NCBI GenBank assembly: GCA_000827205.1
Contig: KN832569.1
Coordinates: 68,328-132,327 of the forward strand
Direction: 5' to 3'
Source: Plicaturopsis crispa FD-325 SS-3
Lineage: Eukaryota; Basidiomycota; Agaricomycetes; Amylocorticiales; Amylocorticiaceae
DNA: 64,000 nucleotides
Below are positions 1-64,000 of this stretch, piece after piece (position 1 is the first letter of the stretch; the number at the start of each line of letters is the position of its first letter). Made by a program: the position numbers and the translations under genes. The notes under the pieces are model-generated. The model had not been told where the DNA came from. It made no database searches and worked only from the letters and a program-made list of their open reading frames with translations.

Positions 1-422
1 CCTTTATCTGGATATTCTTCACTATAATCTCACAGTAATGTTCCCAATAATCTTAAGATAATCTAGGCAATAATACTGTATGTACTATTTTGAATTTTCT
101 CCACAGTATCCTCAGGATATTATCTACCAGTATATCCTGACAAATCTGTAAATTATGTTAGCATGATTGTGAGACAGAATAACTTGAACTTTCTTTGCAT
201 ATTCTCTCTCAAAAATTTGAATGTACTTTGGACAAGAATATAGTATGATTATCAAACAGGTTATTCTGAAGAAACTGTATGTATTACTGAATGTATATCT
301 AGTGTATCCTGTGCCAGGAAAGTCTGAAGTTTTGATAAAACTTCTTACAAAATTCTTGCTCAGATTTTGGTCAATTTATTCACTCTAAAACTAGGCTATA
401 TTTAGCATATTCTGGCCAGATT
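1..422. other. AT-rich, CpG-free block at left edge
   Basis: This block is strongly AT-rich and I find no CpG dinucleotide in it; the first is near position 423. The rest of the window is CpG-rich. No reading frame of note crosses it. Loss of CpG with gain of TpG/CpA is the expected footprint of cytosine methylation and deamination in a silenced repeat, so this is probably the end of a decayed transposable element or heterochromatic island extending left of the window. The element family cannot be told from this piece. From 423 to 784 composition returns to normal and I see no gene. Confidence 0.5.
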
Positions 423-784
423 TCGGTGGATTGTACCCAGTGTTGGAGGAGTGCGGTTGAGCACGCAGACGTCCACAGCAAACTGCATCTATTGAAATTT
501 TTGAAGGAGAGTGCAAAGAAGTAGAAAATTTAGACTAATATACGATAGATAATGATTGCGGGAGGAGGTAAAGAGGAGAGTTGAGGGGATATGCATGCAG
601 TGATCGATGTGATTGAGAAAGCAAAGGAAAAGAGAAGGAAGTGCATATGGGGCGAGGTATATTACATTGTGGGCCCGACATCATTCGTCCGTCCGTGCGT
701 TGTAGAGACGCTTTAGTAGCTCACAGAGCTGTCTCCTGCAGTTGCAATCTCCTGCGCGTGCTGCACTGCGCCGTGCTCACCCGC

Positions 785-1826
785 TCAGACGACGGGTTTG
801 GGGGCCATCGAAAGACTGCGATGCATCGTTTCGGCGCTCATGACGGCTGAGGAGTGAACACCGCGCTTGTCGGTGCCGTGAATGGGGGTAGAAGAGGTAG
901 ACGGCTTCGAGACCCTGGGGTCCTCCTCGTGAATGAAGTTGGTGTCCTTGGGGACATCCCCGACTGAGGGCGTGCCCTCGTAGCTGTCGTCCCAGTGCGT
1001 GTCGCGTCTGCTGACAAGGCTTGGGGGGTCGGCGCTCATGCTGACCTTGAACCCGTGCATAGGTGTCGGCGGAACGAAGCCACTCGGGTGCTCGACTCTG
1101 CCATCCTCCCGCCTAATCTCCCAAGGCACTTTGCTGTTGCGCGCACGAGTGTCCGCCGACACATCAGTAAAGTCCTCCTCGAGCACCCGCTCCGCAACGG
1201 CCGCCGTCTGCCGGGCATTATCACGGTCACGGCGCTCCGACATCGGCTCCTTGGCCGTGCCAGCGGCGGGCACCTCGAAGCCGGAGGGATGCACGAGGAT
1301 TCCCTCGGCATTGTAATATTCAGCCGGGATTTTGGTCTTCAGACGACGAGTGGATGCAGCAATCTCGTCGGAGAGGATGCTGTCGGAGAGGTGGTCCATG
1401 AGGGAAGCTTCTTCGCCCTTGCGCGACTTGACGGCGTCGCGCTGCTGGTCGGAGGCACTTTCGGAGCGTTCTTTCTTGCGCTTCACGTAGAAGTGGGGAA
1501 CTACGTGCTCGTCGTTGTACGAGTCTGCGCCGAGGGCGCGCGCGGAGGTGTGGAAACCGCATGCACGGCCGTTCTGCAACGCGCGGAGGTGGTCTACGTA
1601 TCTGCAGGCACCAATTAGCGACGTGCAGTCAAACGACTGTGTTTCGGACGAACGTTTTGACCGGCAAGTTGCTGGGCACCTCTCGCTCTAACTTCCTGAC
1701 ACGCCTGACGCGAACCTGCCCGTCGGTGAAGTCCCCTGCACGAGAGGACAAGGACCTTTGGCCCTGGCGAGTCCACGCCGGTGCGTTAAGGGCGCCAGCA
1801 AAACGTTTTGAAACATGGGGAATCAT
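785..1826 (-). CDS. Putative mitochondrial protein of unknown function
   Basis: Two exons, complement(785..1601, 1654..1826), give 329 residues. The 52-nt intron (GTTCGT..CTGCAG) joins in phase 2 and continues the frame as ..LPVKTYVDHLRALQNG. The N-terminus (MIPHVSKRFAGAL.. through SLSSRA) is rich in Arg, Ser and Ala with no acidic residue in the first 25, as in mitochondrial presequences. The body is hydrophilic and charged, with two related motifs, 'ILVHPSGFEVP' and 'VEHPSGFVPP', each following a YYN or EIRRE stretch, which suggests an internal duplication. No membrane segment and no recognised domain are seen. Mitochondrial targeting is inferred; the function is unknown. Confidence 0.6.
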
Positions 1827-2009
1827 GGTCGACGTCGATTGGAAGATGCAGTCTGGGGTCGAGTCCGCTTTAAAAATCCCTGTTGTCTTTTATTTACCTA
1901 CCGCATCGATCTACCCCTTCCGCTCAATTGGGTAACCCACCTAGCGCCACTACTCCACATTGCAGAATCAAAAAAAATAGCATTCAGCGGAACCATCTAA
2001 TAGTAGCAT

Positions 2010-4885
<2,876 letters not shown>

Positions 4886-5129
4886 TACGAAGTATCGTTG
4901 AGTTCTGGCTTCCTAGTGCCTACGCGACAAAATATGCAAGAAAATAGGGTAGCAGAAATTTGGAACGAGATGAAAAGCAGAAGCCAGAAAATGAGATCTC
5001 CCAGTCAAGCCACGGATTACGTCAGCATTTGGCTCGGACGCGTCGTCCTCGAGCTCGTCGCTTACGCGTCTTTCAGCATTTCATCTGCTCGCCCTTCTGC
5101 TTCTGCTTTCCTCGACATTTTCGAACATC

Positions 5130-6214
5130 ATGGACCACTTTCCTATGAGCTGGGGCCGTCCGGTATGTGCATCTGGAACGCTTATGTGGTTTCACGCCCA
5201 AATTGACCGTGCAAATGTAGCGAAATGACGCTGTCGATGTTTACGGGACGTACCCTATTGCTCAACGACTGCACGCCGGTCCCAAGGATGCGTTTTCCGC
5301 TGGAGTGCAGCACACGCAGTAAGCAAACACCTTCACCTACGCATCCACGCCGTGCCATCTTTGACCGGTGCACGCCCTCTAGGCAGCCCATCGTGACCGG
5401 AACAAGTGTATTGGCCATCAAGTACAAGGATGGTATCATGTTGGCGGCCGACAACCTTGGCGAGTATTTTACAACGTCTACCCGATCTCGTGTCCCCCCG
5501 TCTTACTCTTTCTGCAGCCTCCTACGGATCGCTGGCGCGTTTCAAGGACGTCCAGCGCCTCCATCCTGTCGGCAACAACACGATCATCGGCGCTGGTGGC
5601 GACATGTCCGACTTCCAATACATACAGTCCATCCTGGACGATCTCATGGTGGAGGAATTCACAGCGCATGATGGGCACAATCTCGGGCCGGCCGAGATAC
5701 ATGAATATCTCGCCCAAGTCATGTACGGACGGCGATCGAAGATGAACCCGCTCTGGAACTCGCTGATTGTCGGTGGCTTCAAAGACGGGCAACGGTGAGG
5801 AATTTCGCCCAGTATGTTTCCACCTGTATCTAACGGCGGCCGGCCCTAGCTTCCTTGCATATGTTGACCTCCTTGGGACAACATATACCGCGTCCACGCT
5901 AGCGACTGGCTATGGCTCGTACATTGCCCAGCCGTTACTGCGTAAAGCCGTTGAAGGCAGGGAGGATACTCTGACCGAGGACGAGGCTCGGAAAATCATC
6001 CAGGAGAGCATGCGGGTACTATACTACCGCGACGCCCGCAGTTTGAACAAAGTATGTCTTCCCTTCAGCACACCTTCTCAGAAAATACTCATCTCCACCG
6101 TAGTACCAAATCGCCACCATAACCGCAGCAGGCCCCACGATTTCAGACTCGCAACAGTCAGAGACAGAGTGGAGCTTCGCTGAGGGACTGAGAGGCTACG
6201 GAAATGAGTCCTGA
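5130..6214 (+). CDS. PRE4: 20S proteasome subunit beta-7 (Pre4/PSMB4)
   Basis: Six exons, join(5130..5162, 5221..5318, 5383..5459, 5518..5794, 5850..6051, 6104..6214), encode 265 residues. The protein is a non-catalytic beta subunit of the 20S proteasome core. Family landmarks are the propeptide MDHFPMSWGRP.., then QQPIVTGTSVLAIKYKDGIM, ADNLASYGSLARFKDV, GGDMSDFQYI, LGPAEIHEYL, NPLWNSLIVGG, and YTASTLATGYGSYIAQPLLR. Residue Thr1 of active beta subunits lies in a TGTS context, but this subunit is not known to be catalytic in other eukaryotes. The third intron needs a GC donor (TTG|GCGAGT at 5460) to keep the conserved NLASYG junction in frame; the nearby GT would shift it. Confidence 0.93.
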
Positions 6215-6862
6215 TTACAAAACCACGACATTGTATCACAAGAATGCAGCATATTTTTGGTTTTGCCTATACTTGATTTTCCATGAGTGGAAGGTCCATA
6301 CGTTGTCGATGCTCTTGTGAGGGACATACTTATATTTAGTGGCATGCGTGCGCCATGCATCCCAATGACATTAACTTGGAGAATGTCTTGACAATCTCGA
6401 GCTCTAGTGCGTGGTACCAAAAACAACGTCGATAATTATGCGGTGAGACTGATACTAATGGTGATACATCCAATCTATGTAGCGAAACTAGGAGCGACAT
6501 ATATGTACGCGCACGCCCTAGTGGTATGAGTGGGTTTTATGCATGCAGGTGTGCGCTGCAGATCGTGTACGGTGCAGGCCGTATGGGGGAGGAGGGCATG
6601 CCAAGAAGATATGGGAGCCGTGACGAGAGGGGGTTGTCAGGCGTGGCACGGGAAGCGGGTGCAAGATGTGTGGGCGCAAAGGGCCAAATGCAAGATACAA
6701 GGGTCCGGGTAACGGTATTGCAAAGCGGAGCGGGATGCAGAGTTCGCACGGGTTGACAGTAGACCGAAATAAGAAAGAAACGAATGGCGGGGGTGGGGGT
6801 GGTATGTATATCGTCGCTGTCATACACGCAGAATAAAAAGACACGCCAAATGCGGGGCGGTG
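6215..6862. other. Intergenic, convergent 3' ends
   Basis: This 648-bp stretch separates the 3' ends of PRE4 and the fucosyltransferase-like gene. It contains a G-rich tract near 6785-6805 (gggggtgggggtgg). I see no conserved coding frame, RNA gene or repeat. Confidence 0.5.
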
Positions 6863-8572
6863 TTACCAGAGGCGGTTGGCGCCAAGTGGGAACTCGTGGA
6901 GCGTACGCAACATGATTATGTTGGACGTTAGGCTTGAGAACTAGTGCAAGGAAAGTAAGCATCAGCAGCACCGTCCACGATAGATTGGGAAAGACTTACC
7001 CCGTTTCCCACAAACACCTGCGCCCTCTGCCCCACCATCATGTCCACGGCCTGCGCCACATACCGCTGTTCCCAATTGAGCTTCAAGTCACGACTGCTCG
7101 CGATACCTTCCCACTCCCCGTCCGCACGTAATGCCTCCTTCATCTCCTCGATCCAGTCCTTCGGCGCGTTCGTCATGATGTACACCCGCTTGAGGCCCTT
7201 GCCCTCCGGCGTCGAACGGATCGAAGCGACCTTCTCCACGATTTGCTCGATCGTCGGGAAGCAATGCTGCATGTAGTACTCGCGGTTCTCGGGCGTGTTC
7301 TCACCCCAGCCGCCGCCCGCAGGGACTTCAAACGTATCTGGTAGCCCTGGGAATGCGTTGAAGCCGTTCCATGTCGAGGACCACTTCGCCAGGTGTTCAC
7401 AGTGCCCCGAGAAGTCGCCACGCCGTACGTGTAGCGCTAGGAGCCCTGGTATAGGCGCATGCGGATTGGTGGGCGAGGAGAATATGGGGAAGGAAGGAAG
7501 AAGGGAGTACAAGACCGACTGAGAGCTTTGGAAGAGCGCTTTGTTCGCTTCGAATGCGGATAGGACAAGAGTGGACCAGTTAAATTGTGTGAGCATGGGC
7601 GACTTGGAGAGCGTCGGCCAGATGTCGAGGATGCGCTTGGTGCCAAATATCCTGGGGGACGTGATCAACATGGTAGCAAAGACAGAAGACAGATAACCCA
7701 TACCATATGTCGAATATCTGGTTCGAGTTGCGGTCAACCTCGACGCACGGGTCCTCGATCGCACTCAATTTTTCCAACCATTGCTCGTAGACAAGGCCTG
7801 CCGATGGCGAGCTCATGCCATCGTTGACCTCGTTGCTGCTCACGATTGTCCTATTGGGGCACACTTCGTTGAAGTATTCGCGAGATACGGAAAGGGGGCC
7901 ATTGTCGTCTGGGGGAAGAGGTCCGCCGTTGATGGGTGATGAAATCATCGCAGACAACGGGATACGAGAGGGAATAAGGTGGCCATTGTACTCCGAATAA
8001 TCGGGGCCGTCGCGATCCCACGTATAGTTGTCGAACACGAACCTGGGAACAACGTTTGAGTTTTAGCTAGGTTGCCGAAAAACTGGACTCACGCTCTGCC
8101 CGAACTGTGTGCTAGATGCGCATTCAAAATCAACTCCTGCAACGCGTTGCCCCATCCAGACGCTACGGGCATAGTAAGTACAACTTCGACTTGACGTCAC
8201 GAACAACGCACCATGGACATGATTTGCAGCATACAAGTACTTGCGAGGCGGTTGCGCTGAGCTATGCTGCGGCAAATTTCGTTCTAATTCATGGAATTGC
8301 TCATAAAGTGGGGGGAAGCTCGGGTCCTCTGAGCTCGAATATGCTTGAAGAATCTCTGACTGCGAGTCAAAGCCAAAGAGGAGACATATGAAAGTTATCG
8401 ACACAACGGCGGTCGCAAACGTTCGCATGTAGCGTTTTGTGAATCGAGGTCGGATGATGGCGATAGGTGGCTTGTCATCGCTGGGCGACGAGGGGTGTGT
8501 TGACGTTGGCAGTAGCGCGTAGTCGCCTAGCGCCCCGCGCCGTCGTTCTAGTAGGTTTGCCAGTGCTTCCAT
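6863..8572 (-). CDS. Type II membrane glycosyltransferase, O-fucosyltransferase-like
   Basis: Five exons, complement(6863..6940, 7000..7651, 7704..8042, 8093..8162, 8212..8572), encode 499 residues. A basic cytosolic N-terminus is followed by one membrane segment near residues 50-66 (FATAVVSITFICLLFGF), then a lumenal domain: a type II Golgi-like topology. In the lumenal part, NHVHASGWGNALQELILNAH resembles the nucleotide-sugar loop of fucosyltransferases, and LLALHVRRGDFSGHC resembles the HxRxxD motif of that superfamily. The C-terminus has RVYIMTNA and QRAQVFVGNGFSSLTSNIIMLR, again family-like. Transfer of fucose from GDP-fucose in the secretory pathway is inferred from fold-level similarity; donor and acceptor are unknown. 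All four introns have GT..AG ends and join in frame. Confidence 0.6.
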
Positions 8573-8894
8573 GTAGGTGGTACGGTAGAGAGAAAGAGTA
8601 TTAGGCGAGGGAAATGTAAAGAAAGACTGCGGATATCTAGCGGGTGGTCATGGAAAGGAAAAGTGGAGAGAGAACCAGGCCGCCGCCGCAAGCTGCGTTT
8701 CTTCAAACTTTCGGGGCCTGATGACGCCACGGCAGATTTGGGGTGCGGTACCAAAAGACAGACGCGAGCACTTCGAGATGGGAACAAAAAATGCTGAACG
8801 ACTTGTGAACGACAGAATATCCAAAGTCATTCCGAAATATAATCGTGGTAAGTACAGCAGCTTGCCAAAAAGTACAGATGTTTTCACAGAAACT

Positions 8895-10606
8895 CTACCG
8901 TGAACCTCGTTCCCTCTCTTTACTGCTCTTAGTCTCGATCCGGACGTACTCGCTCTCCTCGTCCACCTCCTTCCGAACAGACAGATATGCCTCACCCAGT
9001 ACCTGCAGGGCTACAGCACGCAGTTCTGCTTTCGCAGGCGGAATATTAGGGTCGGAGAGTACCCGGTCGCATGTCTCGCGCAACACGGATTCGATCTCCA
9101 ATTTGGTTCCCTGCAGTCGGATTTTGAGCGGGCTAGCTTAGCTTACAACAACATAGCACACACCTTGAAGAGCGCCTGAAGACCTTTCTCCGCAGCGGAT
9201 TCTTCGAGCCGTTTCTTCTCTTCCGGACTCAGGTTTCCAGCCTTCTCCGCGGCCTGTATCTGGTCGAACACTGTCTTGAGCTCGATCGCCGAACGCAGAG
9301 TCGATACACTACACAATAGATGAGCTAGGCATAATTTAGGTATGAGACATAGGACGTACGTTTCGCTAAAGACGTGGTATTTCCCTTGGACGTTGTGCAG
9401 CCATCCACCGACGCCAAGGAATGTCTGGTTTGTCGCAAGATGGTGCTTTGCCTTGGAGACATAGACGAAGCCGATTGCTTGCAGTAGTTCTACGCCGTAC
9501 GATTCCTTCTTCAACTCCCTATGGGTTGGTCAGCAGCGAAAACGCCGAGGATCATGGCAGTACGTACTCAGCCTCGAGCTCGCATATAGTTCTCCAGCTC
9601 GACATGACATCCTTGTCATCCGGTCCCGTCGCAGACTCCGTAAATATGGATAATTTCCGACAGAGTTCGTCCACGAGCTTCTGTATCCGCTCCGCACGCA
9701 CCGCCGCTTTCTACAACGGTCAAAAAATACACATAGTCGCCAAACTGTTGCGAACATACCTCAGCAGCCGCTTTCCGGTCTTTCTCCTCCTTACGCGCTT
9801 TCTCCTCCTCGCTGAGGATTTCCCGGCCCTTGGCATCCCGCACTACCTTCTTCCCTCCCTCCTCCTCAGCCTGTGCATCCTCGGCCTCCTGGAGCGCGGC
9901 TTTCATGTCCTGCCCGAGGCTGATTTGGCCGATGATGGACACGAATCGTTCTCCACCGAATATCGCACCGAACACTTCTTCAGGATCGACGTAGCCGCCC
10001 TCCGGTGCACTTTCCTTGGGCCCGAATTCATTGTATTTCTTACGCAGCGCCGGGTCAGACAATGTCTGGTATGCGATGGCAATTTCTTTGAACCGCTCTT
10101 CCGCGAGGGGATCGTCCGGATTTTTGTCCGGGTGGTGCTTGATTGCAAGACGTCCTGAACGGAGTGCGCAAATGCATTAGCTTGTGCCAAAAATGGGCTT
10201 TGGGTATATTGCGAGCACGCACGATATGCTTTCTTGACTTCGTCCGCAGTAGCATTGATAGAGACACCCAATATGTCATAATAGCCTGTTTCCAGCGGCC
10301 GGTCCTGCGTCCCAATTTTCCGGCCCTTCCGCATCCCAGTCTGTGCGCCTCCTGCACCTCCACTGAAACTCTGCGGTCGTTCGGATGCACTGTTAGATCT
10401 TCCGGTAGACGATCCAGGGACTTGGGACGGGTAAAATGCGTGAGAGAGGACGTCCTGGCATTTGAAGCACCGGACTTTGAGGAGCGTGCCCGGGCGCGGC
10501 GTGGGGGCGGGCACCGCGAACTCGATTGCGCTGGCGCATTTCTGGCATGTTGTAGAGATGTGCGGCGTGTATGGCCGCGAGGATAGAATCGGATAGGACG
10601 TGCTCA
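8895..10606 (-). CDS. DnaJ/Hsp40 co-chaperone with DnaJ-X domain (Caj1/Djp1 type)
   Basis: Multi-exon gene of roughly 480 residues. The J domain starts at [23 protein letters not shown] and continues, after an intron, as [14 protein letters not shown], with the essential HPD near 10130. The C-terminal half, from [16 protein letters not shown] through the [27 protein letters not shown] block, matches the DnaJ-X family of yeast Caj1 and Djp1, cytosolic co-chaperones, Djp1 being linked to peroxisomal import. A long Lys/Glu-rich coiled-coil-like stretch lies between. Unusually, the N-terminus carries [20 protein letters not shown], two CxxC pairs that could bind zinc before the J domain. An upstream in-frame ATG at 10679 (MGCPVCQC..) would add 24 residues and another Cys pair. 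The gene diverges from TyrRS across 228 bp. Confidence 0.88.
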
Positions 10607-10834
10607 TGGTGGTGCTGGAGAAAGAGGTGTGCTCGACGGAGAATTGGCGCGTGCGGCACTGGCAGACTGGACAGCCCAATCGGGAAGGTCAAGTAGATCT
10701 CGATCATTGCGAGTCATTCAGGCAACTTTCCCTTGACTTTCTACTTTCTACCAACTTTCTGCTATTAGATTTATTTCTCTGGCGCCATCTGCTTTCTTGA
10801 CCGTCAGACGCTGCTAGGGCAGAGATTTACAAGC

Positions 10835-12642
10835 ATGGAGCTAACGCCGGAGGCCCAGCAGAAATACGATCTCATCACAAGAGGATTGCAAGAAGTTCTC
10901 GGAGGCGACTCGATTAAAGCCATCCTCGCCGAAGGCAGAACTCCGAAATGCTACTTTGGCGCGTACTTCCCGCCGTTCACCTCTACAATGCTCTGAGACT
11001 GCATGCATGAACAGGAACCGCACCGACAGGAAGACGTGAGCAGCCAACAGTCTGCACTACAAACTTACATTCACACATCGATGTACAGCACACATTGGAT
11101 ACTTTGTGCCTTTAACGAAGATTGCAGATTTCTTGCGAGCTGGTGTTGATGTGCGTTCATTTCTTCCTGGAAAGTGACATCCGTCATTGGGTGCTCGACC
11201 GTATTCGTGCATACAGCGGCACGAATTGTACCGTATATTTCCATTTCTTCAATTCTGCTGCAAGTTTGCTAGATCTGACCCCTTCCTATTTCCAGGTCAA
11301 AATCCTCCTCGCAGGTAATTATTCTATAACCCATCATCTAGACTTCCCAATTGACTGTGTATCGCGCCATTTGTAGACGTCCATGCCTTCCTCGACAATT
11401 TAAAAGCGCCGTTCGATCTCGTTGGCCACCGCACGAAATATTACAAAAAGCTCCTTCTCGCGATCTTCACATCTCTCGGTATCCCCACCGCAAAACTCCA
11501 TCTTGTCGAGGGCTCGTCCTACCAACTCACCCGCGAGTACAACCTCGACAACTACAAACTCTGTGCCACCGTCTCCGAGCACGACGCCAAGAAAGCCGGC
11601 GCGGAGGTCGTCAAGCAAGTATCCAGTCCGTTGATCAGCGGTCTTCTGTACCCTGGAATGCAGGCGCTTGACGAGCAGTACCTCGATGTCGATTTCCAAT
11701 TTGGCGGTGTAGATCAGGTGCGCATTTTCCTCCTTCTCGTTACACCCTATTACTTACAGTCCCACCAGCGCAAAATCTTTACGTTCGCGGAGCACTACCT
11801 CCCACAACTCGGCTACGCGAAACGCGCGCACCTGATGAACGCCATGCTTCCGAGTCTAGTGGGCGGGAAAATGTCCTCTTCGGACCCCAACGGGAAGATT
11901 GACTTCCTCGACTCACCGGAAGCCGTACGGAAGAAGATCAAGAACGCGTTCTGCGAAGAGGGCAATGTCGATGAAAATGGACTGTTATCGTTCGTGGGCG
12001 CGGTCATCATCCCCATCAGCCACCTCAGGCTTGAGCGGCTGAAGGGCCAAACGGGTGCCGACGCGGAGGAGGGTGAGGGTGCAGCGGGCTCGCAAAAGCC
12101 GTTTGCAGGGGAGGGTGCCCCTGAGGGCACAGTGTTCACGGTGGAGGGCAACCCAAAATTCGGGGAGGGCTCGATGCACTTCCAGACATTCGAGGAGATC
12201 GTCAGCGCCTTCCGGGAGAAGAAATTACACCCGGGCGTCCTGAAGACTGCCGTCGCTAGCGCGATCAACTCGCTCCTCGACCCAATCCGCGCCGCCTTCC
12301 AGGCAGACGAGGAATGGCAGGCGGTCGAGAAACTCGCTTACCCTGATCCCAATGCGAAACCGGAGAAGAAAAAGAAGGTACGATGATGGTGCTATTCATT
12401 TCGCTTTCGATTACTCAAAACCGCTCTAGGAAAAGAAATACACGCCCCCTCCACCGGGGAAGGGAAAGAACGCAAAGGCGCCCGCCGATGCTGCAGCGGC
12501 CGCTGCGGCAACAAGCCCAGAAGCCCCCGCAGGTGCTGCGACGTCAAACGTGCCTGAGGTGACTGAGCCTCATACGGATGCTGCGCCGCCAGGTCAGGCG
12601 TCGTTGGACAAAGCACACGACCTTCCGACGAAGCAGCTATAG
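10835..12642 (+). CDS. TYS1: Tyrosyl-tRNA synthetase, cytoplasmic
   Basis: Seven exons, join(10835..10958, 11015..11035, 11089..11150, 11296..11314, 11377..11717, 11769..12377, 12430..12642), give 462 residues. It charges tRNA-Tyr in the cytosol. Landmarks are YFGTAPTGRPHIGYF (the HIGH-like motif, split over three exons), DVHAFLDNLKAPF, VEGSSYQLTREYNLDNYKL, HDAKKAGAEVVKQV, GLLYPGMQALDEQYLDVD, FGGVDQRKIF and GGKMSSSDPNGKIDFLD (the KMSKS loop). The tail, KKEKKYTPPPPGKGKN.., is a lysine-rich then Ala/Pro-rich extension, unlike the EMAP domain of animals. Intron 1 requires a GC donor (TTTG|GCGCGT at 10959), since no GT restores the YFGTAPTG frame. Exons 2 and 4 are only 21 and 19 nt. Confidence 0.94.
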
Positions 12643-12891
12643 GGTCAGCGGTGGCATGTATTTGACGTGTGCTATTTAGATGTACTATGCCGATATCAAT
12701 GAAGTCGTTGTACTCGTGCCTACACGACGCTCTAGAAGTGCTGTGACTACGCTGAGGCAACATGATCCTGCAGTTGGTGTACCAGTCAAATAAATAAGAA
12801 TTATGGCAAGAAAAGTGTAGTAGCGCGCTTGGTCATGTGGTACAACGCGCACCGTAGCTTTTATTCTGCACTTCAGCTTCAACATATCTAA

Positions 12892-13869
12892 ATGTCCTTT
12901 CGACCGTCGGCTACGCGTCTCAAGGGTCTCGCACCGTCCTCGCAAGCATGGCTCTCGCGACATTACCGCGATCCATACGTCAAACAACGCCTCTCACATC
13001 CCGACAATTACCGCTCTCGCTCCGCCTTCAAGCTCCTCGAACTCGACGACAGATGGGGTCGTTGGCTTACCAAACGCGATGTCAACGCTGTCGTTGATCT
13101 TGGGGCCGCACCGGGTGGGTGGAGTCAGGTCGTCGCTGGAAAAATGGGCTGGACGGAGAGGGATGTCATTCAGCGCTCCGCATCCCCCAATGGACCGCCG
13201 ACAGCCAAGCGGAAGTCCGCGGGCACAGGTCTCGGTCCCAAGGAATCTGTGAAGATGGAGCAATCTGGCTCATGGAGCTCGTTTGGAGGCGAGCAGGCAG
13301 ACAGCGCAAGTGCGGAGGCCGCCGCCGACGATCCCGCTGCTGCAGGACCCAAAGGCCGGGGCACCGTCATCGCCGTCGACATACTCCCTATGCGTCGCAT
13401 ACCTGGTGTGCAGACACTGCAAACAGACTTTCTCTCGCCCAAAGCTGCCACCCTCATCGCCGCCATGCTCGCGACGCCATCCAACCCCGACGGCAAAGCC
13501 GACATCGTCCTCTCCGATATCGCAGAGAACTTTTCTGGGAACGGCATCCGCGACTCGGCGTCGAGCCTCGAAGTCTGCTCCGCGGTCTTCCAATTCGCCG
13601 CGCGGCATTTGCGCACCGCGCAGGACATTGGCCGGCCGCGCGGTGGTGTGCTGCTGTACGTTCGCGTATTTTTTGATCTGGCATTGCTTTCCACTAAACG
13701 ACAGCCTAGTTTAAAACACTTCATGCATCCGCTGCTGCAGCAATTCCGGAAAGAAAAGCTCGAACCGAATTTTAAAGACGTCAAGTTCATCAAACCGGAT
13801 GCGAGTCGCGCGGGATCGAGTGAGGGCTACTGGCTCTGTCAAGGCTGGAAAGGCATCCACGATCCATGA
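12892..13869 (+). CDS. MRM2: Mitochondrial rRNA 2'-O-ribose methyltransferase (FtsJ/MRM2)
   Basis: FtsJ/RrmJ-type SAM-dependent methyltransferase predicted to methylate a uridine ribose of the large mitochondrial rRNA. The N-terminus, MSFRPSATRLKGLAPSSQAW, suits a presequence. The catalytic K-D-K-E set is visible: Lys in RSRSAFKLLE, Asp in VLSDIAENFSG, Lys in LLLKHFM and Glu in SSEGYWLC. The SAM loop is VVDLGAAPGGWSQV. An insertion of about 60 Ala/Pro/Ser-rich residues follows the SAM loop. A 54-nt intron (13656..13709, GTACGT..CCTAG) restores LLLKHFM; because its length is a multiple of three and it has no stop, retention would add 18 residues at the third catalytic residue. Spliced length is 307 residues. 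Confidence 0.85.
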   Translation: MSFRPSATRLKGLAPSSQAWLSRHYRDPYVKQRLSHPDNYRSRSAFKLLELDDRWGRWLTKRDVNAVVDLGAAPGGWSQVVAGKMGWTERDVIQRSASPNGPPTAKRKSAGTGLGPKESVKMEQSGSWSSFGGEQADSASAEAAADDPAAAGPKGRGTVIAVDILPMRRIPGVQTLQTDFLSPKAATLIAAMLATPSNPDGKADIVLSDIAENFSGNGIRDSASSLEVCSAVFQFAARHLRTAQDIGRPRGGVLLYVRVFFDLALLSTKRQPSLKHFMHPLLQQFRKEKLEPNFKDVKFIKPDASRAGSSEGYWLCQGWKGIHDP

Positions 13870-14238
13870 GACTGCGACTATGCTCGTAGGCTCCCCGCTG
13901 TACAGGCCCATGTCGCACACCGCGCCATGCCCACCGTCCCATCCATGAAAACAACGAACGTATGGATATAGCTCTCAGCCCGATGCGCGCCAAATAGCTA
14001 GAGTTCGTGCGCACTGTAGAGAGTTTTGAACGGCGCCGTGCATATCCTACTCCTGCATGCTGGTGTCAATACTATATTAATGCGAGCCTGATTCACTGGA
14101 ATGTCTGCGATATTCCCTCAGCTACATACACCAAGTCGTGCGAAGTCATCTGCTACATATAATGCTAGTCCATAAGTAAATGCATAGCACAGTAGCGACA
14201 GCCGAACATGCAATCACGACGAGTATCGAGCGCGAGCA
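13870..14238. other. Intergenic, convergent
   Basis: This 369-bp spacer lies between the MRM2 3' end and the 3' end of kinase copy 1. I see no coding frame, RNA gene or repeat. It marks the left boundary of the accessory array. Confidence 0.5.
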
Positions 14239-15341
14239 TCAATACGCAGTCCATTGTTTCTCAAGCATGAACGCAAGGCCATCCTTGATATCGACAACAA
14301 CCGAGCGATACCTTGTCTGCGTGCCCTCCGGAAATCCAATCGCCGACCCCGGCGGCGCGATCGTCCTGTCCGCCTCCAGCTCAAAATCAAACGGCTCCAC
14401 GAACTCCCGTATCCTATCGTTCCACCCGCCCGGCGTTATATCGTCGCTCGCCCAGTGCGCCTTCCTATACTCCCAGTGCTCGGGGTACCAGCCGCAGTTC
14501 TCCCAGTCGATGATGGCGGTGATCGTGCTGCCCTCGATCATGATGTTGCGCGGGGCGATGTCGCCGTGGGTCAGGACGAGGGGGTGGCGCCGGTTATGCG
14601 ACTCGTAGCACGCGGGACTGCGCTCCTTTAGCCATTCCATGGGCATGCCCTGCCGGACGTACCAGTTCATCTCGTCCTCGTCTGCAAAGGGGCCCACCGG
14701 GTGGAACTCGATGCGGCTGTCGTGGACCGGGCCTCCGATAACAGAGCAGATAGTGGTGGAAGAAGGCGGCGGAGGGAGCGCTCTGAGCTGAGAGACGAAG
14801 TAGCGTAGCTGGGCAATGATACTGTCCTGGGTGGCTCTGGGCATACGCGTCCACTCGTGTATGTCGAAAGAATGACCGGGTACTCTGGACATGACGATGA
14901 ATCTCGTTCCGAGCCAGTTAAATGGGCCCCAGACCCTCGGGACGGGAATGGTCGTATGCCGCCGCACGTAGCGGATAGAGGCCGCCTCTGCGTCGGCATC
15001 GCCATGACATTCTTTGAGATATAACCAACGTTGGCCAGTCACTACGTGTGCAGTGGTCGTCAGAAACAGGACACATCGGATGCAGGAAAGGGAGGCTTAC
15101 AACTCCATATGCGACGAGAAATGGCCCAAGAATACCGGCGGATCCAGTATAGCAAAATCTTGGGCCATAGGTGCCACCCTGGAGTTTTGGTAGGCTTGAT
15201 GCCGAGCCGCTTGAAGGACTCCTCAAGGGCCGTGCGGGGCTGGAAAAAGATGTTAATGGATAACATTGTAGCGTGATTGAAATAGAACTCAATGCTTGCT
15301 CGTGGTGGCGGGAGACGAGGGGGTGCTCGAGAAAATAACAT
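14239..15341 (-). CDS. APH-fold kinase, array copy 1
   Basis: Three exons, complement(14239..15041, 15101..15239, 15300..15341), give 327 residues. The fold is that of aminoglycoside phosphotransferase/choline kinase. An ATP-anchoring Lys lies in WLYLKECHG. Then come RHTTIPVPRVWGPFNW, RFIVMSRVPGHSF, the catalytic loop LVLTHGDIAPRNIM (HxDxxxxN) and the metal-binding IIDWENCGWYPEHWEY. The real substrate is unknown; fungal members are rarely characterised. Exon 1 encodes MLFSRAPPRLPPPR, matching the Arg/Pro-rich starts of copies 2 and 3. Its donor is GC (CGA|GCAAGC at 15299), where the paralogues have GTAAGC; this 60-nt intron is in frame, so readthrough or a start at an internal Met is possible. 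Copy 1 is the most divergent of the three. Confidence 0.8.
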
Positions 15342-16211
15342 GATCAGTTTCTTGATGTTGCAGTGCGAAGATCGAAGAATCGACTCGGACGAAGACGCTT
15401 TGTTCAAGGGTCTAGCGCCAGTCTCATGAAACGGCTATATGCCCCACAAGTTGTGAGACGCACGGGATTCAGAGCTACGATACAAGCAGTTATGAGAGGA
15501 CTAAGCAATGAAGTGAGTGAACAGCAGTGGAAGTTGCCACTTGACTTCAACTTGACAGAACTTGACTTCCGACTGTCCGAATAAGGCAAGCATGCAAGTT
15601 CTGCTGGCTCTGACAAAACACGCTCGGTCCATGCTGCAGCCGCTGCATCAATGGGCTGTCCCTGTCCTTTGTCTAGTACTATCCACTCTCCTACTTTACT
15701 CGGCAAAGTTATCTATCGTCTGGGGCCAAGCAAGATCGAAGAAGGAATTCTACTCCCGCAGAGATCATTGGCCATCGTGTGGGCCCCGAGATAGTCACGT
15801 AGAGTGACTGGTACTAGGTTGACTCGGACATCGTTGCCATTGACTTCTCGATAAGCTTGAATCCAGTTATCAAATGACTACTGCTCATGTTATGTGTGTA
15901 CGATCTGTGCATTGTGCCAGTCAGTCCTCGTGTCCAGTCAACGTAGCGACGAGATCTTCAAGTTTTATCGACCAGGTCGTGCTGCACAGCAGTTACTAAC
16001 GGCCCTAAAACGGCGTTTACCGGGACCCGATAAGTATCTGCATTGTTCTCTTTCTATCTTACAATCGATGAGCCAGGGCAGTGCGCCCTCTCCCCCGGAT
16101 ATATATATATATATCTCCCTACCTGCTCCGTTGCAGCCATACCTTTGCCACCCACCAATACCCTGCTCAATAACGCCACCAATCTACTATTTACACTTGC
16201 GCCACATCACC
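15342..16211. promoter_or_regulatory. Divergent intergenic region, module 1
   Basis: The 870 bp lie between the 5' end of kinase copy 1 (minus) and small-protein copy 1 (plus), so they must hold both promoters. A short alternating AT tract at 16099-16115 lies about 100 bp upstream of the plus-strand start and may act as its TATA region. Around 15540-15570 a short motif (acttgactt) recurs. The 15-bp motif shared by modules 2 and 3 was not found here. Confidence 0.5.
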
Positions 16212-16788
16212 ATGGGTAAGTATCTCCCGTACCCGTATCTCAAGCATGCTCGTCGCTGATTGGCATGCATTCCTCACAGCCGACTTCGAGTCCCCCGTTG
16301 GAATCGCTCTATACCACACCGATCCGCCGACATTCGACTACTTTCACTGGGCGCTTGTCGTGGGCTTCACGCCGTCACTTTTCACTGGATATGTGAGAAT
16401 GTATCAAATCCTGAGGCCGGAGCCAACCCCAGGCCAGCAGCAGACAGGTCCCCTATGGATAGCCAGCCATAAAACTGTCAACCTTATGGGAACCAACCGC
16501 TTCGTTGGCATTGTCTACATTGGAAGGCTCCCATTCGGTCTCAGCGATTTGCACACGTGGATCAGCGAAGTCCCTGCGGAGAAATTTGACTACCCTCCGC
16601 CTCCCTACTTCTGGACCTGTGCTTGGTATATCATCAGCATTATCGATGGCCTTCGCGAGCTCTTAACCGATGAAGGCGACCTACCGACCGACCTGGTGGC
16701 TCTCTACAATCGAGTGCGCGAGAGAGGCACGGTCTTGGCGGCTATGGTCCGGCATAATGCGCAGCCGAACGTAGTCCGCATCTCCTAG
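16212..16788 (+). CDS. Small 'HWALV/CAWYI' protein, array copy 1
   Basis: Two exons, join(16212..16215, 16280..16788), give 170 residues. Exon 1 is only ATGG before GTAAGT, and the second exon gives MADFESPVGIALYHT. Recognisable elements shared with the other two copies are VGIALYHT, DYFHWALVV, the YVRMYQI strand, RFVGIVYIGRLPFG, WTCAWYIISIIDGL and RVRERGTVL. There is no signal peptide and no clear membrane helix. A His in a beta strand (HWALVV) and a Cys at the start of a helix (TCAWYII) recall circularly permuted papain-like (LRAT/NlpC-P60) proteins; this is fold-level inference only. It may belong to an uncharacterised fungal DUF. It pairs divergently with the kinase. Confidence 0.7.
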
Positions 16789-17164
16789 GATAACTCCCAG
16801 TCGTTCTGCCTCATGCTGCTGCTCTTCCACCCCGGCTCTGGTCCCAACGTCGACCTGAGTCGCGAGAGCTCGGCACGCCACCTCCTCTTCTTACTGTCCA
16901 CCATCTCACTTTTGTGTCCGCTTTCATTGGTATATACATACCTTCACTATACTTGGATCCACCGACACGATGCACTTACGATTTTTGTTTCACTATTTGT
17001 ACGTCTTGCCAATATCTCTGTCTGACTGCGAGCAATTCATATGGGATGTATATGTCACCGGGGTGATCATGGTGCTGCTAAGAATGGATGGCACGAAATT
17101 ACCCCTCCGATGTTTACTTCGAGCGTCGAGACGCACAAACAAGTCGAATATATACTACGCATGA
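16789..17164. other. Intergenic, between modules 1 and 2
   Basis: 376 bp between convergent 3' ends. I see no gene. Unlike the equivalent spacer downstream of copy 2, no PhzF-like fragment is visible here. Confidence 0.5.
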
Positions 17165-18195
17165 TCACTCAGTCACAATTGAGCGGTACCGTAACTTCGA
17201 ACCGCGAGCAAAGCCGACGCATGACCCTCCAGGATCAACAGACTGGTCCGCTGCCAGCTCCAGGTCGAATGGCGGCACAAATTCCCGGATCCTGTCCCGC
17301 CATCCCTTATACGCCGGGTTGGTGCAAGTGCGATCAGCCTTGATGTACTCCCAGTGGGCAGGGTACCACCCGCACATCTCCCAGTCGATTATTCCCGTGA
17401 CTGTGTCGCCGTCGACCATGATGTTACGTGGGGCGAGGTCCGCATGCGTGAGGACCAGAGGATGGCGCCGAGAATGCGCTTCGTAGCATATAGGGCTGTA
17501 CGTCCGCAGCTGCTCCATGGGCATGCCGATCCGCACGTACCAATTCATCTCGTCTTCGTCGGCGAACGGACCTACTGGATGGTACTCGATGCGGCTGTCA
17601 TAGATAGGGCCTCCGAGGACGGAGCATATGGCTGGAGATGGTGGGGGATTGATGGCTCTCAGCTGAGAGACGAATTCGTGGAGCTGAGCGATGAGGCTGT
17701 CCTGCGTGGATCTCGACATACGTTGCCAATCCAACATATGGAGAGCATGACCCCGCACTCTAGTCATGACAATTAGTCTGGTTCCGAACCAGGAGAAAGG
17801 ACCCCAGACTCTTGGGACTGAAATCGTCGTATGCCGCCGAACGTAACGAATGGCCGCAGCTTCTGCCTCCGGATTGTGGCGAGATATTTTAATGAAGAGC
17901 CAGAGACCACCCGTCACTAGTAATGTAAAGTAAGAGTTATAATCGGTCTGCAAGCAAAAAAAAGCTTACCACACCAGATACTGCGAATAACTACCCAGGA
18001 TATGCGACGGATGCGGCGCACCGCGGCGTTAATATGTTGCCTCCACCATGGGGTAGGTCTAATACCGTACCGCACGAAGCGCTCCTCGTCAGACAGAATC
18101 TGATAAACTGTATACATTAAATGCACCAACTCGTAGCCAAAACAAGTGCTTACCGGTGGCGGTGGACGTCGAACGCGCTTTCGAGGGGACGACAT
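17165..18195 (-). CDS. APH-fold kinase, array copy 2
   Basis: Three exons, complement(17165..17916, 17970..18099, 18154..18195), give 307 residues. Exon 1 encodes MSSPRKRVRRPPPP, a basic, proline-rich start; exon 2 has ILSDEERFVRYGIRP. The kinase core shows WLFIKISRHN, RHTTISVPRVWGPFSW, RLIVMTRVRGHALH, LVLTHADLAPRNIM (catalytic HxDxxxxN) and IIDWEMCGWYPAHWEY. The protein stops at RYRSIVTE, about 16 residues before the end of copy 3 (RYRSVVVD followed by a charged tail), so the C-terminus is shortened while all catalytic residues remain. Intron positions and phases match copies 1 and 3, and exon 2 is 130 nt in copies 2 and 3. Substrate unknown. Confidence 0.82.
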
Positions 18196-19031
18196 GATGA
18201 GTCCTAGTGTTCTCGAGCAGGGCAAGAGGAGTGCGATCGAAGTTGAAATGTAGTAATTGCAAGAGTAGCTACGCTCGTTTGCGCCTGAGAGACCCTGGTG
18301 TTTCCACTAGTTCATAGCAACCTGAGCAACTGCAAGACGAAGCGAAGCGGATTATGGAGTTCAAGTTAGCAACAAGTCCTGCAAATCATGAAGCCTTAAG
18401 TGGACTCACTCTGTGGAGAAGCCTGCCTGTTGAAACCCTGCCGGTCTGTAAGTGGCAAATATAATGCCTGTACTGGTGTGGTCAACGTTGGGGTTAAAAA
18501 TGTGAGGGCACCAGTGGCATGTTCAAGACAAGAGTGCTTCCATCAAGAGGGGTACCCGGCTCCCAAAATGGCAAGACGTTCATTTCCGAGGACCGACGTG
18601 CCAGTCCCGACTCCCAAGCCAGTCCTCGTTCGAAACTCCACCAAGCATTCAATCTAGACGACGATGAAAATCATTAGACCATCGCAGCTGTGTGCGCAGT
18701 ACTCACAATCCGAGGGGGTGAGCCATTGATATCTACCATACTTCCATTTATCAATGCTGACGGCCGAAGTTAATTGGATCAAACAATACTGATTAATACA
18801 AGTAGTACCAAGAGATCGACACTTCTGGGGATCTTTCCCCTTTGTCTATCAGCGCTCTTGTTCAATGCTTTGTCCAGCGCTCGGCCATACAATGTGCTAG
18901 GACTACAAATATCAGGGCGCACCAAAATACCACTGAGATTACAGCCTGTGGCAACCTACTACTCCAAACTTTGCGCCACCTCTGCCACTGCACTCCGTGG
19001 TGCGACATCGAATCCGAGTCCGCATTGCATC
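18196..19031. promoter_or_regulatory. Divergent intergenic region, module 2
   Basis: 836 bp between kinase copy 2 and small-protein copy 2. At 18583-18597 it contains tttccgaggaccgac, repeated exactly in module 3 at 21663-21677. Flanking sequence is also partly alike (for example gcctgcctgtt near 18420 and cctgcatgcctgttt near 21567), so the two spacers are homologous. The motif lies 388 bp from the kinase start and 435 bp from the small-protein start. Confidence 0.55.
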
Positions 19032-19605
19032 ATGCGTGAGTACGCACACCCTATCTACTGAATACGTGGCTGGTACTGATTGCCACATCTTAACAGCAGC
19101 CGAAAGTAAAATCGGAATCGCTCTCTACGAGCTCCCCGCGACGCCTGACTACTTCCATTGGGCACTAGTGGTTGTCAATTCAGAGAACGGAGGTTTCAGC
19201 GGAGGCGTTTCCGTATACCAAATCACGAACACGCGTACGGCAACCGGTCAACGATGGGCACCTTACCACATGAGCGTTTCCCTGGAGAATTCCGTCCGCT
19301 TCATTGGCATTGTCCAAATCGGAAGGGTCCCGTGGGGCACCTCCGAATTCTCCGAATGGATCGATACTATGCCTGTCGAGGACGCCAATTTTCCTCCAGC
19401 GGGGTACGGCTGGAGCTGTGCTTGGTACATACTCAGTATCATCGACGCCCTTCATCTTTCCTTGGTCGACACGCAGGGCCTTCCCGACAGCCCACTGTTG
19501 CTCTATCATCAAGTACGTCAGTGCGGTATGGTTTTGAATATCATGCGCAGGAGCATCTCCCTGCCCATCGTTCGTCTCGATGGTAGCCGAGTCTTAGTGC
19601 GTTAG
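19032..19605 (+). CDS. Small 'HWALV/CAWYI' protein, array copy 2
   Basis: Two exons, join(19032..19035, 19097..19605), give 170 residues. Exon 1 is ATGC followed by GTGAGT. Two adjacent acceptors (cag at 19096 and cag at 19099) both keep frame and differ by one residue. The product has KIGIALYEL, DYFHWALVVV, VSVYQITN, RFIGIVQIGRVPWG, GWSCAWYILSIIDALHLSL and VRQCGMVL, and ends in PIVRLDGSR. By eye it is about 70% identical to copy 3 and clearly less like copy 1, so copies 2 and 3 separated more recently. The candidate catalytic His and Cys are conserved. Function unknown; the constant pairing with an APH-type kinase is the only contextual clue. Confidence 0.75.
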
Positions 19606-19874
19606 CCCGGATCTTCGGGAAAGCCACGATGTGCCGACTCCACAACTCCAGTCTCACCCACCCTCTTCCAGCGTACTCACAGCTTCGAGTTCTACATGGC
19701 GATTCACAGGCAATCCTGGTCCGTTCTCATCACAAGTGTCATTCTGTCCATGAGCGACGTAGAGTAACTGTCCTGAACACTGTAGTAGACCATCCTGTTT
19801 CTCCTGCTTTTCCGAGCGTTGCGTCATATATATCAACTCAAAAACGCCCTGTGAATCGACAGTTTATTTGAGGG

Positions 19875-20050
19875 TGCTCGTCAAGGGACAGCGCATCGTT
19901 GGGCGACGGCGCATTTTCGATGGCGGCGATGTCAACACGACCGTGTTCTAATTCTCCGAGTGGAATGCGATTTTGACATGCCAAACGCACATGACTGCAC
20001 GGTGTTTGCCTTTTCTGCGGGAATAAATCCAGTGTCTCTCATACTATCCA
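19875..20050 (-). pseudogene. PhzF-family gene fragment (decayed)
   Basis: This stretch is a degenerate copy of part of exon 3 of the intact PhzF gene at 22891-24079 (roughly 23495-23690). Matching segments, on the plus strand, include ggtgcattttcgatggggg (intact) against cggcgcattttcgatggcgg (relic), and shared gaccgtgtt, gattttgac, gactgcacgg, tgcgggaat and tccagtgtc in the same order and spacing. Only this internal part is recognisable; several small insertions or deletions and in-frame stops make it non-coding. Its place after small-protein copy 2 mirrors the intact gene after copy 3, so the duplicated unit once held three genes. From 19606 to 19874 and 20051 to 20302 I see nothing else. 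Confidence 0.75.
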
Positions 20051-20302
20051 TTTGTATGTACTATGAGATGACTGACCTGTATTCGAGCATCGAAGCTCAC
20101 GGCGGCCGAGTCAGAAGCAAAAGTTGGCCCAATATAGCAAGTATCGTGGTACGTTGAAGCTCGTTCTGGAGGCAAGAACAGTCACGCTCTCATCTTGTAG
20201 CTCCAGACTTACATGGCTGCATTGCCATTGCGCCTTGAATTGTTCCCCGTAGTATCAATTGATGCCGTAACACGTACTTGGGGACACGGGCAGTAAACCG
20301 CA

Positions 20303-21393
20303 TCACCGTACCTCCCATTCTTTCTCTAGAAGTGCGCCGAGGCCATCCTTTACATCAACGACGACTGAGCGGTACCGCAACTGCGTGCCTTCGGGGAATC
20401 CAACGCACGGCCCTTCAGGAGCAATGGTCTGGTCTGCCTTCAGCTCGAAGTCGAATGGCGGAACGAACTCGCGGATCCTGTCGTTCCACCCCCCGGGTGT
20501 GGGATCGTAGCAGCCCCGGTGTGCTTTGAGGTACTCCCAGTGAGCAGGGTACCAGCCACACATCTCCCAGTCGATTATCCCTGTGACCGTGCTACCCTCG
20601 ATCATGATGTTGCGCGGGGCGAGGTCGGCGTGCGTGAGGACTAGGGGGTGGCGTCGAGAATGTGACTCGTAGCAGATGGGACTACGCTCCTGCAATCGTT
20701 CCATGGACATGCCCTGCCGCACATACCAGTTCATCTCGTCCTCATCGGCAAAAGGGCCGACTGGGCGAAGCTCTATGCGACTGTCGAAGACAGGACCTCC
20801 ATGCACAGAGCAAATGGACGGTGACGAAGGAGGAGGCAGAGCTCTCAGCTGAGATATGGAGTCGCGCAGCTGGTATATGATGCTGTCCTGTGCGTCTCTT
20901 GGCATACGGTTCCACTCGTATGCGTCGAATGAGTGACCAGGTACTCTAGTCATGACGATAAATGTCGTCCCGAACCAGGAGAAGGGGCCCCAGACCCTTG
21001 GAACTGGTATGGTCGTGTGCTTTCGAATGTAACGAATTGCCTGCACTTCGCCTTGGGGATTTCCGTGGGACGCTTTCAGAAAGAGCCAATGGCTACCGGT
21101 CACTAGCGATGTGACGTGAGAATCACGATGGGGCGGAAAAGTAAAGCGCGACTTACTACGCCAGACGTTACGGCTAACTGTCCAGGAAGCGCGACGAATG
21201 AAGTACCAAACAAGTTTGATACACGATTGCCACCACGTAGCCGGTCTTATCCCGTACAGGGCGAAGCGCTCCTCGTCAGACAGCACCTGTTTCAAGCGGC
21301 GGACACATAACGATCAGCTGACTCCATGTCATAGCACAACATATTGCTTACCCGTGGCGGTGGGCGTCGCACACGCTTTCGAGAGGGAGACAT
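20303..21393 (-). CDS. APH-fold kinase, array copy 3
   Basis: Three exons, complement(20303..21102, 21157..21286, 21352..21393), give 323 residues, the fullest copy. The start is MSPSRKRVRRPPPR, then VLSDEERFALYGIRP and a linker to the kinase core. The core shows WLFLKASHGN, RHTTIPVPRVWGPFSW preceded by a Lys, TFIVMTRVPGHSFD, the catalytic LVLTHADLAPRNIM and IIDWEMCGWYPAHWEY, ending DVKDGLGALLEKEWEVR. Introns are GTAAGC (exon 1) and GTAAGT (exon 2) with AG acceptors, in the same places as in copies 1 and 2. The RKRVRRPPPR N-terminus could be a nuclear or protein-binding tag; that is inference. No signal peptide, so the product is likely intracellular. Confidence 0.84.
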
Positions 21394-22081
21394 GATTACT
21401 GATTTCTCCAGCGGGTTTCTGGTCGTGCAAATAGAACCGGCTGCAAGTCGTTGTTCTCAACGTCAGTAAAGCTCCAACAACTCTCCTTGATTTAGAGGTA
21501 GCAGGCTAAATTGAAACCTTGACAATGCACTCACTTTGTAGTGACCTCTTCAGGATGTTTGCCCCGCCTGCATGCCTGTTTCCAGGCTGAGACCGATGTA
21601 GAACATATTTAAATAGTAACAAGACGAGTCGAACAGGTTGAACGTCAAGAGAAGCCCTTTATTTTCCGAGGACCGACACGTGAGCCGGACGCCTTGGTAC
21701 TTCCGCTTCCGCCACTACCGCCGCACCGTTTGTGGCCTCCGTTAACGTTGGACTTGCGAGCTCAAAGCTGAAAATTTTCCAGAGCTCAGACAAGACGTGA
21801 AGTTTTTTTCCGTTTCTCTCTCTCCAGTATTACATGCTGACTACTAGAGGATCTGGTGGCACTCTTTAGACTTTTTCTTCGCCATTATCCGTTGCTGAAC
21901 TCAGGCCGAGCCTGTTGCGCGCAACATCAACACGGCATCGAATTTTGTCGCCCTATATGCACAATAATCCAATCCGATCATAGAAAAGTACTAGACAACT
22001 ACCTTGCCACGAGCAAAGCCGCTCGAGAACGCCACTTCTCTGTTATCGTCTGAAACCGTTTGCGATCCGCACCATCGCAGT
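21394..22081. promoter_or_regulatory. Divergent intergenic region, module 3
   Basis: 688 bp between kinase copy 3 and small-protein copy 3. It carries tttccgaggaccgac at 21663-21677, identical to module 2, about 270 bp from the kinase start and 405 bp from the small-protein start. Conserved position within an otherwise diverged spacer makes it a candidate shared regulatory element, although simple common ancestry is also possible. Confidence 0.5.
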
Positions 22082-22652
22082 ATGAGTGAGTCTGCATGTA
22101 TTATCACAATGCATATAATGAAGAGCTCTAACTAGAGCACCCACAGCTCAATGCAAACTTGGGATCGCTTTGTACCAGCTCTCCGGGACGCCGGACTATT
22201 TTCACTGGGCACTAGTCGTCGATGCAGCAAATGGAAATTTCACCGGAAGTGTGCGCATATACCAAATCACAAACACGCAGGCTTCCATCGGTGGCCACAA
22301 TTGGGAGCCGCTCAACATGACCGTCTCTCTAAATCGTACCCTCCGTTTTATTGGAATCATCGAAGTCGGAAAGGTCCCGTGGGGTATCTCCGACCTCGCT
22401 AGATGGATTGATACTATGCCTGTCGTGGATCCCGATTTTCCTCCGCCTGGATATGCTTGGAGCTGTGCGTGGTACATACTCAGCATCATCGACGCCCTTC
22501 ATCTGTCCTTGATTGACGCGGAGGGCCTTCCCGACATCCCTCTGGTTTTCTATCAGCAAGTGCGTCAATGCGGCATGGTCTTAAAGATCATGCGCGAGAA
22601 TATCCCCTTACCCATCGTGCGCCTCGATGGTAGTCGGATTCGGGCGCATTAG
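22082..22652 (+). CDS. Small 'HWALV/CAWYI' protein, array copy 3
   Basis: Two exons, join(22082..22085, 22147..22652), give 169 residues. Exon 1 is ATGA before GTGAGT and the second exon starts after cccacag, giving MTQCKLGIALYQL. Conserved elements are DYFHWALVVD, VRIYQITN, RFIGIIEVGKVPWG, AWSCAWYILSIIDALHLSL and VRQCGMVLKIMR, ending in PIVRLDGSR. Two conserved prolines precede the Cys helix (FPPPGYAW). The most constant residues across copies are the His of FHWALV, the Cys-Ala-Trp-Tyr helix start and the RFIGI strand, as expected if these form an active site. The gene is convergent with the PhzF gene downstream. Confidence 0.75.
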
Positions 22653-22890
22653 CTCTCATTTCAGACGAAGAGCACGACATCGATGATCAACGATTCTGCA
22701 TGCTCCCTATACTGTACACTTCCCCGCCGGAGACTCTAGATTGTCAACTGTGCGTATTATGGGAATACAGAGTCAAGAGTGCACGCTCTGTTCTTCAATT
22801 TATTCCAATACACCACCGATTTTTCCCGGCTATACATTCTAGTAGACGGCGGTCATTGACTCTGCATACGGTCGTACGCGTCGTCGTGCG

Positions 22891-24079
22891 CTACTCTGCC
22901 AGAGGGACGCGAATCCACCCCTCACCAATCTTCACCACTTCCCCTCCAACCCAACATTCTTGCGCCTGGCCATCGCTAGCCACAACACGTCCAGTGATTG
23001 CGCTTGGTCGACCGATCTCCGCACCCTGGCGGATAGTGTACCCCGATGCACCGGAACGGGGAAGGATGCCAATGTGCAGAAGGACAAGCCCGAGACTAAA
23101 AGGGAGGGAAGATACCGCCGATGTAAAAAGAGACCTTGACACGATAGGAACTGGTGACTGCTTACGCTAGAGACGCGGACCCTGTGGCAGGATCTGGTGG
23201 ATGGACGTTGTAGCTATTCATTTACATGGGATAGATTCGCATTACAGACTGCTCACCCTCGAAATCTGTCGGAAACACTCGTTGGTGTATCTTGGCCGGC
23301 TGCTCCGAGCTTGTGTCGACGGAGAACAGGACGATAGCTACGGCCTTTCCATCCGCGCCATTTACACTGTCTAAGAACCGTCGAATTTCTGCCGGAGCCG
23401 GCTTGGCATCGACGACGCTCGAGTCCTCTGCAGCGCGCACATATATGAATTCCAGTCCACACGATGCCCTGTGGAGCGACAGTGTCTTCAAGGACTGCTT
23501 GTCGAGGGACAGCGCGGCATTCAACGAGGGTGCATTTTCGATGGGGGCGACGAAGGATGGCGGAGACGACAATTCGACCGTGTTCGGATTCTCCGCGGGG
23601 AATGAGATTTTGACGTGACCGTATGGGCACGACTGCACGGCGTCTGCCTTACCTGCGGGAATGACTCCAGTGTCCCGCATGCTATAGATTTAGATGAGTT
23701 CACTAGCCTGTTGTTATTATGTTGCATACAGCGACATCATACCTCCAGGCCGATCCCAGGGACGGATGTCCAGCGAATGGAAATTCTTCCGCGATGGTGA
23801 ATATGCGCACCGAATAGTCGAACGGGTCCCCCTCGCCCGGTGGAAGGGGGAAAGCCGTCTCGGAGAGATTGAACTCTGATCTCGACGGACTGCTATTAGC
23901 TTATGCAATGACGAGACAGTCTCGGTCATGATAAGATTCGTACCTTTGGCGATGGCCTGAAGCTGCGCTTTGCCCAGGCCCTGAGTACCATGCACGACGG
24001 CCAGCTGGTTCCCCGTGAACGGTTTCCCGGGGAGACAAAACACGTCAAGGAGTGTATAGCTCAATCGTTGCTCTGACAT
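22891..24079 (-). CDS. PhzF-family isomerase/epimerase
   Basis: Five exons, complement(22891..23095, 23166..23193, 23257..23681, 23743..23875, 23944..24079), give 308 residues. The family (bacterial PhzF, yeast Yhi9) has a diaminopimelate-epimerase-like fold; most eukaryotic members have no known substrate. Landmarks are YTLLDVFCLPGKPFTGNQLAVV at the start, AIAKEFNLSETAF with the catalytic Glu, EFPFAGHPSLGSAW and FEDPATGSASLALG. The EDPATGSA motif appears only if the 63-nt intron ends at CCACCAG (23194); an earlier AG breaks frame. Exon 4 is 28 nt. The last exon ends VGEGWIRVPLAE-like. A decayed partial copy lies at 19875-20050, linking this gene to the kinase/small-protein array. Confidence 0.85.
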
Positions 24080-24660
24080 GATCTACAAGTCGATTCACAT
24101 GGCTTATATCAACATCTGCAGATAGTGTTCACGGCAAATGGTAGGTTTGGGACTTACTTTTAGATGGGATTGTCGAATCCTGTGAAGAGGAGTATCAACT
24201 CTATGAGAATCAAGACACCCGAAGGAAGCGGGCCCAACGAGTTCAAACCGTACGTTCACTGTACCGCGACTGTACCGCTGAGGTCCTGGACAAGTTTTAC
24301 GAGTAAGTAGAAATAGAGTGTCGACTTCAAAATGACGACCTACAAGTTGTTGAAATCCAGGTAAAAACATGACTTTGACGCGTCAATCTGACTCGACGCG
24401 TCCGCGGACAAACGCGCGCGGTTTGGCGACAAGCCTAAGCACAACGACTCACAGGACTAGGTAAGGATGATATATTCCATAGCTGCCACACGGACTAGAA
24501 ACGCAAACAAGCGGGGAGCAATATACGAGAGTAAACGAGTGTACCGGGTAACCACAATCACAGAAATGAACGAGCGACGGGTATAGATAGGCGACAGAAA
24601 ACGGCGAGAAAGGTGCATTTTTTGAACACCAAGTGTCCTGCAACAAGAAAATCGGTGCGA
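24080..24660. other. Intergenic
   Basis: 581 bp between the 5' end of the PhzF gene and the 3' end of CDC12, so it holds the PhzF promoter. I see no coding frame, RNA gene or repeat. Confidence 0.5.
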
Positions 24661-26088
24661 TTATCTCCGGCCGGTGCCCCTGCCGTATCCAACCTGCAGG
24701 TTGTCGAGCTCGGCCTCGAGCTGCTTGATAGCGCTGTGCGCGAGCTCCAAGTCCTTGTTGAGACGGTCGCGCTCGGCAATAAGCTGGAAGCAAGTCAATT
24801 AGTATCTATGTACTTGGCATGGGTCGGTTGATGGTGACTTACATGCTGCTCCCATTGCCTGAACCGGCTCTCCTCGGCCTTGACCTGTTCTGTGAAGCGT
24901 TTCCGCAGCTGCTCTTCCTCCTCCTTGAATTTCGGGTTGTCGAGCTTCTTGACTTTCGGCTCGCCGAATTTGCGCGTCTCCATCTGCTGCTGGCGGTAGT
25001 TCTCGTAGTGCGAATCCTCACTGGTCGAGATCAAATCCAGCATGTGCGTGCGGATCAACAGCGACCGCAGCTTGCGGAAATCGCAGTGGTTTTCGTTCTC
25101 GACTGGAAACTATGGTCAGAGTACGGTCTACTACGGCGTATCACCTGAAGGCATACCTTCAGCCACACCCCAGAGGTATTCACGGCCCTTCACGATGCGG
25201 CCATCCGGTGTCTGCACATCCTCAGTGGACCCAATGATCGAGAAGGGGATAGCATCGGTGAGGATGCGCGCGTGCTCAGCGCTGGGCTCGTCATCAGCCT
25301 CAACCGGAGGTTGGTAGATGCGGATGCTTTGCGCAGCAATAACCTCGCGTATACGCTGCTTGAACGTAAAGAGGTCATTTTGCGTCAGGGTGTCAGCCTT
25401 GGCGACAACGGGAATAAGGTTGACGCGTGTTCCAAGACGCTTCATGATTTCGATGTCCAATGGCTTCAGGCTGCGGGATGTGTCAGTAGCTGACACAGTG
25501 AGCATAACTCTAAAACGCGTACGTGTGGCCGGTGGGACGAATGAAGTACAAGCACGCGTGGACCCTCAAGTCTGTCTTCTCGTTTCGCTGGGGCTGCTGC
25601 TCCTGACGCATATATGCCTCGTGCTGGTCGTCAATGAAGTCGACTATGGGGCTCCACGAGTCGCGGTTGTTGACATAGTCGCCAAAGCCAGGTGTGTCGA
25701 TCACAGTGAGCTTGACTTTGAACTGCTTCTCCTCCAGCTCGGCCTTGATGATCTCCACCTCAGTCAGCTTGTCGAGCTGCTTAAAGTGACGCTTCGAGTA
25801 GTTCTTGGGCGCGGACAACTCGGTAGAGAACAACGTGTTGATCAACGTCGTTTTTCCGAGTCCAGATTCGCCTGGTCGCGTTCAGTATCATTAAAGACAG
25901 CAGCTGGCACGAAATACTCACCGACCACCATGATAGTGAAGTGGGCACCACGCTTAGCGACGATCTTGTGTTTCTGTGAAACGAACGACATGCACGGTCA
26001 GTACTCGCAGCCCAAAGTACCACTCATGGATGCAAACCTGGTTGGGGAGGTTGGCGATACCAATGCCATCTGCGAGGGGGGCGGCCAT
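24661..26088 (-). CDS. CDC12: Septin Cdc12
   Basis: Six exons, complement(24661..24783, 24843..25102, 25157..25470, 25523..25871, 25922..25973, 26038..26088), give 382 residues. Septins are GTP-binding proteins that form filaments and rings at septa and, in basidiomycetes, at clamp and basidium necks. Landmarks are the short start [17 protein letters not shown], the P-loop [30 protein letters not shown] (G3), [11 protein letters not shown] (G4), the septin-unique element around [18 protein letters not shown], and a C-terminal coiled coil from [20 protein letters not shown]. The short N-terminus, [10 protein letters not shown] and the brief coiled coil favour Cdc12 over Cdc3, Cdc10 or Cdc11. 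It diverges from the TFIIIC subunit gene across 173 bp. Confidence 0.92.
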
Positions 26089-26261
26089 TTTGTTGGGCTG
26101 GATGAGGGGAAGGGCGACGGGGAAGGGGAAGGGGAAGAATGCGAAATTGTGGTTTTGGGAACCGAGAAGGGCGCTTGGAAAGTTGTCTCTATTTGGTATT
26201 TGTGGCGCTTCCCCGTTTCCCGCCTTCATGAACTCAGCAGAGCGGCGGCGGCATCGTACTC

Positions 26262-26934
26262 ATGCAAACTGCTCCTACGCTTGTCCCTGGCTATAAGCAA
26301 GTCGAGCAATTTGGACCGGACGAAGAGTACGAGGACGGCGAGGAGGTGTCCTATGTGACCCTGGACCTCGGAACCATCGAGCCAACGCTCGTGCCGAGCA
26401 CTTCGACTTACCGTCTCATCGTGAGCCCGTCCATAGTACTTGTAACGCGTCTCGTTATTTACTTTCAATCGAACACAGGGCTTGGACACGCCCACCCCTT
26501 TTCTTCAACTGTCAGGGACAGTGTTTAGAGGGCATCACGACGCGCTCCTCGGTACGGAGCTGCTTTTCTCAGACGGAAAGGGTACGCATTGTTTCATTTC
26601 GCGTGTCTGCCGGTCTGACCACCGTGCAGACGATGTCGACAGGAGCAAACGACATATATCATATGTCGCGACGACCGAACAACGCATCCGCTTCAGGGAG
26701 GTGCAGCTGAAGCCCAAAGCGTCCGCCGCAGACCCAGAAAAAGCGCGAAAGAATCTGGCCGACGACGTCGGCACCCTAAATCGAATAACGGGGAAGGATG
26801 TCCCGAAAACGCGTCGCAAAGGGAAGGGAAAGAACAAGGGCAAGGGGAAAGAAAAGGCCCAGGATCAAGATGCCATGGAAATCTCGGAACCCGACGAGAA
26901 GAATGACGACCCCATGGACGTAGCTGCTAGCTGA
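26262..26934 (+). CDS. TFIIIC triple-barrel subunit (Tfc7/GTF3C6-like)
   Basis: Three exons, join(26262..26420, 26479..26581, 26630..26934), give 188 residues. The triple-barrel domain of this small TFIIIC subunit dimerises with the Tfc1-type subunit in the tauA module that binds tRNA and 5S gene promoters. Visible are YVTLDLGTIEPTLVPSTSTY, RLIGLDTPTPFLQLSGTVFRG, DALLGTELLF and, after the last intron, HISYVATTEQRIRFREVQL, which together form the barrel strands. The tail is lysine-rich (TRRKGKGKNKGKGKEK) then acidic, low-complexity. Assignment rests on the strand pattern and motif order, so moderate confidence. Confidence 0.75.
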
Positions 26935-27268
26935 ACATCGTGATTCTCGAAAGTATATGCCTCTGTTGTAATCCTATGTGTTTGAAATAGATTGGGACGC
27001 TTACTATGAGTCAAACGTCCCGACGGATGGTGGTCGGCGCCGAGCGGACCCTCGACGCTATCCTGCTCATATTTTATCCATTGCTAGTACTGAGCTGAAA
27101 ACATTGAGATGCAGTGAATAGTTAAATTGAAATTAAGTGATTAGGAGAAGCTAGCCTGGTCGTGGTTTGTTGGGTCTACAGAATGATAACTCAGAATACA
27201 AGGGATGGTTGGTCCATAGGAGTCTCGGAGAACACGTTGGTGTTCGACCCCGTGCCACTCCGGTAGGT
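26935..27268. other. Intergenic, convergent
   Basis: 334 bp between the TFIIIC subunit stop and the 3' end of the small membrane-protein gene. AT-richer than the genes; no coding frame or repeat seen. Confidence 0.45.
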
Positions 27269-27586
27269 TCAATATTCCGGGCACACGCACATAACTATGC
27301 CTAAAAAGATGCCAGCAGGTATGCTGAGGATTTCCCGCACAACTGCGAGCGCAAAAATCAAAAAATGTCCGAAGTAACCAGTGAAGGGGACGTACGACAG
27401 CCAACCAAGGCAAGGATTGCAGTCGCCACGAAAAGAGCTATAGCTGCCAGGACAAGGGGGGATAAGAGAAGAAGGGCGACGCCGACACCGATGTAAGACA
27501 TTACAGAGCTGGATAGGGATAGAGCATTCACCCTCTAGGTGAGCCTCGTCGTACGCAGCACTGAACTCGACTTCGACGTACCCCAT
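27269..27586 (-). CDS. Small membrane protein with N-myristoylation-type start, copy 1
   Basis: Three exons, complement(27269..27342, 27396..27508, 27582..27586), give 63 residues. Exon 1 is only ATGGG before GTACGTC. The protein starts MGSVMSYIGVGVALLLL, which matches the MGxxxS N-myristoylation consensus, and is followed by a long hydrophobic stretch (residues 8-38), then LVREILSIPAGIFLGIVMCVCPEY with a second hydrophobic segment and two Cys near the end. The same gene plan (ATGGG exon, GTACG donor, MGxxxS start, hydrophobic Cys-containing body) recurs at 30056-30341 and 56663-57028. Function unknown; a lipid-anchored or integral membrane peptide is inferred. Splice sites were placed by hand, so exact ends are less certain. 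Confidence 0.6.
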   Translation of the reverse strand: MGYVEVEFSAAYDEAHLEGECSIPIQLCNVLHRCRRRPSSLIPPCPGSYSSFRGDCNPCLGWLSYVPFTGYFGHFLIFALAVVREILSIPAGIFLGIVMCVCPEY

Positions 27587-28098
27587 GATTGATGCGTGTG
27601 GTGGGAGGGTCGAAGAGTTTAGTTTTTGGGACTGGAGTATAAGCGGTTTTGGTGCGCAGAGGATGGAGGAGGAATAACCGCCTTGGGGGCTCATAAGTGT
27701 CGGGCTCAGTGCTCGGAACGGCTTTCCTGTATTCTGAGGCGTCTTCATAAGGGCGTAATGACAAAGGTAGGCTGCGGCGTTCGAGGGGTCTCGGAATCTT
27801 GTGGCGCCGTATGTCGAGTTTAACGAAAAGGCTAGGCAAGACAGTGAGTATAACGGGTGGAGAGACAAGGCCGGGCGGCAAACGTGGGGGGTGCAAGCAT
27901 AACCGCGCGGTAACTGTCCCACAGAAGGGACGGCGACTGTGATCTGCACGAGTTGTGTATTCATGACTGCCGTCGTGGGTACAATTCGAAGGACAAAAGA
28001 AAACAACTATCCCAATGTTAATCATGTTCCTATCTGCTAACACATGAGCGAGTCGTTCGTCTGAAATATATCGACGTACCGCGCTGAACCTAACCTCT
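27587..28098. other. Intergenic
   Basis: 512 bp holding the promoter of the small membrane-protein gene and the 3' flank of the SET gene. A long open frame on the minus strand crosses it, but it overlaps the small gene's introns and shows no family pattern. Confidence 0.45.
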
Positions 28099-29271
28099 CT
28101 AGGAAAGCACGGGATCCAACCCTTTAAAAGCCTTCAAACCGTACGAGTCCTCTCCTTCCACAGTCAGCATTGACTTCTTAGCCTTCTTCATCCACCGCAC
28201 GCCTTCCGCAAAGTCAAGCTGGTGCATAAAAAACGAGGCCGCGTACATCTGCATCTGCACCGAAGCCGCCACCAAGCCCTCTTCTTCGACATATTTCATG
28301 GCATTGAGCACACGCTTCTTGGACATGCCCGTGGATGCTGCGCTGGTAGCGGACCTAGCACTAATCTCCGCTATTTCTTCGCGTCGTGCGTCAGAGCGTT
28401 GAACAGCCTGCGCAGGGAGGGTGCACGTGTTGCAGGTACAGGTGAATTTGTGTATGTCCAACAGGCGCTTCTGGCGTTCTGCGCGGCTCGCTACAAGACT
28501 GGCGTACGATATGGTGATTTCTGCGTCCTTGGGTATATCCCGCACAGCCCAAAACTGGCCACAGTATGGCGCGAACGAGAAAAAGTAGTTCGCGGAGGGG
28601 CAACAATCGTGGTTTGCGCGAGACAACGTCGGGAAGCACCCCAAGAAGTCGTTATCGGGGTCCGGCTCCTCGGTAATGTCGATGGGGAGGAAATTGGTGG
28701 TCAGGATCCCGAAGACCACGTCGTAATCGCTGCCGTACGAATTCTTCAGGGCCATGAGCGCCTGTCGAGAACTACCGGAGAGCCCAGAGATCGCGGCGCG
28801 ATGGAAGATGCCATTGGCCTCGTTCTGGTCGGGAGCGCAATATCGACGCCGTCTCGATGCATACACTGGCCTCTCCATCATGATGAGCTCGCCAGCCTTG
28901 ATCAGCCTGTTCGCAAACATGCCGACGCCTTTCCCAGGTGCGAGCTCCACACGAAAAGGGCGTGGGCTCGGCATAACGGGGGGCGGCTGCGACCAGACCG
29001 GCCACTTTGCAATTTTCTTCACGCTCGCAAGTGTATCCACGAAGACCATGTCTGCTGGGCGCCCGGCGGGAAGGTATAGGAAGTGCGACGATTCGGGAAG
29101 CCGAATGTCGGCTCGGACAATGCACGGACTGGTGGAATACACGCAAGTAGTATTCATGATTGCAGCAGATTGGCTGCTGGGCGTACTCTGCGGTGCACGC
29201 ACTGGTGAGGGTGGCTTGTCGCCAAACTGTTTCTGTGACCGAGTTCCGTTCTTCAAAAAGCCGCGTTTCAT
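28099..29271 (-). CDS. SET-domain protein (SMYD-like)
   Basis: Single-exon gene of 390 residues. The SET fold starts at FRVELAPGKGVGMFANRLIKAGELIMMERPVY (GxG motif for SAM), continues through GCFPTLSRANHDCCPSANYFFSF (the NHxxxPN-like signature, here NHDCCPSAN) and FWAVRDIPKDAEITISYASL (the ELxxDY-like end with ISY). A post-SET-like cysteine cluster follows: KFTCTCNTCTLP. The remainder is helical and may form the C-terminal domain of SMYD-type proteins. Such fungal SET proteins methylate lysines of histone or non-histone targets, but no target can be assigned. The first 90 residues are poorly conserved and the true start may lie at an internal Met. There are no introns, unlike most neighbours. 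Confidence 0.75.
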   Translation of the reverse strand: MKRGFLKNGTRSQKQFGDKPPSPVRAPQSTPSSQSAAIMNTTCVYSTSPCIVRADIRLPESSHFLYLPAGRPADMVFVDTLASVKKIAKWPVWSQPPPVMPSPRPFRVELAPGKGVGMFANRLIKAGELIMMERPVYASRRRRYCAPDQNEANGIFHRAAISGLSGSSRQALMALKNSYGSDYDVVFGILTTNFLPIDITEEPDPDNDFLGCFPTLSRANHDCCPSANYFFSFAPYCGQFWAVRDIPKDAEITISYASLVASRAERQKRLLDIHKFTCTCNTCTLPAQAVQRSDARREEIAEISARSATSAASTGMSKKRVLNAMKYVEEEGLVAASVQMQMYAASFFMHQLDFAEGVRWMKKAKKSMLTVEGEDSYGLKAFKGLDPVLS

Positions 29272-30055
29272 CGTCTATGATCGTGACAAAAGGATAAGCA
29301 TTGGGATTACAATAGTTAGTGTACAGGTAGTTTTCGACTCACCGATTGCACTCGTATGCGAGACTGATTGCCTGGTAGGAGGACTCCTGCCCATGACCAC
29401 GGTGACCTGGGTTGATTTTATCTACGCCCATAGAATACAACTGCGCATTCCCCCTTGCCTCACGTCTTGCTGCGCAGTTGCCTTCTATCCAAGAGATCCT
29501 CCCAAAGCCATCGTCCGAAGTGGAAGGAGCCTTGCGTCCGGACTCAACAGTGCCTAGATAGTTTATGGAACTACCATAGCAGGCGAATTCGTAGCCATCG
29601 TGAAGTACGCGAGTACCGTATTCGAGTTGTCCGTCGTGCTTGGCTGTAACTGCGGTTTGATTCCTCCTACCTCGAGGCTTTTAAAGGAGCGAGGATGGCA
29701 ACTGGATGGCAGCATGCAGCGGCCAACGTTCAAATGTTTGGGCGTCTGACAGAGCCGCTTTCAAGTTGGAGCCGCCACATTCGCGCCTAATGAGGGTGGC
29801 GTGACACAGCTCTCGTAAACATGTGCGCCACAATTTCACGCGACGTGGCTGAAGCCCAAGCAGTACCAAGTTGGTAGAAAGAAAATATCGATGTCCTCAA
29901 GAGTAAATATATGCCATGTCCGGGATAGTTCATAGGTGCATATGTGGTCCCGCTCCAGTAGTGCAAGTGAAGAAGCATAAGCATAGGGTTCGCAAACATA
30001 GGGCACGGTAGACACGGTACGTAGTGGGAAGCGAAGAAAGAGCACCAGACTAGCG
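29272..30055. other. Intergenic
   Basis: 784 bp upstream of the SET gene and downstream of small membrane-protein copy 2. Open frames here are extensions of frames antisense to the SET gene. No family, RNA gene or repeat recognised. Confidence 0.45.
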
Positions 30056-30341
30056 CTATTCATACGCTAGCGCGTCAAGGTCCCCTCCGCATGTCAGTAT
30101 GTAGAAGAGGCAGCAGAAGATACCCTTGATACCTGTGGACGAGCGCAAATATTAGGCAACCAGATCGCACGGCGTAGGTGAGGTATCAAATGCCCTTACC
30201 ATAGAAGAGGGTCATTATTACGGTGGCAGTCCCACAGAGAATTCCACGACCGATGCACGAGATGATGGAGCTGGTACTGCACGGTCAGTATATGTATTAT
30301 GAAGTACAGTCACAAGCGAGGATTTGGAGGACGTACCCCAT
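30056..30341 (-). CDS. Small cysteine-rich membrane protein with MG start, copy 2
   Basis: Three exons, complement(30056..30132, 30200..30276, 30337..30341), give 52 residues. Exon 1 is ATGGG before GTACGTCC. The product starts MGTSSIISCIGRGILCG and continues as one hydrophobic body with GIKGIFCCLFYILTCGG, then a short acidic end, DLDALAYE. It has five Cys, two adjacent, and Gly2 followed by small polar residues, so myristoylation plus palmitoylation at the membrane is plausible. The SCIGxxI motif is shared with the copy at 56663-57028 (SCIGGIF). Too short for most gene finders. Function unknown; membrane association is inferred from composition. Confidence 0.6.
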
Positions 30342-30793
30342 TAATAACTAGTGACAGGAGATGTAGCTTATCGAGACTGAGTGCAGCGCTAGACTGATTC
30401 GGGTTGTGGAGGAGATTGTAAGACGTTGAGTGGCCAGCTGGCTATAAGGATCAGCCATAGGGACAATCCAGCGACAACCTCTTGTATTCTTTCGAGTACA
30501 CGTTGAATACGTGTGCCAGAAACGACGCAAAGTGGTGGGCGTTTACAACGCACTACATGTGGCGAAGAGGACAACAGAAGCTTCGAGAAGAGCGCTGAAA
30601 CATGGTCGCAGAGAACAAGAAAACAACGGCGTTCGAGATGCTGAAGACGCCGTGCAGCGTGTAGGCAACTTCAGGTTTGCCGTTACAGCATCATGTACTG
30701 AATCGTGTTCTTTGGCGCTTCCTCACCCTTGTCGAGTCAAACATCAAAGGTCAGCGAGTCAAGACTAAACGAGAACACTTGAAAGACACACAA
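30342..30793. other. Intergenic
   Basis: 452 bp between the 5' end of small membrane-protein copy 2 and the 3' end of the BNR gene. No gene or repeat seen. Confidence 0.45.
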
Positions 30794-32869
30794 TTATACC
30801 CCGCTGACATCAAGGTCCCACACTTGTACCTCTCCTTCATTCACAAGGTACACGCTCAGCACCCCATCCGCCTGCAACCGTGTCCGGTCAAACAGGGGCT
30901 CTGCCCCACAGCCTCGCGGTACCTCCCACACGACGTGCCAGTCGCGGAAATGGCCTGCAGCAGTGGAGGCGAGAATGCTCAGCGCGGTGGAGACGTTGGT
31001 GAATGCGTCAGAAGAGGGGCCGAGCAGCGCATTGGAGGGGAGCAGGGCGAGAAGGGTTGCGGGTGTCGAAGTGTCGGTCTGTGTGGCAGATGCAGGGAGA
31101 GCGACGAGCTTCCCGCGTTTGCCGATGACTGTCGGCGTCTGCGTGATGTTGTTGACGCTTGGGGGGTCCAGGGTCAGTGGGAGCGCCGTGCGCGTCCAGT
31201 GCGCGCTCGTGCTCCGCCAGTAGTGGTACCTACAGTCTCATGTGAGCGAACGTGCGATCAGATTATAGTGAGTACTCTTCTACCAGCGTTCCGTGCCAGT
31301 CGTGTTCTCTCGGTTCAGTACATGAACGCGTCCCTCATCATCGACGGTCTGTGCCTCCTGGTTCAAAATTCCCCTAGATAGATGACGAAGCGCATGTGCT
31401 AAGCAGCCGAGAACAAGCACTGCTGCCCACAGAACAGCTTACCCGTACTTTGGGATCCCGAACATCGTGATCCCCGCTGAGGCGGGCACGATCGTGCGCG
31501 GTATCCCCCCGTCGGCATCGGATATATCGATAGCATTTGCGGGCATCTGTGCGGAGACGTTCGTAGGTGCAGGATCGAGCGATGCAATGCGCTGGCCCCA
31601 GTTATTACGCCACGTCCTCCCCAAGTCCGAGCTATGCGCATAGTTCATATCGTGATTCTTTGAGGAAACCGGGGCGTCAATCAACACGAGTAGTGCAGCG
31701 AAGGAGTCATTTAAGGACGTACATTCTCAGGGCCATTAGGCCCGGCCTCGACCGCCACGTTCTGCCCTACGTCGTTCACATAATCACGATACGTCCTGCG
31801 AACTCTTTGTCAGTCCCCCCCGCACACGCATTCGCCAGAAGTGCATATATCCACACCAGGTGACATGCAGCACCCCCTGCGCGTCAAAGTCGAGGCCATT
31901 GATATAGGCATTATCTGATTGCACCTCGGTGAGCTTGCGCATACACTGCAGCTGCGTCAACGCACTGTTTACACCCTGATTCTTCCGTCAGTATCTAGTA
32001 TTCGCCAGCTATTGTGTGCATACCTCCAGATAACGCCCTACCTGCGACCACGCGCCCGTCTGGGGCGTGTAGAGGTAGATCCAGTCGTCGCCGAGACCAG
32101 AACGCCCCACGCGCAGCTCAAGGAACAGGTCTGCTTCGTCGCTGGCATTTCGCGGCGGCACGGAAAGGAAGCGCGGATACGTGACGTTGCTGAAATACGT
32201 CGATTTGTTTAGCGTTTCGAGCCCCGGGAGATGGTCCTATACGCGTATGAGGGGTGAACATTCATGTACCATTTCACAAGATGAGAGCAAGCCTCACAAG
32301 TGTCCCTGCAGGTGCAAAGATGTCGGATGTCCAGGGCGTGTTTGCTGGATTAGATGCAACACCCGCTCTGGACACACGGTAGTTCAGATTGTTGTCGTGC
32401 TGATCAAACGCGAGATGGATGGTGCCATCCCCGCGCGAAACGCCCATCGTGATGCTGCAGAAGTCGACGCAATCAGGATCCCAAGTGAGGAGACATGTAG
32501 ATAACCATGCTTGCACGTTGTGCCCATCGTCGTCCGTCTGGTTGTAGTCCGTGAGCCTGAATGTCTCCCAGTCCGACGAGGCACTCAGCGCGCGGCGTGC
32601 AACAGACGCGTGCCGCACGGACGCGTTCGCGGAGTCAGACGCCCATAAAACGGCGTACTGGTAGCCTGTGCGCAATCAGCGTTTGCATATGCAGTGATTA
32701 CGCGCGACGTACCGTTCAGGGTTGTGATCGGGTCCTGCTGGAACGATTCGCCATTCAACCTGTTCACGGTCTGCGGATCCGCGCCGAGCGTCGTCTTCCT
32801 AATGACACGGATGCCTTCAGCCAGAGCACATAGTTCCAGCAGAAACAGCGGTATGAATGAGAGCATCAT
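30794..32869 (-). CDS. Secreted BNR-repeat (sialidase-like propeller) enzyme
   Basis: Multi-exon gene with a signal peptide, MMLSFIPLFLLELCALAEG. The body matches the BNR-repeat family typified by the LHVTWTYRDYVNDVGQN..NHDMNYAHSSDLGRTWRNNWGQ segment, which holds an Asp-box-like SSDLGRTW and a wide spread of Trp and Asn. Other landmarks are GYQYAVLWASDSANASVRHASVARRAL, IHLAFDQHDNNLNYRVSRAG, DDWIYLYTPQTGAWSQ and YHYWRSTSAHWTRTAL. It ends VQVWDLDVSGV. Several NxT/S sites fit secretion. The family is a beta-propeller found among polysaccharide-degrading enzymes of wood- and litter-decay fungi; the substrate is unknown. At least seven exons; boundaries were only partly refined. Confidence 0.75.
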
Positions 32870-33708
32870 TCCGAGCGGTGCCCGAGGAAATGCCGAGGAT
32901 GCATGGGTTATATTCTGGCGGGCTCACGGGACGGTGTGTCCGCTGTCTGCGTCACGCGATGAGTATGTGCGAGGATCGTAGAGAGCTTCGGAGTGTGTAC
33001 CTGCATGTTTTTGTACCATGGCGGCTCGGTTCCGCGACCCAGTGAGGATCACGAGGGCTGCCGCTGAGGCGCCAGTGTCAAGTGATGGTCCAACTTCAAG
33101 TTATCGAGAGATGCCTTTCTTACTTACTGCCAATCTTGTTTGGCATCATCTGTGCAGCCAAACAACGCAATGTCTCGATTTGGCCTTCAATTTGCCACGT
33201 TTCCTCGAAATCTTCAGTTTGCACCATTACATTTGCACGAGTCTTTCTTTGTGATCCATGATCCCTCTCCTTGTCGACGCTGGATATGAGATATGGCCGA
33301 GCGCTGCTGCAAGTGCAAGGACACGCGGCGCCTTCTGGACATACAAGTTGCCGTCGCGGAGCGTTCGAAATTCGGGAGCGGCGTCCGGGCGCCGTTTTGT
33401 GAAATGTCTGACTAGCATGGGCATGGCATGGCATCCATTCTCGTAGACTCGGTGTTTTCTCTCCGTCCAACACGTGTATCGGCCTCCAACTGGTAGAACG
33501 GCGAAGGATGTGTCGCGACTTCTATTTGGTAAGTTTCTGTTACACGAAAGCGCGTCGTTTAACTCGAACCATCAAGCTTCCAGCGATGTTTTCTACACAG
33601 CAATTTTATAGTCTTTTCTCTCTGTTTGAACCACTTATCCACGTCTAGCCATCACCTTGAACGCCCAGTCACGTTCCACTCTTTTTACCCTGCACGACTT
33701 TTCGGACA
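32870..33708. other. Intergenic
   Basis: 839 bp between the divergent 5' ends of the BNR gene and DUF3433 copy A, so it holds both promoters. No coding frame with a family pattern; pyrimidine-rich stretches near 33600-33680 fit a fungal promoter. Confidence 0.5.
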
Positions 33709-36173
33709 ATGCGTAGTGCCTTCTTCCGCTTTATGAGCCCGAGGAATCATTCTCCTCGTAACGGAGGGCATCACGCCGACAATATCTATCTAAAAGAATT
33801 CCCAGTTGCAAGCAATGGATCGACATCCAGTTTGCTCACTCAGTCAAATCATGCAAAGGGCGGAGGACTGTTTCGACCATGGAACCTCACGAAACCGGTC
33901 GGTTTGGCCGTCGTGGCCTCCTTGGTAGTCCTTGGGATTGCAATACTGCTGTTATACTTCCTGCCGGATCGAGGTTTTGGTAAGTAAACACGCACTATTC
34001 CGTGAATAAACGCTTACTGACAATCATGCTAGGTGAAGTCAACACGTATGTGCCCTGTCCAATTCGCGATGTCCACACTGATCACCGCTTTCCCCAGGTC
34101 TAACAAGTATCAGCACTATATATGGTCCATACCGCCAGTCGCAGCCACTGTTGGACTAGCAGCCATCCTATCCTCCATAGATTACTCCCTGAAGCGGCTG
34201 CAACCCTTCATGGACTTAATTGGGGGCGATGCGTCTGCAGACCGTACGCTCCTTCTAGACTATATCAGCATTCCGCGGTATATCGTGTGGACATACGCGT
34301 TGAGAAATCGGCATTGGGTGGTAGCATGCAGGTGCGTCAGTGTAACACGGAATCGGTATCGCATGATTTGCTCATCGGGACGCAGCACACTAGCAACACT
34401 TCTCTCTACGGTGGTTTCTCCTTTGGCATCATCCCTTTTTACCGTCCACGCGACCTACGTCAATTCGCCCGTACCTGTCACGTTAGCGCAGGAGGTGGGA
34501 CAGCCTGGTGCGACTTCTATTCCTGTTGAAGGTGCTGTACACGCTGATACTCTCACAGATGGCTGGGACGATCTACTCCCGGCGTACACCGCCACTAGTA
34601 CGCTTTCTTCTCTCTTTTCCACCAATCGAAAGATGCCTTCGTACACTACGAGTGGCTACGTGGTCCCGCAAATTGACGTTGGCGGAGCTGATGTAGTAAA
34701 TGCGTCCATGTGGGGCACCATGCCGTGCATTCGGATTAGCGCTAACTGCGAAGCTACCACCGTCACGTACAAGAATACATCGGCATCGAATACTGGCAAC
34801 CCTTGGACAGCCCATGTCAAGGGCAATCAAACGGGGACTAATTACGGCTCCTATGCACTTCCGTACGTGCTTTTGGTTCCCATTATACGCGCCATCTGTA
34901 ATATCTTTCTGTTGTAACAGCTCTGTTGGCACCACACAATTGTAGGTGTCGCATCTACTGGGTGATAATATCGGCTAACCTGTTATCAGCAACGCTACCG
35001 TGGGCTCTTACAACGGACAAACAGACCCTGCGTTGCAGACTTTCATATACTACATGTTCACGCCGCAGAAGAACACTTCAACGACAAATGCTACCGCAGT
35101 CGGGCCTCCGAATTTCTTTCTTGTGAGTCACCTGTGCACTTGATCAGTACTATTCGCACCCTGACGTCCACTTAAGATGGCTTGCAATCCCACCGCGCAA
35201 ATAGTGCAGGCCGAAACATACATCGTTGCAAATACGATGGCTGTTTCTATAGGGTCTACGTCGCACGCACAAAATCTCAGTTTTCTGCACGGGCCGACGT
35301 CGCACAATGGCTTCTATTTCGCCCCGTCGTCGTACGGGCCCATCGTAGAGCAGCGGCGGGAAGCGTTGATGTTTGCTCTCGTGTCTGTCATGTACCAAGT
35401 AAGCCATACTTCGGTGTTCCCAATGTGCTGTGATTCACTAAAAAGGTACTTGTTGTATTGTAGTCGGCGCTCAAATTTGACGGCGGCCTTTCTGCGGCAT
35501 ATTCCAGTCAAGGACTTTATAATTTAAGTGAGTCCCCGGCAGCTCTTATACTCATCAAAACAAATAGCTCACTGCTGTCTTTCATCTCATAGCAAGTACC
35601 ATTTACGAAGACGTGAGGCACTTTTGTATCACGAAGCAGTACGGGACACTGATTTATTCCCTCGCGTCACAGTACCTCACACTCTTTGCTTTTCAAAACT
35701 ATCTTCGACCCGCGTCGAATAATCAGACAAAAGTAACAATGATGGTGAATAAACGAATCACCGTCCTCACTTTCACCACGTCCTCCGCATTGGCGATCTC
35801 ACTATGTCTCTTCCTCATCGCCGCGCTGCTGCTTGCAGCCCTTGTCGGTCACTGGCGCGCCGCGCACCTCATCCCCCTGCGCACCGACCCCGGATCGCTC
35901 ATGGGCAGCGGCCTTCTCCTCGGCGGAGACGTAGCGACGCTGCTGGACGACCCACACGCATCGCTTAAGGAGATAAAGACGCGGCTTCGGGGGCAGCGCT
36001 GGACGATTGCGAATGGCAAGATTTGCGCTGTGGGAGGCCTTGGGGTAGCGGACCCAAGAGCGCGAGGGGGCGTAATGGATGATCAGTCATCATTGTACTC
36101 CGCTAATCCAGAGGCGGGGGGATTCCATAAGATTCCGGACAACGACCCTTTCTCTCCCAGGCTTTCTCCCTAA
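33709..36173 (+). CDS. Polytopic membrane protein, DUF3433-like, copy A
   Basis: Multi-exon gene whose product has a hydrophilic N-terminus, a membrane segment (VGLAVVASLVVLGIAILLLYFL), then KYQHYIWSIPPVAATVGLAAI and a conserved block SLKRLQPFMDLIGGDASADRTLLLDYISIPRYIVW. Next come a further helical pair (STVVSPLASSLFTVHA), a long extracytoplasmic domain with many NxT/S sites and conserved EQRREALMFALVSVMYQ, a last membrane segment (SALAISLCLFLIAALLLAALVGHWRA) and a cytosolic tail with LGGDVATLLDDP. The LQPF/Y..LLLDY block recalls DUF3433. A 13-nt exon (GEVNT junction) is shared in position with copy B at 42332-44779. Function unknown. Confidence 0.7.
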
Positions 36174-37269
36174 TTATTCTTTTATCCGAGGACAGATATT
36201 CGGTATCACTGGTGTCCTTATGTTCCTCTGATATCCCGTTCGACAATACCTGCAAGGCCCCACGTTCGTTCATTTGTGTCCTTGTACCGCAACCAGAAAA
36301 TCGCAAAGTCTGAATTTCGGCCCATGTGCTTTCGCAATGGAAGTCGACGATCAAAAGATCGTCTGCAGTCAGCTGTAGTCTGCAAGGATCTGAGACGATG
36401 TCACCGATTTAAATAGAACGGACAGCGATTAACTCGAAAGGCAAAGAGCGTAACGCGAAATGCACTGCCAGGCAAAAATAGAACTTTGATGACGAACGAT
36501 CATTCGACTCTTGCTGCTCGGAGTCTTGCACATGCTTCACTGAAGTCTAGAGTAAGTAACTGACGCAAGTAAGTCACCAGATACCTTAAGTGTTCACAGA
36601 CATTCACCGGGAGTACGACTCGGGTGCGACACCAGATAATCAGCATGGCCCCTCATCGTGACCAAAGCCGGCGGGTCACTATCACCGGTAAAATGCAGAG
36701 GACCACAAGACAAAGTGAAAATCAAATTGAACTTGATTGAGAAGAGCGAAGTCAAAATAGCCATATTTGGAAGGCAGTGTACAAGTTCTTCGGTACCTGG
36801 ACGTGCCCAAATTGCAGTGCGCCCTCGTGGTGGCGGGTCCATGACCTCCCTCCACGCTCGGGGCTGTGGACCGGCTCAGCATTATGACCTGAACATATAT
36901 CCCCATGATCAATAAAAAGTCGTAGATCGGTTTGTATCCGTGATACTGACCTTTCCGTCAGAGTCGGTCAGACGCCATTTCACTGGATTCAGCAGAAGCA
37001 GCATAGTAGTGCCGTGCTCCTTCCGATTTTATGGCCAGGTGCCTCTGCACACGCCTTTGATAGATTGCTGCACGAAGTTCGCTCCGAGTGGGGGATCGTC
37101 TCGAGAGGATACGCGACGAGTCTGTGCGTCATCGATTCCGCTCGTCTCCAGTGGTATAAAGGCTTTCGAAATTACAGCGTATTGATTTCCTGCAGCTCAT
37201 AACAATCAACCCAGTTGACCAGTTTACACATTGCAATCTCTCCTCACCAGATACCGTACCTGCACAAAT
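36174..37269. other. Intergenic with hydrophobin promoter
   Basis: 1,096 bp without a recognisable gene. The right end holds the hydrophobin core promoter (see TATA box). No inverted or tandem repeat is apparent. Confidence 0.5.
37155..37161 (+). promoter_or_regulatory. TATA box of hydrophobin gene
   Basis: TATAAAG lies 109 bp upstream of the hydrophobin ATG at 37270. Strong TATA boxes are common in the highly expressed hydrophobin genes of mushrooms. Confidence 0.55.
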
Positions 37270-37850
37270 ATGTTCTCTCGCATCTCGACCATCGCTCTCG
37301 GAGCGTTCATCTTCTCGGCTTTGGCCACCGCCAGTCCCGCTCCTTGGGGTGCCCCGAGCCCGAGCCCCAGTCCGAGCAAGGCTCCCCCGGTTACTGTGAC
37401 CGTTACCGCTGTAAGCTCCCATTCAAGCATCATTTTTTGTGCACATACTCACCCACGTACGTCGCAGACGGCGCCCGTAAGCACGGTCACCACCCCAGCT
37501 AGTCAGTGCAACACGGGAGGCCTCCAGTGCTGCAAGACCGTTGAGAGTGTAAGCACCTTTGGTCCAAAAGCAGACGCTGTACTCACATTGCCGTTTAGTC
37601 CAAGAGCAAGGATGCCAGTGCTCTTCTCGTACTGCTTGGAATCGTCACCAAAGACGTGCTCGTTGGGCTAGGATGTTCCCCGATCAGTGTGATCGGCGGA
37701 GGAGCCAACTGTGTCCAACAGCCAGTGTGCTGCGAGAACAACAATTTCGTAAGCTTATATGCTCCATGGCGTATATCCCGGACGCTCATACTTCAACAAC
37801 AGAGCGGCCTCATTAACATAGGCTGTACCCCCATCAACCTTGCGCTCTAA
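37270..37850 (+). CDS. Class I hydrophobin
   Basis: Four exons, join(37270..37410, 37468..37548, 37599..37748, 37803..37850), give 139 residues. Hydrophobins are secreted, self-assembling surface proteins that coat aerial hyphae and fruiting bodies. The signal peptide is [23 protein letters not shown]. The eight cysteines follow the class pattern [47 protein letters not shown]. The long spacing between the first CC and the third Cys and the hydrophobic LLVLLGIV stretch fit class I. Between signal and first Cys is a Pro/Ser/Thr-rich linker ([20 protein letters not shown]). The final exon encodes only 15 residues. Confidence 0.93.
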
Positions 37851-38919
37851 GCGAAGACGTCTGAGCACGATAGCATTGGTACTTTGAGGCAGTGAAGCAT
37901 GCGTGGTGTATTTCTTTGGTTCCAGTTCTCTTGCAGCATGTTTGTATGATTTGGGGTGTTTTGCGACAATCCAAGTCGCTCAGGTTTACGCGTACAGGAA
38001 CTGCAATTCATAAGGGACTTGGAAAGACAACACGACAGCGTAAGCGCAGACACGCAATTAGATACTTTACTTGCCTAGCAAAATACCCTGGCCGAGGTCG
38101 GATGGCACAATTGCCGAAGAGCACCAAGTCAAAAGCCTTGAAGCTTGAAATGGCTCTTGTACGTACTCATGATGCACGACCGGCGGGTGGTGTAACTTCG
38201 ACTGCCCACGAGGATATTGGCAGGACGAGTGCCGTAAGTCACCTAATTCAGGAAGTTAATTAGTTAAATATAACGCGTCAACGTTGACAAGGCAGTAGTG
38301 TCCCCACTCACGTAGTGCTGGAATTCGAATTGCGTGTCAGCGCAAGACCTGCAGGGATAATATGCATCTAACGCATTCAAATTTCTCTGGACCTAAATTC
38401 GGAGCAGGAGTATTCTGCAATATTAGCGTCAAAATATTACCAAGAAACGTATGGAAACGCGCAAAACACACTCAAAAATCACACGTTATTGAGCTGAAAT
38501 ATGGCTGCATGTTTGTGACAATGCTCGCTTGCGCTGGAAACGAGTCACCGTTTGTCGTTGAGAACGAGTGTCGATTGCGGCGTGTCCTCCTCATGCATCA
38601 AAGTCGAGGACGAGGTGGCTGAAATATTGTCGGCGCTTGAATTAGATAAGCAGAAAGGTTTGCCCTCAGCCCGCGCCCCGCTCGATTTCTTGTCCACCAC
38701 CGCTTCCGGTTCTCCTCCTTACGACCCCAGTCCCCACTCAATACCTTACTTTACCCCACGTACGTCTATTTATTCTACCTGGAAGTGCTGTAGAGTGCTC
38801 TTCGATGGCGCTGGCGCGAAAGGCTCATCGCAAAGCGCGGCTCTGTCGCGTTGTTGATCCCGTCGAACCACTTTTTCAACAGGAAGCGCAGTTGCTGATT
38901 CTGGTGTTTGTCTTTCAGC
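37851..38919. other. Intergenic with beta-tubulin promoter
   Basis: 1,069 bp. Small open frames on the plus strand (for example 37892-38263) lack any family pattern. C/T-rich sequence at 38690-38770 and a possible 5'UTR intron acceptor (tctttcag) just before the tubulin ATG are seen. Confidence 0.5.
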
Positions 38920-40712
<1,793 letters not shown>

Positions 40713-41129
40713 ATTGTCCCATATCCGCGTATTTCTTTCGCTGCCGTATAACCCGCTCCTCAAAACTTAGGTATTCCATTTTATTTCTTTGGCGTCCATC
40801 ATTCTTCATCTCGATGCTCTGTTACCCCATTCAAGTTTACCCTAGTCTGCACCACCTTCTTTGTCTCTTACGATCTTCCTATTGTCTCTCATGTGGTTAA
40901 CGGAATGAAATGGCGATTTCATCGTCTCGACGTTGTGAATATCACTTTACAAGACGGTGCCCACAGCGGCGCAATCGTAAGAAAATCAGAGACGCGTCAC
41001 TTTCAATTGTAGCCGCGACGCGAAGACTCGCGAACATCGATTCTGCACTTGACTTTCCGCGCGACTTGCCGCAGTGCCGTCTATAGTACTTACTTGTGTT
41101 CTCCTTGTACCTACGAATTCAACGCCGAC
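40713..41129. other. Intergenic
   Basis: 417 bp between the beta-tubulin stop and the SLD5 start, both on the plus strand: 3'UTR of one and promoter of the other. Nothing else seen. Confidence 0.5.
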
Positions 41130-42132
41130 ATGGACTGGGATTACCATCCCGAAGGAGAGAGGGCGGCTAGCCCGTTCATCGAACGGCTCCTTCACGGCGA
41201 CGACGACGACGACGACCCCATGCGCGGGGCCGCGCCTCGCGACGACGAGACCCCGCTCCAGCGCCTCATCCGGCACTGGATGAACGAACGACACGCGCCG
41301 GACATCCTGCCCGCACAGGAGGACCTCCTGTCGCGACTGCTCGACCACATACGGCGCCAGGTACGCGTTTTGTGCGGTTGGATGGTCGGGAACGCCATAA
41401 CTGAGCGAGGCGCGTAGTCAGACACGGTGCAGCTGCTGCGCGCGGACCCGAGCGCATCGCAGGAGGAGCATTTCAGGATCATGCTCGCACAGACGGAGGT
41501 GGAACGCGTCAAGTTCATCGTGCGGTCGTATGTGCGCACTAGGCTGTTCAAGGTTAGTAGGCGCGTCTTTGTCGCGATGTGACTTTGGGTATTGAACGCT
41601 TTTTGTGATAGGTGGAAAAGTACGCGCGATACATTACTACGAACGTAGACGTTCAAAGCCGGTTGACGGGGCCGGAGCTGGATCATGCCAGAAGGTAAGA
41701 GGTACCGTTTTCGCAGTACAGGCGTGCTAACGTGCTCGATGGACACAGGCATGCCACTCTCACAGATAACCATTTCTACTATTCTGTGCTACAAAGCCTT
41801 CCTGCCGACCAGATGACACTGGACGACGAGGTGCCATTCGTGCCACCGATGAGTGAGTCCAGGGACGTGTGGGCGAAGAGTATTAACGGTGCTGATACAC
41901 TTGCAGTTACCGAGCCGGATAAATCGAGGGCTGTCTTCGTGCATGCCCGGCAGAAGTGCTCACGGATACGATTACCCGAGTGAGTACCCTTTTTGCTTTG
42001 GATAAGACATCTCTGACGGGTTTGGATGGCCACAGTGGAGGCACACTGGACATGGAGAAGGGCCACATATCGCTTCTGCCGTACGCAACCGCAGAACATC
42101 TCATCGCACGGGAGGAGGTGGAATTGGTGTAG
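41130..42132 (+). CDS. SLD5: GINS complex subunit Sld5
   Basis: Several short exons encode about 245 residues. Sld5 is one of four GINS subunits of the replicative CMG helicase. Landmarks: a short acidic N-terminal linker (HGDDDDDDPM), TPLQRLIRHWMNERHAPDILPAQEDLLSRLLDHIRRQ, VERVKFIVRSYVRTRLFKVEKYARYI (the helical core diagnostic of Sld5) and LTDNHFYYSVLQSLP, then the C-terminal beta domain with EPDKSRAVFVHARQKC and GGTLDMEKGHISLLPYATAEHLIAREEVELV. Introns follow RRQ (41360), FK, the HARR segment, PM and the RLP segment. The start Met at 41130 gives the MDWDY.. N-terminus usual for the family. Confidence 0.9.
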
Positions 42133-42331
42133 GCTCTGTGTACTGATGACCATAATCATTGACGAAATGTGACTGTGTATGTATACTAGACCTTACTAGG
42201 CCTTACTTGTAATACCGATCTTAATGAGACGCTCCGGAAGCCAGTCCATAGAAAACATACTAGCTAAGTGGTAACCGGTAACCAATTATAAATATATACC
42301 TCCAAAAAAACACGTTGAAATCGTTAAATCG

Positions 42332-44779
42332 TCAAGGAGTGAATGGATCGTGGTATCGTCCCTTGCGCCAGGCGGCCGAAGAATGTCGATGCACATCAGG
42401 ATAAAGCAATATCTGATCCTCAAACTGGTCCTCAGCTATGCTCTCCCTCGACGCCGCCCCAAGCCCCCTTACCGCACATATCCTGCCGTTAGCAAGCGTC
42501 CACCGATGTGCACGCAGCTCGGCCTTGATCTCCTTGAGCGACGCCTGGTCGTTGTCCAAAACAGCTGCGACGTCGCCTCCGAGCATGAGGCCGCTCCCCG
42601 CGAGCGAGCCGGGGTCCGCGCGCAGGGGAACGAGGTGTGCGGCCCGCCAGTGCCCAATAAGCGCAGCGAGCAGCAAGACCGCGACGATGAAGAGGCACAC
42701 CGAGAGTGCCAGTGCGGATAGTATCGAGATGGTGAGGATGTCGATTGGCTTGTCCACGTGTACTGTGACCTTTGTCTCGTTGTTTGACGCGGGGCGCAGG
42801 TAGTTCTGCAGCGCGAAGAGCGTCATGTACTGAATCAGGACGTCAGTGTATTGCCACTGGATATGAATGAAGGCGGGCTTACGTCCTGGTAGATAGAGCT
42901 TGCTGTGGAGGAGGCCCTCAGCGATTCTGAGTGGTAACGGGAAAGCATTGCAACGACGTACTTAGATTGTAGAGCCCATGACCTGCATACGCGGCAGAGA
43001 GGCCACCGGGATAATTGAGGGCCGACTGTGCACAATAATCATTAGTTACTTCACGTGGAGCTGAACCGTGGTTACACTTGCCTCGTACATCACTGATACG
43101 AGAGCAAACATAACTGCCTGTCGGCGTTGTTCCACTATAGGCCCATAAAGTGAGGTGTCGAAATAGAACCCGTTGAAGGCGGCCGTGCCATTCAGGAAGC
43201 TAAGATTCTGGGGATTGGACGGTGTCGAATTTCGTACTGCAGCCACGGCCATGGTGTCCGCTACAATCGTTGCTTGCACGTCTAGAGATTGTACCGTTGG
43301 GTTGCACGCCATCTTCAAGGAGCCATAATGAACATCGACCATAGCCATAGCTTCCGTTTTTGCTCACCAGAAAATAGTCCGGGTGGCCCACAGTATACAT
43401 ATCGGCTGCATTACCTGGCTGTGGCGTGAACATCCAGTACAGCAGTGTTTGCAGCTCGGGATTCGTTTGGTTGTTGTAGTTGTACACAGTTGCATTACTG
43501 TGAAATGTCATGTTAGAACGGGCTACGCTATCGTATGCAATGCGATCTCACTTACAATTGCGTCGAACCGATGGCTCTGTGGCGGGGAAAAAGCAATCAG
43601 ATTAAACAAAAGACACGTGCGATCATAGCCACCCACGGTAATTGCTGAGAGCCGTAGTCGATACCAGTCTTGTTGCCTTTAATGCTCACCAGCCACCGAA
43701 AGTAGGTACTAGTTGACGACATGTTCTGATATGTAATGGTCGTAGGCTCGCAGTTAGCGTTGACCCGAATACTCGGCATAACACCTGTTATAGTCGAGTT
43801 TGCTATGTCGAATGCACCCGCAGAGAATTTTGGGATCACGTAACCATTTGCGGTCGTCCACGATGGCATCCTCGAATTCGTGGAGAAGATAGAAGCCAGT
43901 GTGTTGGTGGCACTGTAAGCAGGAAGTAAGGCATCCCAGCTATCTACAGTTAATGCTCAGGTTTTATAGAAATACTTCTAGCACGCTGAGGAGCTCACCA
44001 GGTTGGCCGATTTCCTGTGTTACAGTCACAGGAATGTTTACGTGGTCGAAGTCAGCACCTGCAACAAAAAGAGACGATGCCAAAGGCGAAAGCAGTGCAC
44101 AAAAAAGCGTCGCTAGCGTGCTGCATATTGGTAAGTAAATACTGAGGTTAACAGAGATGACTCCAATCCAGGGCTTACCTGCAGGTGACTACCCAATGCT
44201 TGTTCTTCAACGCGTATGACCACACGAGATACCGCGGGGCACTGACATAATCCAGCAAAAGACTGTGGTCCGCCGACGCGTCACCTTTAATAAGGTTCAC
44301 GAAGGGCTGTAACCGCTTCAAAGAGTAATCCATCGACGATACAATGGCAGCGATGGCTACCGTGACTATGACTGGAGGTATTGTCCATAAATAATGTTGA
44401 TACCGGTTGGCCCTATACATGAAGTGGTCAACGAACATATGCTCACGATAGAACACGAGCACTCACGTATTAATGCGACCTAAATAACACCATCCACAAT
44501 GTTTAGGTGACCGAGTTACGATTTAGAAGAGTCGGGTGGCTCACCAAACGTTTTTCTTTCCAGTGCGAGCCCCAAAACCAGGATCACAGCTATAAGTGAT
44601 AATAAGGCCACTACCACGGTTAACCCTACGCGTTTCTTCAGGACCGTAGGTCGAAAAAGACCTCCGCCGTTCGATTGGGACGTCCATGTCGACGTTCGCC
44701 TCAAGCTGAGGACGGAGGCGCGGTTTCCCTGCACTTTGCTCAAAGAGATGTCCTCTCTACGCCCTGCGCGTCCCGGCAT
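42332..44779 (-). CDS. Polytopic membrane protein, DUF3433-like, copy B
   Basis: Paralogue of the gene at 33709-36173, on the opposite strand. The order is the same: basic N-terminus (MPGRAGRREDISLSK), first membrane segment (VGLTVVVALLSLIAVILVLGLAL), a 13-nt exon (GRINT junction), RYQHYLWTIPPVIVTVAIAAI, SLKRLQPFVNLIKGDASADHSLLLDYVSAPRYLVW, glycosylation-rich outer domain with EQRRQAVMFALVSVMYE, last membrane segment (SALALSVCLFIVAVLLLAALIGHWRAAHL) and LGGDVAAVLDND tail. Intron positions match copy A where checked. By eye the C-terminal third is about 75% identical to copy A and the outer domain less so. Both copies look intact. Function unknown. Confidence 0.7.
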
Positions 44780-45244
44780 CGACGGTCAGACCAAAGTAGT
44801 TTTCAACCGTGGGTGACGTCGTGAAGTAGCGGAGGGGGCTGCTGTGTTGCAAATTTACCAGGGGGAAAGCGTGTCCTTTTACGCGTGTGAGGGCTACGCT
44901 GAGGAACGCGCCAAGCCCAGTGAAAATCGGTGCGCGGGATATCTAAGTCCTACGCGCCAAGGATCACATACCCTGTTGTACAGGCTTGTCCAGGGCAGTA
45001 AGCGCCCATAATGAAGAATCGAAGGAGTATGTAATGGCACACTGTCACTATTTGATCCCCATTGGGTCTATCTGAATCATTTAGGTGACTAGATTATCAC
45101 CCGGCGATCAGTCAACGAGGTTGCAGGCGTTTCGAGCACTGCCATGTCGTACCTGGAGCTACAGAGACAAGGAATAGAGAGTCAAAAAAAGTGGCTGGTT
45201 CGTACTTCAGTAGGATTCGAGTCGAGTCGAGAACAGTGTACTTA
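44780..45244. other. Intergenic
   Basis: 465 bp upstream of DUF3433 copy B, up to the MITE. It holds that gene's promoter; nothing else recognised. Confidence 0.45.
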
Positions 45245-45748
45245 GAGCCTGTTCGGCTGAAAAGAACCTGGCCAGGTTTTGGGCCAGTTCTTTCTGGCGT
45301 GACAGCGGCTAACCGGCGCGATAATTGCCGGTCACTTTGAGCAAAACTCTTTCCGTCGCCGAGCACTTGCCGAGCAGGGTCGGAGTTCGGAAACAACAGT
45401 GCGAATATCAATGCATGAGCGCGTCCTCATCATTCACTGTCAATTTTGCGCGTAAGCCTGCCTGTCAGAGCCCCCATTGGATGGGCTGTGATTTCCAACA
45501 GCAAGAAATTGAAGAGAGTGACAATATAAGTACCACTTAACGCGCACCGTACTACGCGCGACGCGCGACTGACGCGCGTTTGTTCCGAAAGTTCTCACGG
45601 AAATCAATCAGTCACCCCAGGGTGTCGAAAAGTCACGTATCAGTCACAGAAAGTCACAGACATCGCCGAGTACGCCGAGTACCAGTTTCTCTCATTTGGC
45701 GGAAAGAACCTGGCCAAAGAACCAGGTTCTTTTCAGCCGAACAGGCTC
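45245..45748. mobile_element. MITE with TTA target-site duplications (Tourist/PIF-Harbinger-like)
   Basis: A 504-bp non-coding element. The left end reads GAGCCTGTTCGGCTGAAAAG and continues AACCTGG; the right end is the exact reverse complement over 27 bp, with imperfect inverted repetition of a further 20 or so bases. The trinucleotide TTA flanks both ends (45242-45244 and 45749-45751). TTA duplications and ends of this kind are typical of Tourist-like MITEs mobilised by PIF/Harbinger transposases; family assignment is by analogy. It has no transposase frame, so it is non-autonomous. A GC-rich alternating tract (gcgcgacgcgcgactgacgcgcg) is near 45555. Confidence 0.8.
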
Positions 45749-45751
45749 TTA

Positions 45752-46028
45752 GTTGCCTTGCAATACCACACAAACGCCACGGGTGCCAAAGCTGCCAGTG
45801 GTGGACTCAACTTTGAATAGTTTATGCATCATGGCAAGGGCCAAGACTTGTAAGAGCGGTTCGCTTTGATCATGAATGCCAGTAGAATGTATAGTACTAT
45901 GCCACGAGCTACCGCTATACTAAATGCTCGGTCCGTTGTGTCCCAAATGCCTTGGCGGCAAACCACTTTTGTCGTACAAGATATTATATGATTCTGTCTT
46001 CCCCTCGTAATAGTCGTACTTTCGCTGT
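45752..46028. other. Intergenic
   Basis: 277 bp between the MITE and the URA2 stop codon, i.e. the URA2 3' flank. Nothing recognised. Confidence 0.4.
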
Positions 46029-49000
46029 TTATCCCATCACGCTGCACAAGAGGGCCATCCGGATCTAGAGGACAAAATCAGCAACATCTCACGACCGCTC
46101 CTAGACAACTCACAAAGAGGCCATATCGCATCTGCCGGAAGTAGACGGCTCGGCGGGAGTCGAAGTCGACCTCCGGGTCGATTTCTGTGAAGGCGAATCA
46201 TCAGCGAGGTCGGAGGGACGAAGATCGATGATACATACCATTAACTCGCGGCAGAGGATGCATCACGATCATCTCTTCCTTTGCGCGCGAAAGGACTGCG
46301 TGGTCAATCCTATACACGTCTTTCACCTTCGCCCATTCGCTCTCGCTCTCGAAACGTTCCTTCTGTATCCGCGTGACGTACAGCACGTCGGTATCAGCCA
46401 GGACCTCGTCGAGAGATTCGCACTGGTGCACGGTGACCCCGGCCTTGCGTGCTGCGGTGATGACGCTGGCCGGCATCGCAAGCGATTGTGGCGAGACGAA
46501 GTTCAGGCGAACGGAATATAGGCATAGCAGTGTCACCAAGCTATGCACGGTCCTCCCATTTTTCAGATCACCGAGGAGGGTGATGGTCCGGCCGTTCACT
46601 GTGCCCAGCTCGGACCGGATAGTGTAGATGTCCAGGAGGGCCTAAATGAGATGGATATCATATTTGAGTATGCTATTGTATCACTATGTTCAAGTACGCA
46701 CCTGAGTGGGGTGTTCTCCAACACCGTCACCCGCGTTCACTATCGGGACGGGAGAGAATTTTGCAGCGAGCTGCGAGCTGCCGACGGCGGGGTGCCGTAT
46801 GACGATCGCATCTGCGTAGCACCCTAGCGTTCGAATGGTGTCCGGAAGGCTCTCTCCCTTCAGGACGGAAGAGTTATCCGCAGTGACCTGGACTACCTCC
46901 CCTCCGCATCGTTTCATTGCGGCATCAAAGGACGAGCTTGTTCGGGTGGAGGGCTCGTAGAAAAGAGTGCAGAGGACTTTTCCTTTGAGTATATCCAGGG
47001 TGCCATTGCGCTCCACCTGCAGCCGCATCTCATGCGCGAGGGAGAACAAGTCGTACATGTCGCGCTGGGTAAATTGTTTGACCGATAGGATGTGTCGGCG
47101 ATGGAACGCTGGGTGCGGAAGCAGGTGGGTGAATACGTGAGGCGTAGGAATTGACCCATGGAGTCCAGTGGTGATAGACTGGGATGCCCCGGCAGAGGTC
47201 AGGGACATGAAGTTTGCCTGTGCCGACGCATCGGATGTCCTTTGAGCAGGAGTCGTGAGATCGGGTCTGGGTGCCGCTGAGGAAACGCTTCCCGCTCGCT
47301 CGGTTCGGCCATGCGCAATCGTTGCGCTCGATATATCCCTGCCTAGGGCAGAAGACGAAAGAGCCCCATCCAGATAGACGGTGTGTCCGTGGACTACGAC
47401 TCTGTGAATGGCGCCCGTGACCGGACTGCGCTCTAGGGGTGACCAGCAGCTGTTCCGCTTTGCGAAAAGACCAAGACGACCGACTACGACCTCCACATGC
47501 GTGTTGACTTGATCGGGTAGTCCGAAAATGCGTATGGGATTATCGTGTAGTCGAATCCGAATGTCGTCCAGGGTCAGACGCCCGTCTGTAACCGCGGTAA
47601 GCAGGAGGGGTAGCGTCTCTTCGATGCCCGTCCAAGGCGTGGGTGACTTTTCGAGCTCCAGTGCGAGATGATAAGGCGTAGCACCAACAGAAAATGCGTC
47701 GATAACATCCAAGTTCTTCCATAAAGTCTTTTGGTCCGCCGCCGTGGGGAGGGACTTGGATTGGGGGAACTGATCCTGGTTGAAGAAAAGGGCAAAGACG
47801 GAGACATCGCACGTAACCTTGAGCTGCTTGGCCTTACTCAAGGAAATAAGCAACAGGTCATCTTTGTTCCGCACGTCAGTGACATGCACACTACGGCCGT
47901 TGAGGCTCGCTAGTAGCAGAATCGAGGCAAGGTCAGAGCCCTTCGCGTCAGTTACAATCGGCTTGTTGGCGGGCCAGGCTGCGAAATGAGCGGCGATGGT
48001 GGAGATTTGGGTCGCCACAGAGTCAACTTGCAGTGGGACAAACAACGATTTCGTATCAGCTTGTATCTCCTCGTCCAGAGTTGCTACATTTGAATCGGTT
48101 GCGGTGATGCTGAACGAGTAGTTGCAGTGCGCAGATCCCGTCGCGTTGGCATGTGCGTGTTCGAGTGATAGATGATCGACGATCTTGTCGGCGCCGCCCA
48201 AAGGAAGGAATAGGGCGGTCGTGAAACCCGCACTGATAGAAGCTTTGGTGGTCTTCGCGAAGTCGTCGCTGTCGCCCACTGTGAGGCTGGGGACGAAAGC
48301 GGCAACGTTGATGAGGCCCGGGAATGTATGGGTACGATGGGAGCTCTTGGAGTCGACGGCCGAGACATCTAGAGGAAGCTTGCGTACAAGAGCCTCAGCG
48401 AGCAGCTTGGCGTTTTTCACGTTAGTGATCAAAGGTACAGCGAAGTCGACAGCCATACGACGCGTGCGGTATCCTTTGCTAGTATAACTGGCTGGCCGGC
48501 GGTAGTGGTTTTTGGACGGAAGATTGATGTACATATCGATCAAGTTGTTAGCTAGATGTTGTGTGAGCGAATATTCGGACTTTTGCTCGTCACGGCTATC
48601 CTCCGGGAGCGTTTCGAGGTACTAGAAGAGATCGTTGATTTAGAGATGAAGTGCTGAGACGATGGCAATAAACATACCTTGCAAGGAACATTGTGTTCTG
48701 TGAAGAAATCAGCGGTCCCAGAAGTCGCAAAGATATTGTACCCCGCAGCGTGGAGCTTTTGGACGGACTGCAGAATTTCGAGTTTTTCTCGATAGCTGCC
48801 GACAGAGAACAGAATGTTCTTCTTCGGCGGGATGATTCCAGTAGCGATGAGGCCTTTCAGATATGCCTCATATTTATCGGTTCCGAAACACGCAACCTCT
48901 CCTGTCGATGCCATTTCCACGCCAAGCACTGGGTCGGCTCCGGATAGTCGGCTAAAGCTGAACTGGGGCACTTTCACGCCAACATAGTCGGGAGGAAGAC

Positions 49001-52000
49001 CAGGGTCAGGATAGGACTCGATTGGGAGGCCAAGCATGACCTTCGTGGCCATTTCGATGGCGTCGATGCCGGTGACCTTCGAAACGAATGGGAAAGAGCG
49101 AGCGGCACGAAGATTGCACTCGATGACCTTGATCTCGTTGTTCTTCGCGATGAACTGGATGTTGAATGGTCCGGTCACGTTCAAGGCGTTCCCAATCTTC
49201 GCAGTTGCCTCCTCGATCTGAATGACAGTAGCGGGGTCGAGGTCCTGAGGTGGATGGATCAGGGTAGCATCGCCTGAGTGGACTCCGGCGTTTTCGACGT
49301 GCTCGGAGATGTAATGCATGACCATCTTGCCGTCCTTGGCGACCGCATCCATCTCGATCTCCTTAGCCTGCTCGATGTATTTCGTGATCACAACCGGATG
49401 GTCGCGCGAAACAGCCGTTGCTTGAGTCAGATAATTCGAGAGGTCGTCTCCGGTCGACACCACGTTCATGGCGGCACCCGAAAGAACATATGAAGGGCGG
49501 ACGAGAACTGGATAGCCCACGGTCTCGCAGAAAGACTGCGCTTCTTCGAAACTTGTGAGCTCCTTCCACAATGGCTGGTCGACGCCAATCTCGTCCAACA
49601 GTCGCGAGAACTTGTAGCGATTCTCCGCCGTATCGATCATCTCCGGTGAAGTGCCATATATCTTGACATTTTGGCGATGGAGGGGGAGGGCGATATTATT
49701 GGGCGTCTGACCTCCCATGGATAAGATGACTCCACGCGAACGCTCCGTGTCGTAGATATCTAGAATGGTTTCGAGGGAAATATTTTCGAAATAGAGGCGG
49801 TCTGCTTCGTCGTAGTCCGTGCTGACGGTCTCGGGATTGTAGTTCACCATTATGGTCTGGAACCCCTGCTCGCGCAACGTCCTGATAGCGCGAACCGCGC
49901 ACCAGTCGAACTCGACGGAGGAGCCGATGCGATAGACACCTGATCCGAGGACCATGACACCCCTGTCGTTGAAAGTGATGTCGTGTTCGATGGCGTTGTA
50001 CGTGGTGTACAAGTAGTTGGTGAAGGCGGGGAATTCGGCCGCAACAGTGTCGATTTGCTTCACGAAAGGCGCGATGCCAGTCTCCTGACGCAGCCTGCGC
50101 ACTGCAAGTTCAGTCGAGCCCATGCCAGAAGCAAGTTGACGGTCGGAGAAACCGAGCTGCTTCGCCTGCCGTAGAACATCGGCACCAATAGTCCCCACAT
50201 TGCATGTTCTGCTCGTCTCGTTCAGCATGCATTGAAGGATGAAATGGGCCGCATCTTACGATATATGCTGCTCCATCTTAAAGATGTACTGGAGCTTCGT
50301 CAAGAACCACTTGTCGATGTTGGTCATTTGCCATATCTTGTCCACACTGTATCCCCGAGAGAATGCAGTCGAGATGGCGAAGATGCGTTTGTCGGTCGGG
50401 TTGACAAGCTCCTCGTCAATGTCCTCGACGAAGTCATTCTGCGACAAAATGGTCAGCGATCCGAGGACGAGTCATTGCTGAAAAAGGGCGTACAGATGCA
50501 AATCCAGTGAATTGGTCGTCTATAGCTCGGATAGCCTTCTGGATGGTTTCTTCAAAGGTCCGTCCAATGCTCATGACCTCGCCAACACTCTTCATGCTGC
50601 TACTGAGAAGTCGACTGACACGGTTGAACTTCTTAAGGTCCCATCGTGGAATCTTTACGACGCAGTAGTCCATGCTGGGCTCGAAGCAGGCGCTGGTGAC
50701 TTTCGTGACGGAATTTTTGATCTCGTTGAGCGGAATGCCCAGCCCGAGTTTAGCCGCTATAAACGCGAGAGGGTAGCCCGTTGCTTTCGAAGCTAAAGCG
50801 GAGGAGCGAGATAATCTGGCATTGACCTACGACGGAATGATCAGCATTCTGCCGCCATTACATCATATGATTTGGCGCACCTCAATGATACAATATTCTT
50901 GCGACGTCGGGTTGAGCGCATACTGAATGTTGCATTCTCCAACGACGCCCAAGTGCCGAATAACGTTGATGGCCGTCGTACGGAGCATATTGTAGTCGGC
51001 ATCGGACAATGTCTGCGAAGGTGCCACCACTATCGAATCACCCGTGTGGATGCCCAATGGGTCGAAGTTCTAATCACGAAAAGGCGTCAGCACGGATGCG
51101 GGCGAAGAGTCATGGACCGCACCTCCATATTGCACACAGTAATGCAGTTGTCGCGGCAGTCACGCACGACCTCGTACTCGATTTCCTTCCACCCCTTCAT
51201 GCTCTTCTCGACGAGCACCTGGGGGCTCGTCGCGAATGCCTTACTGCACAGGGCTCGCAATTGCGCTTCATCCTGCGCGAACCCCGAGCCAAGTCCACCA
51301 AGAGCGTAAGCCGCGCGGACAATGACGGGGAATCCGATGGTGGTAGCAGCCGCGATGGCCTCCTCCTGAGTCGTCGCAGTGCTAGACTGCGCGCATTTCT
51401 CCCCAATCTCAGCCATCGCGTTCGCGAACATCTGCCGGTCCTCCGTCGTGATCACGGTCTCGATCGGCGTGCCAAGAACCTGCACACCGAGCGCCGCGAA
51501 TTCGTCCTTCAGTTTAATGCCTACGGTGAGCGCTGTCTGCCCACCGAACGAGACGTATATTCCATCCGGCTTCTCGTACTTGATGATTTTGCGGACAAAG
51601 TCAGGCGTGACGGGCAAAAAGTACACCTTGTCCGCAAGACCTTTGGACGTCGCAATGGTCGCAATGTTCGGGTTGACGAAAATCGTGTAGATACCTTCCT
51701 CTTTCAGCGCCTTGATCGCCTGCGAGCCAGAGTAGTCGAATTCACCGGCTTGGCCAATAGATAAACCACCAGAGCCGAGGATAAGCACCTTCTGGACGTT
51801 GGCGCGGGGCACACGTTGGTCGTTATCTGCTTTCTTTCCCCCAGGCATCGTGATAGGCCCGCTCAGCGCGCCGGTATTGGCACAGTCAGCGACATTCTGT
51901 ATGAACACGTCGAAGAGAAACTCGGTGTCGCGCGGGCCCGGCGTCGACTCGGGATGGAACTGCACAGAAAAATATGGTTTATGCTCGTAATAAATGCCCT

Positions 52001-53272
52001 CGTTGCTGCCATCGTTCGCGTTGCGGAACAGCTCGTTCCAGCCCGATGGGAGCGTGGTGGTGTCGACCTCGAAACCGTGGTTCTGGCTCGTGATGTAGCA
52101 GCGCCCCGACAGCGCATCCGTGCAAGGGATGTTGTGTCCGCGGTTTCCGTATTTCATCTTGCGCGTCGACGCGCCCGCTGCAAGCGCGAGCAGCTGATGG
52201 CCAAGACAGATACCGAAAATGGGCCGGTCGCCCTTCTCCATGGCCGTCGCGAGACGCTGTATGGTCGACTTGAGAGTCGTAGGGTCACCCGGACCGTTCG
52301 ACAAGAACAGCCCGTCATAGGGTTCTGCTTCAGATAAAAAGTCGTAGTCCCAGGGAACGACTTTGAGCTCAATACCACGGTGCGTGAAGCACCGAATCTG
52401 GTTGTACTTCATGCCAACGTCAATTGCCAAGACGCGCAATGGCCGTCCCGAGGGGTGTAAAAGCGGCTTCGTGGTGCCTGTGGGTTTGTACAATCGCGGC
52501 GAGGTGATCGACACAGACGCGACGAGGTTGTCCTGGTTCGGGTCGCGAAACGGCACGTCAACATAGTCTTCGCGCCATCCGGCCGCACCGGGTGGCGAGG
52601 GCGCGCGAGACGCGGGCTGCGACTCCACCAAAAGGGAGCGCGGGCGGCCAACGGGCGCCTCGTTTTTACGCGCGAGGATCTTGCCTAGCATCGATCCCTT
52701 CTCGCGGATTTTTTTAGTGAGCGCGCGTGTATCGACGCCGTATATGGCGGGGATGCCGTTCTCCTTCAGCCAGGCACCCAGCGAGGAGCTGGCGAGGAAG
52801 TGGCTATAGTCTTCCGAGTAATAGCCGACAACGAGTGCCGCAATATGGATACGCGACGACTCGAATTCAAGCGGTATGGCGTCGATGGCCGTCTCGCCGC
52901 GTGCGGGGACGCCGTAGTTCCCAATGAGGGGGTACGTGAGGACCAGGATCTGGCCCTCGTACGAAGGGTCTGTCAGGGACTCGGTATACCCGACCATGCC
53001 TATTTCCCAAACTTCAGACGCGCGCACTTCTGCAGACTCTGGGCTCCCGACCCGCACTCACCGGTCTGGAAAACGCATTCGCCCGCGACGCTCTTGCCCT
53101 CGGCGCCAAAGCTGATTCCACGAAACGCAGAACCATCCCCGAGCTCCAGTACCGCGTCTTTTTTCGCGTTCTGTCCGTTCTCGTCATTAAAAGTGTGCGC
53201 CGTCGCGGGAGCCGCTGGGAGAAAGTTGCTGGGCGCGCGGGAAAGCGCTGGTCGACCGTTGGGCAACGTCAT
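46029..53272 (-). CDS. URA2: URA2: carbamoyl-phosphate synthase / aspartate carbamoyltransferase fusion
   Basis: One gene of more than 7 kb and roughly 2,250 residues that makes carbamoyl phosphate from glutamine and joins it to aspartate, the first two steps of pyrimidine synthesis. In order: glutaminase domain ([15 protein letters not shown].., [15 protein letters not shown] with the catalytic Cys, FSVQFHPE), two CPSase halves ([40 protein letters not shown]) with ATP-grasp motifs, an MGS-like region, a dihydroorotase-like domain, and the ATCase domain ([28 protein letters not shown], ending [11 protein letters not shown]). The dihydroorotase region has [14 protein letters not shown] where active enzymes have a His-x-His pair, so it is a structural relic, as in other fungi. 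The short last exon needs the CTAG acceptor near 46064. Confidence 0.95.
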
Positions 53273-54131
53273 GGTGGTGGTAAAGAATGGGATTTCGATG
53301 TGTGCAGGCAGAGTCTTCTTCCTGACTCTTCACCCGAATTCGCGATTTGAGCGAAGAGGCAGGAAGAGGAGCAAGAAAAAAAACGCGACGAGATGAAATA
53401 CCTTTTGGAGATCCGAGTTCCGACGATTGCACAACATCCTTATCGAAATCGCGATTTCGCTGATTTCTCGTTCTTGACCAGAACGCTCAATTGCAACAAC
53501 ATGACCGTATTTTGCGTCTCTGAAACTCTACGAGAACATGCGATGGTCTGCTGCACTGGAGAGCCATTCTCAGGTGCTAGATGTCTAACGCTACACTAAA
53601 GCCGCACTGAAGCAGTCGCACTGCGGCACATGTTTCCCGTCTCCTTCCCACCAGCGGCACCGGCCTCTAGCAGTTTTGGCGCAGAGATCATTTGTTTCAC
53701 AGAATGGCATGGCATGCTTCAAGAACATCAAACAGGCAGCCTGTCAACCAGCTACAAACAATGAAGCAGTAGAACAGCCTACATCCTGGTCCACGTCTCT
53801 CTACAGCCGCCTTGCATGCAGCGGCAGGCGGCAGCCTACTATCCATACATAGCATTGCCTATGTTGTGCATGTCACATAGTATGTATAGATATTGTATAC
53901 GTCGAAATGATTCTGAGTTGATTCTGAGCGCTCGGAGTCGTTCCATTGCAGCAGTATCGCTCTGCCGAGCAATGGTGTGCTTCCCATCGCTTCTCGTGCG
54001 TGGTTCGCGCGCTGGCGGGCCGTGGCAAGTATCAGCCTGGTGCATGCATACCTCTACCGTGCCGTCCTACACGTACTACTACCCCTGCTCTACCGTGACG
54101 CTCGTTCTCGACAATCCAGGGCTCGGACACC
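53273..54131. other. Intergenic, divergent promoters
   Basis: 859 bp between the URA2 start and the SLATT gene start, transcribed away from each other. No coding frame with a family pattern, RNA gene or repeat seen. Confidence 0.5.
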
Positions 54132-55318
54132 ATGAGCCGCGAACACGAACACGACCTCCCCACCCTCCCGGATAACGCATCCCGGCCCACACTCACACTC
54201 ACCTCCACATCCCACCACGACGCCCCCACAAACGCACCAACACCAATGGCTGAGCGCCCTATCCAGCACCCACACCCCGTGGCCAGCCCGGTCTCGCGGC
54301 GAGTCTCCCTGCGCGCGGAGTCGCCCACGATCTCGTCCAGGTTGTACCCAGCGCCTTACAACCTCAACGACATAGAAACCGGCAGACAGGGCAACGCGTC
54401 GCCCAGCCGTCTCGCCGACGAGTCGAATGTGCGCGACTCGGGCGTGGGCGGCAGCACACGCGTGCCACGTGCGAGTCATCCTCCTGGCAGCAATCACGAT
54501 ACTAGACCGCTCAGTCCGCGAAGGTCCACGACGGACGCGATACACCCGCCGCTGCCGATCGCTAGCTATGTCAACATGCCGCCTGTGAGCAACGCGTTGA
54601 GATATGGATGTTGTGGACGTTAACGAGGTCATTGCATTGTGCTAGTCTCAGCCGCGATCGATCCAGGACCGTCTGGAGCCTACGCTGGATGTCGCGAGGC
54701 GGGAGCGCAATCGGTATGCGAAGAGAGGTGAGCGCGCGTTATACGTACGCGCTTTTGTAGCCGGGAACTGACGACGCGTCTGAAACGCAGCAAAAGCCAC
54801 AGGATACGCACTCAACATCGCTATCGGGCTGCAAGTAGTCATTGGAGCGCTTATAACGGGTCTATCGGCGGTCACGGTCGGGCGGCAGGTGCGTGCAGCG
54901 CTTCATTCGCTTGCATTCATGCTAATCATACTCTAGACGTCGATCATGACTGCTATCATGGGTGAGTAGCCATGTCATACACTCGACGCGACTCATCACG
55001 TACCTGTGCAGGCGGTTTCTCCAGCATCGTCGCGTCCTACCTCGCGCGCGCACGGGGGTCGAACGAGCCGGAGCTGTCGATCCAGCGCTGCAAGGACCTG
55101 GAGCAGTTCATCCGCGAGTGCGAGGCGTTTCAGCTCGACAAGGGGCACCTCAACCCGGAGCCGGGGAGCGAGTGCGAAGAAGAGAAAAAGCTGGTTGAGC
55201 TCAGGGATCGGTTTGAGGAGCTGCTCGGGAATGCGAACGGGTGCGCCTCTTCTTCGCGTCACTCATCGTCTCTGGGTACTGATGAATGCACAGGGAGCGA
55301 CGCATGGCCACACCATAA
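54132..55318 (+). CDS. Fungal SLATT-domain 2TM protein
   Basis: Six exons, join(54132..54584, 54646..54727, 54791..54888, 54937..54961, 55012..55240, 55294..55318), give 303 residues. The first 150 residues are disordered and Pro/Ser/Thr-rich. Then RRERNRYAKRAKATGYALNIAIGLQVVIG begins the first of two membrane helices (ALNIAIGLQVVIGALITGLSAV), with TAIMGGFSSIVASYLARARG as the second, followed by SNEPELSIQRCKDLEQFIRECEAFQLDKGH. This matches the fungal SLATT family (SMODS and SLOG-associating two-helix membrane effector). In bacteria, SLATT proteins are proposed pore-forming effectors of nucleotide-signalling defence; the role in fungi is unknown. The last exon encodes GERRMATP, and the acceptor of exon 2 may be six bases further on. 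Confidence 0.8.
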
Positions 55319-55718
55319 CATCGAGTGTGTCGCCTCATACCACAGGCCCGGGATCCTTGATATGTGGCACCACGCAGTGTAATTTTGGAGATCAAAGGCC
55401 GCTGGGCCTGGTGCCTTTGCCTTCTGGACGGATTGAACCTACTCACGACTAATGCTATACCTACAACATTACATCCATATAACGAATCCTATACGATTTC
55501 TCTTCAAACGTTGAAGTTGCCAGTCTGAAATTGCAGGCGTGTAGCATCACCTGACGCCGACAAACAGTCATCTGACGCTGGCTGTATTTCGGAGTCGCTG
55601 CCATCGCTATAAATCGAGACAGCTGTTGAGCCACGGAGGCTCAGTCCTCAGCTCTGTTCCTGTCTATAACATTCTTGTCCTCGAACTATCGCCTTAAGGA
55701 CCGTCCATCTCGCGCGCC
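55319..55718. other. Intergenic
   Basis: 400 bp between the SLATT gene and NC2-alpha, both on the plus strand. Contains the NC2-alpha promoter; nothing else recognised. Confidence 0.45.
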
Positions 55719-56443
55719 ATGAAGAACAAGAACAAGCAGACAAAGTTCCCCGTCGTATGTTTCCGACCCTATACCCTACGCCAAAAGTCTGACCAGTCAA
55801 TGTTACCAGGCCCGGATAAAGAAAATAATGCAGAAGGACGAGGAGGTCGGCAAAGTAGCACAAGCTACCCCGGTCGTAATATGTGCGTCTCCTCCAACCA
55901 CTCCCCACAAAAACCCAATTTGACCGGCGGCACCGTGCGTTCGTTCCAGCGAAAGCGCTCGAGCTCTTCCTCGCCATGATCGTCGACGAGTCCAGCAAAG
56001 TCACCACAGAGCGCGGCGCGAAGAAAGTCGAAGCGTACCACCTGTGCGTCCCTCCATCCCTCCCCCCATGCTGCGTAAATAGCTGATTCGTATGTGTATG
56101 TGTGCGGCGGTACAGGAAACACGCAGTCGAGACGACGGAGATGCTCGACTTCCTGAAGGAGATCGTGCAGGCCGTGCCGGACCCGTCTGCGGGCGGGACG
56201 ATCGACCTCGAGGGCGAGGGCGCGGACGGGAAGAAGAAGCGGGGGAAGGGCAAGAAAAACGGCGGGGCGGGGGCGGCGGATGGTGCACCCCCGCGCAAGC
56301 GGAGTCGGAAGAAGAAAGTAGACGAGGAGGCGGAGGTAGAGGAGGAGGATACGGCGGCCAAGGCGGAGGCGGACGACTCGGAGGAGGAGGAGAGGAACGG
56401 GAACGGGACGGACGACGCCCCGTTCATGCCATATAAACGGTAG
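55719..56443 (+). CDS. BUR6: Negative cofactor 2 alpha subunit (Bur6/DRAP1)
   Basis: Four exons, join(55719..55754, 55810..55882, 55950..56043, 56116..56443), give 176 residues. NC2-alpha has a histone fold, dimerises with NC2-beta (Dr1) and binds TBP on DNA, controlling RNA polymerase II initiation. The histone fold reads KFPVARIKKIMQKDEEVGKV, AQATPVVISKALELFLAMIVDESSKV, TTERGAKKVEAYHLKHAVETTEMLDFLKEIV. The tail is basic and Gly-rich (KKKRGKGKKNGG, RKRSRKKK), then strongly acidic. The tail is low-complexity and probably disordered. The short first exon (12 residues) was set by matching the family start TKFPVARIKKIM. Confidence 0.92.
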
Positions 56444-56662
56444 CAGCAGCTTCACGTTGCAATTGTAAGTGTACGGACTTTTTGCACTGAGGGTACTGTT
56501 TTGTATTATGTTTTTGTGCCCTTTATCCTTTCCTCGATACCGCTACTAGATACAGTTTCCACCACTAGAAGTCATCGCACATTCCAACATAAAGATAGGT
56601 AGTAGTCGAACCGGGCTCCGGGGTATGTATAACGCTCAATGTTCTCACCCCAGAGCCCTCGT

Positions 56663-57028
56663 TCACGCTCTCCTATAACGTGGATTAGCATCTTGCACGG
56701 AGGAACAATGCCCAGTGCTGGCACGTACCCACAACACAGAATGCACATTATGCAGTCTGCGATGCCGGCGAAAAGGCCTGCTATAGCTGTGATCATGAAG
56801 AGTTGTGGTTCAGTATCTTGAGTTGAGCTACAACAACCTTTGGGGCCGCGGACTCACCATCAACGATGCACTCGAGGCAGCCAGCTATGGCAGCGACGAT
56901 CGCCATGATGGCCTCGCCGATGCACGCGAATATACCTCCTATACAGGAGAATATGACACTACATAAGTACCAGTAGTAATTCAGTTGCAGTCCGCCTGGT
57001 AGTCAATTAGCCGGACAACGTACCCCAT
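56663..57028 (-). CDS. Small cysteine-rich membrane protein with N-myristoylation-type start, copy 3
   Basis: Four exons, complement(56663..56672, 56729..56786, 56858..56958, 57024..57028), give 57 residues. Exon 1 is ATGGG before GTACGTTG. The product starts MGVIFSCIGGIFACIG (MGxxxS consensus, Cys7) and has a periodic pattern of small and hydrophobic residues with Cys every few turns: AIMAIVAAIAGCLECIVDAIAG, LFAGIADCIMCILCCGRA. An alternative without the last 56-nt intron (GTACGT..CTAAT..TATAG) would run to a longer, unlike tail; the good branch site favours splicing. It resembles the copies at 27269-27586 and 30056-30341. A lipid-modified membrane peptide is inferred; function unknown. Confidence 0.62.
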
Positions 57029-57348
57029 GGTTTACTTTCTTCCAAGGGATGTGTAAACGAGAAGAGTGTAACAAGACAGACTTGCAAGGGGAGCGCGCTT
57101 ATAACCTGTCGAGCGCGCGGATGTGTACCTGGGCAAATGACGTCGATGGTGGACGCGATAAAAATATCAGGGGCGTGTCCCGCATGTCATGCCTGACCAT
57201 CTCTACTCCGCTCGACGGAAATAATCGACGTTGAACGTGGGTAAGTAGGTTTGTATGAAGTTGAATCTAAGTTCAAACTGAGACGACTGGGCTTGAGAAG
57301 AGTCGAGCCTGCCACACTCAATATCAATGCCAGCAACCAGATCGCACG
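57029..57348. other. Intergenic
   Basis: 320 bp between the start of small membrane-protein copy 3 and the 3' end of the FAD oxidase gene. No gene seen. Confidence 0.4.
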
Positions 57349-59181
57349 TCAAAGGCCGAGGGGACCATCAAGGTGCTCTACATTGAATCTGATGATATAC
57401 AGAAGGTCAGTGCACCTGCAGGGAGCATACAGTGATGAATGCAATGAGAACTTACCTGGTGGGATCGTACTTCCGATAAGTCTCTCTCAGAGCCGCATAC
57501 CCGCCGTACGAAGCGAACACGTTCTGATTCTGGTCGCACTCATTCATGAACAACGGCTTCCCCGGGGATGCCGGGACCCTAACGTTCACCAACACAAGCA
57601 TGAGCCCCCACATTCACAGATCGAACACGCTCACTCACTGAGACAGCAATAGATCAACCCCCCGCCGCACACTCCCCGGCATCCTTGTCACCCCCGGCGC
57701 AAACTGCTGCGCCAGCTGCACATGCGCATACCCCCCGTCCGGCGGGTCGAGCGCGTTCCCCCCACCGCGCGCGCGCCCTGCATCGATCTGCGGCTGCAGC
57801 ACCGGCGTAAACGCCATCGTGCTCAACGACAACTCCCCCGCGAATGCGCTCGTGAAGTTCTCGAAGTGCGTGAATGCGTCGCTGAAGAGCGCGGGGTCGC
57901 CCGTGAACGTGGATGCGCCGTAGTGCTGGCCGCTGCCGCGCTGTCCGCCGGCGGGGAGGACGTTCGTGATGTCGTAGTAGCTCAGAGGGCTGAGAGTGCT
58001 GTTGATGGAGGGGATGGAGAGGAATTCGCTGAAAGTGGAGGGAGGGAGGGATGTTCCGTTGTAAAATAGGTTTACTATAGCAAGGGGCGGGGCGGCAATA
58101 CCGGTTGTGACCACTACGACAATTGACACCAGCAGCACTGTTGCCCACAGTGGAATATTATTACATATCGTATAACAAGAGATATAAACAAGGCACACCT
58201 GCTTTTGGATCGGCAACATTGCTCACATAGTGCGCAGTAGCGTTTAGCAGTGCAGGTAGGGATGAATTCGGATACTGCAATACGGTCAATTTTTTCTCCG
58301 AATCAATTCACGGAGGCGTACACCCACCATGATAGACCCTCCAAACCATGTCTTGTCTAGAGCGGTACCGGTGTGCACGGCATACAATTCGTAGCGCGTG
58401 ACAATACCAAAGCGATTTGCGCCTCCCTTAAGGGCACGGAACAAATCCTCGTACGCGTTGTCCGCATTCGCAGTGACCATGGTCCCGTTGACGAGCACGA
58501 CGTCGGCTTCCTTGATGTTGTCTGCACCATACCCGTGTGCGGGCGAGAGGAAGCTCGAACCGCCTCCAAGCAGAAACCCGGTGCCAACGTCGCTGTGTGA
58601 ACGGAAACAAACACGGAATGAGCGTGTAGAACTTGAAGAGTCCGAGGAAAGGTAGTACAAGCCTTTGACGTCCACCAACGGGCGCAACGCCGAGGGGCTC
58701 TAGCTGAGCAACGGCATCCCCCCAGTGCACACCCGGGTCAACAGTGATGGTATCGCTGGTCGCGTTGTACGACACCCCCTTCATCTGGGAGAACAAAATA
58801 AGTACTGCGTCGTCTACACTGTCGGCACTCGAGCATTAGCACTATCCGCACGACGCGACTGAAGTTGACCTACCTATTCCAGCCGACCATAGCGGTATGA
58901 CTACCTGCCTGCACAGCATACCGCGATCCCGCAGCATAGATCGCACCCATAGCCGTCTGGACATGGCTGGCAGAGGTCGGAAAGACGATACATCTCGGCC
59001 TGTATCCGTCATTGAACAGGTTCCACGCGCCCGACGCGGCAGCAGAGTACTGCAACCCGGCGGACTGAACGATCGTCAGGCCCAGAGCAGCTGTGAGCGA
59101 CGTGCATGCCTCGTACCCGCCTTGCGCTGCGAGAGCAGGCAGAGCGAGCGAACACGCTGCGACGATGAATAGCGGGTACAT
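57349..59181 (-). CDS. Secreted FAD-linked oxidase (berberine-bridge/glucooligosaccharide-oxidase type)
   Basis: Multi-exon gene of about 480 residues with signal peptide MYPLFIVAACSLALPALAAQGG. The FAD-binding type 4 domain shows RPRCIVFPTSASHVQTAMGAIYAAGSRYAVQAGSHTAMVGWN (the His in GSHT is the usual site of covalent FAD), ITVDPGVHWGDAVAQLEPLGVAPVGGR, and GTGFLLGGGSSFLSPAHGYGADNIKEADVVLVNG. Then FRALKGGANRFGIVTRYEL and a substrate domain with several NxT/S sites. The C-terminus has the berberine-type end FMNECDQNQNVFASYGGYAALRETYRKYDPT followed by RFNVEHLDGPLGL. Such enzymes oxidise carbohydrates or secondary metabolites with O2, giving H2O2; the substrate is unknown. Not all exon ends were refined. 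Confidence 0.8.
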
Positions 59182-59582
59182 GATGAGGGTGCGCTGAGCA
59201 CATCAGACCTTTATACAGTGACGCCATGCGCAGAAAGGCCGATTGAATGTCTGGGTGAGATCGTCGTCGTCAATCAGGGCGCTTCAGCGCCGCATTCGCA
59301 CGAACCCCATGACCGAGGGGGCCGTGGAACAGATATGTCGAGGTAAAAATGACATGTCTGTAACTGTTCGCTGTAGACAGTGAGCAAACATCGAGTATGT
59401 ACAGTGGTACCTCACGTACCTGAGAGAGCCAATAACGGACCAGGGAGCTATGAGTCACCATGGCATGCTAAATCTCGATAATGCGGAAAACAAAGCAATG
59501 GACGTGCATATTATACAGATGTGCGGGTACAGCGTCGAGCAGCAATGCGAGAGTGCGCGTATGGATTCATAGAATACTCAAG
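59182..59582. other. Intergenic
   Basis: 401 bp between the FAD oxidase start and the TAF11 3' end. No gene or repeat recognised. Confidence 0.4.
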
Positions 59583-60527
59583 TCAACGAACGAAAAGCCT
59601 CTTATTCCGGACAGGTCTAGCAGCGCCAACGCGGCCGGTCTCCTGCTGGTACGCACGGTATGCCTGTCGGAGGTTATCAGGCGATAAAGGGCCGTGATCA
59701 CCGCGTCGTTCCTGGTCCGCGCGGGCTAGGAAAGAAAGCGTAAGCTGCTATGGGCAATTCATACACACGGTAAGATGACGCACCCTTCTCGATAATTTCG
59801 CCCACGAATACCTTCGCGAACCCAGCCACAATTTGTGCAACTGGCTGCGAAATTTGCTGCCCGAGATTTTGTTGAATGACCTGTGGTGTCAATGCTTTAG
59901 CGAAGCTGAATAAATTATACGGCGCCAACCCTTACTTTACGAACGGCCTGCTTGGGAAGCGCATGCCGCCGATAGGCCTCAAACCGGTCGTATTGTGCAG
60001 GACTGAAGTTGTCCATGAGGACTCTGCGACAGAATGCATCGTCAGTAAGCATCCACGCGACGAACATACGTGACGCACTTTAGATTGTCTTTGGACTGGC
60101 TTTGCCACGAAAGTTGCGCGGAGTAGTCATCGTCGGCCATCGCAGGCAGAAGCTCATCCTCGTCCTCCTCCTGCGCGGGAGCAGCAGCATTTTGCACAGG
60201 GGGTGGTGCACCAGGCAGACTGAGCAGCGGGTCCACTACTGGGTCAGTCGCAGTGGAGCCAGCATCGTTTGCAGAGTCCACACCCTGGGGAGGGTTCTGT
60301 ATCGGCGTACTAGGCTGAGTCCATTGCACGGGCCCCTGCTGGGGCGTGCCGCTAGGTCCTGCCACCGGAGAAGCCGCAGATGGTGTGGCGAGTGCCGCTA
60401 TGCGCGGTTTACGACCGCGCTTTGCACCACCGGGAGGACGTCCTCGAGGATTAGGAGTGGGGGTGCTAGGACCGGGAGTGCTGGGCATTGTGAATGCGTT
60501 ATCGTAGCTCTGGGGTGGTTGGCTCAT
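59583..60527 (-). CDS. TAF11: TFIID subunit TAF11
   Basis: Four or more exons. The N-terminal half is disordered and Pro/Gly-rich, with an AT-hook-like patch (RGRPPGGAKRGRKPR) near residue 30, and an acidic stretch EEDEDELLPAMADDD. The conserved histone fold follows: VLMDNFSPAQYDRFEAYRRHALPKQAV, VIQQNLGQQISQPVAQIVAGFAKVFVGEIIEK and, after the last intron, GPLSPDNLRQAYRAYQQETGRVG, all diagnostic of TAF11, which pairs with TAF13 in TFIID. The protein ends NKRLFVR at 59583. The start at 60527 (MSQPPQSYD) was chosen; an upstream in-frame ATG at 60548 would add seven residues. The gene diverges from the zinc-finger gene across 222 bp. Confidence 0.9.
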
Positions 60528-60749
60528 TTTCGCGTGTACTCTTTCCAAATGGTGTATACTTTGAGAGAATAAGGACTAGGATGATGGCAAGAGACAAGTT
60601 TCAAGACTGCGCGCCGTTCCCAACGACGACCGGAGGGAAATCGGAGACCGGAAGGCGTCATATTCGCTGTTCCAGCCAGTTTCAAGCGCCCGTCTCGCTG
60701 CTCAACACGACGAGCAAGGCTAGTAAGATTGCTTTCTCCTGTATCAACA

Positions 60750-61943
60750 ATGGCGCGCAGCATTTACAGTCCATCGCCTGCGTCCCCGTCGCCCTCATTC
60801 TCCGACTCTTCAGACGATGCATCGACCTACAGCGAACACCACGATGTCGCAGCGTCTATTTCACGCCCTACCTCCCCCACGCTACCCTTGGAAATTGTGG
60901 AGGATGCAGACACCGTTACCTGCTTATGGGAGGAGTGCGGCGTTATCTTTACCCACCTGCCTACCCTAATTGACCATATACACAACGGTGCGCTCCTCGT
61001 TTTAGCTGCACGTTGGCTTCATTGACGAGTCTCCCCAGAGCACATTGGCGTGCACAAGTCGAATTATACGTGCGAGTGGGCTACGTGCTCGCGTAGAGGG
61101 CTCGCGCAGACCTCGCGATTCGCGCTTATATCGCATATACGCTCCCACACCGGTGAAAAGCCATTCACCTGCTCGCGTCCTGGTCAGTCCTTTGCGTGCT
61201 GCCCCCCAATAATGCTGACGCCGCCTGTCATTTGTTTAGAATGTGACAAATCATTCACCCGCTCGGATGCCCTGGCCAAGCACATGCGCCTCCAGCACAA
61301 TATCTCTCCGCCGGCACCGGGAAGGGGAGGGAATCGCAAGCGGAAGCGCGACCTCCTAGATCTTGAAACAAGCGAGCCTCCTCATCAAACACCACATCAG
61401 CGGACGCCGCCTGAGCAAACCCCGTCGACTTCAAACCTATCCGCTCCCTCTGCTTTCAATACCTTCAAAGTTGAGCCACGCAGTCCAGACGAGTCTCCAA
61501 GTGTGCAAAATGGTGACGATTCCTACTTTACTGCCCCCCATGCACAAAGTCCGGGCAGCGATGGCGAAGATGAGGACGACGACGCCTTGCCTCTTTATTT
61601 ACAACAAATGGAGGACCGCGATGGATTGATTATGGGCCGAACGCCAGACATGGTCCGATACTTGTTGATGAAGGCGAAACATAACTACGCACTGGGTCAG
61701 CATGAAGCCTTAATCGAGGAGCTGCGAGTCGTCCGTTATGAACTTGCACGGGAACGCGAGGTGAAAGACCAAGTCTTAGACCGCGTCCTTCGAGCAAGTT
61801 TTGGGTGCGTATCCTCTCGTGTGACACCTGTATCTGGGCGTTGATTTTGTTTCAGGGTGGAAGCTGAACGCCTGATACAGCCGGTAGAAAAGCCTAGCTC
61901 TGGTCGTCGATCCAGTCGACATCGCCCATCAATAGGCGCGTAG
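60750..61943 (+). CDS. C2H2 zinc-finger protein (GLI/Iec1-like)
   Basis: Several exons encode about 340 residues. Three fingers are visible: CLWEECGVIFTHLPTLIDHIHNEH (Cx4C, GLI-like), CEWATCSRRGLAQTSRFALISHIRSH followed by the TGEKPF linker, and CSRPECDKSFTRSDALAKHMRLQH. The spacing recalls GLI/YY1-type fingers and fission yeast Iec1, a zinc-finger subunit of INO80; that link is tentative. After the fingers come a basic patch (GNRKRKRD), a Ser/Pro/Thr-rich linker, an acidic segment (GDGEDEDDDALP-like) and a helical C-terminal region, QMEDRDGLIMGRTPDMVRYLLMKAKHNYALGQHEALIEELRVVRYEL, which is conserved-looking and likely a protein-binding coil. A nuclear regulator is inferred. Confidence 0.75.
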
Positions 61944-62478
61944 TGGAGATGTCGATGCCGGGACCGTCAGTTATTGTCATTGCTATACAGTTTTCTTGTT
62001 TTTGGGGTATGTTCCATAATGTGTATCAAGTCTATTCTGCGAGACCACGCCTTCGTGACAGAGTGAGATATCTTTCATAGAGATAACCCTCTTGGTGCGT
62101 CGTCTCTCGTACAGCAGGCATTGTAGCTAAGGCTGTCTAACAGGCTGAAAGAAAAATACATCGACAAGGCCTGACAACGCACTTCCGAGTTCCGACAACA
62201 CAAGGCTCGCAAGCGACCGCGCCAAACATGGACCCATCTCCGCGGGAGTCCGGGACAATGCACATGTTGTCGGAGAATAAAACGAACAATGGCCCATTTC
62301 CTCTTTCCTATTTAGGCACGGGTCCTCGCAGCGGTCCACCGCTTTGCCCTCTTGTTCTTCCCGCTTTGACGCAACGCCCAACCCTTTAATTCTGCGCTAC
62401 CGCTTTCCATCCTCAATTCTCTCGCAACTTCTGTCGACGAGCCTCTGGAACTGTTTACCATCTCCCCAAATTGCTACA
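61944..62478. other. Intergenic
   Basis: 535 bp between the zinc-finger gene and the last gene, both on the plus strand. No gene or repeat recognised; pyrimidine-rich sequence at 62340-62470 fits a promoter. Confidence 0.45.
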
Positions 62479-64000
62479 ATGTCAGACACTGAACCTCGCT
62501 CCGGCCCCGTTGGAATCACTCGTGAAGAGCTCATAGCGGCAGGCCCACACGAAATATATCGTTACGCAAAGGTATGCATCCCGTCTCATGCACTACTTGC
62601 GGCATATTTATCTCTTTCCACAGAGATTCCACATCTCGAAGTCTCTCCCGATCCCCGAAATCCTCGATCAGCTCTTCGAGTACCAAACAACCGGTGTCCT
62701 CCTCATACCCAAGCACGCCCGCTCGTTCCGCAAAGGCATACTCGAGGGGAACCTCATGGACCGCCACGGCATCGACACTCACGGCTACAAGTTTATCGAG
62801 GACAAGGCTGATGACCGCACCCTCGACCCAGACAAACCCATCATCTCGCATTACGCCAGAGCACACACAGCCTCTAACGAACCCCCCAAGCCATCGACCC
62901 GTCCTCGTGGCCTGCAAAGGTCCGGCACTCCCTGGACAGACGCGGAAGCGTCTGAGATGCCGCAGAACGGAGCGCCCTCGGCGACGCGCTCATCCGGACG
63001 GACAGCCACCAACGATGCCGACACCGAGCATCAACAAAAAGAGGGTGTCCCTTCGTCGGAACTCCCAGAGCCCAACACCTTCCCCATTGAGCACTTCCCA
63101 TCGCCTCCTTCCGACGATGACGAGGAAGCTGACGACGGCGCAAACGATGCCGACGCCGAGAACGCGCTGCCGCCCATCTGCGATTTCGTCTACCCACCCA
63201 ACGCCCCTCTCGACGAGTCTGATCCCAGGTGGATGTCCTTGATGATGGAGGACCTCGAGCGCCAGACTGCTTTTCTCGAGAAAGAGCTGGACGACGCCAC
63301 CGACGATGTGCGCGACGGCATCTACGACGCCGCACTAGCCAAGGCGGAGCTCGACGATGAGATGAATAAATGGCAGGCACTTTTGGACTCGATTGCGAAG
63401 GTCGCCGGCAAGGATATGGTTAAATATGTTGTTGACGAGGCGGAGCGCATGGCCGACAAGGGTATATGGTTTGTGCCCCCACCTGTAGAGGAGGGCGAGG
63501 ACGCGGACGTAGATGAGCGACACCACCCTGCCGGAGGCAGCCCCGATAGGAAAGGTGGGGGTGGGGGTCACCAGGATAGCGACGACGAAGACGATGACGG
63601 TGCAGGCAACGAGAATAAAGGTGGTCAACCCGGAGGCGAGGATAATACCGAGGACGATGAAGAGGACGCAGAAGATGCCGAAGGCGATGTTGACCACGAT
63701 GAAGGCAACGAGCCTGACCACAGCCGGTCAGTTGTTTTGCATATCTGTCTGTGTAACGGTTCTAACATCGAGCACCTAGCAGCTCGCAGCATGATGGCGC
63801 AGAGTCAGATGCCAGCCATTCTTCGACGTCCTCTGAGACTTGGATCGACAACTCGCTGGACATCATCAATCTTGACGAGTGCGCGCTTTCCCACTTATTT
63901 CTAAACACATATTAACATCTAGACTGCACAGTGGACTTCCGGACTCGCCGCCACGACGCGCTTCCGGCCGCAGCATCAGCTTTCATACACCCAAACGGTC
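62479..64000 (+). CDS. Acidic protein of unknown function, cut by window edge
   Basis: Starts at 62479 with MSDTEPRSGPVGITREELIAAGPHEIYRYAK, then an intron, then RFHISKSLPIPEILDQLFEYQTTGVLLIPKHARSFRKGILEGNLMDRHGIDTHGYKFIED in a long exon. That segment looks like a folded domain. A hydrophilic region follows, with DDDEEADDGANDADAEN, a helical, charged segment (MMEDLERQTAFLEKELDDATDDVRDGIYDAALAKAELDDEMNKW) that may form a coiled coil, VAGKDMVKYVVDEAERMADKGIWFVPPP, and long Asp/Glu/Gly-rich low-complexity. Further exons follow after 63727 and the gene continues past 64000. No known family is recognised. Confidence 0.65.

Follow-up and report, generated by a model that had tools for sequence, protein, structure and literature searches.

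A threefold tandem array of divergent APH-family kinase and DUF6914-like genes in Plicaturopsis crispa

Introduction

Spok spore killers combine a nuclease and a kinase domain in one protein and evolve by duplication, and their killing and resistance functions reside in separable domains; resistance requires the kinase domain (PMC6660238). Among cysteine proteins, the permuted NlpC/P60 group (PPPDE/DeSI, LRAT, YiiX) places the histidine before the cysteine in the chain, the histidine opening a strand and the cysteine a helix (PMC3142127). The family DUF6540 has been classed as papain-like with a Cys-His-His triad (PMC10318531). A narrowly worded literature search found no paper on an expansion of APH kinases in Agaricomycetes; among the papers listed by a wider search, three mention aminoglycoside phosphotransferase once each. 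DUF6914 is named in none of the papers searched and DUF6540 in one. The searches also yielded no description of an APH kinase paired with a DUF6914 protein, as judged mostly by titles and the beginnings of abstracts. Here we describe a locus of the basidiomycete Plicaturopsis crispa FD-325 SS-3 in which an APH-family kinase gene and a DUF6914-like gene occur side by side three times.

Results and Discussion

Layout of the array

The window, i.e. the whole stretch of 64,000 nucleotides analysed (C16:68328-132327), lies within a 700,875-base contig of a 33.2 Mb genome, and the public protein records of Plicaturopsis crispa FD-325 SS-3 include identical counterparts of proteins encoded in it. Between window positions 14239 and 22652 it holds three units, each consisting of an APH-family kinase on the minus strand (K1-K3) and a small protein of about 170 residues on the plus strand (S1-S3). 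An FtsJ-like methyltransferase gene flanks the array on one side and a PhzF-like gene on the other. Direct repeats in the window space the kinase copies by 2.88 and 3.19 kb and the small-protein copies by 2.80 and 3.05 kb, in line with the period near 3 kb that an earlier note on this DNA had given for a threefold unit. The six genes are also located where that note had placed them, and our models, which were built on consensus splice sites, reproduce its exon sizes exactly. Its start-to-start gap of 0.7-0.9 kb holds as well (870, 836 and 688 bp), with the refinement that in every unit the two genes diverge head to head from one intergenic region common to both. Similarity among the copies is far above chance in tblastn comparisons, with E values of at most 8e-112 for the main kinase stretch and at most 8e-33 for the main small-protein stretch; the short second kinase exon gives far weaker matches (E about 1e-8 to 0.008).

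None of the six gene models contains a stop or frameshift, and a reading as pseudogene copies was rejected on these grounds. The claim that each gene is kept intact is thus borne out: all models are open, the catalytic residues are present and dN is well below dS.

The kinases

K1 (14239-15341, minus strand; exons 15300-15341, 15101-15239 and 14239-15041), K2 (17165-18195, minus strand; exons 18154-18195, 17970-18099 and 17165-17916) and K3 (20303-21393, minus strand; exons 21352-21393, 21157-21286 and 20303-21102) have exon lengths of 42/139/803, 42/130/752 and 42/130/800 nt, respectively. Their translations are identical, letter for letter, to the NCBI proteins P0004, P0005 and P0003. K2 ends without the last 16 aligned residues of K1 and K3. 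The first intron of K1 (15240-15299) has a GC-AG splice pair, that of K2 and K3 a GT-AG pair.

Matches to PF01636 (APH) reach 64.0, 65.2 and 66.6 bits in K1, K2 and K3, all above the curated cut-off of 23.2, and the three proteins share the HxD....N and IDW motifs with the fungal branch of the family. Catalytic residues had been said to be kept in every kinase copy, and indeed the lysine, the glutamate, the catalytic aspartate, the asparagine and the aspartate of IDWE are found in all three; we take the Lys, Asp and Asn to be catalytic and the second Asp to bind Mg. Structural comparison of the predicted kinase model (K3, m2a67d47701a3) ranks APH(2'') and APH(3') enzymes near the top and supports an APH fold. 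Possible differences from the family concern the N-terminus, for which the alignment had 12 rows. The PF01636 match of K1-K3 sets in only between positions 25 and 38 of the 239-position profile. In the model, a long N-terminal helix (32-58) occupies the place where the first strands and the nucleotide loop would be expected. Aminoglycosides need not be the substrate of K1-K3. Recent gene conversion between the kinases was considered and rejected: sliding identity reveals no near-identical block, and the maximum value over 150 nt is 83% (K1-K3).

The small proteins

S1 (16212-16788, plus strand; exons 16212-16215 and 16280-16788), S2 (19032-19605, plus strand; exons 19032-19035 and 19097-19605) and S3 (22082-22652, plus strand; exons 22082-22085 and 22147-22652) all begin with a first exon of 4 nt (ATG plus one base), as already described in the earlier note. 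The S3 model equals the NCBI protein P0001 letter for letter; the public records differ from our models in a longer start for S1 and a different C-terminus for S2. Measured against the curated cut-off of 27 for PF21858 (DUF6914), S3 lies above (28.2 bits), S2 just under (25.7 bits) and S1 below (15.8 bits). Though under the cut-off, S1 and S2 are by their sequences plain homologues of S3, to which S1 is 46% identical. DinB_2, PyocinActivator and other Pfam names under their cut-offs were dismissed as chance.

The six best re-aligned structural matches of the AlphaFold model of S3 (m2138dc70be13) read as permuted papain-like proteins of PPPDE type, and PPPDE1 and DeSI rank within the first three matches of the VIA list, which does not speak against families missing from it. 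The structural match that ranks first for the model is TseH, a type VI secretion effector; we presume that TseH, CLN5 and the 2A proteins are papain-like or H-box/NC proteins. A search of PDB sequences with the small-protein profile gave no match at E values up to 10, and the best E value in a viral structure library was 0.1 for S3. In the predicted structure, H21 opens a strand (21-28) and C108 opens a helix (108-118), i.e. S resembles the permuted NlpC/P60 proteins both in chain order, His before Cys, and in the placement of the two residues (PMC3142127). At the likely third catalytic position, which was chosen by eye and without a residue-level structural alignment, all three copies have a glutamine (YQI), in contrast to the histidine that is the third polar residue in LRAT and DUF6540. 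S1-S3 also carry CAWYI in place of a CQDW-type motif. PF21858 and PF20174 (DUF6540) both match six of seven paralogous pieces scanned (E up to 1), and hence the two families overlap.

Taken from these models, S is likely a permuted papain-like cysteine protein with a predicted Cys/His site. It has alternatively to be considered that S is no longer an enzyme and has a role in binding or regulation, perhaps as a partner of the kinase, and two relatives in which the cysteine is replaced, by Ser in P0036 and by Asn in P0038, would fit such a role. The retention of both Cys and His in S1, S2 and S3, and also in P0039 and P0040, argues against it, and we regard a purely non-enzymatic S as very improbable.

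Duplication history and constraint

Gene trees of the kinases (14 rows of 32 matches) and of the small proteins (7 rows, with long-branch warnings) both favour the topology (1,(2,3)) with moderate support (92/88 and 88/92, respectively), and two segmental duplications therefore suffice to explain the array. For the 2-3 pairs, differences at fourfold sites amount to 0.524 in K (95% interval 0.429-0.629) and 0.444 in S (0.315-0.574); as these intervals overlap, one event fits both K2-K3 and S2-S3. The origin of the array by duplication is ordinary.

A comparison of dN/dS between the copies, as proposed in the earlier note, gave values of about 0.15-0.37 for kinase and small protein, consistent with constraint on both genes, although dS is close to saturation for most pairs. 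Kinase pairs show dN of 0.22-0.30 at a near-saturated dS of 1.3-1.6. S2 and S3 differ by dN 0.20 and dS 0.79, and S1 differs from S2 and S3 by dN 0.50-0.55. By this measure the array genes are under constraint. Separate constraint on K and on S does not demonstrate cooperation.

The flanking PhzF-like gene (22891-24082, minus strand; repeats D8, D10 and D13) was modelled in part. One piece of it, 23717-24082, matches PF02567 at E 4.8e-4, below the curated cut-off, and its two other pieces have no Pfam match. Between S2 and K3 lies a decayed, frame-broken PhzF-like remnant of 208 bases (19846-20053, minus strand), which aligns to 23466-23691 with a local alignment score of 146; the maximum of 100 shuffles was 30. 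In the same comparison, the stretch to the left of K1 and that separating S1 from K2 score no better than shuffles. The remnant between units 2 and 3, which derives from the flanking gene, shows that the duplication also took in a third gene, whose copy was subsequently lost, and its restriction to this place indicates that it was the second duplication which carried the PhzF-like sequence, with K and S being kept. The remnant also marks the extent of the second duplication. Sequence comparison documents three intact copies per gene, agreeing trees, constraint and the PhzF-like loss.

The earlier note had concluded that repeated co-duplication of the two genes implies a joint role. This does not follow, because a segmental duplication copies any neighbours, the PhzF-like sequence included, and independent repeated co-duplication had to be rejected as proof of cooperation since two segmental events explain the array. 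K and S may accordingly be unrelated accessory neighbours that were co-copied by unequal crossing-over and retained each for its own reason. This scenario requires nothing beyond the automatic copying that also affected the PhzF-like sequence, yet it has to accommodate that K and S both survive in all three units while the PhzF-like copy decayed. We consider such passenger linkage a serious possibility, if one that falls short of probable.

The divergent intergenic regions

The regions between the divergent starts measure 870 bp in unit 1 (15342-16211), 836 bp in unit 2 (18196-19031) and 688 bp in unit 3 (21394-22081). A promoter conserved across the three units was rejected: the only shared element is one 15-mer, TTTCCGAGGACCGAC, in units 2 and 3 alone. 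Unit 1 resembles the others only at shuffle level, and its best site for the 15-mer has 5 mismatches. The two occurrences (18583-18597 and 21663-21677) are the only ones genome-wide, and they sit 449 bp (unit 2) and 419 bp (unit 3) before the S starts.

Linkage elsewhere in the genome

Linkage was counted in one genome, Plicaturopsis crispa FD-325 SS-3, where all genome-wide locus counts are lower bounds. There are about 20 APH loci, at least 17 of them outside the array, one being weak (C11, E 0.09), and at least seven DUF6914/DUF6540 loci outside the array. In two of nine kinase stretches the kinase escaped our own profile, and those loci are based on Pfam. The region around a non-array kinase was scanned at 14 of the 17 loci (four over about 7-10 kb or more per side, ten over about 1.5-2.3 kb), and at 12 of these no small-protein match was found. 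Among the seven small-protein loci, four were scanned over about 10 kb around, those on C12 and C4 were covered by the scans around kinases, and C16:204899, which is about 115 kb from the array, over about 1.5 kb.

The neighbour test suggested in the earlier note shows the two families to be mostly unlinked within this genome. Five of the seven small-protein loci are unlinked, their nearest non-array APH match being either on a different contig or separated by 0.69 Mb or more; the exceptions are two pairs, at 0.3 kb and about 7 kb. The closer pair involves the best-scoring kinase paralogue (C12, 36%), whose open frame is separated by 298 bases from a DUF6540 gene that follows on the same strand (G000 C12:251553-253083; L006 636-1070 and 1369-2166); the latter carries HWSFW and CRAWC motifs. 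In the looser pair, a DUF6540 gene lies about 7 kb from the APH kinase C4:648069 (G000 C4; L039 1-780 and 7464-7985). Several of these paralogues went into the combined small-protein profile, which makes their matches to it automatic. For the genes on C12 and C4, detection came first from a profile built without them, and from Pfam. The nearest paralogue of S, C2:1973406 (31%), has no APH match within about 10 kb. This paralogue (L015 1363-1872) has Ser-Ser at the position of Ser/Thr-Cys in S1-S3 and for that reason may be inactive.

Under uniform placement, the probability of at least one of seven loci within 1.5 kb is 0.011, and that of at least two of seven within 8 kb is 0.0013. Because the test was devised after the matches had been seen and its null ignores the clustering of accessory genes, the statistics are treated as a lead. 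A pairing of kinase and papain-like protein is thus seen at two further places in this genome, tight at one and loose at the other. For mere passenger linkage this cuts both ways: five small-protein loci without a nearby kinase and 12 scanned kinase loci without a small-protein match are what it predicts, and a best-scoring kinase paralogue that likewise adjoins a related small protein is not.

A possible joint role

Our best explanation, which we hold tentatively and at somewhat less than an even chance, is a two-gene accessory module, amplified by tandem duplication, in which an APH-fold kinase is joined by a DUF6914 protein of the permuted papain-like type. The module would be a divergent pair around one intergenic region, its cysteine protein of NlpC/P60/LRAT/PPPDE type according to the predicted fold, and two successive segmental tandem duplications would have amplified it. 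K and S may be produced together from the common promoter region and could share a small molecule or a lipid as substrate, on which K would phosphorylate a hydroxyl and S would hydrolyse an acyl or amide group or transfer it. Copies might be retained where substrate range or dose matters, e.g. in detoxification or accessory metabolism. The folds and catalytic sites of both K and S are predicted from models.

A joint function of K and S is plausible, as the best-scoring kinase paralogue adjoins a DUF6540 gene and another kinase has one about 7 kb off. Against it stands that the C12 pair is arranged on the same strand and uses a DUF6540 protein only distantly related to S. Further points against it are the five small-protein loci with no APH match nearby, among them the nearest paralogue of S, the 12 scanned kinase loci lacking a small-protein match, and intergenic regions that have a single 15-mer in common, in two of the three units. 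The guess of a kinase and a hydrolase acting together was reasonable, given that the predicted structure of S is of the permuted papain-like kind and retains the Cys and His at their expected places; what it cannot claim is that a joint role is implied. Overall the interpretation offered in the earlier note is partly supported, and joint enzymatic action appears about as likely as simple passenger linkage.

A different cooperation would be a selfish or allorecognition module, in which a harmful papain-like protein is neutralised by the kinase, much as killing and resistance in Spok reside in domains that can be separated. The array shares with Spok a kinase-like domain together with a second activity and evolution by duplication, and the kinase domain is needed for Spok resistance (PMC6660238). 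Among the best 7998 candidates scored in a search for shared five-residue words, all close relatives of S came from Plicaturopsis crispa, and the structural match of the S3 model to the effector TseH points the same way. Unlike in Spok, the two activities of the array are encoded by separate genes, and Pfam gave no nuclease match for any of the six array proteins. We judge this module very improbable.

A broader version of the two-gene module is conceivable, namely a fungal two-enzyme module, not previously described, of an APH-fold kinase and a DUF6914/DUF6540 permuted-papain protein, occurring in varied gene orders at separate loci and amplified threefold here as a defence cassette, chemical or self/non-self, that is specific to the lineage. 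We rate this generalization as rather unlikely.

Conclusions

Our models provide DUF6914, a family absent from the literature searched, with a likely fold and active site. The pairing of DUF6914 with APH kinases is concrete and testable, with about 20 APH loci in this genome. To our knowledge, the substrates of fungal APH kinases are mostly unknown. If the adjacency is also seen in other fungi, the cysteine protein would offer a handle on the substrates of these kinases.
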